Part shown: one piece after another, positions 1 through 64,000 of the stretch | Position numbering within the stretch: position 1 is the first letter of the stretch | Layout of the letters: the number at the start of each line of letters is the position of its first letter | Source of the DNA: Dichotomicrobium thermohalophilum | GTDB lineage: Bacteria > Pseudomonadota > Alphaproteobacteria > Rhizobiales > Rhodomicrobiaceae | DNA: 64,000 nt | Direction: 5' to 3' | NCBI RefSeq assembly: GCF_003550175.1 | Contig: NZ_QXDF01000002.1 | Span: 248,001 to 312,000, forward strand | Notes under the pieces: model-generated | Told to the model about the DNA's origin: nothing | The model's database searches: none | The model's input: the letters and a program-made list of their open reading frames with translations, nothing else | Made by a program: the position numbers and the translations under genes

Positions 1-1
1 C

Positions 2-1966
2 GTGCCGGCGCTGCCTGCGGTGTCTCGGCGTCTGGTCGACTGGGTGGCGAACTACACGCTCAGCCCGCGCGGGATGGTGCTGAAGATGATGATGAGCGCG
101 CCCCGCGCTTTTGAGCCCGAGGGGCCGCGGTTCGGCTATCGCGCGGCCGGGCCGCCGCCCGACCGAATGACGCCGGCGCGGGAGAAGGTGCTGAATGTGG
201 CGGCTGACGGTGCCGTGCGCGCAAAGGCGGAACTCGCCCGCGAGGCCGGCGTCAGCGCGGCGGTGATCGAGGGGCTGGCCGCCGCCGGTTCGCTCATCCG
301 CGTGGAGATGCCGCCGCCGCGCCCGGCGCTGCCGGACCCGGAGCATGCGCCGCCGGAACTCGCGCCCGAGCAGGCCGAAGCGGCCGGCAAGCTGATCGAC
401 GCGGTGCGCCGAGGCGGCTTCTCCGTGTGCCTGCTCGACGGCGTGACGGGTGCGGGCAAGACGGAGGTGTATTTCGAGGCCGTCGCCGCTGCGTTGGCGC
501 GCGGCCAGCAGGTGCTCATCCTTCTCCCGGAGATCGCGCTGACCAGCCAGTTTCTGGATCGCTTCGCCAAGCGTTTTGGCTGCCGGCCCATGGAGTGGCA
601 CTCGGCGATGGGCGCGGCGGAGCGCGGGCGCATCTGGCGCGCGGTGGCGAAGGGCGAGGCGCGCGCGGTTGCCGGGGCGCGCTCGGCGCTGTTCCTGCCG
701 TTTGCCGATCTTGGCCTGACCGTCGTGGACGAGGAGCACGAGCAGAGCTTCAAGCAGGAGGACTATGTGCGGTATCAGGCGCGCGACGTGGCGGTGGTGC
801 GCGGCAAGCTGGGCAAGCACCCGGTGATCCTGAGTTCGGCGACGCCCTCGATCGAGAGCGTCGTCAACGCCCGGCAAGGGCGCTACGAGCACGTCCGCCT
901 GACCAGCCGCTACGCGGGCGCGGCGCTGCCCGACATTCGCGCGATCGACCTGCGCGCCGACCCGCCGGAACGTGGCCGCTGGCTGTCGCCGGCGCTGGTT
1001 TCGGCGGTACGCGACACGCTCGCGGCGGACAAACAGGCGCTTCTGTTCCTGAACCGCCGCGGTTATGCGCCGCTAACGCTGTGTCGGGCCTGCGGCTACC
1101 GCATCGAATGCCCGCAATGCAGCGCCACGCTGGTCGAGCACCGCGCGCGCGGCAAGCTGACCTGCCATCACTGCGGCTTCGTGCTGCCACGCCCCGGCGA
1201 CTGCCCCGCCTGCGGGGTTAGCGGCAAGCTGGTGCCCTGCGGGCCGGGCGTGGAGCGCGTCGCGGAGGAGGTGGCCGAGCGCTTCCCTGACGTGCCCGCC
1301 GCGATCCTGTCGAGTGACTTCACGACCAACTTGAGCGAAGTGCGGGAGACCATCGCGCGCATTTCCTCGGGCAAGGCGCGAATCGTGATCGGCACACAGC
1401 TTGTCGCGAAAGGACATCACTTCCCCGGCCTGGCCCTCGTCGGCGTCGTCGACGGCGACCTCAGCCTGGCGCAGGGCGGCGACCCGCGCGCGGCGGAGCG
1501 CACCTTCCAGCTCATGCAGCAGGTCATCGGCCGCGCGGGGCGCGAGGAGAGCGGCGGCGTCGGCCTGATCCAGACCCACGCGCCCGACCATCCGGTCATG
1601 CGTGCCCTGATCTCAGGGGATCGCGACACCTTCCTGGCGCGTGAAATTGCCGCACGTGAGGCCGCCGTGCTGCCGCCCTTCGGCCGGCTGGCGGCGATCA
1701 TCGTCTCGGCAGGCGCGAAACCGGAAGCTGAACGCTACGCGCAGGCGCTTGCCAAGGCCGCGCCGCCGGCAGCGCGGATCGAGGTCATGGGGCCGGCCGA
1801 GGCGCCCCTGGTGCTGATCCGCGGGCGTTACCGCTACCGGCTGCTCGTCAAGGCGCCGCGGAACGTGGATTTACAAGCATTTTTGCGCGCCTGGATGGAT
1901 CGTGCGCCGCTGGCGAAGGGGAGCGTGCGCGTGATCATCGACGTCGATCCCTACAGCTTCCTGTGA
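2..1966 (+). CDS. priA: Primosomal protein N' (PriA helicase), 5' end outside the window
   Basis: PriA is the 3'-to-5' superfamily 2 helicase that reloads the replisome at stalled forks. The visible 654 residues hold a Walker A motif (GVTGAGKT, about 147-154), a DEEH Walker B motif (243-246) and eight zinc-binding cysteines in CxxC pairs (about 361-404). The C-terminal helicase half follows. Full PriA has about 730 residues, so roughly the first 80-100, including most of the DNA 3'-end-binding domain, lie upstream. The first in-frame GTG at base 2 is therefore not the real start. It lies directly upstream of the F1 ATP synthase operon on the same strand. Confidence 0.96.
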   Translation: MPALPAVSRRLVDWVANYTLSPRGMVLKMMMSAPRAFEPEGPRFGYRAAGPPPDRMTPAREKVLNVAADGAVRAKAELAREAGVSAAVIEGLAAAGSLIRVEMPPPRPALPDPEHAPPELAPEQAEAAGKLIDAVRRGGFSVCLLDGVTGAGKTEVYFEAVAAALARGQQVLILLPEIALTSQFLDRFAKRFGCRPMEWHSAMGAAERGRIWRAVAKGEARAVAGARSALFLPFADLGLTVVDEEHEQSFKQEDYVRYQARDVAVVRGKLGKHPVILSSATPSIESVVNARQGRYEHVRLTSRYAGAALPDIRAIDLRADPPERGRWLSPALVSAVRDTLAADKQALLFLNRRGYAPLTLCRACGYRIECPQCSATLVEHRARGKLTCHHCGFVLPRPGDCPACGVSGKLVPCGPGVERVAEEVAERFPDVPAAILSSDFTTNLSEVRETIARISSGKARIVIGTQLVAKGHHFPGLALVGVVDGDLSLAQGGDPRAAERTFQLMQQVIGRAGREESGGVGLIQTHAPDHPVMRALISGDRDTFLAREIAAREAAVLPPFGRLAAIIVSAGAKPEAERYAQALAKAAPPAARIEVMGPAEAPLVLIRGRYRYRLLVKAPRNVDLQAFLRAWMDRAPLAKGSVRVIIDVDPYSFL

Positions 1967-2041
1967 CCCGGGGCGCAACGCTTGGGAATTTTCGCGCTTT
2001 ACGTTCGCGCGCGGTTCTATCGCCTTGGTGTGCGCAGCGTA

Positions 2042-2071
2042 TTGCAAGGGCGGCAAAGCCTGTGATAGATG
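2042..2071 (+). promoter_or_regulatory. Possible promoter of the atpHAGDC operon
   Basis: The 245 bases between priA and atpH hold a TTGCAA (2042-2047) followed after 18 bases by TAGATG (2066-2071). The spacing suits a housekeeping promoter but the -10 is a weak match. I see nothing else recognisable in this gap. Confidence 0.25.
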
Positions 2072-2211
2072 ACCTCCAACTTCAGCAAGGATGCGTCTTG
2101 CGCTCGGTGCCGCGCGGCTGTTCCAAGCCAGAAACGCAGGATACGGCACGCGCGTATCGGCGCGTCCACCCTTCCAGGACATTTCGGGAGCGGCGCGTGG
2201 AAGACAAGTCG

Positions 2212-2772
2212 ATGGCTAGTGGCGGGACCAGCGTGACGGGGGTCGCGGGGCGCTATGCGACCGCACTGTTCGAGCTCGCCCTGGAAGAAGGCAAGTTGGA
2301 AGAAGTCGAGTCGCAGCTCGCCGACTTTCGGGAAATGCTCGACACCAGCGAGGATCTCCGCCGTCTGGCCCACAGTCCGGCCTTCTCGATGGACCAGCAG
2401 GCCAAGGCCGTGCGCGTGATCGCCGATGCTGCCGGTACCTCCGGGCTGACCAAGAACTTCCTCGAACTGCTTGTTGAAAAGCGCCGGCTCTCCGCCATCT
2501 CGAACATCATCCGCGCATTTCGCACGCTGTCCGCCCGCCACCGCGGCGAGGTGGAGGCAGAAGTCATCACCGCCGTGCAGCTCAGCGATGACCAGAAGGA
2601 GACGCTGCAACAGGCGCTGCGTGACTTCGCCGGGCAGGATGTAAGCATGAATATCCGCGTGGATCCGTCGATCCTCGGCGGGTTGATCGTCAAGATCGGC
2701 AGCCGGATGATCGACAATTCCCTGCGCACCAAGCTCAACCGTCTCAGACACGTTATGAAAGAGGTAGGCTGA
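2212..2772 (+). CDS. atpH: F1 ATP synthase delta subunit
   Basis: This subunit (186 residues) links the F1 head to the peripheral stalk of F1Fo ATP synthase at the inner membrane. The N-terminal segment [13 protein letters not shown] and the C-terminal [15 protein letters not shown] are family hallmarks. I chose ATG 2212 because GGAAG lies 8 bases upstream and the length is normal. A GTG at 2197 in the same frame, with GGGAG 6 bases upstream, is a real alternative and adds five residues. The frame stays open far upstream but that part is not delta-like. Its stop overlaps the atpA start by one base. Confidence 0.95.
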
Positions 2773-4304
2773 TGGAAATCCGGGCCTCGGAAATTTCCTC
2801 AATTCTCAAGGAACAGATCAAAAACTTCGGTCAGGAAGCCGAGGTCGCGGAGATCGGCCAGGTGCTTTCCGTCGGCGACGGCATCGCGCGCGTCTACGGC
2901 CTCGACAACGTCCAGGCGGGCGAGATGGTCGAGTTCGAGAACGGCGTGCGCGGCATGGCGCTGAACCTTGAGGTCGACAACGTTGGTATCGTGGTTTTCG
3001 GCGAGGACCGCGACATCAAGGAAGGCGACACGGTCAAGCGCACCGGCGACATCGTGGAGGTGCCGGTCGGCAAGGAGCTGTTGGGCCGCGTGGTCGACAG
3101 CCTGGGCAACCCGATCGACGGCAAGGGGCCGATCGAAGCGAAGGAATACCGCCGCGCGGACGTCAAGGCGCCAGGCATCATCCCGCGCAAGTCCGTGCAC
3201 GAGCCGATGCAGACCGGCCTGAAAGCGATCGACGCGCTGATCCCGATCGGCCGCGGCCAGCGTGAGCTGATCATTGGTGACCGCCAGACCGGCAAGACCG
3301 CCATCGCGCTCGACACGATCCTGAACCAGAAGGAAATCAACAAGTCCGAGGACGAGAGCAAGAAGCTCTATTGCGTCTATGTCGCGGTCGGTCAGAAACG
3401 CTCTACCGTGGCGCAGTTCGTCAAGAACCTGGAAGAGCGCGGCGCGCTGGAATACTCCATCGTGATTGCCGCTACGGCCTCCGAGCCTGCGCCGATGCAG
3501 TATCTTGCGCCGTATGCGGGCTGCGCGATGGGCGAATATTTCCGCGACAACGGCATGCACTCGCTGCTCGTCTATGACGACCTGTCGAAGCAGGCCACGG
3601 CCTATCGCCAGATGTCGCTGCTGCTGCGCCGTCCGCCGGGCCGCGAGGCGTATCCGGGCGACGTATTCTACCTTCACAGCCGCCTGCTGGAGCGTGCCGC
3701 AAAGCTGAACGACGACCACGGCGCCGGCTCGCAGACCGCCTTGCCGATTGTCGAGACACAGGCCAACGACGTCTCGGCCTACATTCCGACGAACGTCATT
3801 TCGATTACCGACGGCCAGATCTTCCTGGAGACCGACCTGTTCTACCAGGGCATTCGCCCGGCGGTGAACGTGGGCCTGTCGGTGTCGCGCGTCGGCTCTT
3901 CCGCGCAGATCAAGGCGATGAAGCAGGTTGCTGGCGCGATCAAGGGCGAGCTGGCGCAGTACCGCGAGATGGCGGCCTTCGCGCAGTTCGGCTCCGACCT
4001 CGATGCGGCGACGCAGCGGCTACTGGCCCGCGGTGAGCGTCTGACCGAGCTTCTGAAACAGCCGCAATTCTCGCCGTTGCAGGTGGAGGAGCAGGTCGTC
4101 GTGATCTTCGCCGGCACGCGCGGCTACCTCGACCCGCTACCGGTCTCGGCGGTGAACCGCTTCGAGCAGGATCTGCTGCGCCATATGCGCGAGGAGCACA
4201 ACGACATCCTCGAAAAGATCCGCACCGAGGGCAAGCTGTCCGAGGAGCTGGAAAACAAGCTGAAGAGCGCGATCGACAAGTTCGCCGAGCACTTCGCCGC
4301 TTAA
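2772..4304 (+). CDS. atpA: F1 ATP synthase alpha subunit
   Basis: This is the non-catalytic nucleotide-binding subunit of the F1 hexamer (510 residues, the normal length). The P-loop GDRQTGKT sits near residue 169 and the family signature around [17 protein letters not shown] near 365-381. It overlaps atpH by one base (TGATG), so the two are probably translationally coupled. It is followed 42 bases later by atpG in the standard alphaproteobacterial order. Confidence 0.99.
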
Positions 4305-4346
4305 TCGCCCCATCGCCGACGCGCCAACCGAGGATCGGGAGACCCC

Positions 4347-6697
<2,351 letters not shown>

Positions 6698-6721
6698 CCG
6701 GCTCCCGGGGGAGGCTTATTC

Positions 6722-7129
6722 ATGGCGGATACGTTCCGTTTCGATCTTGTGTCGCCGGAGCGGGTGCTGGTGTCCGAAGACGTTAGCGAGGTGATCGTGC
6801 CGAGCAACGAGGGCGATTTCGGCATGCTGCCGAACCACGCCCCGATCATCGCCTCGCTGCGCCCCGGTGCGCTGACCGTGCGCGGCAGCGGGAGCGAGCG
6901 CAAGTATTTCGTGCGCGGCGGGCTGGCCGAGGGCGGCCCGGAGCAGCTCACTGTGCTGGCACAGCGGGCGATGCCTCTGGAGGAGCTGGATCCCGAGAAG
7001 ATCGCCCAGGAAATCCAGTGGGCGAAGGAGGATGTCGAGGATGCGCGCGATGAGGAGACGCGGGCGCAGGCCGTCGACAATCTCGAGCGGCTGGAGACTC
7101 TGGCCGAGGTCCTCAAGCAGAATGCCTAG
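6722..7129 (+). CDS. atpC: F1 ATP synthase epsilon subunit
   Basis: Epsilon (135 residues) couples gamma to the Fo c-ring and inhibits ATP hydrolysis. The N-terminal beta-sandwich carries the usual VIVPSNEGDFGMLPNHAP segment near residues 22-39. The C-terminal part is the helical hairpin rich in E and A. GGGGGAGG upstream of ATG 6722 is a good ribosome binding site. It ends the operon. Fo genes (atpIBEF) are absent here, as is usual in alphaproteobacteria, where they form a second locus. It converges with smr. Confidence 0.97.
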   Translation: MADTFRFDLVSPERVLVSEDVSEVIVPSNEGDFGMLPNHAPIIASLRPGALTVRGSGSERKYFVRGGLAEGGPEQLTVLAQRAMPLEELDPEKIAQEIQWAKEDVEDARDEETRAQAVDNLERLETLAEVLKQNA

Positions 7130-7144
7130 GCCGGACCCGGTCTG

Positions 7145-7819
7145 TTACGATCCGTGCTTTCCCTTTCCACGGGAGGCTGGCTGCGTCGCTATCCGGCGAA
7201 TGCGCACGTAAAGCGCGCCCTCGCCGCCGTGGCGCGAATGCGCTGGCGACACACCGGCGACGACGTCGCGAAACTCGGGCTTGGCAAGCCATTCGGGCAC
7301 GAGGCGGCGAAGGACCCCCCGCGGCGATTCATAGAACGGCGTCGCCTCCCACGCTTCATATTGTTGTCGCGCGCTTTCGCGCGCCACTCCCTTCCCGGTA
7401 ATCACCAGGACAAGGCGGTGGCCACGGGCCTGACTTGCGCGCAGAAACCCCTTGAGCGCCGGGTAGGCCTCGCGCTGGCGCATCCCGTGCAGGTCAAGCC
7501 GCGCGTCGATGCTTTCCGGGTCGCGGGCGATGCGCCGCGCTTCCCGGCGGGCGAGCGGTGTCATGCGCGGCGAAGCCGCCTCCTCGCGCCGCGGCGGAGC
7601 CGGTGCGGGCGCGTCGGGGCGGGCTGCGTTCCGCTTGCGAGGCAAAGGCTCATCGCTGACTTCGGCCGGCCGGGCGGCGGACGCCGCGTCGTCGCCCGGG
7701 CTCGGGAGCGCCGCTCCCTGCTCACGCCTGCGCAGCGCCGTGGTCTCCCGCATAGCCTGTTCCCACAAGCGCCGCTCTTCCTCGCTGAGTTCGCGCTTGC
7801 GTGGCGGACGGCGGTTCAT
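7145..7819 (-). CDS. smr: Smr-domain protein (MutS2-like putative endonuclease)
   Basis: The protein has 224 residues. A charged, disordered N-terminal half is followed by a C-terminal Smr domain. Visible Smr hallmarks are the LDLHGM motif near residue 107 and the later LVLVITGKG segment. Smr domains are known as nicking nucleases in some families, but the substrate of this stand-alone alphaproteobacterial form is not established. It lies 32 bases downstream of mltA on the same strand, in the conserved timA-mltA-smr run. Confidence 0.9.
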   Translation of the reverse strand: MNRRPPRKRELSEEERRLWEQAMRETTALRRREQGAALPSPGDDAASAARPAEVSDEPLPRKRNAARPDAPAPAPPRREEAASPRMTPLARREARRIARDPESIDARLDLHGMRQREAYPALKGFLRASQARGHRLVLVITGKGVARESARQQYEAWEATPFYESPRGVLRRLVPEWLAKPEFRDVVAGVSPAHSRHGGEGALYVRIRRIATQPASRGKGKHGS

Positions 7820-7851
7820 GGGCCAGGGTCTGCGTCTTCGTTGCGTTTCTG

Positions 7852-9033
7852 TCAGCGGGCGGCGTTCGGCAGGAGAATCGTGAAGCCGGCATCATGCTTC
7901 GTCCGGCTGGCGGCATCGTGGGCTTCGACTCCGCTGCCCCAATAGATGTCGCCCCGCACGTCACCGCGGATCGCCGAGCCGGTGTCTTGCGCGATCATCA
8001 GCCGGCGAAACGGCTGCTGCTCGTCATCGTCCAGTTTCGGCGCCGCCACCCAGATCGGCGCGCCGAGCAGGTGATAGCGCGGGTCCACCGCCAGGCTGCG
8101 CAGCGGCGTCAGCGACGTGCCGAGCGCCCCGACAGGGCCAACCGCTCCCTCCGCTTCGGAAAGCTCCCGGAAGAAGATGTAGGACTTGTTCGACCAGATC
8201 AACTCCTGGCCCTTCTCGCCGTTTTCTTCCGCCCATGCGAAAATGTTGGCGAGCGAGGCTTCATGCGGCTTCAACTCCCCCCGCGAGATAATCTCCTGGC
8301 CGATCGAGGTGTAGGGAAAGCCGTTCTTGCCGGCGAAGCCGAGCCGGATCGCCGTGCCGTCCTGAAAGCGGATGCGGCCCGAGCCTTGAAGCTGCATGGA
8401 GTAATGCGCTACCGGATCTGCGATCCAGGCCAACTCAAGGCCCAACCCCTCGAGCGCCCCCTGTTCGATCTCCTTGCGGGTGAAGTGCGCTTTCAGACCG
8501 TCCTCGGTCTGGCGTGCGGCGGTCAGGTCTTCGGGCAGGCCTTCGCGGGCGTTGGCCTTGATGAGTGTCAGGTCATCCGGTGGCCGATAGATTGGAATGT
8601 TGAACTTTTCGGTCTTGGTGCGCGAGCCTTGGATTTCCGGCTCGTAATAGCCGGTGACGAGTTGCCGGTCAGTCTGCGGTCGCACGCGGTAGGCCGTGAA
8701 ATAGGTCTCGAAGAAGTCGCGCGCGGCCCCCGCCTCCAGAGGGTCTGACAGCGCCATCGCACGCTCGCATACCCAGGCCAGCGCCTGGCGTTGCTCCGTA
8801 TCATGCCGCTTGGCAATGCGGACCGACCACGGACAGGAGCGCCGGAACGCGGCAAACGCCTTGGCGTGGTCATCCTCGGCCCAGCCGGGGATGTCTGCGA
8901 AGCTCACCCGATCAAGCTGAAGCGGGAGCTTGTCCCCGTCGGTATCGGGGAACTGCCAGTGCCAGAGTTCCACGGTCAGAAACACAAACAGCGTGAACAG
9001 GAAAGCCTGGGTAAAGTACCACGCCGCCGACAT
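7852..9033 (-). CDS. mltA: Membrane-bound lytic murein transglycosylase A
   Basis: MltA cleaves the MurNAc-GlcNAc bond of peptidoglycan to form 1,6-anhydro ends. The 393-residue protein has a hydrophobic N-terminal segment (about 5-25) without a lipobox, then the MltA barrel with LVTGYYEPEIQGS near 125. The C-terminal 3D domain (LMIAQDTGSAI, then GDIYWGSG) carries the catalytic Asp. The anchor looks like a single transmembrane helix rather than the lipoprotein signal of E. coli MltA. It lies 43 bases downstream of timA. Confidence 0.95.
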   Translation of the reverse strand: MSAAWYFTQAFLFTLFVFLTVELWHWQFPDTDGDKLPLQLDRVSFADIPGWAEDDHAKAFAAFRRSCPWSVRIAKRHDTEQRQALAWVCERAMALSDPLEAGAARDFFETYFTAYRVRPQTDRQLVTGYYEPEIQGSRTKTEKFNIPIYRPPDDLTLIKANAREGLPEDLTAARQTEDGLKAHFTRKEIEQGALEGLGLELAWIADPVAHYSMQLQGSGRIRFQDGTAIRLGFAGKNGFPYTSIGQEIISRGELKPHEASLANIFAWAEENGEKGQELIWSNKSYIFFRELSEAEGAVGPVGALGTSLTPLRSLAVDPRYHLLGAPIWVAAPKLDDDEQQPFRRLMIAQDTGSAIRGDVRGDIYWGSGVEAHDAASRTKHDAGFTILLPNAAR

Positions 9034-9076
9034 GATCCCAAACGCCTGAAATGGCCGATGCTCTGGCGCGCGCCCT

Positions 9077-9793
9077 TTAGCTCTCGGTCTCCGTGGCGAT
9101 CAGTACCCAGTTCGGATCGGACGCGCCCACGTCGCGCGAGAAGGTCCAGTGATCGGTAACTTCCTGAATCTCCTTCGGGTCGCCCTCGATGATGCGGCCT
9201 TCCTTGTCGCGGGTGACAGTGATGAATTCGCTGACGAATTTCACCGTAATCTGCGCCTCGCCGTTGACCAGGTTCGCGTCAGCAATCTCGGTCTTGTCGA
9301 TGCCGACGAACTTGAAATCGACGGTCTCCCCTGCGCGCTCGCGCTCTTCGATAGCGGAGACAAAGCTCTGATAGACTTCTGGACTGAGCAGTTCCTTCAA
9401 CGTCGCGGTGTTGCCCGCAGCAAAGGCGGTCACGACCATCTCATACGCGGTGTTGGCGCCCTCGATGAAGTGGCGGAGGTCAAAGCTGCGGTCGGCGCGC
9501 ATGATCGCGGCAAGCTTCTCTGCCAGCGGGCTGCCCTTGGGAGCATAGTCGCGCACCATTTCCTGAAGCTGATCCTCGCTGGCGCTTTCCCGATGGCCGC
9601 CCTGCTGCTGCTCCGTGCCCGGCAGCGGCACGACCTTGTCACGCGCCGCGCCACCGGCCTGCTGAGCGGAATAAGGGTCGTAAGGAGGTTTTTCGTTTCC
9701 GGTTCGCTTGCCGAGAACGCTTCGCAATCTCAGGAAGATCAGGACAGCGATGACCAGAAATATGATGGTGCTGAGGTCGATTGTTCCGCTCAT
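9077..9793 (-). CDS. timA: Tim44/TimA-family membrane-anchored protein
   Basis: This 238-residue protein has an N-terminal transmembrane helix (about 7-24), a low-complexity linker with proline and glutamine, and a C-terminal Tim44-like domain of about 150 residues containing FIEGANTAYEMVVTAFA. TimA proteins are alphaproteobacterial relatives of the mitochondrial import component Tim44. Their bacterial role at the inner membrane is not well defined. It is the first gene of the minus-strand timA-mltA-smr run. secB, which often lies divergently beside it, is not here. Confidence 0.9.
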   Translation of the reverse strand: MSGTIDLSTIIFLVIAVLIFLRLRSVLGKRTGNEKPPYDPYSAQQAGGAARDKVVPLPGTEQQQGGHRESASEDQLQEMVRDYAPKGSPLAEKLAAIMRADRSFDLRHFIEGANTAYEMVVTAFAAGNTATLKELLSPEVYQSFVSAIEERERAGETVDFKFVGIDKTEIADANLVNGEAQITVKFVSEFITVTRDKEGRIIEGDPKEIQEVTDHWTFSRDVGASDPNWVLIATETES

Positions 9794-10015
9794 GTTGTCG
9801 CGACGCTTTGATTCGGGATTGCGCTATCCGCACTTCCGTGAGGTACGCGATTGATATAGGCTTCGATCACGCCGTGCGCCAGACCTCGCGGGGAAGGAAG
9901 GATGACAGCTCATCCACTGTTGCCCCGCATTTTACGGCATCGCGGGTTTGAAGCCAACCACCAATAATCGCGGCAGGTGATGTCGGTCGCACTGCCAGCG
10001 CAACATGCGGGCCCC

Positions 10016-10585
10016 ATGTTTCTGATTTTCTTCCTGATCTTCGTCGCCACGCCGATCCTGGAGATCGTGCTGTTCATCGAGATCGGCGGATTCATTGGCG
10101 TTGGGCCCACCATCCTGATCGTCATCGTCACGGCACTCGTCGGGTCGATTCTTCTGCGTCTGCAGGGCAGCGCGGTGATACGGCGCACCCAGATGGCGCT
10201 GAGGGCAGGGGAGCTACCGGTCGACCCGGTGATCGACGGTATCAGCCTGCTGGTTGCCGGCGCATTGCTGCTCACGCCGGGGTTTTTCACGGATGCGGTG
10301 GGCTTCCTCCTGTTCGTACCCCCCTTCCGGCGGGCGCTGGCACGGCGCATCTTCCTGCACATGGTGCGCTCGGGCAATGTGTTCGTTGCGGGCGCCGGGC
10401 CTGAAGGCGAGCCGCCGCATGGCCGCCGCGAACGCGACGAGGAGCGGCGCGGGCGCGGTCAGGAAACAATCATCGATGTCGAATACGAGCCGGTGGACGA
10501 TGAGCGCGAGCGCCGCGACGAGGATGAGCGCGACGATGACGAGCCGCCGCGTCGCCGCCGAGGCGCCTCGCCCTGGCGGAAGTGA
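10016..10585 (+). CDS. fxsA: FxsA family membrane protein
   Basis: FxsA is a small inner-membrane protein named for suppression of phage T7 exclusion by plasmid F. Its everyday role is unclear. The N-terminal part has about four hydrophobic helices beginning FLIFFLIFVATPILEIVLF, with the conserved PxLEI and a central GALLLTPGFFTDAVG. The C-terminal 60 residues are highly charged (R, E and D). I chose ATG 10016 because the family begins at the first hydrophobic helix. GTG 9977 and ATG 9980 are open upstream starts that would add 12-13 residues. Confidence 0.88.
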   Translation: MFLIFFLIFVATPILEIVLFIEIGGFIGVGPTILIVIVTALVGSILLRLQGSAVIRRTQMALRAGELPVDPVIDGISLLVAGALLLTPGFFTDAVGFLLFVPPFRRALARRIFLHMVRSGNVFVAGAGPEGEPPHGRRERDEERRGRGQETIIDVEYEPVDDERERRDEDERDDDEPPRRRRGASPWRK

Positions 10586-10667
10586 GCCGCGCCGCCTTTA
10601 AGGCGTTGTTTGCCGCAGCCGCAGGATCCGCGCCCGACGCCCGCCAGGTCAGCCTGCCGCCCCGCCC

Positions 10668-11609
10668 ATGACGACGATCATCAGCACTATCGCGCCGGTG
10701 TTCCTCGTGATTCTCGCCGGCTTTGCCTTCGCGCGAAGCGGCCTGATGTCGCGCACGGCCGAGACCGGGCTGATGGAGTTCGTGCTGCGCGTGGGGATCC
10801 CCGCGCTCCTGTTCCGCACGATGGTCGATGCGCGCCCGCCGGGCGGTGAGACGCTGCGTCTTTGGGGCGTCTATTTCGGCGCGCTGGTGGCGATCTGGCT
10901 GCTCTCCGCGCTGGTGACGCACTTCCTGTTGCGCCGGCCGAAGGAAGACCAGCCGATGGTTGGCATGAGCGCCTGCTTTGGCAACATCGTGCTACTCGGC
11001 ATTCCTATCGTGCTGGCGACCTACGGCCCGGAAGCGGCGACGCCAGTGGCGGTGATCACCTCGATCCACACCGCACTTTTGTGGCTGGCGGCGACGCTGC
11101 ACGTCGAGACCGTATCCGAGCATGGCCGCACGACGACCCGCACTCTGCTGCGCGAGCTGGCCGTCAACCTGCTCACGAACCCGATCATCCTCGCCATCCT
11201 GGCCGGCACGCTCTGGCGGCAGACCGGCATCGGGCTGGGCATGGCGCCGCGCGCCATGTTTGATCTGCTGGCGCAGGCGGGCGTGCCATGCGCCCTGTTT
11301 GCGCTGGGGCTCAGCCTGCGGGATTTCTCCATCCGCGGGCAGGTGCCGACACTCACGGCGCTGTTGTTGCTCAAGCTGGTGCTGTTTCCGCTGCTGGTCT
11401 GGGTGCTGGCGTTTCGGGTGGTGCCGCTCGATCCGCTCTGGGCGGGCGTGGCCGTTCTGTTCGCTGCGTGCCCCACCGGCGTGAACGCCTTTATTCTCGC
11501 GAAGCAGTATGGGCGGGTCATCAACTCGACATCCGGCGCTGTGGCGCTCGGCACCGCGCTCTCGGTGGGTACCATGACGGCGATTCTGTTGCTGATATCG
11601 CCGTCATGA
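10668..11609 (+). CDS. AEC-family permease (auxin efflux carrier superfamily)
   Basis: This 313-residue integral membrane protein has about ten hydrophobic helices in the AEC/Mem_trans arrangement: two five-helix halves joined by a short loop near residue 150. It starts with ISTIAPVFLVILAGFAFAR and carries the conserved second-half signature ACPTGVNAFILAKQYG near 266-281. Bacterial members move malate, malonate or other carboxylates. The substrate cannot be read from sequence. It converges tail to tail with the aminotransferase gene, 9 bases apart. Confidence 0.88.
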   Translation: MTTIISTIAPVFLVILAGFAFARSGLMSRTAETGLMEFVLRVGIPALLFRTMVDARPPGGETLRLWGVYFGALVAIWLLSALVTHFLLRRPKEDQPMVGMSACFGNIVLLGIPIVLATYGPEAATPVAVITSIHTALLWLAATLHVETVSEHGRTTTRTLLRELAVNLLTNPIILAILAGTLWRQTGIGLGMAPRAMFDLLAQAGVPCALFALGLSLRDFSIRGQVPTLTALLLLKLVLFPLLVWVLAFRVVPLDPLWAGVAVLFAACPTGVNAFILAKQYGRVINSTSGAVALGTALSVGTMTAILLLISPS

Positions 11610-11618
11610 GCCTTTCGA

Positions 11619-12824
11619 TTACGCCATCGCGGCCTGCTGCGGAGCTGTTTCTTCAGCTTGCTCCGCTCCGGCCAGGAAATCCATCGCCGCTTGGGTGCCG
11701 CCCGCATTGTGCGGGATGCCTGCGATCTTGAGGCCCATCTCGACCCCGCTGATCGCGCCGATGAGCGTCAGGTCGTTCAGATCGCCGAGATGGCCGATGC
11801 GGAAGACCCTGTCGGCAAGCCGCGCCAGGCCGGTGCCAAGCGATAGATCGAAGTTTTCCAGGATCTGCGCACGCAGGGCATTGGCGCTGTAGCCCTCCGG
11901 CACGAAGATAGAGGTCAGTGAACTGGAGTACTCGCGCGGGTCGGCGCAGACCAGTTCCAGCCCCCAAGCGTGGACGGCCCGTCGGGTGGCCTCGGCGTGC
12001 CGTTCATGCCGGGCGATGATGTTGTCCAGCCCCTGCTCCTCAATGATGGTCAGCGCCTCGTCCAGCGCGTAGAACAGGTTTGTCGCCGGCGTGTAAGGGA
12101 AGAAGCCGTTCTGGTTGGCCGACAACATGTCGTTCCATTCCCAGTAGCACTTAGGCAATCTGGCCGTTTTCGACGCGTCGAGCGCCTTCTGGCTTATGGC
12201 GTTGAAGCTCATACCAGGCGGCAGCATCATGCCTTTCTGGGAGCCGCCGACGCTGACATCGACCTTCCACTCGTCATGGCGATAGTCCATGGAGCCGAGC
12301 GAGGAGATCGTGTCGACCATGAACAGCGCGGGATGCCCGACATCATCGATTGCCCTGCGAATCTCGGGCAGGCGGGCGGCACAGCCGGTGGAGGTCTCGT
12401 TGTGGACGACACACACGGCCTTGATCTCGTGGCCGGTATCAGCGGCGAGGCGGTCGCGGATAGCTTCAGGGTCCGCCGCACGGCGCCAGTCGCTTGGCAG
12501 GAACTCGGCTTCAAGCCCCAGGCGATCGGCCATGTCTTTCCAGAGCGACGCGAAATGGCCTATGTCAGCCATTAGCACCTTGTCCCCGGGTGACAGCGTG
12601 TTGACAAGGGCTGCTTCCCAGGCGCCAGTCCCCGACGCCGGATAGATCACCACCGGGCCGGAGCATTTGAACAGCTTTTGCAGCCGCGGAAGCAGCCGCA
12701 GGGTGAGTTGTGCGAATTCCGGGCCACGGTGATCAATCAGGGCCCGGTCCATGGCGCGCAGGACGCGGTCCGGCACGTTGGTCGGGCCCGGGATATGCAG
12801 GAAATGCCGCCCAGGTTTGCTCAT
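11619..12824 (-). CDS. sgaA: Serine-glyoxylate aminotransferase (class V, PLP)
   Basis: The predicted reaction is serine plus glyoxylate to hydroxypyruvate plus glycine, a step of the serine cycle and photorespiration-like pathways. The 401-residue protein starts SKPGRHFLHIPGPTNVPDRV, typical of the alanine/serine-glyoxylate group. The PLP lysine sits in SVGGSQKGMMLPPGM near residue 200. I chose ATG 12824 because GGGGAGGATTC precedes it immediately; an upstream in-frame ATG at 12914 would add 30 unlike residues. It is divergent from the TauE gene. Alanine-glyoxylate specificity is possible. Confidence 0.88.
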   Translation of the reverse strand: MSKPGRHFLHIPGPTNVPDRVLRAMDRALIDHRGPEFAQLTLRLLPRLQKLFKCSGPVVIYPASGTGAWEAALVNTLSPGDKVLMADIGHFASLWKDMADRLGLEAEFLPSDWRRAADPEAIRDRLAADTGHEIKAVCVVHNETSTGCAARLPEIRRAIDDVGHPALFMVDTISSLGSMDYRHDEWKVDVSVGGSQKGMMLPPGMSFNAISQKALDASKTARLPKCYWEWNDMLSANQNGFFPYTPATNLFYALDEALTIIEEQGLDNIIARHERHAEATRRAVHAWGLELVCADPREYSSSLTSIFVPEGYSANALRAQILENFDLSLGTGLARLADRVFRIGHLGDLNDLTLIGAISGVEMGLKIAGIPHNAGGTQAAMDFLAGAEQAEETAPQQAAMA

Positions 12825-12874
12825 GAATCCTCCCCATGAATGAAACTGTTTTCGTAAGGTTGAGTGCCCAATAT

Positions 12875-12892
12875 ACCGGATTTTATCCCGGT
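12875..12892. promoter_or_regulatory. Small inverted repeat between sgaA and tauE
   Basis: ACCGG and CCGGT flank an AT-rich 8-base spacer in the 145-base divergent region. It could be an operator, but the arms are short. Function unknown. Confidence 0.2.
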
Positions 12893-12969
12893 TAAACGGT
12901 CTCAGAAGCGGCATCTCAGCAAAAAATCGCGACGCTGGAAATAAAAATAACGGTTAGGCCAAACAAAAA

Positions 12970-13707
12970 ATGACGGAAATCATTGGCTTCGCTGATTTGA
13001 TGGGGTGGGGCCCCGCGATCGCCTTTCTCGCCGCACTGCTACAGACCGCGACCGGCTTCGGCTTTTCGCTGATCGCCGCGCCGCTGCTGCTTCTGGTGTA
13101 TGCGCCGCAGACGGCCATTCAGCTCAACATCATCCTCGGGCTGGTGGTCTCGGTCATCATGCTGCCGCGCGCCGCGCGCGAGGCGGATGCGGCCCTGCTT
13201 CGGCGCATGGTGATCGGAACGCTCGTCGGGGCGCCGCTCGGGCTGGCGATTTTCGTGTCTGGCAATGTAGTTCTGCTCAAGGGCATCGTGGCCGCGCTCG
13301 CGCTCGGGCTGGCACTGTTGCTGGCGCTGAGGTTCCGGTTCGCTCGCTCGGCCGGCCGCGACTATGGCATCGGAGCGGCCTCTGGTCTGCTGACGACGAG
13401 CATCGGTGTGCCCGGTCCGCCGCTCATGCTCTATTTCTCAGGCGGCCAGTTCAGCAAGAAGGTCGCGCGCGCGACGACGCTTACCTTCTTCCTTTTTGCT
13501 TACGGCGGCAGCCTGGCCTTCCAGGTGGCCGGAAGCGGGGTTGCCGATGGCGTCGGCGCGGCAGCGCTCGTCTGCCTGCCGCTGACCCTTCTGGGCGTCG
13601 CAGGCGGACAACTCATTTTCGGCTTCATCAATCAGCGCGTTTTCGTCAGAATGATATGGGCGCTGCTTGTGGCGACCGGGCTTTATCTGCTGCACACGCT
13701 GTTGTGA
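12970..13707 (+). CDS. TauE/SafE family permease (sulfite exporter-like)
   Basis: This 245-residue protein has about eight transmembrane helices in the two-repeat TauE/SafE pattern: FLAALLQTATGFGFSLIAAPLLLL at the start and SGLLTTSIGVPGPPLMLYF in the second half. Family members export sulfite, sulfoacetate or related anions, or bring in organic acids. The substrate is unknown here. ATG 12970 lacks a clear ribosome binding site; ATG 13000 is an alternative start just before the first helix. Confidence 0.87.
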   Translation: MTEIIGFADLMGWGPAIAFLAALLQTATGFGFSLIAAPLLLLVYAPQTAIQLNIILGLVVSVIMLPRAAREADAALLRRMVIGTLVGAPLGLAIFVSGNVVLLKGIVAALALGLALLLALRFRFARSAGRDYGIGAASGLLTTSIGVPGPPLMLYFSGGQFSKKVARATTLTFFLFAYGGSLAFQVAGSGVADGVGAAALVCLPLTLLGVAGGQLIFGFINQRVFVRMIWALLVATGLYLLHTLL

Positions 13708-13850
13708 CCGCGCCCGGATCGATATGACCCTGCGCGACGCGCGATGGCGGATTTGGACGAGCGTCACTGACCCCGTCTGCATAGCCTCGTCGCCAAGAAT
13801 GCGGCGAATGGCGGGCTGTCTGCCAGGCCCGAGCAGGAGGCTTGAGCGAC

Positions 13851-15569
13851 GTGACGGTTATCGATCTGAAACGCGCGGGTTTTCCGAAGGGCCGGCCGGT
13901 CGAGGATGGCGCGGTCGCGGAGGTGTCCACGGCGCTCGAAGGACGGCCCATCGAGCAGCGCGACCTGCTGATCGAGCATCTCCACGTGCTGCAGGATCGC
14001 TTCGACTGCCTGCATGAGCGGCACCTGCGCGCGCTTGCCCACCTGATGCGGCTGTCGCAGGCTGAAGTCTGGGAAGTCGCTTCGTTCTACCACCACTTCG
14101 ATCTCGTCAAGGAGGGCCAGGCTGCGCCGCCCCCCGTTACCATTCGCGTCTGCGACACGCTTTCCTGCGCGATGGCCGGCGCGGAGAATTTGATCGAGAC
14201 GCTGGAGCAGGGCTGCGATCCTGGCCGCGTTCGCGTGCTGCGTGCGCCGTGCATGGGCCGTTGCGCTCAGGCGCCGGCTGCGCGCTGCGGCAATGTCGAG
14301 GTCGGCAACGCAACGGCCGAGGGGCTGCTGGCCCTCGCCTCCGGCGACGTGTCAGTGCCCGCGATCCCGCACTACAAGGACTTCGACGCCTACCGCGCCG
14401 AGGGCGGTTATCGGCTGCTGGAAGAATGCCGCTCGGGACAGCGAAATGTCGATGACATCATTGCTGAACTGTCGGACGCCGGCCTTGCGGGCCTGGGCGG
14501 CGCGGGCTTTCCGGCCGGACGCAAATGGAGCATCGTGCGCGGCTTTCTAGGCCCACGGCTGATGACCATCAACGGCGACGAGGGCGAGCCGGGCACCTTC
14601 AAGGATCGCTATCATCTGGAGCGCGACCCGCACCGGATGTTCGAGGGCGCGCTGATCGCCGCCTGGGCCGTGGGCGCGGAGCGCATCTACCTCTACATGC
14701 GCGACGAATATCCGGCCGTGCTGGAAATCCTGCGCCGCGAGATCGCCGCGCTGGACGCCGCGGGGCTGACAGCGGACTGCCCCATCGAGCTGCGCCGCGG
14801 CGCGGGCGCTTACATCTGCGGCGAAGAATCCGCGATGCTCGAAAGCATTGAGGGCAAGCGCGGCCTGCCGCGTCACCGCCCGCCCTACATCGCCGAAGTC
14901 GGGCTGTTCGGCCGTCCGACGCTCAACCACAATGTTGAGACGCTCTGGTGGCTGCGCGACATCATCGAGCGCGGCGCGCAGTGGTTTGAAGAGCAGGGCA
15001 AGCACGGCCACAAGGGGTTGCGCTCTTATTCGGTCTCGGGCCGGGTGCGCGAGCCGGGCGTGAAGCTGGCGCCGGCGGGCATCACCCTGCGCGAGCTGGT
15101 CGACGACTACTGCGGCGGCATGGCCGACGGGCATATGCTGAAAGCCTATCTGCCGGGCGGCGCATCGGGCGGCATCTTCCCAGCGTCGCTGGCCGAACTG
15201 CCGCTCGATTTCGGCGGCGCGCTTAACGAGCACGGCGGCTTCATCGGCTCACACGCGGTAATCGTTCTGTCGCAGCAGGACAACGTGAAGGACGCGGTGC
15301 TCAACCTGATGCATTTCTTTGCGGATGAAAGCTGCGGGCAATGCACGCCCTGCCGGGCGGGCACCGAGAAGATGGTCAAGCTGTTGCAGCAGGCGCCGCT
15401 CGACGAGGACGCCATCGCGGATCTGGAAGAGGTGATGCGCGACGCCTCGATCTGCGGGCTGGGGCAAGCCGCGCCCAACCCGGTCAACCACCTGCTCAAA
15501 TGGTTCCGCGAGGATCTGATGGAGCCTCAGGCCCACCGCTTCATCGCCGAGAGGGTCATGCATGACTGA
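13851..15569 (+). CDS. fdsB: NAD-dependent formate dehydrogenase beta subunit (fused gamma-beta, NuoE-NuoF type)
   Basis: This subunit passes electrons from the molybdenum/tungsten subunit to NAD+. The first 150 residues are a NuoE/FdsG-like domain with a [2Fe-2S] site (CDTLSC, then APCMGRC). The remainder is NuoF-like, with the FMN/NADH fold (GLGGAGFPAGRKW) and a C-terminal [4Fe-4S] site (SCGQCTPCRAGTEK). Such a fusion is known from the tungsten FDH1 of Methylorubrum extorquens. I chose GTG 13851 because AGGAGG (13835-13840) is 10 bases upstream; a TTG at 13842 would be only one base from it. The stop overlaps fdsA by 8 bases. Confidence 0.93.
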   Translation: MTVIDLKRAGFPKGRPVEDGAVAEVSTALEGRPIEQRDLLIEHLHVLQDRFDCLHERHLRALAHLMRLSQAEVWEVASFYHHFDLVKEGQAAPPPVTIRVCDTLSCAMAGAENLIETLEQGCDPGRVRVLRAPCMGRCAQAPAARCGNVEVGNATAEGLLALASGDVSVPAIPHYKDFDAYRAEGGYRLLEECRSGQRNVDDIIAELSDAGLAGLGGAGFPAGRKWSIVRGFLGPRLMTINGDEGEPGTFKDRYHLERDPHRMFEGALIAAWAVGAERIYLYMRDEYPAVLEILRREIAALDAAGLTADCPIELRRGAGAYICGEESAMLESIEGKRGLPRHRPPYIAEVGLFGRPTLNHNVETLWWLRDIIERGAQWFEEQGKHGHKGLRSYSVSGRVREPGVKLAPAGITLRELVDDYCGGMADGHMLKAYLPGGASGGIFPASLAELPLDFGGALNEHGGFIGSHAVIVLSQQDNVKDAVLNLMHFFADESCGQCTPCRAGTEKMVKLLQQAPLDEDAIADLEEVMRDASICGLGQAAPNPVNHLLKWFREDLMEPQAHRFIAERVMHD

Positions 15570-18333
15570 GGAGATTCGCTTCACGCTCGATGGCCGCGAG
15601 GTCACGGCCGAGGCCGGCGAAACGATCTGGCAGGCCGCCAAGCGCGCCGGCGTGGAAATCCCGCATCTGTGCTGGCTCGACGCGCCGGGCTACCGCGCCG
15701 ACGGCAACTGCCGCGCCTGCATGGTCGAGGTGGAGGGCGAGCGCACGCTGGCCGCGTCGTGCATCCGCAAGCCCAAGGACGGCATGAACGTCAAGACGGC
15801 CAGCGAGCGCGCCGCGAAGGCGCGCAAGATGGTGTTCGAGCTTCTCGCCGCCGACCAGCCGCCGCAGGTTCGCCATCCCGACCCGGATTCGAAATTCTGG
15901 AAATGGGCGCACGAGCTCGGCGTCGAAGGCAGCCGCCTGCCCGCGCGCGAGAGGTTCACGCCAGATCCGTCCCATGCCGCGATCGCGGTGAATCTCGATG
16001 CCTGCATCCAGTGCAATCTATGCGTGCGCGCCTGCCGCGAGGTCCAGGTCAACGACGTGATCGGCATGGCGCTACGCGGACACGAGGCCAAGCCGGTGTT
16101 CGATTTCGACGACCCCATGGGCAACTCGACCTGCGTGGCTTGCGGCGAATGCGTGCAGGCCTGCCCCACGGGCGCGCTCTACGAGAAATCGCTGATGGAC
16201 GAACAGGCGCAAACACGCACGGTCTGGCCGGACAAGACGGTCGACTCGGTCTGCCCGTATTGCGGCGTCGGCTGCCAGACCAAGGTCAGCGTCAAGGATA
16301 ACAAGATCGTGCAGGTCGATGGCCGCGAAGGTCCGGCGAACGAGAACCGCCTGTGCGTCAAGGGACGTTTCGGCTTCGACTATATCCGCCACCCGGAGCG
16401 CCTGACCACGCCGCTGGTCCGCCGCGAGGATTCACCCAAGCGCGGTGACATCCAGGTCGACCCCCGCAATCCATGGGAGGTGTTCCGAGAGGCGACCTGG
16501 GAAGAGGCGCTGGGGCGCGCGGCTGGCGGCCTGCGCGACATCCGCGACACGCATGGCGGCGGCGCGCTGGCGGGCTTCGGCTCGGCGAAAGGCTCCAATG
16601 AGGAAGCCTATCTGTTCCAGAAGCTCGTCCGGCAGGGCTTCGGCACGAACAATGTCGATCACTGCACGCGGCTTTGCCATGCATCCTCCGTAGCGGCGCT
16701 GATCGAGGGTATCGGCTCGGGTGGCGTGACCGCGCCGTTCACCGCCGTGGAGGATGCCGACTGCTTCATCGTCATCGGCGCGCGGCCAGAGCAGAACCAC
16801 CCCGTCGCGGCGACTTACCTCAAGCAGGCGGCCAAGCGCGGCGCGAAGGTCATCGTCATCGACCCGCGCGGGCAGGAGTTGATGCGCCACGCCAGCCATC
16901 CGGTGCGCTTCAAGCCGGGCACGGATGTGGCGCTGCTCAATGCGATGCTGCACGTCATCATCGAAGAAAAGCTCTATGACGAGCAGTATGTCCAGGCCCA
17001 TGCCAGCGGCTTCGAGGCGCTGAAGGAGAAAGTCGCTGAGTTTTCCCCGGAGGCCATGGCGCCGGTCTGCGGTGTCGAGGCTGACTATATCCGCGAGATC
17101 GCGCGCACTTACGCGAACGCGGAGCGGGCCATCATATTCTGGGGCATGGGAATCTCCCAGCACGTCCATGGCACCGACAACTCCCGCTGCCTGATCGCGC
17201 TTGCGCTGACAACCGGCCATGTCGGGCGGCCCGGCACGGGGCTGCACCCGCTGCGCGGGCAAAACAACGTGCAGGGCGCGTCGGATGCCGGGCTGATCCC
17301 CATGGTGTTCCCGGATTACCAGTCCGTCGAAGACCCGGATGTCCGCCGCCGGTACGAGGATGCATGGGGCCAGCCGCTCGACCCGAACCGCGGTCTCACG
17401 GTCGTGGAGATCATGGACGCCATCCATGAGGGCGAAATCCGCGGCATGTACATCCTGGGCGAGAACCCCGCGATGTCCGACCCGGACCAGACGCACGCCC
17501 GCGCCGCGCTCGCGAAGTTGGATCATCTGGTGGTGCAGGACATCTTTCTGACCGAGACCGCCTGGCACGCGGACGTGGTGTTGCCGGCCTCCGCGCATGC
17601 CGAGAAGCTGGGCACCTACACCAACACCAACCGGCAGGTGCAGCTCGGCCGCCCGGCCGTCTCGCCGCCGGGCGAGGCGCGGCAGGACTGGGAGTTGATC
17701 TGCGAGATCGCCCGGCGCATCGGGCTGGACTGGCGGTATTCCGGCGTGCCAGAGGTCTACGAGGAGATGCGCGCGCTGATGCCCTCGCTCGCCAACATCC
17801 CGTGGTCGCGCATCGAGCGGGAAGGCTCCGTCACTTATCCGGCAGATGACGAGGATGAGCCGGGCCGCGAAATCCTGTTCGGTGAAGGCTTCCCGACGAA
17901 GGACGGACGTGGGCGCATCGTTCCCGCAGATCTGCTGCCGCCGGACGAGTTGCCTGATGCCGACTACCCGATGGTTCTGACCACTGGCCGGCTGCTGGAG
18001 CACTGGCACACCGGGGCGATGACCCGCCGCGCGGGCACGCTGAACGATCTGGAGCCGGAGCCGGTAGCGTGTATGCATCCGCGCGATATTGAGCGTCTGG
18101 GGGCGACGGCAGGTGAGTCGATCCGCGTGGAGACCCGTCGCGGCGCGATCGACCTGACGCTGCGCGCGGACCGGGACGTTTCGGCAGGGATGGTTTTCAT
18201 TCCGTTCTGCTACGGCGAGGCGCCGGCCAATGTTCTGACCAACCCGCAACTTGATCCGTTTGGCAAGATCCCGGAGTTCAAGTTCTGCGCGGCGCGCGTC
18301 TCAAGGGTACCGCAGGCGCAGGCAGCCGAGTGA
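15562..18333 (+). CDS. fdsA: Formate dehydrogenase catalytic alpha subunit (Mo/W-bis-MGD)
   Basis: This 923-residue cytoplasmic subunit oxidises formate to CO2. In order it shows an N-terminal [2Fe-2S] domain (CRACMVEV near 53), ferredoxin-like clusters (CIQCNLCVRAC near 151 and CVACGECVQACP near 192), then the MGD domain with its own [4Fe-4S] site (CPYCGVGC near 231). The catalytic residue is Cys in HCTRLCHASSV near 371, where selenoenzymes have Sec. The MGD-binding C-terminal domain follows. It overlaps fdsB by 8 bases. fdhD and fdsD are not adjacent. Confidence 0.95.
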   Translation: MTEEIRFTLDGREVTAEAGETIWQAAKRAGVEIPHLCWLDAPGYRADGNCRACMVEVEGERTLAASCIRKPKDGMNVKTASERAAKARKMVFELLAADQPPQVRHPDPDSKFWKWAHELGVEGSRLPARERFTPDPSHAAIAVNLDACIQCNLCVRACREVQVNDVIGMALRGHEAKPVFDFDDPMGNSTCVACGECVQACPTGALYEKSLMDEQAQTRTVWPDKTVDSVCPYCGVGCQTKVSVKDNKIVQVDGREGPANENRLCVKGRFGFDYIRHPERLTTPLVRREDSPKRGDIQVDPRNPWEVFREATWEEALGRAAGGLRDIRDTHGGGALAGFGSAKGSNEEAYLFQKLVRQGFGTNNVDHCTRLCHASSVAALIEGIGSGGVTAPFTAVEDADCFIVIGARPEQNHPVAATYLKQAAKRGAKVIVIDPRGQELMRHASHPVRFKPGTDVALLNAMLHVIIEEKLYDEQYVQAHASGFEALKEKVAEFSPEAMAPVCGVEADYIREIARTYANAERAIIFWGMGISQHVHGTDNSRCLIALALTTGHVGRPGTGLHPLRGQNNVQGASDAGLIPMVFPDYQSVEDPDVRRRYEDAWGQPLDPNRGLTVVEIMDAIHEGEIRGMYILGENPAMSDPDQTHARAALAKLDHLVVQDIFLTETAWHADVVLPASAHAEKLGTYTNTNRQVQLGRPAVSPPGEARQDWELICEIARRIGLDWRYSGVPEVYEEMRALMPSLANIPWSRIEREGSVTYPADDEDEPGREILFGEGFPTKDGRGRIVPADLLPPDELPDADYPMVLTTGRLLEHWHTGAMTRRAGTLNDLEPEPVACMHPRDIERLGATAGESIRVETRRGAIDLTLRADRDVSAGMVFIPFCYGEAPANVLTNPQLDPFGKIPEFKFCAARVSRVPQAQAAE

Positions 18334-18422
18334 CCGGCCATCTTGCCTTTCGCCGGTGAGCGCGCAACACTATGTTCCGACACTGAAATGGCGCTGAGGC
18401 GCCGCGAAGATCGGGGCATGGT

Positions 18423-19235
18423 TTGAGCTTTACGCCTGAAGAAATCGAACGCTACAAGCGGCATCTGGTGCTGCACCAGGTTGGCGGCGCGGGGCAGCAG
18501 AAGCTGAAGGCCGCCAGCGTGCTGGTGATCGGGGCGGGTGGTCTCGGCTCGGCGGTGCTGCCCTATCTGGCGGCGGCGGGCGTCGGCCGGCTCGGCGTCG
18601 TCGACAACGACCGCGTTTCCCTGAGCAATCTGCAACGCCAGGTGATCCATGACAGCGATCACGTTGGCGCGCTCAAAACGACGAGCGCGGCCCAGCGCAT
18701 CCGCGCGCTCAACCCGCATGTGACCGTCGATGAAATCCCCGAACGGCTGACAGCCGACAACGCCCTGGAGATCATCGGCAACTACGATATCGTTGCCGAC
18801 GGCTCGGACAACTTCGCCACGCGCTATCTCGTCAACGACGCGTGCTATTTCGCGCGTGTGCCGCTGGTCTTCGCCGCGCTGGGACAGTTCGATGGCTATC
18901 TCTCGACGTTCCGCGCCTACGAAACCGACGCGGACGGCAACCCGCGGCCCAGCTATCGCTGCCTGTTCCCGGAGCCGCCAGCGCCCGGAACCGTGCGCTC
19001 CTGCGAGGAGGCGGGGATTCTTGGCGCGCTCGCGGGTGTGCTCGGTACGCTCCAGGCGATGGAGGTGCTGAAGGAATTGATCGGCATCGGCGAATCGATG
19101 GCGGGCAAGCTCTTGATCGTCGATGCGCTCGGCACGCGGTTCGAGACGATGCGCATTCCGTGGGATCCGGCAAACCCCCTCAATGGTGATAACCCGACGA
19201 TCCGCGACCTGAGCGTTCACGCGCAGGCGGCGTGA
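18423..19235 (+). CDS. moeB: MoeB/ThiF-family adenylyltransferase
   Basis: E1-like enzymes of this family adenylate the C-terminal glycine of MoaD (molybdopterin synthesis) or ThiS. The 270-residue protein has the nucleotide-binding loop GAGGLGSAVLPYLAAAGVG near 39-57 and the LSNLQRQVIH segment near 75. The adenylate-binding Asp lies in VADGSDNF near 125. The classical double CxxC zinc motif is incomplete. Start is TTG 18423, since the nearby ATG at 18418 runs straight into a stop. Lying 89 bases after fdsA, a role in molybdenum/tungsten cofactor supply is the natural inference. Confidence 0.85.
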   Translation: MSFTPEEIERYKRHLVLHQVGGAGQQKLKAASVLVIGAGGLGSAVLPYLAAAGVGRLGVVDNDRVSLSNLQRQVIHDSDHVGALKTTSAAQRIRALNPHVTVDEIPERLTADNALEIIGNYDIVADGSDNFATRYLVNDACYFARVPLVFAALGQFDGYLSTFRAYETDADGNPRPSYRCLFPEPPAPGTVRSCEEAGILGALAGVLGTLQAMEVLKELIGIGESMAGKLLIVDALGTRFETMRIPWDPANPLNGDNPTIRDLSVHAQAA

Positions 19236-19748
19236 TCAGTCCAGCGTCTTGAGCAGCAGCAGGCAGGGGTTGCCCGGCCAGATATCCTGAATTTCCTCGA
19301 TCGGTTGAAAGCCCATCGCCCGGTAGAAGCGGCGCGAGGCGTCATAGGCCGGGTCGGGGTGAGACGGCCCAAGCGTCTTGACCGTTAGAAAACGCAGCCG
19401 CCGCGCCCGCGCCCAGGCTTCCGCTGCTCCGACAAGCGCGCGCCCGAGTCCCGTGCCATGCCAGCGCGGCCGTGCCGCGAGCAGGTAGATCTCCGCCGTC
19501 GTATCGAAATGCTGGTTCAGGCTGACAAAGCCGGCGACCTCACCGCCTGCGCAACAGCCGATCATGTCAAGATCAGCGGCCGTTTTGGCGTAGAGCCGGT
19601 TGGCTTCCGGGCGAGCGAACCATTCCGGCAGTTCGGCGATGATGCTGGCGCAAATGGCGCTCTTCTCAGCCGTGATGAGCTGCGGCTGCCATGGCGCCAC
19701 AGCGGCCGTCTCACTCGGCAGCGCGGGTCGGCTTGCTTCGCTCACCAT
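19236..19748 (-). CDS. GNAT-family N-acetyltransferase
   Basis: This 170-residue protein has the acetyl-CoA-binding motif A pattern, with ARPRWHGTGLGRALVGAAEAW near residues 90-110 (Arg/Gln-x-x-Gly-x-Gly/Ala form). Near the C-terminus, ASRRFYRAMGFQPIEEI is the usual GNAT motif B. The substrate is unknown. The reading frame overlaps the 3' end of fabI by 38 bases in a different frame, suggesting coupled translation. Confidence 0.85.
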   Translation of the reverse strand: MVSEASRPALPSETAAVAPWQPQLITAEKSAICASIIAELPEWFARPEANRLYAKTAADLDMIGCCAGGEVAGFVSLNQHFDTTAEIYLLAARPRWHGTGLGRALVGAAEAWARARRLRFLTVKTLGPSHPDPAYDASRRFYRAMGFQPIEEIQDIWPGNPCLLLLKTLD

Positions 19749-20601
19749 TGGAATTGCCGTTCTCTGGCGCGGTGCCTTCGCCGGTTTCCTGAATGCGTTC
19801 CGGCTCCGGCATGGAGATGATGTTGTAGCCGGAATCGACGAAGTGCACTTCGCCTGTCACCGCGGTCGAGAGGTCGGACAGCAGGTACAGCGCGGCGCCG
19901 CCGACCTCGTCCAGCGTCGGGGTGCGGCCCAGCGGCGAATGCATCTTCTGATAGTTGAACAACACCCGCGCATCGGAGATGCCGGCACCGGCCAGCGTGC
20001 GCATCGGCCCGGCGGACAGCGCGTTCACCCGCACGTTCTGGACGCCCATGTCGGCGGCAAGATACCGCACGGAGGCTTCCAGGGCGGCCTTGGCGACGCC
20101 CATCACGTTATACCGTGGGACGACGCGGGTCGATCCGGCATAGGTGAGAGTAAGCATCGAGCCGCCATTCGGCATCAGGTCGGAGGCGCGCTTGGCGACC
20201 TCGGTGAAGGAAAAGCAGGAGATCACCATCGAGTTGATGAAATTCTCCCGGCTGGTGTCGGCGTAGCGGCCCTTCAGCTCGCTCCGGTCGGAAAAGGCAA
20301 GGGCATGGACCACGAAGTCCATCGTGCCCCATTCCTCTTTCAGCCTCTCAAAAACCTGGTCGACCGAGGAGATGTCCATGACGTCGCAGGGCAGGATGAT
20401 CTTGGCGCCCAGCGATTCGGCCAGCGGCACGGCGCGGCGGCCGAACGCTTCGCCCTGATAGGTGAAGGCCAGCTCAGCACCCTGGCCCGCGAGCACGCGC
20501 GCGATGCCGTAAGCGATCGACCGTTCGTTGGCAACGCCCATGATCAGGCCCCGCTTTCCCGCCATCAGCGGCCCGGGTTTGGTTATGTCAGTCCCCGTCA
20601 T
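19711..20601 (-). CDS. fabI: Enoyl-[acyl-carrier-protein] reductase (NADH)
   Basis: FabI performs the last reduction of each fatty acid elongation cycle. The Rossmann segment GLIMGVANERSIAYGIA is near 19-35. The catalytic pair Tyr-x6-Lys is in the Y-N-V-M-G-V-A-K context near 164-171. The 296 residues are about 30 more than usual; the excess is a C-terminal hydrophilic tail rich in E, G, N and S after the last core segment DSGYNIISM. It is the third gene of the fabA-fabB-fabI run. Confidence 0.96.
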   Translation of the reverse strand: MTGTDITKPGPLMAGKRGLIMGVANERSIAYGIARVLAGQGAELAFTYQGEAFGRRAVPLAESLGAKIILPCDVMDISSVDQVFERLKEEWGTMDFVVHALAFSDRSELKGRYADTSRENFINSMVISCFSFTEVAKRASDLMPNGGSMLTLTYAGSTRVVPRYNVMGVAKAALEASVRYLAADMGVQNVRVNALSAGPMRTLAGAGISDARVLFNYQKMHSPLGRTPTLDEVGGAALYLLSDLSTAVTGEVHFVDSGYNIISMPEPERIQETGEGTAPENGNSNGERSKPTRAAE

Positions 20602-20821
20602 TGTCTCACCTGCGCGTGGCTGGCTCCGGAGCGCAACCCGTTCGATTTGAAGCGGATTACGGTTTCACGCTCTTGTTGTTGTCGCATCCGCCGGCAAGGG
20701 TGTTTCAGCCCCGAACCGGAGCACGCTTTGTCGGCGCCGTGGTCTCCGCCGTCCACTTGCGGACACCATGGCGTGCGGCTGTCTTAGAACCGAATTCAAT
20801 AAATAAAAAGCCCGCAAGCCA

Positions 20822-22039
20822 TCAACTTTGGTGTCGTTTGAAAACAAGGCACGCGTTCGTGCCGCCAAAGCCGAAACTGTTGGACATCACGCAATTCAGC
20901 TCGACGTCATCCTGCCGCTCGCGCACGATCGGCATGTCGGTCGTCTCCGGGTCCTGCTCCTCGATATGCGCTGAGGGGCAGATGAAGCCGTTGTTCATCA
21001 TCAGCAGCGAATAGATCGCCTCGTGCACGCCGGCTGCGCCGAGGCTGTGCCCGGTCAGCGATTTGGTCGCCGACAGCGGCGGGCACTTGTCGCCGAAGAC
21101 CTCGCGCAGCGCATCCAGTTCGCGCAGATCGCCGATGGGCGTGGAGGTGGCGTGCGGGTTGATGTAGTCGATTTCGCAGTCGAGCCCATCCATCGCCAGG
21201 CGCATGCAGCGCACCGCCCCTTCACCGGAGGGTTGAACCATATCGAACCCGTCGGAATTGGCACCGTACCCGACGAGTTCGCCGTAGATCTTGGCACCCC
21301 GCGCCTTGGCCCGTTCCAGCTCTTCGAGGACGACGACGCCCGCGCCGCCGGCAATTACGAAGCCGTCGCGGTTGACGTCATAGGCGCGACTGGCGGTCTC
21401 CGGTGTTTCGTTGAAACGGGAGGAGAGGGCGTTCATGCCGTCGAACAGCACGGTCAGCGTCCAGTGCAGCTCCTCGCTGCCCCCGGCGAACATCACGTCC
21501 TGCTTGCCCCACTGGATCATTTCGGCCGCGTTGCCGATGCAATGGGCCGAAGTCGAGCAGGCCGACGAGATCGAATAATTGATGCCGCGGATCTGGAAAG
21601 GCGTTGCCAGGGTGGCTGAGGCGGTGCTGGACATCGCCTTGGGGACCTCGAACGGCCCGACCTTTTTCGGTCCCTTGTCGCGGGCTGTGTCGGCCGCGCG
21701 CACGATCGCCTCGGTTGATGGTCCACCAGAGCCCATTACCAGGCCCGTGCGCTCATGCGAGATCTCGCTCTCCTCCAGTCCGGAGTCAGCGATCGCCTGC
21801 TGCATGGCGATATAGTTCCACGCGGACCCCGCGCCCATGAAGCGCCGCGTCTTGCGGTCGAGCGCCTCCTGCCAGTCGAGGGTCGGCGCTCCGTGGACCT
21901 GAGAGCGGAACCCCAGCTCGGCATACTCCTCGGCGCGCACGATGCCCGAGCGGCCTTCGCGCAGGGACTGCAGGACCTCCTCCGGATTGCTTCCGATCGA
22001 GGAGACGATCCCCATCCCCGTGACGACAACGCGTCTCAT
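20822..22039 (-). CDS. fabB: Beta-ketoacyl-ACP synthase I
   Basis: This 405-residue thiolase-fold enzyme elongates acyl chains and is needed with FabA for unsaturated fatty acids. The catalytic Cys is in [14 protein letters not shown] near 161, and the two His are in HATSTPIGD (near 299) and [12 protein letters not shown] (near 334). It starts [16 protein letters not shown], as in FabB of Rhizobiales. It lies 83 bases after fabA. The 220-base gap to fabI shows no other gene. Confidence 0.97.
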
Positions 22040-22122
22040 GATTGCCGGAACCCTTTGTGTGTCGTGTCGACCGTTTCTCGTTGCAGTGCTCGGATGTGGC
22101 GTGCAGCGTGTGGGCGGCGGGA

Positions 22123-22674
22123 TCAGCCCTTTGCCGGCTCGGGTTCGAACAGGCCGACGCGCAAATCGCGGGCGCTGTAGATCGGTTCGCCATCGGCCTT
22201 GAGAACACCGTCAGCGATGCCGAGCGTCAGTTTGCGCATCATCGTGCGCTTGAGGTTGACGATATACTCTACCTTTTGCACGGACGGAACGACCATGCCG
22301 GAAAACTTCACCTCGCCCACGCTCAACGCGCGGCCCTTGCCCTGACCGCCGACCCAGCCAAGGAAGAAGCCCAGCAGCTGCCACATTGCGTCAAGTCCGA
22401 GGCAGCCCGGCATGACCGGATCGCCCTTGAAGTGGCAGTCGAAGAACCATAGCCCCGGCTTGACATCCAGCTCGGCGACGACCTCACCCTTGCCATGCTC
22501 GCCGCCGGTTTCGGAAATCCGTGTGATGCGGTCAAACATGAGCATCGGCGGCAGGGGCAACTGTGGATTCCCGGGACCGAACAGTTCGCCGCGGGCGCAG
22601 GCCAGCAGGTCCTCAAAGCTGTAACTGTCCCTGCGGGTGACCGTATCCGGCTGATCTTGCTTGTTTTTCAGCAA
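22123..22674 (-). CDS. fabA: 3-hydroxydecanoyl-ACP dehydratase/isomerase
   Basis: FabA dehydrates 3-hydroxyacyl-ACP and isomerises the C10 intermediate, starting unsaturated fatty acid synthesis. The 183-residue hot-dog protein has the active-site His in [20 protein letters not shown] near 76 and the Asp shortly after. I chose TTG 22674, because AGAGGA (22681-22686) lies 6 bases before it and the length then matches the family. An ATG at 22731 in the same frame adds 19 unlike residues. It is divergent from irr. Confidence 0.95.
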
Positions 22675-22801
22675 CCGTTGTCCTCTTTCGTCCGGTATCC
22701 TTCTAACATTGCCGCTCAGATGGCGTTTCAATCGGTTCTATCACACCCGAACAGCGAAAAAAAACCCGCATGCGCGCATCGCCGCAGGCGCAAGGCCATA
22801 C

Positions 22802-22830
22802 TTGCTATGGCCCAGGCTGATGATTATACT
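22802..22830 (+). promoter_or_regulatory. Probable promoter of irr
   Basis: TTGCTA (22802-22807) and TATACT (22825-22830) are separated by exactly 17 bases, giving a start near 22837 and a leader of about 50 bases. A TTGACA at 22853-22858 has no -10 partner and was not chosen. Confidence 0.5.
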
Positions 22831-22886
22831 GTATGCTAACGATTTGTGCGGTTTGACAAGAGTGAAACGCTGTCTGCTGAGGACAA

Positions 22887-23309
22887 ATGAGCGCCCCGGC
22901 CAAAATTTGCGACGTACATCAGAAACTCTCTGCTGCCGGCCTTCGGCCGACCCGTCAGCGTATTGCGCTTGGCGGGCTTCTGTTCGGCTCGGGTGATCGG
23001 CATGTGACCGCCGAGGAGCTTCACGCGGAGGCCGAGCGCGCAGGCGTGCGGGTCTCTCTTGCGACGGTTTACAACACCCTTCATCAATTCACCGGGGCCG
23101 GCCTGCTGCGCGAGGTGGCCATTGAGGGGTCTAAGACCTATTTCGACACGAACACCTCGGACCATTACCACTTCTATATCGAGAACAACGGTGAGCTGAT
23201 CGACATCGACGAGCAGATCAGCATCGGCCAGTTGCCGGAGGTCCCTGCAGGCAAGCGCGTGTCCCGTGTCGACGTGCTGATTCGCCTCGTGGACAGCAAG
23301 GACGAGTAG
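22887..23309 (+). CDS. irr: Iron response regulator Irr (Fur superfamily)
   Basis: Irr represses haem and iron genes in Rhizobiales and Rhodobacterales and is tuned by haem. The 140-residue protein has the Fur winged-helix (LRPTRQRIALGGLLFG near 17-32, then VSLATVYNTLHQF near 55-67). A histidine stretch, DHYHFYIEN near 91-99, matches the Irr haem-sensing HxH region. The N-terminal haem regulatory Cys-Pro motif of Bradyrhizobium Irr is absent, as in many other Irr proteins. It lies divergent from fabA, a conserved Rhizobiales arrangement. Confidence 0.93.
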   Translation: MSAPAKICDVHQKLSAAGLRPTRQRIALGGLLFGSGDRHVTAEELHAEAERAGVRVSLATVYNTLHQFTGAGLLREVAIEGSKTYFDTNTSDHYHFYIENNGELIDIDEQISIGQLPEVPAGKRVSRVDVLIRLVDSKDE

Positions 23310-23318
23310 GGGGCAGGG

Positions 23319-24065
23319 CTAACGCCCACCCGCCACGTCCAACAGTGAGCCGGTGCAGTAGCTCGCGTCTTCAGACATAAGCCACATGATGGAGAGCGCC
23401 ACTTCTTCTGCGGTGCCGCCCCGGCCTATGGGAACAGTCGCGCCCAGCCGGTCCACGCGCCCGGGCTCTCCGCCTGCTGCGTGGATGTCAGTGTAGATCA
23501 AGCCGGGTCGCACCGCGTTGACACGCACGCCTTCTGCGGCGACCTCCTTTGAGAGCCCAAGCGTCAGCGTGTCGAGCGCCCCCTTCGATGCGGCGTAATC
23601 GATATACTCCCACGGGGAGCCAATCCGGGAGGCGGCCGACGACACATTGACGATGGTTCCGCCTTGCCCGCCGTGGGCGGTGGACATCCGCCGCACCGCC
23701 TCGCGCGCACAGAGGAACGCGCCGGTGATATTCGTGGCGAACACGCGGGCGAACCGGTCGGCCGACATCTGATCCAGACGTGTCTGCTGCTCCAGAATTC
23801 CGGCATTGTTGACCAGCCCGTCCAGCCGCCCGTATTCGCGGTCAACCGTTTCGAACACGCGCAGCACATCCTCTTCCCGCGACACATCGCCCTGCGCGAT
23901 GAAAGCGCGTCCGCCGTTCGCGGAAATCTCCTCGACGATACGGCGTGCAGCGAACTCGTCCGAGCGGTAATTCACGCACACGGTCCAGCCGCGCTGGACG
24001 GCGATGCGGGCGGTGGCGGCGCCAATCCCCTTGCTGGCGCCGGTGATGAGCATGACCTTGTCCAT
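23319..24065 (-). CDS. SDR-family NAD(P)-dependent oxidoreductase
   Basis: This 248-residue short-chain dehydrogenase shows the cofactor motif TGASKGIG near 8-15, NNAG near 87, the catalytic Ser in IVNVSSAASRIG, and the YxxxK pair (Y-A-A-S-K near 157-161). After the K it carries VRVNAVRPGLIYTDIHA. It resembles sugar or 3-oxoacyl reductases of the FabG-like class. The substrate is unknown. It converges with irr, 9 bases apart. Confidence 0.9.
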   Translation of the reverse strand: MDKVMLITGASKGIGAATARIAVQRGWTVCVNYRSDEFAARRIVEEISANGGRAFIAQGDVSREEDVLRVFETVDREYGRLDGLVNNAGILEQQTRLDQMSADRFARVFATNITGAFLCAREAVRRMSTAHGGQGGTIVNVSSAASRIGSPWEYIDYAASKGALDTLTLGLSKEVAAEGVRVNAVRPGLIYTDIHAAGGEPGRVDRLGATVPIGRGGTAEEVALSIMWLMSEDASYCTGSLLDVAGGR

Positions 24066-24086
24066 TCGCTTAGCCCTTCCTCGCGC

Positions 24087-24638
24087 TTAGTCGATGGTCT
24101 CGCGCGGATAAACGCCCCAAAGGCTATCCTGCTTGATCCAGCCGCGAATGTCGCGCGTGACAACCTCGCACCAGGTCCCGTCGCAGGACATGATGTTGAC
24201 CAGCACGCGCGGCCCGACCCGAGAGATGACCGGGCTGGACTTGTCATCTTCGGCCCGCAGCGGGAAGGTCCGGCTCTCCTTCGCCTTGATCCACGGCGCG
24301 ACCAGGGCCGTGCGCCGCCCGCTGAGAAGCGAGCCGAGCACCCAGCCCTCCGCGCCCTCACTGTCGCGGATCTGGCGCCACGCATCGAACTCCGCGATGA
24401 TCTCCACCGGAAGTCCCGCGCGCAGGAACACCCAGGCGATCTCGTGGTCATAGCCCGGTCCGCGGCGCACATTGACCTTGTTCGCCTTCAAGCTGACAAA
24501 GCGCGGCAGCGGCAGGCCGCTTTCGCCCGTCTCGCGCTGGATCTGCGCGCCCGTCGGCGGGACCGCCAAAACCGCGGTCGCTACGGCGCAAAGGATGACG
24601 AACCGTGCCACGCCGATATTCTTCCGCCGCCGCCCCAT
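24087..24638 (-). CDS. Exported bacterial SH3-domain protein
   Basis: This 183-residue protein has a cleavable-looking signal peptide (RFVILCAVATAVLAV then an Ala-rich site near 30). It is followed by two bacterial SH3-like repeats: ANKVNVRRGPGYDHEIAWVF with EGWVLGSLL, then RVGPRVLVNIMSCDGTWCEV with RGWIKQDSLWGVYP. Such proteins usually bind cell-wall peptides. I chose ATG 24638 because GAGGGA lies upstream and the signal peptide begins there; the frame remains open to 24779. It is divergent from the hydroxyacid dehydrogenase gene. Confidence 0.88.
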   Translation of the reverse strand: MGRRRKNIGVARFVILCAVATAVLAVPPTGAQIQRETGESGLPLPRFVSLKANKVNVRRGPGYDHEIAWVFLRAGLPVEIIAEFDAWRQIRDSEGAEGWVLGSLLSGRRTALVAPWIKAKESRTFPLRAEDDKSSPVISRVGPRVLVNIMSCDGTWCEVVTRDIRGWIKQDSLWGVYPRETID

Positions 24639-24886
24639 CACAGATCGTCCCTCAAGCCATTTCCTTTTCGTGCCCCGGCACCCTTCGGTGCTTCGGGCAT
24701 CCGGCCTGGTCCAGCCTGGTTGCCCGCGACAAGATCGCCCGGCTGGTGCCGCTCTGGCGTCACCGCGTCTTTCCGGCACATAATAGTTGCGATAAACAAG
24801 CCGTCATGCTCCTTTCGCGGCACCGACTTGCGCGGTCCCGCGTCGAACATCGAAACGCCCAACGCCGCAGAGCCTGAGAGTTCCAC

Positions 24887-25876
24887 ATGAATGCCTCCAA
24901 ACCGCTGGTCATCGTCACGCGCAAGCTGCCCCAGATGGTCGAAGTCCGCATGCGCGAGTTGTTCGATGCTCGCCTGAACGCGGATGACCGCCCGATGACG
25001 AAAGCCGAACTCATCGAGGCGGTCGAAACGGCGGATGTGCTGGTGCCCACGGTCACCGACAAGATCGACCGGGAGGTGCTGAGCAGAGCCGGGCCGAATC
25101 TCAAACTCATCGCCAATTTCGGAACTGGCGTGGACAATATCGACATCGAGACGGCGCGCAACCGCGGTATCACCATTACCAACACCCCCGGCGTGCTGAC
25201 CGAGGACACCGCCGACATGACCATGGCGCTGATCCTGGCCGTGCCGCGCCGGCTGCTGGAAGGCGCGACGCTTCTGAAGAACCAGCAGGACTGGCCGGGC
25301 TGGTCGCCCACCTGGATGCTGGGCCATCGCATCTACGGCAAGCGACTCGGCATCATCGGCATGGGCCGGATCGGCACCGCCGTGGCGCGGCGGGCAAAGG
25401 CGTTCGGACTGTCGATCCACTATCACAACCGCCGTCCGGTGCCCGAGCCGATCGAGCAGGAGCTGGAGGCGACCTATTGGGAAAGCCTCGACCAGATGCT
25501 TGCGCACATGGACATCATCTCGGTCAACTGCCCCCACACCCCCGCGACCTACCACCTGCTCTCCGCGCGGCGGCTGAAGCTGATCAAACCGGACGCGTAC
25601 ATCGTCAACACGTCGCGCGGCGAGGTCATCGACGAAAACGCACTAGCCCGGCTGATCGACAACGGCGAGATCGCTGGGGCAGGGCTGGATGTGTTCGAGC
25701 ACGAACCGGCGATCAACCCGCGCCTGCTGAACAACCGCCGCGTCGTCGCCCTGCCGCATATGGGTTCGGCAACCATCGAAGGTCGTATCGACATGGGCGA
25801 GAAGGTCATCATCAACATCAAGACGTTCATGGACGGGCACGCGCCGCCGGACCGGGTGTTTCCGGCGATGTTATGA
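24887..25876 (+). CDS. gyaR: D-2-hydroxyacid dehydrogenase (glyoxylate/hydroxypyruvate reductase type)
   Basis: The predicted role is NAD(P)H reduction of glyoxylate to glycolate and/or hydroxypyruvate to D-glycerate. The 329-residue protein has the NAD-binding loop GIIGMGRIGTAVARRAKAFG near 157-176. The catalytic Arg is in NTSRGEVID, the Glu in FEHEPAINPRLL and the His in ALPHMGSAT. With sgaA and serC in the same window it fits glyoxylate and serine interconversion. Exact substrate preference is inferred. Confidence 0.87.
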   Translation: MNASKPLVIVTRKLPQMVEVRMRELFDARLNADDRPMTKAELIEAVETADVLVPTVTDKIDREVLSRAGPNLKLIANFGTGVDNIDIETARNRGITITNTPGVLTEDTADMTMALILAVPRRLLEGATLLKNQQDWPGWSPTWMLGHRIYGKRLGIIGMGRIGTAVARRAKAFGLSIHYHNRRPVPEPIEQELEATYWESLDQMLAHMDIISVNCPHTPATYHLLSARRLKLIKPDAYIVNTSRGEVIDENALARLIDNGEIAGAGLDVFEHEPAINPRLLNNRRVVALPHMGSATIEGRIDMGEKVIINIKTFMDGHAPPDRVFPAML

Positions 25877-25900
25877 AGCGTGGTCTGATCAGCGGAAAGA

Positions 25901-25988
25901 CGTCATGCCCGTGCTTGACACGGGCATCCATTGCCGCGAGTTGCCGAGATCTGTTGCCTGGGTTGCCGGGTCGAGCCCGGCAACGACG
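25901..25988. repeat. Dispersed intergenic palindromic repeat, copy 1
   Basis: This 88-base unit holds two hairpins: ATGCCCGTG/CACGGGCAT around a 5-base loop (25905-25927), and TTGCCGGG/CCCGGCAA around a 5-base loop (25963-25983). The ends are CGTC and ACGACG. A second, longer copy is at 31697-31831 and shares its first 17 bases and a 15-base internal block. Confidence 0.8.
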
Positions 25989-26079
25989 CAGGCGGGGCAA
26001 GCTTGATTAGCTCAATACTTGTTCCGTTCAGCACGTTTCGACGCAATATCGAGGCATTTTAAATTGTGATGGGGGGCAA

Positions 26080-26532
26080 ATGGATTTTTCCGAGCATTTC
26101 CAGACGCTGGTCATGGTTAGTAACAAGGTTGACGGCCTGTGGCAGATGTATATCGGCGTGCATCTGGGCATCTTCTGGCTGCTGTTCTTCATGCGCCGGC
26201 CGCTGCTGGCCATCGAGCGCTTTATCGCGCTGATTGCCTACACCTTCTTCTCCGCGATCAACGGCAAGGCGATGATCGACACCTATGCGCTGCTCGACAA
26301 CTTGCGGACCGATCTGCTGGCCAACTTCCCCGAGGCGATCGCGCGTGTGCCGGACACCGCCGCGCTGATGCAGAGCGTCAATTACGGCGACCGGATGCCG
26401 CTGATCCTGATCAGCCACGGGCTGGCCTGGGCGTTTGTGGTGCTGACGCTGGCGTTCCGCAACCAGATGATCAAGGCGTATCAGCGCCAGTTTCCGGGGC
26501 ATGCAGAACCGGCCCGCGCGGCGGCGGAGTAG
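26080..26532 (+). CDS. Membrane protein of unknown function
   Basis: I do not recognise this 150-residue protein. It has an amphipathic start, two adjacent hydrophobic helices (about 23-38 and 47-60) around a basic MRRPLLAIERF loop, a polar middle (about 65-108), and a third helix (about 110-128). A strong GGGGGG stretch precedes ATG 26080. It lies just upstream of the CtrA-like box and ccrM, on the same strand. Confidence 0.75.
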   Translation: MDFSEHFQTLVMVSNKVDGLWQMYIGVHLGIFWLLFFMRRPLLAIERFIALIAYTFFSAINGKAMIDTYALLDNLRTDLLANFPEAIARVPDTAALMQSVNYGDRMPLILISHGLAWAFVVLTLAFRNQMIKAYQRQFPGHAEPARAAAE

Positions 26533-26538
26533 GCTTTT

Positions 26539-26583
26539 TTAACCCATCGTTAACCCACGCGCGCATGATTTTGTGATTAAAAT
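26539..26583 (+). promoter_or_regulatory. CtrA-like box and -10 element upstream of ccrM
   Basis: TTAA (26539-26542), seven bases, TTAA (26550-26553) is an exact TTAA-N7-TTAA, the recognition motif of the cell-cycle regulator CtrA. A TAAAAT (26578-26583) follows 24 bases later and could be the -10. The ccrM ATG is 122 bases past the box. CtrA control of ccrM is established in Caulobacter; here it is inferred from the motif and its position. Confidence 0.6.
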
Positions 26584-26585
26584 GA

Positions 26586-28498
<1,913 letters not shown>

Positions 28499-28506
28499 AC
28501 GTCGTG

Positions 28507-28611
28507 GTCATTGCGAGGCCCGGAGGACCGAAGCAATCTAGCGTTGGAGCCGGAAGCTGGATTGCGTCGTCGCTGCGCGCCGGCCTTCGGCTCCGCTTCG
28601 CTCGCAATGAC
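28507..28611. repeat. Dispersed intergenic inverted-repeat element
   Basis: GTCATTGCGAG (28507-28517) and its exact complement CTCGCAATGAC (28601-28611) bound this 105-base unit. An inner pair (GCAATCTAGC and GCTGGATTGC) matches at 9 of 10 positions. It lies between the convergent dddL and TPR-methyltransferase genes. Its layout resembles known bidirectional intergenic repeats of alphaproteobacteria. Confidence 0.75.
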
Positions 28612-28635
28612 TCACCTTGGAGCGGCTTGCGCGGG

Positions 28636-30414
28636 TCAGTCGGCCGGGGCGCACCAGAAGGTGTACATGCCGTCAAAGGTGCGCGGGTTCTCCCGCTCGA
28701 ACGCCGCCCAATCTTCCAGCCGGCCAGGCCACGGGCTATCCGGGAAAGTCTGCAGGAACGTCCGCACGACAAGCCCGGGCAGCGCGAAGCCCGCGAACTG
28801 CAGCTTCTGCTCATCGAGGAAGCTGGCGATCTCATCAAGACTGAAGCTGACTTCCTGCGGGTGCAGGACAAGATCGCGGAACTCGTTGAGCGTGTAGAAG
28901 TCCTGGGAATCGAACAGCGTCTCGTCCGTGCGGTCCTCGATCAGCGCCGCGCGGAAGGCCCGCGCCTCGGCATCCGTGCAGCCCGGGCCCGGGTAGGCGG
29001 GATGCTCGCGCACCGGCCCCAGATTGGCCCGCGACACCTTGCTGTAGAGCCCGACCAGCATGAGCCCGCCGGGCGCGAGGCGGTCGAGCAGCGCGCGCCA
29101 CCCCGCGAAAGGGTCGGCCATATGGTGCAGAACGCCGACCGCTTCGATGATGTGATACGGACCGCTGTCCGCTGGTAGCGACAGAATATCAGCCTGTGCG
29201 AAGGTGACATTATCAACGCCCAGGCGCTGTGCCATCCACTGGCCATAGGCCAGGCTGGGCCGGCTGAGGTCGATGGCAGTGACGCGTGCCGCCGGTCCGT
29301 AACTCGTGGCCGAGGCGATGGCCTGCTGTCCCGTGCCGGCACCTGCGATCAGCGCCTCGAACGGCTCGTCCAGGAAGCCGAGCCGCGCGTCCGGGAAGAA
29401 ACGCGAGAGCGTGCGCCTCGCCCGGCCGCGGGCTGGCATATGCAGGCTCGTCCAGCGCGGATACGGGCTTGTCTGGTATTGCGCGGCGACCTTTTTCGAG
29501 ACGGGGTCGTCGATTGCGCCGAGCATGGGGATCTTCTCGGCGATCTGCGCGCGCTGGGTCTCGGCCTCCAGCAGAGGCTTGAGCATCTCGCCGAGCGCCT
29601 TCGGCCGCATTTTCTGGCAGTCGGCGGGCGAGAGATGCGGCGCGGCAACCTCGCGGACGGGCGCGTACAGCAAGTGCAGTAACAGGAGGCGCCCGGCGTC
29701 GGCGTCGCCGTCCTTCACAGCCGGCCAGTCGATCTCCAGCGACGCGAGTTGCTCATCTTCCTCGGGCGTAGTCCGAAAAACGTGATCGTTGAGCTGGCAC
29801 TGCTGCGCAAGTGCAACCGCGAAGGCGAAGAGATCGCGGTCGGTGAAACGCTCAGCCGGCACGTCCAGCAGCAGCGCGCGGCGCAGGCCGGTCAGCAGCC
29901 ACTCGACATCGATGGATTTGTTGACACCGCTGGCGAGCGCGCGGTGCAGCAGCGGTTCGGCCAGCACATCCGCTGTGCGCTTGACCACCAGCGCGCTGGG
30001 GTCTGTCTGCGCCACGAGCCCGCGGGCATCCCGCAGATAGGCAATGGCGACTTCCGACAGCCGCTGACGGTCAACGTTGGGCGCGGCGAGCGCCGCCTTC
30101 AGGCCGGCCGGATCAAGGTCGCTGTATTCATCCAGTCCGAAGATGCGCACGATACGCGACAGGCTGCGCGTAGCCGTGTCGTCATCGGGCTTGAGCTTGA
30201 CCGCGCGCGTCAGGTTGGCGATCGCCGCGTCGATTTCGCCGATGCGCTCCTGCGTCCGGGCGAGCTTCACGAGCGGCGCGGCGTTGCGCGGCTCGGTGCG
30301 GTGGGCTTTCTCGAAGAATTGCCGCGCGCGCAGAAGGCGCCCCGCCTCGAGCTCGCGGGTGCCGAGCGCCATCCAGTTGGAGCGCCGCGCCGGACGCTTG
30401 CCTAGCCGCGCCAT
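28636..30414 (-). CDS. TPR-repeat protein with SAM-dependent methyltransferase domain
   Basis: This 592-residue protein has TPR-like helices at about 15-100 (RARQFFEKAHRTEPRNAAPL and following). A helical middle region and a class I methyltransferase domain follow, with the SAM loop FEALIAGAGTGQQ near 355. Later segments are DNVTFAQADILSLP and the post-motif IIEAVGVLHHMADP. The substrate is unknown; TPR-fused methyltransferases often act on proteins or glycans. It is probably transcribed separately from leuD, which ends 17 bases upstream of its start. Confidence 0.88.
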   Translation of the reverse strand: MARLGKRPARRSNWMALGTRELEAGRLLRARQFFEKAHRTEPRNAAPLVKLARTQERIGEIDAAIANLTRAVKLKPDDDTATRSLSRIVRIFGLDEYSDLDPAGLKAALAAPNVDRQRLSEVAIAYLRDARGLVAQTDPSALVVKRTADVLAEPLLHRALASGVNKSIDVEWLLTGLRRALLLDVPAERFTDRDLFAFAVALAQQCQLNDHVFRTTPEEDEQLASLEIDWPAVKDGDADAGRLLLLHLLYAPVREVAAPHLSPADCQKMRPKALGEMLKPLLEAETQRAQIAEKIPMLGAIDDPVSKKVAAQYQTSPYPRWTSLHMPARGRARRTLSRFFPDARLGFLDEPFEALIAGAGTGQQAIASATSYGPAARVTAIDLSRPSLAYGQWMAQRLGVDNVTFAQADILSLPADSGPYHIIEAVGVLHHMADPFAGWRALLDRLAPGGLMLVGLYSKVSRANLGPVREHPAYPGPGCTDAEARAFRAALIEDRTDETLFDSQDFYTLNEFRDLVLHPQEVSFSLDEIASFLDEQKLQFAGFALPGLVVRTFLQTFPDSPWPGRLEDWAAFERENPRTFDGMYTFWCAPAD

Positions 30415-30430
30415 GAGCGATCCGCTCGAC

Positions 30431-31036
30431 CTACAGCCACGGGCGGGCGGCTTGCGCGCGTTCCTCGTAGCCGGCGATCTTGTCGGCCCGTTCCATCGTC
30501 AGGCCGATATCGTCCAGCCCTTCGAGGAGGCACTTCTTGCGGAACGGGTCGATGTCGAAGGCGATCGTGCCGCCGTCCGGGCCGGTTATGGTCTGGTTTT
30601 CGAGGTCGACAGTCAGCGTTGCATTCGCCCCGCGCGAAGCGTCGTCGAGCAGCTTGTCGATGTCCTCTTGCGGCAGGCGGATCGGCAGGATGCCGTTCTT
30701 GAAGCAGTTGTTGTAGAAGATGTCGGCAAAGCTCGGCGCGATGATGCAGCGGATGCCGAAGTCCAGAAGCGCCCAGGGGGCGTGCTCCCGGCTGGAGCCG
30801 CAGCCGAAATTATCGCCGGCGATCAGGATCTTGGCATTGCGGTAAGCCGGCTTGTTCAGCACGAAATCCGGGTTCTCGTTGCCGTTCTCGTCAAAGCGCA
30901 TCTCGTGGAACAGGTGCTTGCCCAGCCCGGTGCGCTTGATGGTCTTAAGGAACTGCTTGGGGATGATCATGTCGGTGTCGACGTTGATCATCGGCAACGG
31001 CGCCGGCACGCCGGTCAACGTGGTGAACTTTTCCAT
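30431..31036 (-). CDS. leuD: 3-isopropylmalate dehydratase small subunit
   Basis: LeuD, with LeuC, isomerises 2- to 3-isopropylmalate in leucine synthesis. The 201-residue swivel-domain protein shows [14 protein letters not shown] near 20 and the diagnostic [18 protein letters not shown] near 72. I chose ATG 31036, the normal family start MEKFTTLTG. The frame is open to 31111, but that extension overlaps the gene upstream. leuC and leuB are not in the window. Confidence 0.97.
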
Positions 31037-31107
31037 GGCTCGTTTGTCTCGGTTGTTTTTGCGTTTCAGCACACCTAGCGCAGATTGCGCGCCCGGCCAA
31101 GGGGCGA

Positions 31108-31641
31108 TCACAGGGCGGTATTCGCTACCGGCGAATCCGAGAAGCAGGCGCGGATGTATTCGCAGCGCTTCGGCCCGGCCGGATGCCGCGGGCTGGCCTT
31201 TGCCTGCCCGATGAAGCCGCAGATGGTGTCCACGCCCTGCGCATCAAGCCAGCCCTCGCGGCGGCCCTTGCGCACGGCATAGCAGTCCGCCGCAAGCTCG
31301 CCACGCCCGACATACTGATGTGCGCATTCATGTGCATAGACATATCGCTTTAGCGTCATCGGCAGCTTGGAGAAGCGTTTCTCGTTCAGGATCAGGAACC
31401 CGTAATAGGCAGCTGCGTAGTCATCCAGCGTATCGGCCACGACCGTAGGGCGATGGCCGCAAGAGAACCTCGCGCCGTCGATCTCAAGGGCGCCAGCGGG
31501 AACGATTTCGCCCTTGCCTTCGATAAACGCCAGATACTGCTCCGGCGTCGGGTCAGCATAAAGGTGGCGCAAGGCGGCGGTCGCGGCCAGCCCGGCAGCC
31601 GTCACCCCGCCAATCAGCGCGATCGCCAGCAATGTGCGCAT
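31108..31641 (-). CDS. Exported cysteine-rich protein with HExxH motif, unknown
   Basis: I do not recognise this 177-residue protein. It starts with a signal or anchor helix (about 3-23). A zinc-peptidase-like site follows: [20 protein letters not shown] near 102-121, that is HExxH with a downstream Glu/Asp. Six cysteines are spread over the mature part, suggesting disulfides in the periplasm. Peptidase activity is an inference from the motif only. It is upstream of leuD on the same strand. Confidence 0.75.
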
Positions 31642-31696
31642 GCTTCCTATTTTCCCAGCCGAGTCGTTTCAGAAGGTTCCCAATCGACCAGTGCTA

Positions 31697-31831
31697 CGTC
31701 ATGCCCGTGCTTGCCTGCCCCCCTGCTCGACCCGGGGGACACTGGCATCAATCATCCAGGTTTTTGGATTTGTTGCCTGGGTTGCCGTGTTACTCGGGTC
31801 AGGCCCGAGCACAAGCAAGCCCGGAACGACG
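31697..31831. repeat. Dispersed intergenic palindromic repeat, copy 2
   Basis: This 135-base unit starts with the same 17 bases as copy 1 (CGTCATGCCCGTGCTTG) and repeats the internal TTGCCTGGGTTGCCG. It ends in ACGACG. It carries extra material, including a CCCGGG-centred hairpin. It fills most of the 225-base gap between two HExxH-protein genes, where I see no gene. Confidence 0.75.
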
Positions 31832-31866
31832 AAGGTTGTACCGATCCGATCTGATCGCATACCGCT

Positions 31867-32244
31867 TTAGTCCGCGTCCTGTTCGATGGCTTCCATGTCG
31901 GCGTCAGAAAAGCCGAAATGATGGCCGATTTCGTGAATGTAGACGTGGCGGATCACGGCGTCTATCGGCTCGCCGGTCTCGTGGGCATAATTCAGGATCG
32001 GCAGGCGATACAGAAAGATCATGTCTGGGCCGTCACCGCTCTGCAGCACGCTTTTGAAGGGCAGGCCGATGCCGTGATAAAGCCCGAGCAGGCCCATAGG
32101 ATGGTGAATACCGAGCGCGTCCATAGTCTCGCGGTCCGCGTAGTCCTGCACCTGCGTCACGAGGTTGCCGGTGGCCGCGCGGAACTCCTCCGGCAGGGCC
32201 TCCCAGGTCTGCTGCGCGATCTCCATGAATTCGGCTTCGGTCAT
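31867..32244 (-). CDS. Zincin-like metallopeptidase family protein
   Basis: This 125-residue protein belongs to the small bacterial minimal-zincin family (PF06262-like). The signature HVYIHEIGHHFGFSDADME near 99-117 gives HExxHxxGxxD. It begins MTEAEFMEIAQQTWEALPEEF, typical of the family. ATG 32244 is preceded by AGGAGG. Physiological substrate is unknown. It lies 52 bases downstream of serC on the same strand. Confidence 0.92.
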   Translation of the reverse strand: MTEAEFMEIAQQTWEALPEEFRAATGNLVTQVQDYADRETMDALGIHHPMGLLGLYHGIGLPFKSVLQSGDGPDMIFLYRLPILNYAHETGEPIDAVIRHVYIHEIGHHFGFSDADMEAIEQDAD

Positions 32245-32296
32245 GCCGCCTCCTCTCGTGAGTGAGGTAAGGCGCGGATGCGCGCGGCGCAACGCC

Positions 32297-33472
32297 TCAG
32301 GCGGCTTCCTTATGGCGCTGCTTGACCGTTGCGAAGGCCCAGTCGAGCCACGGGGTCAGGGCTTCCAGATCGGCTTTCTCGACCGTCGCGCCCGTCCAGA
32401 TGCGCAGGCCGGCCGGCGCGTCACGGTGGGAGGAGATGTCGTACGCCACGCCTTCCTCGGCCAGCAGCGCGGCAATGTCGCGCGCAACGGCATCGCGGCT
32501 GGCGGCCTCCATGTCGGCGACCTCTGGATCGACAATCTTCAGGCAGACCGAGGTGTTGGAGCGGACGCTCGGCGCTTCGGCCAGAAAATCGACCCACTCG
32601 GCGCGCGACACCCAGTCCTTGATAACGCCCAGATTCGTGTTCGCGCGATCGATCAGCGCGGGCAGCCCGCCAATACGCTCCGCCCAGGCCAGCCCGTCCA
32701 GATGGTCCTCGACGCAGAGCATCGAAGGGGTGTTGATCGTGGCGCCCTCGAAAATGCCATCAATCAGCGCACCGGCCTTGGTCAGCCGGAACAGCTTGGG
32801 CACCGGCCAGGGTGGTGTGTAGCTTTCCAGCCGCTCCACAGCGCGCGGGCTGAGCGCAATCATGCCGTGCTGTGCCTCGCCGCCGAGCACCTTCTGCCAG
32901 GACCAGGTCGTGACATCGAGCTTTGACCAGTCCAGTTCCTGCGCGAAGACGGCTGAGGTCGCGTCGCAGATCGTCAGCCCTTCGCGGTTGTCGGTGATCC
33001 AGTCGGCACTGGGAATGCGAACGCCGGACGTGGTACCGTTCCAGGTGAAGACCACATCGCGGTCGAAGCTCACCTGTGTCACGTCGGGAAGCTGGCCGTA
33101 ATCCGCTTCGTAGACGTTCACGTCCTCCAGCTTGAGTTGGTCGACGGCGTCTTTCGCCCAGGTCTTGCCGAAGCTTTCCCAGGCGAGAATGTCCGTGCCG
33201 CGCGCGCCAAGCAGCGACCACATGGCCGCTTCGAACGCGCCGGTGTTGGAGCCCGGCATGACGCCGACGCGATAGTCGGCGGGGATGCGCAGGATCTCTC
33301 GCGATTTCTCGATGACCGCCTTGAGCCGCGCCTTGCCGTCACTTGCGCGGTGCGACCGGCCCACCAGCGCGCCGCTCAGCACTTCGGGTGACCAGCCGGG
33401 CCGCTTCGCACAGGGGCCGGAAGAGAAATGCGGATTGGCCGGGCGAATGTCCGGGCGCGCAGGCGTCGTCAT
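32297..33472 (-). CDS. serC: Phosphoserine aminotransferase
   Basis: SerC converts 3-phosphohydroxypyruvate to phosphoserine in serine synthesis. The 391-residue PLP enzyme belongs to the alphaproteobacterial type beginning [17 protein letters not shown]. The PLP lysine is in [16 protein letters not shown] near 192. ATG 33472 has AAAGGG 8 bases upstream; the frame is open to 33523 but the extension is not conserved-looking. serA, often next to serC, is not here. Confidence 0.96.
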
Positions 33473-33483
33473 GACCGTTAACC

Positions 33484-33524
33484 CTTTGCTAACACTGCAG
33501 TTGACACGGAGAGGTTGCAGCAAG
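33484..33524 (-). ncRNA. Possible structured leader of serC
   Basis: In the serC transcript leader, CTGCA and TGCAG pair around a 16-base loop, with an outer CTTG/CAAAG pairing. A conserved 'serC RNA motif' has been described in alphaproteobacterial serC leaders. I cannot confirm that this sequence matches that consensus. Confidence 0.25.
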
Positions 33525-33643
33525 GCTTACGGCCCGCTGTGCTGGCGAGTCAACCGTGTGCGCCGCCGCGCCGCGACATTAAACTGTCATGCGATCTTCG
33601 CTACACTCGCGCCCTCACCGCGAAGGCAGTCAAGGGGAAAGCC

Positions 33644-34942
33644 ATGAAAGGTCTGGTGCTCGCATTGCTGATCGCCGTGATCGCGCCGCTCGACATCGTT
33701 CACGCGCAACGGCATGGCAACGTCATTTTCTTCCACCCTGATGGCGCGGGTCTGAATCACTGGACCGCGCTGCGCATGAGGGAGGTCGGACCGGACGGCC
33801 GGCTGAACTATGACGCGTTGCCGGCGATGGCGATCTACACCGGGCACATGAAGGACGCCCTGACCGGCACCTCCCATGGCGGCGCCACCACGCATGCCTA
33901 CGGGGTCAAGGTGCCGGGTGACAGCTTCGGTATGCACGGCGACCGACCGATCACTGCGGCCTCGGGCGCGGACCAGTCGTTGATGGAGCAGGCGCGCGAC
34001 GCGGGGCGAGCGGTCGGCGTCGTCCAGACCGGCCATATCGCGGAGCCGGGCACGGCCGTGTTCCTGGCCTCGTCGGAGGATCGCGGGAACCGTCAGGATA
34101 TCGCCGCGCAGGTGATTGCCTCCGGGGCGCAGGTCATCATGGCCGGTGGTGAGAAGTATCTGCTGCCCGAAGGCGTCGAGGGCGCGCATGGCGAGGGCCA
34201 GCGCACCGATGGCCGCAACCTGATCCAGGAGGCGGAAACGGCAGGCTACACCGTCGTCTATAACGCCGCGGAGCTCGCCGCGCTTGATCTGTCGGAAGTC
34301 GAGAAGCTACTGGGCGTGTTCGCTTCCGGCCACACCTTCAACGACCAGGCCGAGCAGGAAAATGCGCGGGAGGGCAAGGGGGCGTATGTGGCCGGCGCCC
34401 CGACGGTCGCGCAGATGGCCGAGGCCGCGCTCGCAGTTCTCTCGCGATCCGATGACGGTTTCTTCCTCGTCGTGGAGGAGGAAGGCAGCGACAATCTCGC
34501 CAACGCCAACAACGCGCGCGGGACGCTGGAGGCGCTTCGCCGTGCTGATGAGGCCGTAGGCGTGCTGCACGACTTCGTGCGGGAAAACCCGGACACGCTC
34601 CTTTTGATGACCTCGGACAGCGACGCCGGCGGCATGCAGGTGCTGGGTCCCGATCCGCGCTACGCCGTGGCGCCAGGCGACGTGGTGCCGGGATCCGGGC
34701 CGAACGGCGCGCCGCTCGATGGGAAGGCGGGCACGGGCACGCCGCCCTTCATGTCGGCCCCCGACCGCCGCGGCAAGCGCTGGCCCTTCGCCATCGCCTG
34801 GGCGAGCTATTTCGATGTCTCTGGTGGCATTCTCGTGCGCGGGGCGGGCCTGAACGCGCACATGGTCCGCGGCGTGGTGGACAACACCGAGATCTACGAC
34901 ATCATGCATGCCACGCTGTTCGGCCAGAAGCCGGCACGCTAG
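33644..34942 (+). CDS. Divergent alkaline phosphatase superfamily protein
   Basis: This 432-residue exported protein (signal peptide 1-22 ending VHAQ) has the PhoA-family fold pattern: FHPDGAG near 31-37, TGTSHGGATTHAYGVK near 74-89, VVEEEGSDNLANANNA near 276-291 and TSDSDAGG near 323-330. In ordinary PhoA these sites read GDG, TDSAAGAT, EGG-IDHAGHAND and TADHETGG. The Asp residues stay (D33, D283, D325), but the metal-binding His positions appear as N287 and S326. It may use other metals or be inactive. ATG 33644 follows AAGGGG. It converges with the hydrolase gene, overlapping by 4 bases. Confidence 0.8.
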   Translation: MKGLVLALLIAVIAPLDIVHAQRHGNVIFFHPDGAGLNHWTALRMREVGPDGRLNYDALPAMAIYTGHMKDALTGTSHGGATTHAYGVKVPGDSFGMHGDRPITAASGADQSLMEQARDAGRAVGVVQTGHIAEPGTAVFLASSEDRGNRQDIAAQVIASGAQVIMAGGEKYLLPEGVEGAHGEGQRTDGRNLIQEAETAGYTVVYNAAELAALDLSEVEKLLGVFASGHTFNDQAEQENAREGKGAYVAGAPTVAQMAEAALAVLSRSDDGFFLVVEEEGSDNLANANNARGTLEALRRADEAVGVLHDFVRENPDTLLLMTSDSDAGGMQVLGPDPRYAVAPGDVVPGSGPNGAPLDGKAGTGTPPFMSAPDRRGKRWPFAIAWASYFDVSGGILVRGAGLNAHMVRGVVDNTEIYDIMHATLFGQKPAR

Positions 34943-35910
34943 TTCGTCTGGACTCCGAGCTGGGCGTCATAGGCGCCGCGCAGGTGCGCCTTGATGACCT
35001 CCAGCGTTTCGGCGGGCTTCTCCTCCTGCGGCGCGTGTCCGCAGCCGCGCACGATCCGCATGGCAGCGTTCGGCATGTTCGCGGCGAGCCGCCGCCCCAT
35101 TTCGATGGGCACGACCCGGTCACGGTCGCACCAGACGATCAGCGTTGGCGCAGTGACGTTGGGATATTGCCGCGCGATGGTTTCGATATCCTCCGGCACG
35201 ATATGCCGGATTGTCTCGACGACGGCATGTTTGCCGCCCGCCGTGGCCAGCGGAGCGGAATACCTTGCGATCGCCTCCTCCGTAATCGCGTGTTCCTGCT
35301 CGTAGGCGAGTCGCAAGGCCTGCTCGATCTGCACATCTGCCGGGATAACGGACATGCTCAGATCTCCGATGACCGGCACCTGAAGCAGATCAAAGAACAG
35401 CGGGGTGTCCTGCGGATAGGCGATGCTGTCGAGCAGCACCAGTCGGCTGATGCGCTGGCGGGGTGCCTTCGCGTCGTCGAGTGCGAGCAGCAGCGATACG
35501 CCGCCGCCATAGGAATGGCCTACAAGCGTGGCATCGCGCAGTCCCTTACGGTCGATGACCTCCTGCACCAGATCAGCCTGGGCGCGGACGGTGTAGGGCC
35601 CTTCCAGCGGCTTTTCCGATGCGCCGAAGCCTTTGAGGTCGATCGTGACGACGCGGTATTGCTCGGCCAGGGCGGGGGCGACCTCGTGCCAGGTGTAGCT
35701 GTTTGTCCCGAGTCCATGGATCAGGACCACCGGTCGCCCCTCGCCCACGTCGTTCACTGCGAGGCGCACGGGCGGATCGCCGACTTCCATGAAAGTTTGG
35801 GTGGGCGCCGCCGCTTCCGTGGCGGTGGACAAATCCGCAAGGCCGGAGCCGCAGCCCGACAGCCCACCGACAAGCGCCATCGTTGCCATCACGCCTGCTA
35901 CCCGGCGCAT
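34939..35910 (-). CDS. Alpha/beta hydrolase lipoprotein
   Basis: This 323-residue protein has a lipoprotein signal ending in the lipobox LSGC near 19-22, so it is probably membrane-tethered in the periplasm. The hydrolase fold shows VVLIHGLGTNSYTWHE, the nucleophile Ser in GHSYGGG, the Asp in WCDRDRVVP and the His in GCGHAPQEE. The substrate is unknown. I chose ATG 35910 because GGATGGG lies upstream; ATG 35934 is possible. The frame stays open to 36360, but that part is not coding-like. Confidence 0.88.
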   Translation of the reverse strand: MRRVAGVMATMALVGGLSGCGSGLADLSTATEAAAPTQTFMEVGDPPVRLAVNDVGEGRPVVLIHGLGTNSYTWHEVAPALAEQYRVVTIDLKGFGASEKPLEGPYTVRAQADLVQEVIDRKGLRDATLVGHSYGGGVSLLLALDDAKAPRQRISRLVLLDSIAYPQDTPLFFDLLQVPVIGDLSMSVIPADVQIEQALRLAYEQEHAITEEAIARYSAPLATAGGKHAVVETIRHIVPEDIETIARQYPNVTAPTLIVWCDRDRVVPIEMGRRLAANMPNAAMRIVRGCGHAPQEEKPAETLEVIKAHLRGAYDAQLGVQTN

Positions 35911-36160
35911 CCTCACCCATCCTATCAAACGCATACGCGCTACCGTGCCCGTTCTTGCTGGCCCTGAGAAAGCCGCGCCAAACCAAAGGCTGCGGTCCCC
36001 GCGCGTCAAGCCATTTTCACGCGCGGAAGTTCTAAACTCTTTATCATGCTCCGAGGTTGTGGCGCGAATGCGTCGGCTCAGATGCGAGGTGCTGGTTTGA
36101 CAGTCCGTTAACGAAATGCGTAAATGTGAGCGGGTAAGAGTATAGCGTAAGCGTAAAGTC

Positions 36161-36970
36161 ATGTGGCCGATGGGGGGCAGGCGGCTGCGCCGACGCGCGC
36201 GCCCGTTCGAGAAGCTACTGGTCGTATTTGGCATCGGGTTTGCAGCATGTCTCGCCGCAGCACCCGCACGGGCCTTCGATCTCCCTGCGCTACTCATGCC
36301 CGATCTCGCTGCCGTCGACTGGATGGGTGGTGCTGACACCTTCGCTGGCGTAGATGTCACGGACAGCGCGCTGTTCAGCTATGGCGGCTTCACGCTGGCG
36401 CCCGGCGGACGCGACCACGACGGATGGCGCTTTCGCCTTTATGCTGGCGTTGGGCACTACACCTACAGGTCGAGCGTCGAGTCGGTGGCTGGTCTGATCG
36501 AGTTCGACCGGCGCGCCGATGTGCTGCAGGCGGAGGCGCTGGTCGGCTGGCAGGCCAGCGTTGGCGCGATGACCGCCAAGCTGTTCGCCGGCGTAGCTTA
36601 CGAGGAGCAGGTCATCGCCCCGGCTGACCCTGAGAACCCTATCGCCGGTGAGCACGTCGGCGCAAAGGCGGCGGTGGAGACCTGGTTTGATCTTGCGCCG
36701 TGGGCCTGGCTCAGCGCGGATGCGTCCTATGCGACAACGCTTGACGCGTATTCCGGTGCAGTGAAGCTGGGGCTCAATCCTCATGCCGCGATCTCGTTCG
36801 GCCCGGAGGGGTCCGTCTTCGGCAACCGGGAGTTCGACGCGCACCGGCTCGGAGCATTTGCGCGCTGGCATTGCGGCGGATGCGATGTAACCATCTCCGG
36901 CGGCGTTGCTGGCAACTACGACGAGGAAACAGGCGGCTACGGTGCGCTGGCGTTCTATCGGCGCTTCTAA
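36161..36970 (+). CDS. bcsS: Cellulose biosynthesis protein BcsS-like outer-membrane barrel
   Basis: This 269-residue protein has a signal peptide (about 18-39, ending PARA) and repeated beta-strand segments such as DGWRFRLYAGVGHYTYRS, ending in an aromatic YRRF, as in outer-membrane barrels. It resembles BcsS proteins that accompany cellulose synthase in Hyphomicrobiales. No cellulose synthase gene is in the window, so the exact role is inferred. Its stop overlaps the convergent formamidase stop by 4 bases. Confidence 0.78.
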   Translation: MWPMGGRRLRRRARPFEKLLVVFGIGFAACLAAAPARAFDLPALLMPDLAAVDWMGGADTFAGVDVTDSALFSYGGFTLAPGGRDHDGWRFRLYAGVGHYTYRSSVESVAGLIEFDRRADVLQAEALVGWQASVGAMTAKLFAGVAYEEQVIAPADPENPIAGEHVGAKAAVETWFDLAPWAWLSADASYATTLDAYSGAVKLGLNPHAAISFGPEGSVFGNREFDAHRLGAFARWHCGGCDVTISGGVAGNYDEETGGYGALAFYRRF

Positions 36971-37899
36971 TCGGCGAAGATGCCGCGCGGCATGTGAAAG
37001 CTGACGGTCCAGTTCGGCGCGTCGACGATCTGGCTAATCCGCAGGCCGCCCGCCACGCTGCACAGCATGTATGCGTCCACGGGCGCGAGACCGTGACGGG
37101 CTGCGAGCAGGTCGATCATGCCGCGTACCGCGTCGCGCGCGGCCTGATGCAGGTCGGGGCCGATCCCCATCGTCACGTCGACGGGGCCAGGGGGCGCCGT
37201 TTCGGCGTGGGGCCGGATGATGCGTGGGTAGGTGCTCGCGTTGCCCTTCTCCAGGTCGAGCCGCACCGTTACCTCTATCGGCGTTTCGATCGCGGTGCCG
37301 CAGACCTCGCCATCACCCTGCGCGGCGTGGGTGTCGCCGATCGAGAGTAGCGCGCCGTCCACCTCCACTGGCAGGTAAAGCACGCTGCCCTCAACCATAT
37401 CCCGCACATCCATATTGCCGCCGGTGCGCCGTGGTGGGATGATGTGGTGCTGACCGGGCGCCGCGGGCGCGACGCCGATCGTGCCGGTGAAGGGCGCAAG
37501 CGGGATATGCGCGGTCGTGCCGAACATCAGTGGCGTCCCGCCCGTCAGGTCATAGTGCCAGTGCTGCAGCGCCGGCTCCGGGAAATCCTCGGTGAGCAGG
37601 CCAAAGCCGGGAATGTTCGCGGTCCACCCCCAGCCCGACGGGCGATAGCTCTCCATTGTGACCACCAGCGTGTCGCCCGGCTCCGCGCCCTCGACGTAGA
37701 CAGGTCCCGTGACAGGATTAACCCGACCGCTCATGTCGGTGCGCAGGATCTCCGGGCCGCTTTCAGGCGTGATGACGCCGTCCCAGGCATCGCGGCATAT
37801 GAGGGTGACGGTGTCGCCCGGCGCTGCGGTGGCCACAGGCGGGATCGCGTGGTCCCAGGCGTAATGCCGGTGCGTGTCGTGGATCGTCCGGTGAAGCAT
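36967..37899 (-). CDS. fmdA: Acetamidase/formamidase family protein
   Basis: Members hydrolyse formamide or acetamide to ammonia and formate or acetate. The 310-residue protein begins MLHRTIHDTHRHYAWDHAIP and shows TGPVYVEGAEPGDTLVV near 64-80. The zinc-site region GNMDVRDMVEGSVLYLPV is near 165, with GDTHAAQGDGEVCGTAIE near 192. AGGAGG lies 6 bases before ATG 37899. It is 26 bases after the OPT transporter gene, so the pair probably forms an operon. Formate from it could feed FdsAB, but that link is inference. Confidence 0.9.
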   Translation of the reverse strand: MLHRTIHDTHRHYAWDHAIPPVATAAPGDTVTLICRDAWDGVITPESGPEILRTDMSGRVNPVTGPVYVEGAEPGDTLVVTMESYRPSGWGWTANIPGFGLLTEDFPEPALQHWHYDLTGGTPLMFGTTAHIPLAPFTGTIGVAPAAPGQHHIIPPRRTGGNMDVRDMVEGSVLYLPVEVDGALLSIGDTHAAQGDGEVCGTAIETPIEVTVRLDLEKGNASTYPRIIRPHAETAPPGPVDVTMGIGPDLHQAARDAVRGMIDLLAARHGLAPVDAYMLCSVAGGLRISQIVDAPNWTVSFHMPRGIFAD

Positions 37900-37925
37900 G
37901 TCAGCCTCCTGAGCCAGCGTTTCGC

Positions 37926-39713
37926 CTAGTCTGCAATCGTGGAGAGCGCGGAGACAACGCCCATCAGGCTTTCGCCGACCACCAGCCCCGCCGCGATGAC
38001 GATGATCCGGCGCCGCGCCAGATCCGAAAACAGCCGCAGCAGCAGCGCGCCCGCGACTGCGCCCAGGAAGAGCGAGATCGAATTCCAGGCCGGGATAACG
38101 AAGGCCAGCCCCATCGCCGGCGCGCTCGGCACCCATTTCGCCACAAAGGGCGGCAGGAACCGCTCGGCCAGCGCCAGGGCGACGGCAGCCAAAGCGGCCA
38201 ACGCCATCGCTGCGGGAGCTCCCGGCGGCAGCGCGCTCAGGCCGCCCATCAACACCTCGGCAACCGCCTTCCACGTCGCCACGGCGGGCGCGGGCCATTC
38301 CGGCGTCAGCAATTGCGCCTGCGGATCGGGGATCAACAGCAGATAGGCCGCCGCCCCGGCAAGACTTCCGGTGAGTACGCCGAAGACTTGCGCGATCACC
38401 TGAAAGCCCGGTGTTGCGCCGATGATCTGCCCGGTACGCAGGTCGTGCAGCATGTCAGCCGCCTGTCCGGCCGCGCCCCCTGTGACGTTTGCCGACATCA
38501 GGTTGGCCGCGATATTGCCCGGCGAGATGAGCGCGAAGGTGAACTGTGTGACCTTGCCGAGCGCGCCGATCGGGGTGATGCCAGTTTCGCCCGAAACGCG
38601 CGCGGCGACGACGGCCAGCACATAGCTCAGCAAAATCGCCGCGATGGCTTCCAGGATCGTGATGGCGAAATACTGCGTCTGCGCGGAGACGGACAAGAGC
38701 AGGACGACGAGGAAGCCCGCCACGACCGCGCGCGGCATGATCCGGCCTTGCTCGGCGATCGTCATGGCCGGTTGTTGCTCTTTCGCGCGGCGCAGCCGCA
38801 TGCGGACGACCGAAATGCCCACCGAGATGAGTGCCGAAACGGTCATCAGCGTTGCGCCGGGCCAGAGCAGCCACTCCACGAGGCTCCCGAACCAAGGCGC
38901 GTCCGCGCTTTCTCCCGCGCTGGCCCAGCCTTGGCTGAGCGCGACCGGCGCGAGAACCGCCCACGCAACAGCCGCGCCGAGCAGCACCGAAAGCCCGACG
39001 CGTAACCCCGCGATTGCGCCAAACCCGACCATCAGCAGCGATGGGTCGAGCGCCAGCCCGAGATTGCTGCATGATACGCCTTCCCCTTGGCGCGCGCCTT
39101 CGGCCACCCGCGCGAACGGGATATTGATCGGCGGGGCGAGCTTGGGGATCGCGGCGATGAAGTCGTTGATGAACTTCAGCCCGGCGGCGACCGCGCCGGC
39201 ATAGATCATCACGCGAAGACGCTGCATCGCTTCGCGCCCGCCGGCGTGGATTTCCTGCATCGCCTCGGCGGTGACGACGCCGGAGGGGAAGCTCAGGTTT
39301 TCGCGCATCAGCATCTGGTTGCGCAGGCCCGCCGCGACGACAACGCCGAGCAGGCTGACCACGAACAGCCAGATCGCCAGCGCCTGCCAGGCGAGTTCCT
39401 GTCCGGTCAGCAATGTCAGCGCGGGGATCGGCGCGGCCAGCCCGGAGGAGACGATCGAGGCAGCCGAGGAGGCGGATGTCTGGTTGATGTTGTTTTCCAG
39501 AAGCCCGATGCATCGCCCGCCCGCCGCGCGCCCGGCGACATTCCACAGTGCATAGGCGACCAGCCCCGCCGCTACGGACATATTGAATGCCCAGCCGATC
39601 TTCAGCCCGCTGTAGACGTTGCAGGGCGTGAGCACCGCGCCGATCGCCATGCCGGTGAGGATCGCGCGCAAGGTGAGTTCGGGTTGGCGGGCGTGCGGCG
39701 CGTCGGCGGGCAT
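37926..39713 (-). CDS. OPT-family oligopeptide/metal-chelate transporter
   Basis: This 595-residue protein has about 14-16 hydrophobic helices. OPT hallmarks are TPCNVYSGLKIGWAFNMS near 24-41, SFPSGVVTAEAMQEIHAGG near 140 and MSANVTGGAAGQAADMLHDL near 405. Prokaryotic OPT proteins import oligopeptides or metal chelates. I chose ATG 39713; the frame is open to 39911 but the extension overlaps the divergent gene. It probably shares a transcript with fmdA, which could mean import of an amide-containing substrate. Confidence 0.9.
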   Translation of the reverse strand: MPADAPHARQPELTLRAILTGMAIGAVLTPCNVYSGLKIGWAFNMSVAAGLVAYALWNVAGRAAGGRCIGLLENNINQTSASSAASIVSSGLAAPIPALTLLTGQELAWQALAIWLFVVSLLGVVVAAGLRNQMLMRENLSFPSGVVTAEAMQEIHAGGREAMQRLRVMIYAGAVAAGLKFINDFIAAIPKLAPPINIPFARVAEGARQGEGVSCSNLGLALDPSLLMVGFGAIAGLRVGLSVLLGAAVAWAVLAPVALSQGWASAGESADAPWFGSLVEWLLWPGATLMTVSALISVGISVVRMRLRRAKEQQPAMTIAEQGRIMPRAVVAGFLVVLLLSVSAQTQYFAITILEAIAAILLSYVLAVVAARVSGETGITPIGALGKVTQFTFALISPGNIAANLMSANVTGGAAGQAADMLHDLRTGQIIGATPGFQVIAQVFGVLTGSLAGAAAYLLLIPDPQAQLLTPEWPAPAVATWKAVAEVLMGGLSALPPGAPAAMALAALAAVALALAERFLPPFVAKWVPSAPAMGLAFVIPAWNSISLFLGAVAGALLLRLFSDLARRRIIVIAAGLVVGESLMGVVSALSTIAD

Positions 39714-39814
39714 TGGGGCGTCTCTCGAGGTGCGCAAAATCGCGCGGATCCGGCTTGAACGCGTGGGCGTAGCACACGTGGCGACCTCAAGCCAAAAATG
39801 CGGGAGATTGGCGG

Positions 39815-40417
39815 ATGTGCTTCGAACCATTGCTGCCGTCGCGCCGCTGGCTGTTTGCAGGCCTCGCGGCGTTGGTCTTTGCGGTCGCCCGGGCAGGTCC
39901 AGCGGCGGCAAGCGACGAACTGGCCGCCAAGCTGGCCAAACCGGGGCACATCGCGATGATGCGCCACGCCCTTGCGCCCGGTACGGGCGACCCGGCGAAT
40001 TTCACACTCGGCGACTGCGCAACCCAGCGCAACCTGTCAGAGGCCGGCCGGCGGCAGGCCCGGCGCACCGGCGATTTCCTGCGCAGTGTTGGCGTGAGCG
40101 AGGCCCGCGTCTTCTCCAGCCAGTGGTGTCGCTGCATGGACACCGCGGAACTGCTGGAGCTCGGCGCCGTCGAGCCGCTGCCGGCGCTCAACTCCTTCTT
40201 CCGCGACCGCGCGGGCGGCCCCGAGCAGACCCGCCAACTCCGCGAGAAGATCGGGGAACTGGACCTGTCGCAGCCTGTGCTGATGGTTACGCACCAGGTG
40301 AATATCACAGGGCTGACGGATGTGTTTCCCAGTTCCGGCGAGATCGTGGTGTTGCGGCGCGAGGCGGACGGCGATCTCGCGGTGCTTGGCACGGTTGATC
40401 CGCGCTCGACACAGTGA
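39815..40417 (+). CDS. Exported histidine phosphatase family protein
   Basis: This 200-residue protein has a signal peptide with twin arginines (SRRWLFAGLAALVF, about 9-33), then the phosphohistidine motif in variant form MRHALAPG near 49-56. The RNLSEAGRRQARRTGDFL segment (near 72) and the second His in MVTHQVNITGLT near 157 complete the active site. The substrate is unknown. It is divergent from the OPT gene and lies upstream of rpsT. Confidence 0.88.
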   Translation: MCFEPLLPSRRWLFAGLAALVFAVARAGPAAASDELAAKLAKPGHIAMMRHALAPGTGDPANFTLGDCATQRNLSEAGRRQARRTGDFLRSVGVSEARVFSSQWCRCMDTAELLELGAVEPLPALNSFFRDRAGGPEQTRQLREKIGELDLSQPVLMVTHQVNITGLTDVFPSSGEIVVLRREADGDLAVLGTVDPRSTQ

Positions 40418-40421
40418 CGGC

Positions 40422-40449
40422 TTGACCCGGCGCGCGGGCGCGGTATACA
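40422..40449 (+). promoter_or_regulatory. Probable promoter of rpsT
   Basis: TTGACC (40422-40427) and TATACA (40444-40449) are 16 bases apart, directly after the preceding gene. Transcription would start near 40456 and give a leader of about 70 bases containing the GC-rich hairpin. Confidence 0.5.
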
Positions 40450-40471
40450 CCACAAATCAACCGAATGCGAT

Positions 40472-40497
40472 GCGCGCGCGGGCGGGTTCGCGCGCGC
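40472..40497 (+). other. GC-rich hairpin in the rpsT leader
   Basis: A perfect 9-bp stem of alternating G and C closes an 8-base loop (40481-40488), and TTTCAGTTTT follows. It resembles an attenuator or terminator placed 27 bases before the rpsT start. S20 levels are feedback-controlled in other bacteria, so a regulatory role is plausible. Confidence 0.5.
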
Positions 40498-40524
40498 TTT
40501 CAGTTTTGAGAGACGAGAGCCGCA

Positions 40525-40794
40525 ATGCCCAACACGAAAACCGCGAAACGCGCCGTCCGGAAAATCGAGCGGCGCACGGAAATCAATAAGGCGCGCAAGA
40601 GCCGCGTGCGCACCTTCATCCGCCACGTGAACGACGCCGTGGCCTCCGGCGACGCCGAGGCCGCGCGCGAGGCACTGCGCAAGGCGCAGCCAGAGATCAT
40701 GCGCGGCGCGCAGAAGGGTGTGATGCACAAGAACACCGCCGCGCGAACGATTTCGCGGCTGTCGCATCGCGTCCGCAAGCTGAGCGAGGCGTAA
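40525..40794 (+). CDS. rpsT: 30S ribosomal protein S20
   Basis: S20 binds 16S rRNA in the 30S body. The 89-residue basic protein begins [20 protein letters not shown] and carries [19 protein letters not shown] near 66-84. The length is standard. In many Rhizobiales dnaA follows rpsT; here small unknown membrane proteins follow instead. Confidence 0.98.
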
Positions 40795-40973
40795 GCGTCC
40801 GCCATTCCGGCGTTGTTGCGCCCGCGGGTGGGTTTCCCGGCGGGCGTGTTCGCGCGTCCGATCGCCGCCACTTGCGCCTACGGGCCGCGCCGGCCGCAAC
40901 ATCTGCGCCCCGTGTTGCCGAAATGCCAAAAATCAAGTAGATTACGGTCATTTCGGATAGCGCGGGGGACGCG

Positions 40974-41351
40974 ATGGAAGTCGTCGCACTGGCCATTATT
41001 GGCTTGGCCGTGCTCCTTGTTTTTAGCTTGGGCAGTCAAAACGGCGCTTCCAGGGACGCCCCAGCCGATCTCCCTTCCGCAAAGATTTACGATCTCTATG
41101 GCGACCTGATCGCGCCCAACAAGGGCGATTCCGCGGACATCAAGGGCAAGAAGGACAAGCTGAGGGGCAAGCTCGGTGAGCTTGAGGCCGAGTTGAAGTC
41201 TCTCGAAAATCTCCGCGCTGCGTGGGAGAGCGGCCGGCAGAACAAGAAAGATGTGTTTGATACCTTCAAGGCGCGCAGCGAGACCGTGGCGGCAAAGGCG
41301 GGCGAAGCGAAGGAGCTGCTGACGGCCCTGAAGGAGACGTTGAAGGGCTAG
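40974..41351 (+). CDS. Small membrane-anchored coiled-coil protein, unknown
   Basis: I do not recognise this 125-residue protein. It has one N-terminal transmembrane helix (about 3-20) and a polar linker. A long Lys/Glu-rich helix with heptad-like Leu spacing (about 50-120: KKDKLRGKLGELEAELKSLE) is likely a coiled coil. Base composition and codon use match the neighbours. Confidence 0.7.
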   Translation: MEVVALAIIGLAVLLVFSLGSQNGASRDAPADLPSAKIYDLYGDLIAPNKGDSADIKGKKDKLRGKLGELEAELKSLENLRAAWESGRQNKKDVFDTFKARSETVAAKAGEAKELLTALKETLKG

Positions 41352-41428
41352 GCCCACCGCCTATCTGTTGGCACAAGCGGTAAACCTCTCCAGCGCGCAT
41401 GAGCGCGCTGTCAGCGCGGCCGCTCCGC

Positions 41429-41468
41429 GCTTAGCCTGTAAGCGAAGCAGGGAAGGGCTTCGCAAAGC
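41429..41468 (+). repeat. GCGAAGC hairpin repeat ahead of the DUF2905 gene
   Basis: GCTTAGCC is followed by the hairpin GCGAAGC (41442-41448), an 8-base loop and GCTTCGC (41457-41463), then AAAGC. The same arrangement recurs at 42741-42780. It lies just before the ribosome binding site of the next gene. Confidence 0.7.
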
Positions 41469-41481
41469 TCAAGAGGGAGAG

Positions 41482-41685
41482 ATGATCGGTCGCTGGCTCA
41501 TCATTCTCGGGATCGTGCTGATCGTCGTCGGCGTGCTGTGGCCGTGGCTGTCGAAGCTGGGGCTGGGGCGGCTGCCCGGCGACATCGTCATCGAGCGCGA
41601 CAACTTCACCTTCTACCTGCCGATCACGACGTCGATCCTGGTGAGCGTGGTGTTGAGCGTGATCCTGTGGCTGCTGGGGCGGTGA
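41482..41685 (+). CDS. DUF2905 family small membrane protein
   Basis: This 67-residue protein has two transmembrane helices (about 5-25 and 47-66) around the loop LGLGRLPGDIVIERDNFTFY, which is the DUF2905 signature. Function is unknown. ATG 41482 follows AGAGGGAGAG. The frame is open to 41368, but that region contains the hairpin repeat and is unlikely to be translated. Confidence 0.9.
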   Translation: MIGRWLIILGIVLIVVGVLWPWLSKLGLGRLPGDIVIERDNFTFYLPITTSILVSVVLSVILWLLGR

Positions 41686-41803
41686 CTGGCGCAGGCGCTT
41701 ACTGTGATTGGTTTTTCTCCTTAAGCGGGAGTAATCAATATAGTGGAGGCGGGGGAATGCTCACCGGTCCTTAGTTCAATCTCCCCCATCCCGTCTCATG
41801 TCA

Positions 41804-42202
41804 TCATGAAGAAAACTGTGTCACGAGGTGGCGACCAGCCTCGATAACGGCCGTCTGGCTCGCCTGTTCGACCGTGTTGGTAATCCAGTCCCGCAGACGC
41901 CCTTTCCCTCCGAGACTGGCTGGCAACCGGCCATTTAGCGCGGCTAGCCCTTTATCAGAAATTGTGAACTTTGCGATATCCAAATGTGGTTGAGCGTCGC
42001 TATTTATAAAGCCATTAGCGTGAAGCCATATTACAGTACTGTTGAAAATTAGATGGTAGTTGTGTTCGTCTTTGTTCAAATTACTTAGGTCAGCCCTCTG
42101 CTTGATATCTTGATAACGAAGATTTTTCGGCAGAACATAGCAATCGTAGAGCTCCCTGAAAATGTGGGTTATAAACATGTCGGCGATTTCGTTCTTGGTC
42201 AT
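41804..42202 (-). CDS. AT-rich orphan protein coupled to a phage tail gene
   Basis: I do not recognise this 132-residue protein. A C-terminal LDIAKFTISDKGLAALNGRL segment looks like the end of a winged helix. The coding sequence is much richer in A and T than its neighbours, suggesting recent transfer. Its ATG 42202 overlaps the stop of the tail X gene (ATGA), so it was probably a passenger gene of the same prophage. A GTG at 42214 is an alternative start. Confidence 0.65.
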   Translation of the reverse strand: MTKNEIADMFITHIFRELYDCYVLPKNLRYQDIKQRADLSNLNKDEHNYHLIFNSTVIWLHANGFINSDAQPHLDIAKFTISDKGLAALNGRLPASLGGKGRLRDWITNTVEQASQTAVIEAGRHLVTQFSS

Positions 42203-42417
42203 GGCACATCCCACAATCGAATCTTAGGCGGCGTGCCGCGCGGCCGGGCGATCTCCGGCAGCGTGATCGTCACGCCTTCGGGCAGCATCGGCGGTCGAGC
42301 GGACAGCGGCGGGTTCGCGTCCGGACCGGCCTCCACCGCCCGCTGCTGGAAGCCGTAATGGCGCCAGACGATCAGATCCAGCATGTCGTTCTGCCCGGTC
42401 ACGTTTTCCACGGCCAT
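42199..42417 (-). CDS. Phage tail protein X (P2 GpX family), prophage remnant
   Basis: This 72-residue protein matches GpX of P2-like phages, a small LysM-like baseplate or tail protein. Visible features are the start MAVENVTGQNDMLDLIVWRHYG, the middle VEAGPDANPPLSAR and the proline-rich PPMLPEGVTITLPEIA. ATG 42417 overlaps the TAA of an upstream fragment by one base, and its stop overlaps the downstream orphan gene. No other tail genes are present, so this is a relic of a larger prophage. Confidence 0.85.
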   Translation of the reverse strand: MAVENVTGQNDMLDLIVWRHYGFQQRAVEAGPDANPPLSARPPMLPEGVTITLPEIARPRGTPPKIRLWDVP

Positions 42418-42510
42418 TAGAACAGGCCTCCCAGGCCGCCGTCGCGATTGACCTGGAACTTCTCAAGCGAGATCAGGTGATCTGGGCTGAGCCTGCTTGG
42501 CACTCGCGGG
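42417..42510 (-). pseudogene. 3' fragment of an upstream phage gene
   Basis: Directly before gpX a frame ends HLISLEKFQVNRDGGLGGLF and a TAA that overlaps the gpX start. Going upstream it soon reaches a stop, so only the tail of the gene remains. In P2-like phages this position is held by gpU, but the fragment is too short to assign. The exact right edge is uncertain. Confidence 0.4.
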
Positions 42511-42572
42511 CTGCGCGCCGGCGGCAATCAGCGATCCTTTTCTAACAACGCGGCTTCCCACCAATTCCCATG

Positions 42573-42799
42573 CCGGCCCGCTCTTTTGGTTTGCGAAGCG
42601 CATCCGCGCTTCGCGTTCGCGCAACGCGCGGTGGCCAGTCGGCATTACAGCGCGGCAAGGCGCGCTGGGGCGTTTTCCCGCAGGCGTTCGCAAGGGCCTC
42701 CCCTTCCGCCCGAAGGGCGGCAAGCGCGACCGCGCGCCCGGCTTAGCCGGTACGCGAAGCACGGATGTGCTTCGCAAAGCAAAAAACAGCGGCCCGCGC
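42573..42799. repeat. Imperfect long inverted-repeat element (MITE-like)
   Basis: Two arms of about 40-45 bases face each other. The left holds the perfect 9-bp hairpin GCGAAGCGC/GCGCTTCGC (42593-42614) after TTTTGGTTT. The right holds GCGAAGCAC/GTGCTTCGC (42754-42775) before AAAGCAAAAAACAGCGG. No gene is inside. With the prophage scrap and the mraZ promoter it accounts for most of the 665 bases between gpX and mraZ. Confidence 0.6.
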
Positions 42800-42843
42800 T
42801 CGTCCGCGATTTCCCGCCTGCACCCGCGTTGACCCGCCAAACA

Positions 42844-42888
42844 TCCATTGACACCCATGAAAACCCATGCTATCCCATAATTGCCCGT
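42844..42888. promoter_or_regulatory. mraZ promoter with phased MraZ boxes
   Basis: A perfect TTGACA (42848-42853) is followed after 17 bases by TATCCC (42871-42876), a weak -10. CCC starts at 42854, 42864, 42874 and 42884, exactly ten bases apart, reading CCCAT three times and CCCGT once. On the other strand this is TGGG with a 10-base period, the known form of MraZ operators. The repeats sit inside the promoter, about 200 bases before mraZ. Confidence 0.6.
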
Positions 42889-43082
42889 TCGGAAGGGTGA
42901 TTCGAGGGGAGGGGGGTCCCAAAACACGCCACCCCTTCAAGCCAAGGGCGCGGGAGCGGACGCTCTTCCCTCGACACCTGACGGGGCATCCAGCCGCCTG
43001 AGCGCGGCCATGACGGTTTCACCAGCCGCGCAAGCGGCCTTGATGGTTCGGCGTAGAAAGGCGGCCGCGGCTCGGAGCGGAG

Positions 43083-43568
43083 ATGGACGAGTTTGCCGGC
43101 CGATACGACAACAGGGTGGATGCGAAAGGACGGGTCTCGGTGCCCGCATCGTTCCGCGCCGTGCTCACCAAAGACGGTGCTGAGGAAATCTTCTGCTACC
43201 CGCACCCGGAGCGGCGCTGTCTCGAAGCCGGCGGCAACCGTCTGGTCCGAAAGATTCACCAGATACTGGAAGAATTTCCCGTCCTCTCCCAGGAACGCGA
43301 GGACCTCGCTACGTTTTATTTCGGGGAGTCCGAAACGCTCAAAATCGACGCGGACGGACGAACCATCCTCCCAAAGCGGCTCAAGGAGTTCGCGGGGATC
43401 GGAGACACAGCCGTTTTCGTCGGCCTCGGGGACAAGTTCCAGATCTGGGAAGCCGACGAATATGACGCATTCCGCAGCGAAGCGCGCGACAGAGCGCGCG
43501 CCCTGCGACAACAGCTCGGCGCGGGAGGCCGCTCAACCAGCGGCCAGACTGAGAAGGCACGGGAATGA
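43083..43568 (+). CDS. mraZ: MraZ, transcriptional regulator of the dcw cluster
   Basis: MraZ is an AbrB-fold DNA-binding protein that represses its own dcw operon in E. coli. The 161-residue protein has two half-domains, each with a DxKGR-type motif: NRVDAKGRVSVPASFR near 10-25 and LKIDADGRTILPKRLKEFAG near 88-107. CGGAGCGGAGATGG provides a ribosome binding site. It overlaps rsmH by 4 bases and lies downstream of probable MraZ boxes. Confidence 0.95.
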   Translation: MDEFAGRYDNRVDAKGRVSVPASFRAVLTKDGAEEIFCYPHPERRCLEAGGNRLVRKIHQILEEFPVLSQEREDLATFYFGESETLKIDADGRTILPKRLKEFAGIGDTAVFVGLGDKFQIWEADEYDAFRSEARDRARALRQQLGAGGRSTSGQTEKARE

Positions 43569-44608
43569 TGATCCGTCGCGGCAGGGAAGAGGGCGCCCGA
43601 GCCGCTGGCGAACCGGCGGATCACGTTCCCGTGCTGCTTTCTCAGGTGATGCGGGCGCTGGCTCCGCAAAGCGGCGAACGATTCATTGACGCGACATTCG
43701 GCGCGGGCGGGTACACCCGCGCGCTGCTGGAGGCCGGGGCCGAAGTGTTGGCCATCGACCGCGACCCCGTGGCGATCACGCGGGCGCAGGCGCTCGCCGC
43801 GGAGCATCCCGGCCGGCTTCAGTTGGCGCAGGCGCGCTTTTCCCAGATAGAGCAGATCGCAGACGCGCACGGTTTCGCACCCGATGGCGTGGTGCTGGAT
43901 GTCGGCGTGTCCTCCATGCAGTTGGATGAGGCCGCGCGGGGCTTTTCGTTCATGCAGGAAGGCCCGCTTGATATGCGCATGTCGGGCGAGGGGCCGAGCG
44001 CCGCGGACGTTGTCAACACGCTGGAAGAGCGCGAGCTGGCGCAGATTTTTCAGCGGCTGGGCGAGGAGAAGCGCGCCCGCGCTATCGCGAAGCGGATCGT
44101 TGCCGCGCGCGCCGAAGCGCCGATCGAGACGACCGGCCGGCTCTCCCAGATCGTCGAGGGGGTGCTGGGGCCGAAACGCGGCGATCGCATCCACCCAGCC
44201 ACACGGACCTTCCAGGGCTTACGCCTTTACGTGAACGACGAACTCGGCGAACTGGCCGAGGCGCTCGCCGGTGCTGAACGGCTCCTTTCCCAGGACGGCC
44301 GGCTCGTCGTGGTCAGCTTCCACTCGCTCGAAGACCGGATCGTCAAGCGATTCTTCGCCGCGCGTAGCGGCAAGACCCCCGCGCCGTCGCGCCATCTTCC
44401 CCCGGACACCGCCGCGCCCCCGCCCAGCTTCCAGCTCCCGCGCGGCCAGCCGGTGACGCCGGACGACTCCGAAATCGAAGCGAACCCGCGCGCCCGCTCG
44501 GCCCGGCTGCGTTGGGGCATCCGCACCGATGCGCCGCCGCTGCCGCTCGACCGCGAGGCGCTGGGCCTGCCGCGCCTGGAGGTGCGGGATGTCTCCGCGC
44601 TCGGTTAG
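43565..44608 (+). CDS. rsmH: 16S rRNA (cytosine-1402-N4) methyltransferase
   Basis: RsmH (MraW) methylates N4 of C1402 in the ribosomal decoding centre. The 347-residue protein shows HVPVLLSQVMRALAPQSGE near 20-38 and the SAM motif DATFGAGGYTRALLEAGAEV near 42-61. Also visible are LDVGVSSMQLDEAARGFSF and FHSLEDRIVKRFF near 256. The ATG overlaps the mraZ stop (ATGA). Confidence 0.97.
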   Translation: MMIRRGREEGARAAGEPADHVPVLLSQVMRALAPQSGERFIDATFGAGGYTRALLEAGAEVLAIDRDPVAITRAQALAAEHPGRLQLAQARFSQIEQIADAHGFAPDGVVLDVGVSSMQLDEAARGFSFMQEGPLDMRMSGEGPSAADVVNTLEERELAQIFQRLGEEKRARAIAKRIVAARAEAPIETTGRLSQIVEGVLGPKRGDRIHPATRTFQGLRLYVNDELGELAEALAGAERLLSQDGRLVVVSFHSLEDRIVKRFFAARSGKTPAPSRHLPPDTAAPPPSFQLPRGQPVTPDDSEIEANPRARSARLRWGIRTDAPPLPLDREALGLPRLEVRDVSALG

Positions 44609-44668
44609 GGAATGTTTACCATGACCGGCGCAAAGTCGTTCAAAATCTTAAAGGTAAGGCGTTCAGTC

Positions 44669-44962
44669 ATGCGTGTTGTCAATTTTACGCTATTTGGCGT
44701 CATGGCGGGTCTGCTGATGCTGATCTACCAGCAGAAGCACGAAACCCGCGAGCTTGAAGCGAGGGCGGCTGAACTCTCACGCGAGATTTCCGAGCAAACC
44801 CGCGCGCTTGCTGTGCTGCGCGCCGAGTGGACCTACCTGACGCGGCCCGAGCGGCTGGAGAAGATCGCGCGGGAGCGTATGGGGCTGGAACCGGTCAAGC
44901 CGGAGCAGATCAAATCCTTCGTGGCGATCGCCGGGCCGCAGGGCAAGGGAGAGCGGCCATGA
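44669..44962 (+). CDS. ftsL: Cell division protein FtsL
   Basis: FtsL is a bitopic protein of the divisome FtsQLB complex. The 97-residue form has one transmembrane helix (about 4-20) followed by a leucine-zipper coiled coil (RELEARAAELSREI) and the conserved EWTYLTRPERLEKIARERMGL near 57-77. I chose ATG 44669, with AAGG 9 bases upstream and the helix at the usual place. ATG 44612 and 44621 are open alternatives. It overlaps ftsI by 4 bases. Confidence 0.9.
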   Translation: MRVVNFTLFGVMAGLLMLIYQQKHETRELEARAAELSREISEQTRALAVLRAEWTYLTRPERLEKIARERMGLEPVKPEQIKSFVAIAGPQGKGERP

Positions 44963-46617
44963 CCGCGCAGCCGAAACGCCGCCGGGGCGGACGCCCGGAC
45001 GCGGCGCGCATCGGGCTGGTCCTCGGTGCCCTGTTCCTCGGCTTCGCGGGATTGGCCGCACGGCTGATCTCGCTTGGCGTGGAGCCTGACGGCGGGCCGC
45101 AGATTGCTGTTGCCCAACCCGATGCCCAGCGCTCCGCATCCCGGCCCGACCTCGTTGATCGCAAAGGCCGCATGCTCGCGACTGACTTGCAGGTCTACTG
45201 GGCCTATGGCGATCCGGCGCGCGTCGTTGATGTCGATGATGCGGCGGAGAAGCTCGCCCGCGTCTTGCCCGATCAGGACATCGCGACCCTGCGCAAGAAG
45301 CTCTCGGGTGATGGCCGCTTCGTCTGGCTCTATCGTGGGCTGACACCGAAGCAGGCGCAGGCGGTGCATCGCCTTGGGCTCCCGGGCGTGGGCCTTCTCA
45401 CCGAGAATCAGCGGGTCTACCCGTCGGGCGCGACCGGGGTGCATGTTCTGGGCCACACCAATGTCGACAATCGCGGGATTGCGGGCATCGAAAAATTCGT
45501 CGATGGCGCGGGGGATCTTGCGGAGCCGGCTGCATCGCCTGATGAGCGGCCCAAGGTGCGCCTGGCGCTCGATCTGGGCGTTCAGCATATCATGCGCGAA
45601 GAACTCCGCCGCGCGCACGAAACCTACGAGGCCAGGGCCGTCGCCGGGCTGGTCATGGATGTGCACAGCGGCGAGATGCTGGCGATGACATCGCTGCCCG
45701 ATTATGACCCGAACCACAGGGAGGAGTCGCTCAAGCCGCACCGCCAGAACCGGCTCGTCGCCGACACCTATGAGATGGGTTCGGTCTTCAAGGCCTTCAC
45801 CGTGGCGATGGCACTTGATCACGGCATCATCCAGCTCGACGACCGCTATAACATCAAGAAACCGGTGAATGTCGGAGGCTTCCGCATTGCGGACAAGCAC
45901 GCGCGCTCGACCTATGCAACTGTCCCTGAAATCTTCATCCGCTCGTCTAACACGGGCGCAGCGCGCATCGCGCTCGATGTCGGCGGCTATCGCCAGCGCG
46001 AGTTTCTCGAACGCCTCGGCCTGCTCGAACCGCTCGATACCGAGCTTCCGCCGACCGCCGACCCGCAGGTACCCAAGGTCTGGCGCGAATCCACGACGGT
46101 CACGGTCTCCTACGGCCACGGCATCGCCGTCGCGCCGCTGAACTTCGCGGCTGCCGGCGCGGCGCTGGTCAATGGCGGCTATCTGGTGCAGCCGACCTTC
46201 CTCAAACGGAGCCGCAGCGAGGGGCGCCGCCTTGCCGAGAAGGTGCTTCGCTCCAGCACCAGCGACGCGATGCGTCGGTTGCTGCGGCGCAATGTCCGTG
46301 AGGGGACGGGCCGCAATGCGCAGGTCGCGGGCTACCGTCTCGGCGGCAAGACCGGGACGGCCAACAAGCCGGTCGCTGGCGGCTACTCACGAAAAAAGGT
46401 CATTAGTACTTTTTTTGCCGCGTTTCCGATGGACGATCCGCAATATCTGGTTTTGGTGATGATAGATGAGCCGAAACCGACGAAGGCGGCGCACCGGCGG
46501 ACCGAAGCGGCCTGGAACGCGGCGCCGACGGTTGCGGCGGTTGTCAAGCGGGCAGCCCCGATCCTCGGCGTAGCGCCGGAACGCGCGTTTGACGAAGTCG
46601 CCGGCACCGCCTATTAA
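44959..46617 (+). CDS. ftsI: Peptidoglycan transpeptidase FtsI (PBP3)
   Basis: FtsI is the septal transpeptidase. The 552-residue protein has an N-terminal anchor helix (about 17-36), the PBP dimerisation domain with SRPDLVDRKGRMLATD, and the transpeptidase domain. Active-site motifs are SVFK (in YEMGSVFKAFTVAM near 276), SSN (near 331) and KTGT (near 458). ATG 44959 overlaps the ftsL stop. A6 and T7 runs near 46392-46416 are unusual for this GC-rich gene. Confidence 0.97.
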   Translation: MTAQPKRRRGGRPDAARIGLVLGALFLGFAGLAARLISLGVEPDGGPQIAVAQPDAQRSASRPDLVDRKGRMLATDLQVYWAYGDPARVVDVDDAAEKLARVLPDQDIATLRKKLSGDGRFVWLYRGLTPKQAQAVHRLGLPGVGLLTENQRVYPSGATGVHVLGHTNVDNRGIAGIEKFVDGAGDLAEPAASPDERPKVRLALDLGVQHIMREELRRAHETYEARAVAGLVMDVHSGEMLAMTSLPDYDPNHREESLKPHRQNRLVADTYEMGSVFKAFTVAMALDHGIIQLDDRYNIKKPVNVGGFRIADKHARSTYATVPEIFIRSSNTGAARIALDVGGYRQREFLERLGLLEPLDTELPPTADPQVPKVWRESTTVTVSYGHGIAVAPLNFAAAGAALVNGGYLVQPTFLKRSRSEGRRLAEKVLRSSTSDAMRRLLRRNVREGTGRNAQVAGYRLGGKTGTANKPVAGGYSRKKVISTFFAAFPMDDPQYLVLVMIDEPKPTKAAHRRTEAAWNAAPTVAAVVKRAAPILGVAPERAFDEVAGTAY

Positions 46618-46664
46618 CCGAACCATTCCGATGGTGAAGCGGCTTCCGGCGAGGCCAGACCGAC

Positions 46665-48128
46665 ATGAAGCTGAGCGAGCTGGCGGGTGGCGTCCCTCTC
46701 GGCGTCTCCGCCGATATTGATATCGCTGGCATTACGGCGGACAGCCGCGCGGTGAAGCCCGGCTATCTGTTTGCCGCGCTGCCGGGCACCAAGGTTGACG
46801 GCGCCCAGTTCATTCCTGCGGCGCTGGCGGCCGGGGCGGTCGCCATTCTGGCAGCGGCGGATGCGCCGGTGCCCGACGGCGTGGCCGTGATCCGCGATGC
46901 CCAACCGCGTCGCCGGCTTGCGCAGATGGCTGCAACGTTCTATCCGCGCCAGCCCGACACGCTTGCGGCCGTGACCGGCACGAACGGCAAGACCTCGGTT
47001 GCTTCCTTTCTCTACCAGATCTGGCGAGAACAGGGCTTGCGCGCGGCCAGCGTCGGCACGCTCGGCGTTCACGTCGATGGCGAAACGCGGCCATTACGTC
47101 ATACCACGCCGGAGCCGGTCGAACTGCACCGGATCCTCGATGGGCTTTCCGGCGAGGGAGTCACCCACACGGCACTGGAAGCCTCAAGCCACGGTCTGGC
47201 CCAGCACCGTCTGGACGGGGTGCGCCTGAGCGCTGCCGCGTTCACGAACATCTCGCGCGATCACCTGGACTATCACCCGGACTTCGAGAGCTATTTCGCT
47301 GCGAAGATGCGCCTGTTCGCGGATGTGCTGCCAGAAGGCGCACCGGCGGTGATCGACATCGACCGGCCGGAGGGTGCGCGCGTCGCGGCGCTCGCTAAGG
47401 CGCGGGGGCGTGAGGTCTGGACCGTGGGGCGTGAAGGGGCAGCCGTTCGCGTTTCAGATCCGCGCCCGGAAGGCTTCGGACAGCGGGTCGATTTTTCCTT
47501 CGAGGGCGCGAACTATTCGGTGACGCTACCGCTCGCCGGCTCCTTTCAGGGGTCCAACGCCGCGATTGCGGCCGGGCTGGCGCTTGCCACAGGCAGCGCG
47601 CCTGACGTCGTCTTTCCCGCGCTGGAGACGCTTCAGGGCGCACGGGGGCGCATGGAGCTGGCCGGTCAAGCCCCCTCTGGCGGCGGCATTTTCATCGACT
47701 ACGCCCACACGCCCGACGCTCTGGAGTCCGCCTTGCGCGCGCTGCGGCCTTTCGCGCGCGGCCAAGTCGCGGTCGTGTTCGGCTGCGGTGGTGAGCGCGA
47801 CACCGGCAAGCGCGCGGAGATGGGGGCGATCGCGCAACAACTCGCCGAAAGAGTCTACGTCACCGACGATAACCCGCGCGGCGAGGACGCGGCCATGATA
47901 AGGCAGGAAATCTTGCGGGCGGCGCCCGGCGCTCGCGATATTGCGGATCGGCGCGCGGCTATCGCCGCAGCCATCGCCGAGCTCGGGCGTGACGACGTGC
48001 TGCTGATTGCCGGCAAGGGGCACGAAACAGGACAGATCGTGAAGGGGCACACCTACCCGTTCTCCGACATGGAGGCGGTGCAAAAGGTGCTTGATGGATT
48101 CGCGCGGGCGGAGACACCGCCCGTTTAG
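46665..48128 (+). CDS. murE: UDP-MurNAc-tripeptide synthetase (meso-DAP adding)
   Basis: MurE adds meso-diaminopimelate to UDP-MurNAc-L-Ala-D-Glu. The 487-residue Mur ligase has the P-loop TGTNGKTSVASFLYQ near 104-118. The DNPRGED motif near 403, just after TDD, is the DAP-specificity signature. It lies 47 bases after ftsI. Only 57 bases separate it from mraY, so murF, which normally sits between, is missing here. Confidence 0.97.
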   Translation: MKLSELAGGVPLGVSADIDIAGITADSRAVKPGYLFAALPGTKVDGAQFIPAALAAGAVAILAAADAPVPDGVAVIRDAQPRRRLAQMAATFYPRQPDTLAAVTGTNGKTSVASFLYQIWREQGLRAASVGTLGVHVDGETRPLRHTTPEPVELHRILDGLSGEGVTHTALEASSHGLAQHRLDGVRLSAAAFTNISRDHLDYHPDFESYFAAKMRLFADVLPEGAPAVIDIDRPEGARVAALAKARGREVWTVGREGAAVRVSDPRPEGFGQRVDFSFEGANYSVTLPLAGSFQGSNAAIAAGLALATGSAPDVVFPALETLQGARGRMELAGQAPSGGGIFIDYAHTPDALESALRALRPFARGQVAVVFGCGGERDTGKRAEMGAIAQQLAERVYVTDDNPRGEDAAMIRQEILRAAPGARDIADRRAAIAAAIAELGRDDVLLIAGKGHETGQIVKGHTYPFSDMEAVQKVLDGFARAETPPV

Positions 48129-48185
48129 GTAGCGTGTAAGCGCCCAAGAATTGTCATTGCGCCGAAGAGGCGTCGACGGGGAACG

Positions 48186-49271
48186 ATGTTTTATCTGTTT
48201 GTCGAACTGAGCGATCAGTTCCCGGTTCTCAACGTTTTTCGCTATATCACCTTTCGCACCGGCGGCGCGATCATGACTGCGCTGTTGGTGGTGTTCCTGT
48301 TCGGCCCAGGCCTCATCAACCTGCTGCGCGTGCGCCAGGGCCGCGGCCAGCCCATCCGCAGCGATGGGCCGCAGGGCCATCTGCTCACCAAGCAGGGCAC
48401 CCCGACGATGGGCGGGCTGATGATCCTGCTCGGGGTTGGCGTGGCGACGATCCTCTGGGCCAATCTCGCCAACAAATATGTCTGGATCGTCCTGGCGGTG
48501 ACGCTCGCCTTCGGCTTGATCGGCTTCATTGATGACTTCCTCAAAGTGACGAAACGCTCGACCGGCGGATTCTCAGGCAAGATCAAGCTGGCACTGGAGC
48601 TGATCGTCGCCGGCATCGCGACATATTCGATCATGATGATCGGCGAGGCGGGCTTTTCCAGCTCCCTCGCCGTGCCGTTCTTCAAGGATGTCCTGATTGA
48701 CCTTGGTCCGCTGTTCATCGTGCTTGGCGTGTTCGTCATCGCCGGCGCGGGTAATGCTGTGAACCTCACCGACGGGCTCGATGGCCTGGCGATCGTCCCG
48801 GTGATGATCGCCGCGGGCGCGTTTGGCGTGATTTCGTACCTCGTCGGTAACGCGATCTTTGCTGATTATCTGCAGATTCATTTTGTACAGGGTACGGGCG
48901 AGTTGGCGGTCGTCTGCGGCGCGCTGGTGGGCGCAGGGCTGGGCTTCCTGTGGTTCAACGCGCCGCCGGCAATGATTTTCATGGGTGATACCGGCTCGCT
49001 GGCGCTGGGCGGTGCGCTCGGCACGATCGCCGTCGCGACCAAGCATGAAATCGTGCTGGCGATCGTCGGCGGGCTCTTCGTGCTGGAAACGCTGTCGGTG
49101 ATCGTCCAGGTGCTGTCCTACAAGCTCACCGGCAAGCGCGTGTTCCGCATGGCCCCGCTGCACCATCACTTTGAGCAGAAGGGCTGGGCCGAAGCCACCG
49201 TGGTCGTCAGGTTCTGGATCATTTCGGTGGTGCTGGCATTGATTGGGCTGTCCACGCTCAAACTACGTTAG
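48186..49271 (+). CDS. mraY: Phospho-MurNAc-pentapeptide transferase
   Basis: MraY makes lipid I at the inner membrane. The 361-residue protein has about ten transmembrane helices. Conserved motifs include [13 protein letters not shown] near 69-81, [19 protein letters not shown] near 117 and [11 protein letters not shown] near 195. The C-terminal [19 protein letters not shown] region contains the HHH motif. It lies directly after murE. Confidence 0.98.
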
Positions 49272-49280
49272 GATGCGAAA

Positions 49281-50690
49281 ATGATTCCCATAACGGTTTG
49301 CGCAGATTGGAACGTCGCGGTGTTCGGCCTCGGCCTGTCCGGCATCGCCGCTGCGCGCGCGCTGGCGCTGGGAGGCGCCAAGGTGGTGGCATGGGATGAC
49401 AATGAGCCTGCGCGGGCCAAAGCGAATGAAGCGGGCGTTCTGGTTGCGCTGCCCGAAGAGTGGGACTGGTCCGCACTCAACGCGCTCGTGCTTTCGCCCG
49501 GCGTGCCGCTGACGCATCCGAAACCGCACGTGATCGTCGAGCAGGCGCGCGCCGCCGGGGTTGAGGTGATCGGCGACACCGAACTGTTCTGCCGCGAGCG
49601 CCGCCATCAGGGGCTGCCCGGTAAGGTCGTCGCGATCACGGGTACCAATGGCAAGTCGACCACCTCGGCGCTCACCGCGCATCTGCTGTCGACGGCAGGG
49701 CGTGATACCGCGCTTGGCGGCAATATCGGCAAGGCGGTGCTGGACCTGCCACCTTTCGCGGCGGAGCGGCATTACGTGCTGGAATATTCCTCGTTCCAGA
49801 TCGACTTGACGCCCGGCCTGGATGCGGACGTTTCGGTGCTGCTCAATGTCCAGCCGGACCATCTGGACCGGCACGGAACGCTGGAGAACTACGCGGCGAT
49901 CAAGGCCCGCATCTTCAATCGCCTCGGTGCGGCGCAGTGCGGTGTGATCGGCGTGGACAGCGACCTGACGCGTCGGCTCGCCGAGCACTGGCCGTTCGCG
50001 GCTGCGCGCAAGGTTGTCTCCACGGCACACCCCGTCAGCGACGGGGTCTATGTGCATGACGGCCTGCTGTTCGAGGCGCTGGGCGGCGTGGTCGAAGCGC
50101 CGATCAGCTTGCACGGCATCCCCGCGTTGCGCGGCGCGCACAACTGGGAGAACGCCGCGGCGGCCTACGCAGCGGCCCGCGCGCTCGGCCTCTCGCGCGA
50201 GACGATCATCGAGGGCTTGCGCAGTTTCCCGGGCCTCGCACACCGCATGGAAGAGGTCGGCCGCTTGGACCGCGTCGCCTTCATCAATGACAGCAAGGCA
50301 ACAAATGCCGATGCCGCGGCGCGCGCACTGGCCTGCTTCGATCCGATCTTCTGGATCGTCGGAGGCCGGGCGAAAGAGGGCGGCCTTGCTGGCCTGGACG
50401 CCTATTACCCGCGTGTGGCCAAGGCCTATCTGATCGGTGAGGCGGCGGAAGATTTCGCGCACCAGCTCGATGGCCATGTGGGCTATGAGCGGTGTGGCAC
50501 GCTGGAGAATGCCGTCGCCGCAGCTTCGCGCGATGCGCTGCGCTCCGCGGCGCGCGCGCCGGTGGTGCTGCTGTCCCCGGCTTGCGCGTCCTACGACCAG
50601 TTCCCCAACTTTGCCGAGCGCGGTGAGGCGTTCCGCCGCCTTGTCGCCGCGCACGAGGGCGTCTCCATGCGCGAGGCGATCGCTGCATGA
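49281..50690 (+). CDS. murD: UDP-MurNAc-L-alanine:D-glutamate ligase
   Basis: MurD adds D-glutamate to UDP-MurNAc-L-Ala. The 469-residue protein has an N-terminal Rossmann domain (VAVFGLGLSGIAAARALALGG near 13-33), the P-loop TGTNGKSTTSALTAHLLS near 117, and the ligase C-terminal domain with INDSKATNADAAARAL near 336. It starts 9 bases after mraY and overlaps ftsW by 4 bases. Confidence 0.97.
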   Translation: MIPITVCADWNVAVFGLGLSGIAAARALALGGAKVVAWDDNEPARAKANEAGVLVALPEEWDWSALNALVLSPGVPLTHPKPHVIVEQARAAGVEVIGDTELFCRERRHQGLPGKVVAITGTNGKSTTSALTAHLLSTAGRDTALGGNIGKAVLDLPPFAAERHYVLEYSSFQIDLTPGLDADVSVLLNVQPDHLDRHGTLENYAAIKARIFNRLGAAQCGVIGVDSDLTRRLAEHWPFAAARKVVSTAHPVSDGVYVHDGLLFEALGGVVEAPISLHGIPALRGAHNWENAAAAYAAARALGLSRETIIEGLRSFPGLAHRMEEVGRLDRVAFINDSKATNADAAARALACFDPIFWIVGGRAKEGGLAGLDAYYPRVAKAYLIGEAAEDFAHQLDGHVGYERCGTLENAVAAASRDALRSAARAPVVLLSPACASYDQFPNFAERGEAFRRLVAAHEGVSMREAIAA

Positions 50691-51874
50691 GGCTATCACG
50701 CGCAGAACGCAGCCTGCTTTCGGATTGGTGGTTTTCCGTCGACCACAGACTGCTTGCGGCCGTCCTGTTTCTCATGCTCGCGGGCATGGTCATGGCCTTT
50801 GGGGCCGGGCCCCCCGCTGCCGCCCGGCTCGGCCTGCCGGATTTCTATTTCGTCGAGCGACACGCACTCTTCCTGTTGGCCGGGCTGGCTGTTCTGGTGC
50901 CGGTGTCGATGCTCGGCCCGCGCGGGGTGCGGCGACTGGCGCTGTTCCTGTGCTTTTTCGGGCTGGCTTTGATGGTCGTTGCCCTCTACCAGGGCGTTGC
51001 GCTGAACGGCGCGGTGCGCTGGGTGCACTTCGCCGGCTTAGCCTTTCAGCCGTCGGAGATCGTCAAGCCTGGCTTCGTCGTCATCAGCGCGTGGCTGCTG
51101 TCCGAAGGCGCCCAGCGCCATGATGTTCCGGCGACAGAGTTTGCACTGGCGCTTCTCATTCTTTTCGCCGGGCTCCTGGCGATGCAGCCGGATATCGGCC
51201 AACTGGCCCTGATCGCGATGGTCTGGGCGGGCATGTTCATGGCGGCGGGCTATCCGCTGCGCTGGATGCTGGCAATCGCGCTGGCGGGTATCGCCGGTCT
51301 GGTGGCCATTTATTTCAGTCTTCCCCACGCAGCGGAGCGAATCGATGCGTTCATGGGCTGGGGCGGCACCGTCAGCGATCAGACGGCGATCGCGCTCTCG
51401 GCGTTCTCCGAGGGCGGCTGGTTCGGACGCGGGCCGGGCGAAGGCGTGCTCAAGACGCGCCTGCCGGACGCGCACAACGATTATGTCTTCGCTGTCATCG
51501 CCGAAGAGCTTGGAATCGCGGCCTGTCTCTTGCTCGTCGGGGTCTATGCCTTCGTCACACTGCGCGCGGTTGCGGGTGCGTTGACGCAGCACAGCCCGTT
51601 CGTGCGCGTCGCGATCAGCGGGCTGGCGATGCTGTTTGGTTTTCAAGCGCTGATTAATATGGCAGTTAATGTCAACCTGCTGCCGGCGAAGGGGATGACA
51701 CTGCCGTTCATCTCATATGGTGGCTCCTCGCTGGTCTCGATGGCCATGGCAATGGCCATGATTATCGCGCTTTCGCGGCGCAGACCGAACACCGAGGCTT
51801 TATCTTGGCCGGAGCGCCCGGCTGATATGCAGGCGGCAGGGGTAGCCGCCTCGCCACGGGAGATAAGAACGTGA
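50687..51874 (+). CDS. ftsW: Septal peptidoglycan polymerase FtsW (SEDS)
   Basis: FtsW polymerises lipid II at the division site with FtsI. The 395-residue protein has about ten transmembrane helices. SEDS motifs seen are GAVRWVHFAGLAFQPSEIVK near 108-127, the KTRLPDAHNDYVFAVIAEELG loop near 261 with the conserved Asp, and GMTLPFISYGGSSL near 337. The start overlaps murD (ATGA) and the stop overlaps murG (GTGA). Confidence 0.97.
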   Translation: MRLSRAERSLLSDWWFSVDHRLLAAVLFLMLAGMVMAFGAGPPAAARLGLPDFYFVERHALFLLAGLAVLVPVSMLGPRGVRRLALFLCFFGLALMVVALYQGVALNGAVRWVHFAGLAFQPSEIVKPGFVVISAWLLSEGAQRHDVPATEFALALLILFAGLLAMQPDIGQLALIAMVWAGMFMAAGYPLRWMLAIALAGIAGLVAIYFSLPHAAERIDAFMGWGGTVSDQTAIALSAFSEGGWFGRGPGEGVLKTRLPDAHNDYVFAVIAEELGIAACLLLVGVYAFVTLRAVAGALTQHSPFVRVAISGLAMLFGFQALINMAVNVNLLPAKGMTLPFISYGGSSLVSMAMAMAMIIALSRRRPNTEALSWPERPADMQAAGVAASPREIRT

Positions 51875-53040
51875 CGCGACCTTCGATCGTGATGACCGCC
51901 GGGGGCACTGGCGGACATCTGTTTCCCGCCAAATCTCTGGCACAGGAACTCAGTTGGCGCGGCTACGCGATCGACCTGATCACCGATACGCGCAGCAGCA
52001 AGTTCGACACCGACTTCCCCGCGCGCGAGGTCTATCGCGTGAACGCGGCGACCTTCAGGGGCCGCTCGCCGATCGAGGCGACAAAGACGGTGGCGAAGCT
52101 GTCGAGCGGCTTTCACATGGCCTACCGGGTCCTCGGGGAGATCAAGCCCAGTGCCGTGATTGGCTTCGGCGGCTATCCGACGATCCCGCCGATGCTCGCG
52201 GCGTTGGCGCGGGGCATCCCGACGCTGACGCATGAGCAGAACGCCGTCATGGGGCGGGCCAACCGGCTTCTGGGGCCCATGGTGCGCGCGGTCGCCTACT
52301 CCTTCGAGGACACGAAGTTCCTCGAGGGCAAGCTGCTGCACAAGGCGTTCCTGACAGGTACGCCGCTGCGCCGCGCCGTGCTCAACATGCGCACGCAGGT
52401 CTACAACTCGCCGCCGCCGGACGGGCAACTCAACCTTCTGGTCTTCGGCGGCAGCCAGGGCGCGCACTTCTTCGCCGAGATGATGCCTGCGGCGCTCTAT
52501 CTGCTGCCAGAACATATCCGCGATCGGCTGCTCGTCGTGCAGCAGTGCCGCGAGGAAGACATCGAAAACGTCTTCGATTCCTATGAGCGCGCGGGCGTCG
52601 CTGCGGAGTTGGCGACTTTCTTCGACGACCTCCCCGAGCGCATGGCGACCTCGCATCTGGTGGTCTCGCGCTCGGGCGCGACGACCGTCGCCGAACTCTG
52701 CGCGATCGGGCGTCCGGCCGTGCTCGTGCCGCTGCCACATTCGCTTGATAACGACCAATATGAGAATGCCATGCGCTTCGAGCGTGGCGGCGGCGGCTGG
52801 TGCTATGAGGAGGGCGCCATGACGCCGGAACGCTTCGCCGGGGTGGTGCGCCGCCTGTTCGAAGAACCCGGCAGCCTGATCCGAGCGGCATCGGCGGCCA
52901 AGGCGATGGCGCGCTACGACGCGGTGGAACGGCTGGCCGATGTCGTCGAAAGCGTCATCGAGCAGAAGCCCTCTGACGAACAAGCCGAGATTGAAGAACA
53001 GGAGAGGGCCGAAATTCTCAGCCGGGACGGGGGGACGTAA
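51871..53040 (+). CDS. murG: Lipid II synthase (UDP-GlcNAc transferase)
   Basis: MurG adds GlcNAc to lipid I to give lipid II. The 389-residue GT-B protein has the N-terminal loop MTAGGTGGHLFPAKSLA near 6-22, GFGGYPTIPPMLAA near 97, THEQNAVMGRANRLL near 122, and the C-terminal sugar-nucleotide region LVVSRSGATTVAELCAIGRP. GTG start overlaps ftsW. It is about 20 residues longer than average because of an acidic C-terminal tail. Confidence 0.97.
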   Translation: MTRPSIVMTAGGTGGHLFPAKSLAQELSWRGYAIDLITDTRSSKFDTDFPAREVYRVNAATFRGRSPIEATKTVAKLSSGFHMAYRVLGEIKPSAVIGFGGYPTIPPMLAALARGIPTLTHEQNAVMGRANRLLGPMVRAVAYSFEDTKFLEGKLLHKAFLTGTPLRRAVLNMRTQVYNSPPPDGQLNLLVFGGSQGAHFFAEMMPAALYLLPEHIRDRLLVVQQCREEDIENVFDSYERAGVAAELATFFDDLPERMATSHLVVSRSGATTVAELCAIGRPAVLVPLPHSLDNDQYENAMRFERGGGGWCYEEGAMTPERFAGVVRRLFEEPGSLIRAASAAKAMARYDAVERLADVVESVIEQKPSDEQAEIEEQERAEILSRDGGT

Positions 53041-53045
53041 AGCAA

Positions 53046-54491
53046 ATGGACGAGGACGCTCGGCGAGAGCTTTATCACATCGTCGGCATCGGCGGCATCG
53101 GCATGAGCGCGATCGCGGAGATCATGCGCGCGCGCGGCTTCGCGGTGCAAGGGAGCGACCAGAGCGACAGTGCCAACGCCCAGCGCCTGCGCGACCAGGG
53201 CATTCGCGTGTTCGTCGGGCATGACGACGCCAATCTCGAAGGCGCGACGCATGTTATCGTCTCGACAGCGATCAAGCCTGGCAACCCGGAGCTCGACGGC
53301 GCGCAGGCGCGGGGAGTGCCGGTCATCAGCCGCGCCGAGATGCTGGGTGAGCTGATGCGCGGACACCCGGCCGTCGCTGTGACGGGCACGCACGGCAAGA
53401 CCACGACAACCTCGTTGATTGCCTGGGCGATGACCCATGCGGGCTGCGACCCGACCGTCATCAACGGCGGCATCCTGAACGCCTGGGGCTCGAACGCAAG
53501 GGCCGGCGCGGGCGAATGGATGGTGGTCGAGGCCGACGAATCGGATGCGACCTTCGTGAAGCTCCCCACGCGTATCGGGGTCGTGACCAATATCGACCCG
53601 GAGCACATGGATTTCTACAGCTCGGAGCGCGCGCTGCACGCGACCTTCCGCCGGTTTTTCGAGCAGATCCCTTATTACGGCGCGGTCGTCGCAGGGATCG
53701 ACCACCCGGTGGTGCGCGAGATTCTGGATCAGATGGAACCGCATTTCCGCGGTCGCCGGCTGCTGCGCTACGGCTGGTCCCCGGATGCCGACTTGAGACT
53801 GGAGCAGGTCCGCGACATTGCCGGCGGCGTGATGTTCGATGCCCGGCTGGGCGACCGCGTGCGCGGCGGCGCGCGGCTGCTGGACGGGTTGCGGTTGCCG
53901 ATCCCGGGTGAATACAACGCTCTCAACGCGCTGGCCGCCATCGCGGTGATGAGCGAGATCGGGCTGCGCGATGAGGCGATCGAGGAGGGCTTGCGCAGCT
54001 TCTGCGGCGTGGCGCGGCGCTTCACGCCGGTGGGCGATTGGAACGGCGTCTCGGTCTATGACGATTATGCCCACCACCCGGTGGAGATTGCGGCCGTTCT
54101 GAAGGCGGCGCGGCACGCGGCCCGCGGCCGCGTGATCGCCGTAATGCAGCCGCATCGGTATTCGCGCCTGACCGGGTTGCTTGATGAGTTCGCCGGCTGC
54201 TTCAGCGATGCCGACATCGCTATCATTACGCCGGTCTACAGCGCCGGCGAAACCGGCAACGGTGTTGACCACCGCACGCTGCTGGAGCGCCTGCGGGCGA
54301 CGGGTCACACTCATGCGCTTGAGATCAGCGGCGAGGAGGCTCTGGCCCCGACCATCGCAGAGCTTGCCCGTCCGGGTGACCTCGTGATCGGCCTTGGCGC
54401 CGGAACCATTACCAACTGGGCAAAGGCGCTGCCGGAGCGGTTACGGGCGCTTTCCGTGCATCCGGTTGCACACGCCGGTGCTGCGGAGTAG
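53046..54491 (+). CDS. murC: UDP-MurNAc-L-alanine ligase
   Basis: MurC attaches the first L-alanine of the stem peptide. The 481-residue Mur ligase starts with the Rossmann motif [16 protein letters not shown] near 13-28, the P-loop [17 protein letters not shown] near 113, and [15 protein letters not shown] near 337 with the conserved His residues. It lies 5 bases after murG and 5 bases before murB. Confidence 0.97.
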
Positions 54492-54496
54492 GGCGC

Positions 54497-55468
54497 ATGG
54501 CTTCAGACACCGCGACAGCCGCGGAGGACTTGAAAGGGCTGGCTGCCGAGCTGGCCGAGGCGATGCCGGAGTTGCGCGGTCGCCTGCGGGCGAATGTCAG
54601 CATGGCGGAAATCACCTGGTTCCGCGTCGGCGGGCCGGCCGAAGTTCTGTTCACGCCTGCGGATGAAGCCGACCTTGTCTATTTCCTGAAGAACGCGCCG
54701 GAGGAATTGCCCGTCACGGTCGTTGGTGTAGGGTCGAATCTGTTGGTCCGGGACGGCGGTGTGCGCGGCGTGGTGGTCCGGCTCGGGCGTGGCTTCGGCT
54801 CGATCGAACAGCTCTATGAGGAGCGGATCCGCTGTGGCACGGCGGTGCCCGATGTGCGGTTGGCGCAGGCGGCGGCGAAGGCGGGGATTGGCCGGCTCGC
54901 CTTCTACCGTGGCATCCCCGGCTCGATCGGGGGCGCGCTGCGGATGAATGCCGGTGCGCATGGCACGGAAACGCGCGATGTTCTGGTAGAAGCGCGCGCC
55001 GTTGATCGTCGCGGACAGCTGCACGTGCTCAGCGTCGATGACCTCGGTTACGGCTATCGCCATTGCGGCGCGCCACCGGACTTCATCTTCACGCAGGCGA
55101 CATTTCAGGGCGAGGCGGGCCTGCGCGACGTCATCGAGAAGGCGATGCAGGAGGTCGCGGACTATCGCGAGGAACATCAGCCGACCAAGGCGCGAACCGG
55201 GGGCTCAACCTTCAAGAACCCGCCCGGCCATAGCGCATGGCGACTCGTTGATGCCGCAGGATGCCGGGGCCTGCGGGTGGGCGGCGCGCATGTCTCCGAG
55301 AAGCACTGCAACTTCCTGATCAACGACGGCGAGGCGACGGCCGCCGACATCGAGGGGCTGGGTGAGACGATTCGCGAGCGCGTGCGGGCGACGAGCGGCG
55401 TGAGCCTGGATTGGGAAATCAAACGCATTGGCGAGTCGGCGGCGCCGGCGGATGGCGACGGCGCCTGA
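54497..55468 (+). CDS. murB: UDP-N-acetylenolpyruvoylglucosamine reductase
   Basis: MurB reduces enolpyruvyl-UDP-GlcNAc to UDP-MurNAc with FAD and NADPH. The 323-residue protein shows [15 protein letters not shown] near 39-53, [16 protein letters not shown] near 77, [21 protein letters not shown] near 138, and the catalytic Ser in [10 protein letters not shown] near 237. It is the last dcw gene here; ddl, ftsQ, ftsA and ftsZ do not follow. Confidence 0.97.
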
Positions 55469-55521
55469 ACCCCGCATTGACAGGAGGTCGAGACGCCGTC
55501 AAGGTTATACTGCCTGTTGCC

Positions 55522-55540
55522 TTTCACACAATGCGTGAAA
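55522..55540. promoter_or_regulatory. 19-bp near-perfect palindrome after murB
   Basis: TTTCACACA, a central A, and TGCGTGAAA match as an inverted repeat at 8 of 9 pairs. It lies in the 165-base gap between the convergent murB and the next small gene. It could be a protein-binding site; no terminator-like T-run follows. Confidence 0.3.
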
Positions 55541-55633
55541 CGGGTACAGCTTCAGGTTGAGAGTCCTTATCGCCGGTCAGGACCCAGAAACAAGTTTCGC
55601 TGCCAAAAGATCGTCGTCTTTCGTCCCGAAATT

Positions 55634-55915
55634 TTACGCCCGTGACTGCTGGCGACTTTGGGCCTGGATACGTGCTTCCTCATGCGCCACGTCGATCAGA
55701 TAGGTCAGAAAGACGAGATTGGCCTTGGACGCGATGCTGCTCAACTCGGCGAGAAGGTCACAAATATATTGGGAGACGTTCTGTTCATCATAGACTGCGA
55801 TATCCACATTGGCGGCATGTTTATTCAACCGCGAAATGGCTTCCGTCAGTTTCTGTTCCGGCTCAAGGGTCGGCTCACCTTGATCGCGCGCCACGTTCAG
55901 TGTAGAGCGGCTCAT
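55634..55915 (-). CDS. Small conserved-looking protein of unknown function
   Basis: I do not recognise this 93-residue protein. After a hydrophilic N-terminus it is largely helical: KLTEAISRLNKHAANVDIAV, then ICDLLAELSSIASKANLVFL and YLIDVAHEEARIQAQ. No signal peptide or membrane helix is seen. ATG 55915 follows GGGAG. It stands alone on the minus strand between murB and topA, at the point where the dcw cluster ends. A TTAA-N8-TTAA pair lies upstream. Confidence 0.75.
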   Translation of the reverse strand: MSRSTLNVARDQGEPTLEPEQKLTEAISRLNKHAANVDIAVYDEQNVSQYICDLLAELSSIASKANLVFLTYLIDVAHEEARIQAQSRQQSRA

Positions 55916-56128
55916 TCCGTGCTCCCGTCGTCTTAAAGGTTTTGTTAATGCCAACTATCACCTCGTAAAAATGAGGATACACGCCCAGGTTGTTCGTGGC
56001 AAGCCAGCTCGCGCGATCCGTGACATTGATTTGACAGACTGGCCGAAAATCCACAGTTCTTCCCCGTCACCGGACGGCCGGGATCGCGCAGCAGACGGCG
56101 CTGCAGAGGCTGAGATACGAGCGCATTC

Positions 56129-58891
56129 ATGAACATTGTCATTGTCGAGTCCGCCGCGAAGGCGAAAACCATCAACAAGTACCTTGGCCGGGACTACAAG
56201 GTGCTCGCGTCCTACGGGCATGTGAGCGATCTGCCGGCGAAGGACGGCTCCGTCGAGCCGGAGAAGGACTTCGAGATGCACTGGCGCGTGTCGCCGGACT
56301 CGACCAAGGTCATCCGCGAGATCGTCAACGAGGTGAAGAAAGCCGATCGACTGATCCTCGCCACCGACCCGGACCGCGAGGGCGAGGCGATCTCCTGGCA
56401 CCTGCTGCGCATCCTGGAGGAGAAGAAGGCGCTCAAGGGCGTGAAGGTTCAGCGCGTTGCGTTCAACGCGGTGACGAAGGATGCCGTGCGCCAGGCGCTG
56501 GAGCAGCCGCGCGACATCGATTCGCCGCTGGTGGAGGCCTATCTGGCGCGCCGCGCGCTCGATTATCTCGTGGGCTTCACGCTCTCACCAGTGCTCTGGC
56601 GGAAGCTGCCGGGCGCGCGTTCGGCAGGGCGGGTGCAGTCTGTCGCGCTGCGCCTTGTCTGCGACCGCGAGCTTGAGATCGAGTCCTTCAAGAGCCAGGA
56701 ATACTGGACCATCAATGCCAGGCTGGCGAATGCCACCGGTGAGGACTTCACGGCCAAGTTGCAGGCGCGCGACGGCAAGAAGCTTGGCAAGTTCGACATC
56801 CCGAATGAAGAGGCGGCCAAGGCGATTCGCGATGCGGTTACAGGCGGCAGCTTCAAGGTGCTCAGCATCGAGCGCAAGTCGACCAAACGCAATCCGGCCC
56901 CGCCCTTCACCACTTCGACGCTTCAGCAGGAAGCCTCGCGCAAGCTCCGCTACTCGCCGCGCCAGACCATGCAGATCGCACAGAAGCTGTATGAGGGCGT
57001 CGATCTCGGCGGCGAGACGGTCGGCCTAATCACCTACATGCGAACCGATGGCGTGCAGATCGCGCCCGAGGCGTTGTCGCAGTGCCGCGACGTGATCGGC
57101 GGCGATTTCGGCCGGAAATACCTCCCCGACAGCCCGCGCCACTACAAGACCAAAGCGAAGAACGCACAGGAGGCGCACGAAGCGGTCCGTCCGACCGATT
57201 ACCGGCGCGCGCCCGACGACATCAAGCGCTATCTCAAGGACGACGAATACAAGCTCTACAAGCTTATCTGGCAGCGCGCCGTCGCGAGCCAGATGGCAAG
57301 CGCCGAGGTCGATCGCACGACCGTCGATATCGACACGGACGGCAAGGACGGCACGCGCTACACCTTCCGCGCCACCGGGCAGGTCATCACCTTTGATGGT
57401 TTCCTGAAGCTCTACGAGGAAGGTCGCGACGACGCCGCGGACGAGGACAGCGCCCGCCTGCCGCCGCTCATGGAAAACGAGACGGTCAAGGCCAAGGCGA
57501 TCGAGCCGAGGCAGCACTTCACCGAGCCGCCCCCGCGCTTCACCGAGGCCACGCTCATCAAGAAGCTGGAAGAGCTCGGTATCGGGCGGCCGTCAACCTA
57601 CGCCAGCACCATGAACGTCCTGCGCGAGCGCGACTATGTGCGCCTGGAGAAGAACCGGCTGGTGCCGGAGGACCGCGGGCGGCTGGTCACGGCGTTTCTG
57701 GAGAGCTTCTTCCAGCGCTACGTGGAATATGACTTCACCGCCGATCTGGAGGAAAAACTCGACCGCATCTCCAACGGCGAGCTGTCGTGGAAGCAGGTCC
57801 TGCGCGACTTCTGGCGCGAGTTCATCGGCGCGGTCGACGAGATCAAGCACTTGCGCGTGTCCGAGGTGTTGGAGGCGCTTAACGAGATTCTCGGGCCGCA
57901 CATCTTCCCCGATCCGGGGGACGGTACCGACCCGCGCAAATGCCCGTCATGTGAAGATGGCAGGCTGAGCCTCAAGGTCGGCAAGTTCGGCGCCTTCATT
58001 GGCTGCTCGAACTACCCCGAATGCCGCTACACGCGCCAGCTCGGCCGACCCGGCGAAGACGGTGAGGAGGGGGCGACGCCGGACAAGATCGAGCTGGGCC
58101 ACGATCCGGAGACCGGCGAGCCGGTCACGCTCCGTAGCGGGCGCTTCGGCCCCTACGTCCAGCTCGGCGAGGCGCAGAACGGCGAAAAGCCCAAGCGCGC
58201 CTCGGTACCGAAGGGGATGGACCCCGCGGTGGTCACGCTCGATATGGCGCTGAAGCTGCTCTCGTTGCCGCGCGAGGTTGGCCCCCACCCTGAGACCGGC
58301 AAGCTGATCATGGCGGGGATCGGGCGCTACGGCCCGTTCGTGGAGCATGCGGGCAAGTATGCCAATCTCGAAAGCGCGGACGAGGTTTTCACGGTTGGCC
58401 TCAACCGGGCGGTCAGCCTTCTCGCCGAGGCCAAGACGCGTCGGCCGCGTGGCGGCACGGTGCTGAAGGATTTGGGCGAGCATCCGGAACTGGGTGGCCC
58501 GATCCAGGTTTGCGACGGGCGTTATGGTCCTTATGTAAAGCATGGCAAGATTAATGCGACGCTGCCCAAGGACACTGATCCCAGCGAGGTGAGTGTCGAG
58601 AAGGCGGTGGAGCTGATCGCCGCAAAGGCCGAGAAGAGCGGCAAGAAGCCCGCAAAGGCGAAGTCGGGCGGGAAAAGCGGGAGCAAGACGAAAACAGCCG
58701 CCAAAACCGCGAAAAAGCCCGCGACTAAGACGGAGTCCTCCGGCGATGACGCCGCGAGCAAGTCCAAGGGCAAGGCCGCCAAGAGCGCGAACGGCGCGCG
58801 GACGAAGCCCAAGTCCGCGTCCGCCAAGTCGGGTGGCAAGACGTCCAGCGGCAAGAAGGCCCGTGACAGTGCGCCGGACAGTGCCCGTTGA
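56129..58891 (+). CDS. topA: DNA topoisomerase I
   Basis: TopA relaxes negative supercoils. The 920-residue type IA enzyme has the Toprim domain (MNIVIVESAAKAKTINKYLG at the start, then ATDPDREGEAISW near 75). The active-site Tyr is in ITYMRTDGVQI near 302. One clear C-terminal zinc motif is seen (CPSCEDGRL with CSNYPEC near 609), followed by topo-C repeats of the SGRFGPYVQ type. The last 90 residues are a Lys/Ala/Ser-rich disordered tail. Confidence 0.97.
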   Translation: MNIVIVESAAKAKTINKYLGRDYKVLASYGHVSDLPAKDGSVEPEKDFEMHWRVSPDSTKVIREIVNEVKKADRLILATDPDREGEAISWHLLRILEEKKALKGVKVQRVAFNAVTKDAVRQALEQPRDIDSPLVEAYLARRALDYLVGFTLSPVLWRKLPGARSAGRVQSVALRLVCDRELEIESFKSQEYWTINARLANATGEDFTAKLQARDGKKLGKFDIPNEEAAKAIRDAVTGGSFKVLSIERKSTKRNPAPPFTTSTLQQEASRKLRYSPRQTMQIAQKLYEGVDLGGETVGLITYMRTDGVQIAPEALSQCRDVIGGDFGRKYLPDSPRHYKTKAKNAQEAHEAVRPTDYRRAPDDIKRYLKDDEYKLYKLIWQRAVASQMASAEVDRTTVDIDTDGKDGTRYTFRATGQVITFDGFLKLYEEGRDDAADEDSARLPPLMENETVKAKAIEPRQHFTEPPPRFTEATLIKKLEELGIGRPSTYASTMNVLRERDYVRLEKNRLVPEDRGRLVTAFLESFFQRYVEYDFTADLEEKLDRISNGELSWKQVLRDFWREFIGAVDEIKHLRVSEVLEALNEILGPHIFPDPGDGTDPRKCPSCEDGRLSLKVGKFGAFIGCSNYPECRYTRQLGRPGEDGEEGATPDKIELGHDPETGEPVTLRSGRFGPYVQLGEAQNGEKPKRASVPKGMDPAVVTLDMALKLLSLPREVGPHPETGKLIMAGIGRYGPFVEHAGKYANLESADEVFTVGLNRAVSLLAEAKTRRPRGGTVLKDLGEHPELGGPIQVCDGRYGPYVKHGKINATLPKDTDPSEVSVEKAVELIAAKAEKSGKKPAKAKSGGKSGSKTKTAAKTAKKPATKTESSGDDAASKSKGKAAKSANGARTKPKSASAKSGGKTSSGKKARDSAPDSAR

Positions 58892-58894
58892 TCG

Positions 58895-58913
58895 TGCCCG
58901 GCAGGCGCGGGCA
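58895..58913 (+). other. Short hairpin between topA and rnr
   Basis: TGCCCG and CGGGCA pair around a 7-base loop just after the topA stop. No T-run follows, so it is not a classical intrinsic terminator. It could stabilise the end of the topA message. Confidence 0.2.
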
Positions 58914-58972
58914 TACTGAAACATGAGATACGAGGATTGCCCGGCAGCGCCAAAAAGCCAGGCACGGACACC

Positions 58973-61324
58973 ATGACCAGCAAGACATCCTCCCGGCCTG
59001 GCGGCAAGCCCCGCGACGACGGCCGGGATCACCTGCCCAGCAAGCAGGACATCCTCACCTTCATTGAGGAATCGCCCGGCGAGGTGGGTAAGCGCGAGAT
59101 CGCCCGCGCCTTCCACATCAAGGGCTCGGATCGCATCGCGCTTAAACAGCTTTTGCGCGAGATGGCCGACGAGGGCCTTATCAAGGGCAAGCGAAAGCAC
59201 CTGCGCAAGCCGGGCGCGCTGCCCAATGTCACTGTCATTGAGATCACCGGCCGGGACAGCGACGGCGAGTTCGTGGCGCTGCCCGCCGCCTGGCCCGAGG
59301 ATGAAGGCCCGCCGCCGCGCATCCTCATCGCGCCGGACAGCAAGAGCCCCGGCGCGGCGGTCGGCGTCGGCGACCGCGTGCTCGCGCGGCTGGCGCCGGT
59401 CAACCCGGAAGAGGTCGAGGCGGAAGAGGGTGCTTACGCCTATATCGCCCGCCCGATCAAGCGCCTGAGCCGCGAGAAGATCCGCCAGCTTGGCGTTTTT
59501 CGTGAACGCGGCCCCGGGGGCATTATTACGCCGATCGACAAGAAGCAGCGCAAGGAATGGCGCGTCGAGCCGGGCCGCACCGGCGATGCGAATGATGGCG
59601 AACTGGTGCGCTTCGAGACCGTGCGGCACGGCCGTTTCGGCGAACTGGGCCGTGTCGTTGAGCGGCTCGGTCACCCGAAATCGCAGCGCGCGGTAAGTCT
59701 GATCGCCATCCACGCCTACGATCTGCCCTACGAGTTCCCGAACCCGGTCCTGAACGAGCTGGACGGGCTCCCCGAGCCGAACCTCGACGCTTACGAGGAC
59801 CTACGGCACCTTCCGCTGATCACCATCGACCCCGAAGATGCGCGCGACCATGACGATGCGGTCTGGGCCGCGCCGGACGACGATCCGGCGAACAGGGGCG
59901 GCTGGATCGTTGTCGTGGCGATCGCGGACGTCGCCTTCTACGTCCGGCCCGGCACGGCACTCGACCAGGAAGCCCTAAGGCGCGGCAACTCGGTCTATTT
60001 CCCGGATCGCGTGGTCCCGATGCTGCCGGAAAAGCTATCGAACGAGCTGTGTTCGCTGCGCCCGGACGAGGACCGGCTGTGCCTGGCGGTGCGCATGGTG
60101 TTCAATGCCGACGGCTCCAAGCGGAGCCACAAGTTCATGCGCGCGGCGATGCGTTCGCACGCCAAGCTCCACTATGCGCAGGCGCAGGCTGCCATCGACG
60201 GCCGCCCGGACGAGGTGACCGAGCCGCTGCTGGAGCCGGTGCTGAAGCCGCTGTTCGCAGCCTATGACGCGCTGGCCGAGGCGCGGGACCGGCGCGGTCC
60301 GCTCGAACTCGACATCCCCGAGCGCAAGATCAAGCTGGACGAGACCGGCGAGATCGCCGAGATCGTGATGCCCGAGCGGCTGACGGCGCACCGGCTGATC
60401 GAGGAATTCATGATCCAGGCGAATGTCGCCGCGGCCGAGTTTCTTGAGGAGCGGGACTCCCCGCTGCTCTATCGCGTCCACGACGTGCCGGCGCTCGACA
60501 AGCTGGAAGCCACCAACGAGTTCCTGCAATCTATCGGTTTCAAGCTGCCCAAATCCGGCGTGATGAAGCCGGAGCAGTTCAACCGGATCCTGGAGCGCGC
60601 CCGCGACAGCGAATATTCACTGCTGGTCAATGACGTCATCCTGCGCGCGCAGGCGCAAGCGGAGTACAGCGTCGGCAATTACGGGCATTTCGGCCTCAAC
60701 CTGCGTCGCTATGCGCATTTCACTTCCCCGATCCGCCGCTATGCCGACCTGATCGTTCACCGCTCGCTCATCCGCGCGCTGGGCGGCGGGCCGGGCGCCT
60801 TGACGGACGACGAAGTCGCGCATCTGGACAAGGTGGCCGAGGCGATCTCGAACGCTGAACGCCGCGCGATGGCGGCCGAGCGTGACACGATCGACCGGCT
60901 GGTCGCCTCCTATCTGGAGGACAAGGTCGGCGCGACCTTCCGCGCGCGCATTTCCGGCGTAACGCGGGCTGGGCTGTTCGTGCGGCTTTCGGACACAGGG
61001 GCGGACGGGTTCATTCCCATCTCGACAATCGGTAATGACCATTACATCTACATGGCCGACGCTCACGCGCTGGTCGGTCAGCAAACGGGCGAGACCTTCC
61101 GCCTTGGCGACAGCGTGGAGGTGCGGCTGGTGGAGGCGGTGCCGGATGCTGGCGCGCTTCGGTTCGAGCTGCTGAGCGAGGGCCGGCACAAGACCGAGGT
61201 GTTGGGCAAACAGCTTGCGGCTCGGACCGGCAAGCCAACACGGCGCACGGCCCCGACGCGGGACAAGAAGGCCGGGAAGAAGGCAAGCGCAAAGCGCAGT
61301 GCGAAGAAATCGGCGCGGCGTTAG
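58973..61324 (+). CDS. rnr: Ribonuclease R
   Basis: RNase R is a processive 3'-to-5' exoribonuclease for structured RNA. The 783-residue protein has an N-terminal winged helix (KREIARAFHIKGSDRIALKQ near 37-56) and cold-shock domains. The RNB core shows TIDPEDARDHDDAVW near 284, with the catalytic Asp residues, and an S1 domain near 660-730 (FRARISGVTRAGLFVRL). A basic Lys/Arg tail ends it. I chose ATG 58973; a TTG at 58937 has GAGG only one base away. Confidence 0.95.
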   Translation: MTSKTSSRPGGKPRDDGRDHLPSKQDILTFIEESPGEVGKREIARAFHIKGSDRIALKQLLREMADEGLIKGKRKHLRKPGALPNVTVIEITGRDSDGEFVALPAAWPEDEGPPPRILIAPDSKSPGAAVGVGDRVLARLAPVNPEEVEAEEGAYAYIARPIKRLSREKIRQLGVFRERGPGGIITPIDKKQRKEWRVEPGRTGDANDGELVRFETVRHGRFGELGRVVERLGHPKSQRAVSLIAIHAYDLPYEFPNPVLNELDGLPEPNLDAYEDLRHLPLITIDPEDARDHDDAVWAAPDDDPANRGGWIVVVAIADVAFYVRPGTALDQEALRRGNSVYFPDRVVPMLPEKLSNELCSLRPDEDRLCLAVRMVFNADGSKRSHKFMRAAMRSHAKLHYAQAQAAIDGRPDEVTEPLLEPVLKPLFAAYDALAEARDRRGPLELDIPERKIKLDETGEIAEIVMPERLTAHRLIEEFMIQANVAAAEFLEERDSPLLYRVHDVPALDKLEATNEFLQSIGFKLPKSGVMKPEQFNRILERARDSEYSLLVNDVILRAQAQAEYSVGNYGHFGLNLRRYAHFTSPIRRYADLIVHRSLIRALGGGPGALTDDEVAHLDKVAEAISNAERRAMAAERDTIDRLVASYLEDKVGATFRARISGVTRAGLFVRLSDTGADGFIPISTIGNDHYIYMADAHALVGQQTGETFRLGDSVEVRLVEAVPDAGALRFELLSEGRHKTEVLGKQLAARTGKPTRRTAPTRDKKAGKKASAKRSAKKSARR

Positions 61325-61352
61325 CGGGAGATGACGGGAGACGAGACGGAAG

Positions 61353-61784
61353 ATGGGTTTCAGCACGCAGACAGTTGAAGACTTGCCACCGCGCCCGGTG
61401 TGGCGGTCCCTGTGGCGCGGTGCCGGCCATAAATGCCCTGCCTGCGGGTATGGCGGGATGTTTTCGCGGTTTCTCAAGGTCCGCGATGCCTGCGCGTCGT
61501 GCGGCGAGGCGCTTTATCATCACCGCGCCGACGATGCGCCGCCCTATTTCACCATCTTCATCGTCGGGCACGTGATGATCCCGCCGCTCATGTGGCTGGA
61601 GACGGCCGTTCAGCCGGCGATATGGCTTCACTTGCTGCTCTGGCTGCCGCTGTCGGTGCTGCTGACGCTGTGGCTGCTGCCGATCGTGAAGGGCGCGATC
61701 GTCGGGTTGCAGTGGGCGAACTATATGCACGGCTTCGACCCGACAAGTGACGAACGTGAAGGCGACCCCCAGCTTGAGCCGTGA
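61353..61784 (+). CDS. DUF983 family membrane protein
   Basis: This 143-residue protein has an N-terminal zinc-ribbon-like pair (HKCPACGYGGMF near 27-38 and ACASCGEALYHH near 46-57), then two transmembrane helices (about 65-85 and 95-115). This is the DUF983 pattern, conserved after rnr in Rhizobiales. Function is unknown. Its stop overlaps the NUDIX gene start by 4 bases. Confidence 0.92.
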   Translation: MGFSTQTVEDLPPRPVWRSLWRGAGHKCPACGYGGMFSRFLKVRDACASCGEALYHHRADDAPPYFTIFIVGHVMIPPLMWLETAVQPAIWLHLLLWLPLSVLLTLWLLPIVKGAIVGLQWANYMHGFDPTSDEREGDPQLEP

Positions 61785-62509
61785 GACCGCGCCGCGCGCC
61801 GCGCCTGCGCGTGCCCGAGGGCATTGCGGGGGCGACAGGTGAATATCTCGCCCGCCCGCTCAGGGTGGGCACATGGCCGCAGCGTCCAGCGCGGGATGCC
61901 GCCAGCCTCGTGATCCTCGATGACAGTGATGGCGAGCCGCGGTTTTTGATGGGGCGTCGGGCGAGCGGGCATGTCTTCCTGCCGGGGGTGCTGGTGTTTC
62001 CTGGCGGGCGCGTTGAGCCGCAAGACTATCGCATCAGGCCCGGTTACGACTTTCCCGGCGCCGCGGTCGCAAAGCTCGCCGCGCGCAGCCGCACGCGCCA
62101 CCCCGCGGCCTTCGCGCGCGCGCTGGCGGCCGCGGCCCTGCGGGAGGCACGAGAGGAGGTCGGTTTCCTGTCGCCGGCCTGCCGGCCCGAACGCGGCGCG
62201 GACCTGCGCCAGCTCAGCTTCGTTCTGCGGGCGCTGACGCCGGCGAAACGACCGCGCCGTTTTGACACGCGCTTCTTCTGCCTGCGCTGCCGCGGGGCGG
62301 CGGCGATCCTGCGGCCAGGCGACGGTGAGCTTGAGGATGTAAGCTGGTATGCACTTGGTGCGCTGGCCAAGGAGGACCTGCATGTGGTATCGCGCGCGGT
62401 CATCGAGACGCTGATGGACCGTCTCAACACAGGGCGCCTTGACGATCCGCAAGCGCCGGTTCCGTTCCTGTTTGCACGCGGAAGCGGTTTTCAACGGGTG
62501 GTATTGTAG
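61781..62509 (+). CDS. NUDIX hydrolase (NUDT19/CoA-diphosphatase-like)
   Basis: This 242-residue protein has a NUDIX fold, but only the second half of the NUDIX box is canonical: REAREEVGFL near 126-135. The leading G-x5-E is replaced by an Ala/Arg-rich helix, as in NUDT19-like and larger acyl-CoA NUDIX enzymes. It has MGRRASGHVFLPGVLVFPGG near 50-69 upstream. The substrate is unknown. GTG 61781 overlaps the DUF983 stop, and rpmG follows. Confidence 0.88.
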   Translation: MRPRRAPRLRVPEGIAGATGEYLARPLRVGTWPQRPARDAASLVILDDSDGEPRFLMGRRASGHVFLPGVLVFPGGRVEPQDYRIRPGYDFPGAAVAKLAARSRTRHPAAFARALAAAALREAREEVGFLSPACRPERGADLRQLSFVLRALTPAKRPRRFDTRFFCLRCRGAAAILRPGDGELEDVSWYALGALAKEDLHVVSRAVIETLMDRLNTGRLDDPQAPVPFLFARGSGFQRVVL

Positions 62510-62590
62510 CCTGACACCCGTTCTTGACATCAGCGTCCCCCTCGGTAACTGTGTCGCCAAGATAGCAGAACCGTTTTCTGGAGCAGGTCA

Positions 62591-62758
62591 ATGGCCAAAC
62601 CGACAACACAAAAGATCAAGCTCGTGAGTTCGGCTGGAACCGGATATTTTTACGTGACGAAGAAGAACACGCGGAACCTGACGGAAAAGCTTGTTCTCAA
62701 GAAATACGATCCGGTCGCGCGCAAGCACGTCGAATTCAAGGAAGCCAAGCTGAAGTAA
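62591..62758 (+). CDS. rpmG: 50S ribosomal protein L33
   Basis: This 55-residue protein is L33 of the large subunit. It begins [20 protein letters not shown] and continues [20 protein letters not shown], then [14 protein letters not shown]. It lacks the CxxC pairs, so it is the zinc-free form common in alphaproteobacteria. AGCAGG lies 4-9 bases before ATG 62591. Location after rnr, DUF983 and NUDIX genes is the usual Rhizobiales order. Confidence 0.97.
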
Positions 62759-62939
62759 TTCGGGTGACGTCTGGTCGGCGCGCAAGCGCCCCTCCCGCGA
62801 ACGCCTTGCCAGCCTTCGGAAAATCCAGGACAGGAGAGCCCGGTGGAGCGCGGCACGGGATGCCTGTGTCAATTTGAACGCTGCCGACGCCGCGAGCCAG
62901 CCCCACGACCACTCGGCAGCGGGGTACATCCAAGGAGTC

Positions 62940-63102
62940 GTGAGGGCTGGCCTTCAAGTCAAATCGACCAAAGAGGGCGTTGGTCATTTGACTTGTTGGC
63001 CGAGATGGTACCGGCGCTTGCGAGGAGGCCACTCAACCGCGCACCATCCGGCCTATCCCCCAAGCCAGGAGATGCGGCGAACCTGGCGAGCCGGGGGAAA
63101 CT
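62940..63102. ncRNA. Candidate structured RNA region between rpmG and divK
   Basis: The 658 bases between rpmG and divK contain no convincing gene but two strong hairpins. One (62955-62995) is a 16-bp stem with one bulge: CAAGTCAAAT and GACCAA pair with TTGGTC and ATTTGACTTG around an 8-base loop. The other (63056-63098) is nested: TCCCCC/GGGGGA outside GCCAGG/CCTGGC. Strand and ends are unknown. Past 63220 the region becomes AT-rich. Confidence 0.4.
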
Positions 63103-63288
63103 CTCAATTTCCACAACAGTAAGCGGGAAAAAGCGGCACTTTTCAAGAGTTCTTGATTCTGCCACGCCGTCAAGCCGGCATGTCCCCGCTTTCCTGTTGG
63201 ACAATCACCATTAGCGCATTGTCCGCCTGCGACCTAAATCGCAATCAAGCATAAACTCATAATTCACCAAAAAGCAATATTTACAATT

Positions 63289-63301
63289 GTTTACGGTAAA
63301 C
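63289..63301. promoter_or_regulatory. 13-bp palindrome in AT-rich region downstream of divK
   Basis: GTTTAC and GTAAAC flank one central G in a locally AT-rich stretch (63230-63300). It lies between the convergent rpmG and divK genes. It may be a regulator site for the candidate RNA, or chance. Confidence 0.2.
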
Positions 63302-63416
63302 GGTGCAGCTGCCGCAGGCTATGCACGCTTCAAGCGCTGTCCGCGCGTGAGTTTTCCCCAGGAAATATCACCACATCCGCCTTGTACGGAGCCGATTGCC
63401 GGAGCCTGCTGACCGC

Positions 63417-63932
63417 TTAGCCCTTGTTAATGAACTGCTCGATCGTCTCCAGGAACGCGCCTACCGCGATCGGCTTCGAGATATAGGCCTCGCAGCCACC
63501 CTCACGGATGCGCTGCTCGTCGCCCTTCATGGCGAAGGCCGTGACCGCGATGACCGGAATGTCCTTCAGCGCATCGTCTTCCTTCAGCCATTTTGTCACG
63601 TCCAGACCCGACACTTCGGGGAGCTGGATGTCCATCAGGATCAGGGCTGGCCGATGCTTGCGCGCCAGCGGCAAGGCATCCATGCCGTTGCGCGTCTGAA
63701 CGGTCTGATAGCCGTGTGCCTCCAGAAGATCGTTGAACAGCTTCATATTCAGTTCGTTGTCTTCAACGATCAGCACTGTCTTGCCGCTGGCACTCGACTG
63801 GCCGTTGCCATTCGGGGCCCCGGGGCCCGGCACTGTGGGCTCAACCGGCGGCGCGGACGCCGCACCCCTGGCGCTGTGGGGCTTGGCCGTTCTTTTTCTG
63901 CGGCGTGTCCTCGTATCTTCAAATTCCGGCAT
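63417..63932 (-). CDS. divK: DivK-type single-domain response regulator with N-terminal extension
   Basis: DivK is the cell-fate response regulator that controls CtrA through DivL, DivJ and PleC. The receiver domain (about 51-171) starts [20 protein letters not shown] with acidic residues E57 and D58. It has the phosphorylated Asp at D101 in [13 protein letters not shown] and the Lys in YISKPI near 151. Residues 1-50 are a basic then Pro/Gly-rich tail not found in classical DivK of about 125 residues. No in-frame ATG lies nearer the domain. pleD, its usual partner, is not seen. Confidence 0.88.
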
Positions 63933-64000
63933 AGCTTATCTTGCGGATGTTCTGTTTTCAGGACGCCCCTTCGGTTCCGCGCGCCGCACGCGCAGATCGT

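Follow-up and report, generated by a model that had tools for sequence, protein, structure and literature searches.

An EcpR1-family small RNA with two additional conserved hairpins between rpmG and divK of Dichotomicrobium thermohalophilum, and its possible pairing with dnaA

What is encoded in the 658 bp between rpmG and a divK-like gene, where no gene is apparent? We studied this interval in a 64,000-nucleotide stretch of Dichotomicrobium thermohalophilum DNA (the window, whose numbering is used throughout). A sequence-only reading had noticed two strong hairpins there, saw no coding frame and proposed a structured non-coding RNA. None of the four tested ORFs overlapping the stretch matched Pfam, and the stretch does hold a structured RNA, encoded on the minus strand. 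By its match to an Rfam model (see below) we assign this RNA to the EcpR1 family, with stem-loops SL1 and SL2 as its core. Few sRNAs are known that act on the cell cycle of Alphaproteobacteria, and EcpR1 is one of them. Our reading, to which we give a probability of about 0.72, is that the locus encodes a long-form EcpR1 of ~210 nt, a trans-acting sRNA in which an extra loop re-targets dnaA.

The cmscan search against Rfam, a check suggested by the sequence-only reading, gave a full-length match to RF02500 (Atu_C6, EcpR1) with 63.4 bits, above the gathering score of 60 (E 2e-8), and a genome-wide search found this match in single copy. EcpR1 of Sinorhizobium meliloti (also SmelC291 or Sra33) sits between divK-pleD and rpmG, and carries an SL1 with loop UCCGCCGCAUCU and an SL2 whose stem varies and whose loop holds the motif UCCUCG; it acts by base pairing to repress dnaA and gcrA (PMC4414408). 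The window RNA resembles it in the SL1 and SL2 loop motifs, in being single-copy and in the order and orientation divK...ecpR1><rpmG. Its SL1 loop, at the same position, differs from that of S. meliloti by one C-to-U change, and its SL2 loop contains the UCCUCG motif, which is anti-Shine-Dalgarno-like. The likely targets would also be dnaA and gcrA, both predicted for the window RNA from sequence complementarity only. Among relatives, divK/pleD is likewise found upstream of ecpR1, and rpmG converges on the region 3' of SL2 (the SL3-SL4 module, see below) in 74 of 79, with a median gap of 136 nt. In contrast with the divK-pleD locus of S. meliloti, pleD does not intervene between divK and ecpR1 in the window. 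Note that ecpR1 directly follows divK in Rhodomicrobiaceae (63102-63416 of the window, and loci L025 and L028), and that many relatives have a second receiver gene, presumably pleD, between the two.

The minus strand from 62894 to 63101 folded into four clean consecutive hairpins, SL1 to SL4, with -115.1 kcal/mol and a z-score of -6.6 relative to shuffled sequences (Table 1). Two of them had been described before. SL3 has exactly the 16-bp stem, single bulge and 8-base loop attributed to it, and it is strong: with its flanks it reached -29.3 kcal/mol on the plus strand and -27.3 kcal/mol on the minus strand (z -6.3 and -7.1), and no shuffle was equally stable. The nested 6+6-bp structure, which corresponds to SL1 of EcpR1, was also recovered, but alone it was not unusual (z -1.2/-1.4). 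Both hairpins are thus present, and the count of two was short by SL2 and SL4. The family, the minus strand converging on rpmG and the conserved 3' module had equally gone unrecognised. SL3 and SL4 lie directly 3' of SL2, SL3 starting 2 nt past it. A 19-nt imperfect inverted repeat (79%) with arms at 62772-62790 and 63013-63031, the latter within SL2, is probably due to chance.

Table 1 Features of the rpmG-divK interval and its neighbours, in window coordinates
Feature	Position	Strand	Loop or motif	Basis
rpmG (L33), convergent neighbour	62591..62758	+		Pfam PF00471 (Ribosomal_L33)
SL4	62895..62952	-	GUACCCCGCUG at 62917-62927	Fold, covariation, dnaA tests; beyond Rfam model
SL3	62955..62995	-	Invariant loop GCCCUCUUUGG at 62968-62978	Fold, covariation, conservation; beyond Rfam model
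EcpR1 sRNA core	62993..63101	-		cmscan, Rfam RF02500 Atu_C6, model 1-113
SL2	62998..63053	-	GGCCUCCUCG at 63021-63030	Fold and Rfam alignment; motif from PMC4414408
SL1	63056..63098	-	UUCGCCGCAUCU at 63070-63081, the EcpR1 targeting loop	Fold; motif from PMC4414408
Promoter-like site upstream of SL1	63118..63147	-	CTTGAA-N18-CTTACT	Aligned upstream regions, seven Rhodomicrobiaceae
divK-like response regulator, upstream neighbour on the strand of the RNA	63417..63932	-		Pfam PF00072

The core adds a member to the known EcpR1 family; the new part is the SL3-SL4 extension. No Rfam family covered 62895-62992 at E-values up to 5, and a search of 15 relatives against Rfam (E up to 0.1) returned nothing but EcpR1. 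The extension was absent from Rfam 15 and from the literature searched, which did not cover supplements and most subscription papers. S. meliloti EcpR1 is 171 nt at full length and ends in four U; the window form, in contrast, has ~210 nt, no U-tract and two extra conserved hairpins in the terminator's place. EcpR1 of Methylosinus sporium 5 was described as two stem-loops only (PMC12403871), whereas the window RNA has four. The relatives were of two kinds: in most of them something else came after SL2, frequently a plain terminator, and in the rest, as in the window's genome, SL3-SL4 came directly. Half of the long-form EcpR1 lies beyond the public Rfam model, which also scored many divergent members, carriers with EcpR1 motifs among them, below its RF02500 cut-off.

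Across the long-form relatives the loops were nearly invariant, GCCCUCUUUG in SL3 and UUACCCCGCUG in SL4 (the near-invariant SL4 loop contains UACCCCGCUG), and the stem sequences were almost wholly different. Covariation in relatives, another check suggested beforehand, was found in the stems. In an unfitted MAFFT alignment of ten sequences, 92.5% of the cells paired and double changes occurred in 19 of 36 pairs, a level reached by none of 500 shuffles; the pairing collapsed when the partner was slid by one base. In the model-fitted alignment, which leans towards the structure and has 84 rows (80 distinct, four weak opposite-strand matches included), 32 of 34 pairs covaried. On the EcpR1 strand there were 298 G-U pairs versus 28 A-C pairs (about 10:1), an excess indicating selection on the RNA of the minus strand. 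A hidden coding frame was rejected on the lack of a Pfam match among the ORFs tested and on the compensatory changes through which the stems vary, and a dispersed repeat on the presence of the hairpin in single copy in the genome.

These patterns also bear on whether EcpR1 might consist of SL1-SL2 only, with SL3-SL4 serving merely as its terminator or as a bidirectional terminator between the convergent genes ecpR1 and rpmG. That convergent arrangement would suit a terminator, as would the U-tract hairpin that short-form relatives often carry at the same place and the terminator-like site that a scan called inside SL3 on both strands. U was mildly enriched at +3 to +6 after SL4 across relatives, in which we found no clear terminator there; the window has no such enrichment. 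The sequence-only reading, which saw no T-run after either hairpin and dismissed simple rpmG terminators, agrees with our results: no real U-run follows them, and a simple rpmG terminator as the sole role is rejected on the invariance of the loops together with the one-strand G-U bias. Terminators need no near-invariant loops of ~10 nt kept across families while the stems turn over, and the asymmetry between G-U and A-C pairs reflects selection on one strand. Moreover, three genomes (loci L129, L159 and L167) kept SL3-SL4 beside rpmG, with divK upstream, and lost recognisable SL1 and SL2 motifs, which argues for a function of SL3-SL4 of its own. We thus consider the terminator explanation quite unlikely. 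SL2 itself was followed by AACAAG and then SL3-SL4, with neither a U-tract nor a Rho-independent terminator with terminal U. We take this as an EcpR1 variant and keep the family membership, because the terminator comes from the S. meliloti report and the Rfam model does not require it.

In a sample of 397 genomes of the order, the SL3-SL4 model matched 47, from 26 genera, adjoining rpmG; this count includes one genome (G016) whose match looks like chance and another (G007) whose match borders a stretch of N in the assembly. Among 385 genomes sampled from the class, only the window's own had a match. Carriers detected by a pattern scan included Hyphomicrobium, Filomicrobium, Rhodomicrobium, Methyloligella and many Hyphomicrobiaceae MAGs, and an SL1 or SL2 loop motif, or both, stood just upstream of SL3-SL4 in nearly all carriers. 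The matches at L090 (41 bits), where there is no rpmG, and at L144 (28.6 bits) look like chance hits. G007 (contig C85, locus L093) has a pair of EcpR1-like copies and a pair of rpmG genes, separated by ~1.3 kb that includes NN, which probably marks a join made in assembly.

SL3-SL4 could also be a separate sRNA gene, head-to-tail behind ecpR1 and sharing no transcript with it, as its presence without recognisable SL1-SL2 in a few genomes would allow. The 2 nt between SL2 and SL3, however, leave no promoter space outside SL2, nearly all carriers keep the same placement relative to the EcpR1 motifs, and the one apparent distant copy, that of G007, was set aside because of the N run between the two copies. 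A separate gene is accordingly very improbable. A long-form EcpR1 would instead be transcribed as one RNA. Its promoter would lie immediately before SL1, expression would come with stress or stationary phase, like that of the S. meliloti RNA, and SL3-SL4 would be a conserved 3' extension taking the place of the plain terminator hairpin of most other members. The positions of the putative promoter motif, CTTG(A/C)-N-CTTA/ATACT, were kept across seven aligned Rhodomicrobiaceae upstream regions, and the assignment is weak because a generic sigma-70 scan found no site upstream of SL1.

What the extension might do was suggested by its SL4 loop, which is complementary to the ribosome-binding site of dnaA in carriers. 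Of 25 carriers, 12 had 7 or more nt exactly complementary to the SL4 loop no farther than 14 nt from an in-frame, predicted dnaA start; none of 27 non-carriers from the same order did (Fisher p 3e-5). The longest exact complement averaged 7.1 nt versus 5.4 nt (p 2e-5), and the duplex energy -15.3 versus -13.0 (p 6e-4); kinship among carriers confounds these comparisons, whose p-values assume an independence that related genomes partly lack. Counted per family by hand, the proportions were 5/8 versus 0/27 (Fisher p 2e-4). The SL1 to SL3 loops, in contrast, did not differ between carriers and non-carriers in their match to dnaA. Compared with permuted loops, SL4 gave p 0.007 against dnaA. All these p-values are to be read with the eight loop-target combinations that a screen of dnaA and gcrA covered, in which the SL1 and SL3 loops were no better than their permutations against either gene. 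Matched sRNA-dnaA pairs were better than swapped ones in energy (p 0.008) and not in exact-match length (p 0.21).

The best SL4 duplex within the dnaA upstream region of carriers was mostly located 13-20 nt before the candidate start, and the site is typically (A/U)GCGGGGUA, an unusual ribosome-binding site. The window's genome has CAGCGGGG 7 nt ahead of the GTG that is its candidate dnaA start, and the match is perfect over 12 nt in carrier G343; several carriers, including two Rhodomicrobium-type genomes, had no good match. The pairing with dnaA is proposed here for SL4, as compared with SL1 in S. meliloti EcpR1.

The invariant loops on variable stems are typical of protein-binding sites as well, so the extra hairpins might bind an RNA chaperone or other RNA-binding regulator rather than mRNAs, the dnaA match being a coincidence inherited by related carriers. 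In keeping with this, no recurrent mRNA target of SL3 was found in a crude screen of six carriers, which gave 100 sites of the form AAGAGGGC-N(2-12)-ATG; 46 of the 100 sites led into an open frame of 60 aa or more, and none of these frames was homologous to another. Nevertheless, SL4 was the only loop with a carrier-specific match to the dnaA ribosome-binding site, and targeting of dnaA by EcpR1 has been validated in S. meliloti (PMC4414408). We regard a purely protein-binding role as unlikely.

We favour pairing with mRNAs, in which the C/U-rich loops would bind the ribosome-binding sites of cell-cycle messages, SL4 that of dnaA and SL2 possibly that of gcrA, blocking translation and so slowing replication and cell-cycle progression. 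We put at about even odds the wider proposal that a mostly budding or prosthecate lineage of Hyphomicrobiales extended EcpR1 with this two-hairpin module outside Rfam, whose SL4, antisense to the unusual dnaA site, would be a dedicated loop controlling replication initiation and co-evolving with dnaA. If the SL4-dnaA pairing is true, replication initiation in bacteria such as Hyphomicrobium, Rhodomicrobium and Filomicrobium is under an RNA switch that can be tested directly, and EcpR1 would exemplify an sRNA that kept its target and changed the loop reaching it.

As to gcrA, its Shine-Dalgarno sequence GAGGAGGC was exactly complementary to the SL2 loop in locus L033 and six other carriers (7 of 22, the window's genome included), a lead only because 25 such sites occur near an ATG in the genome. 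At loci L036-L039, all of one genus (g4), another hairpin, lacking the UCCUCG loop, took the place of SL2, and SL1, SL3 and SL4 were kept.
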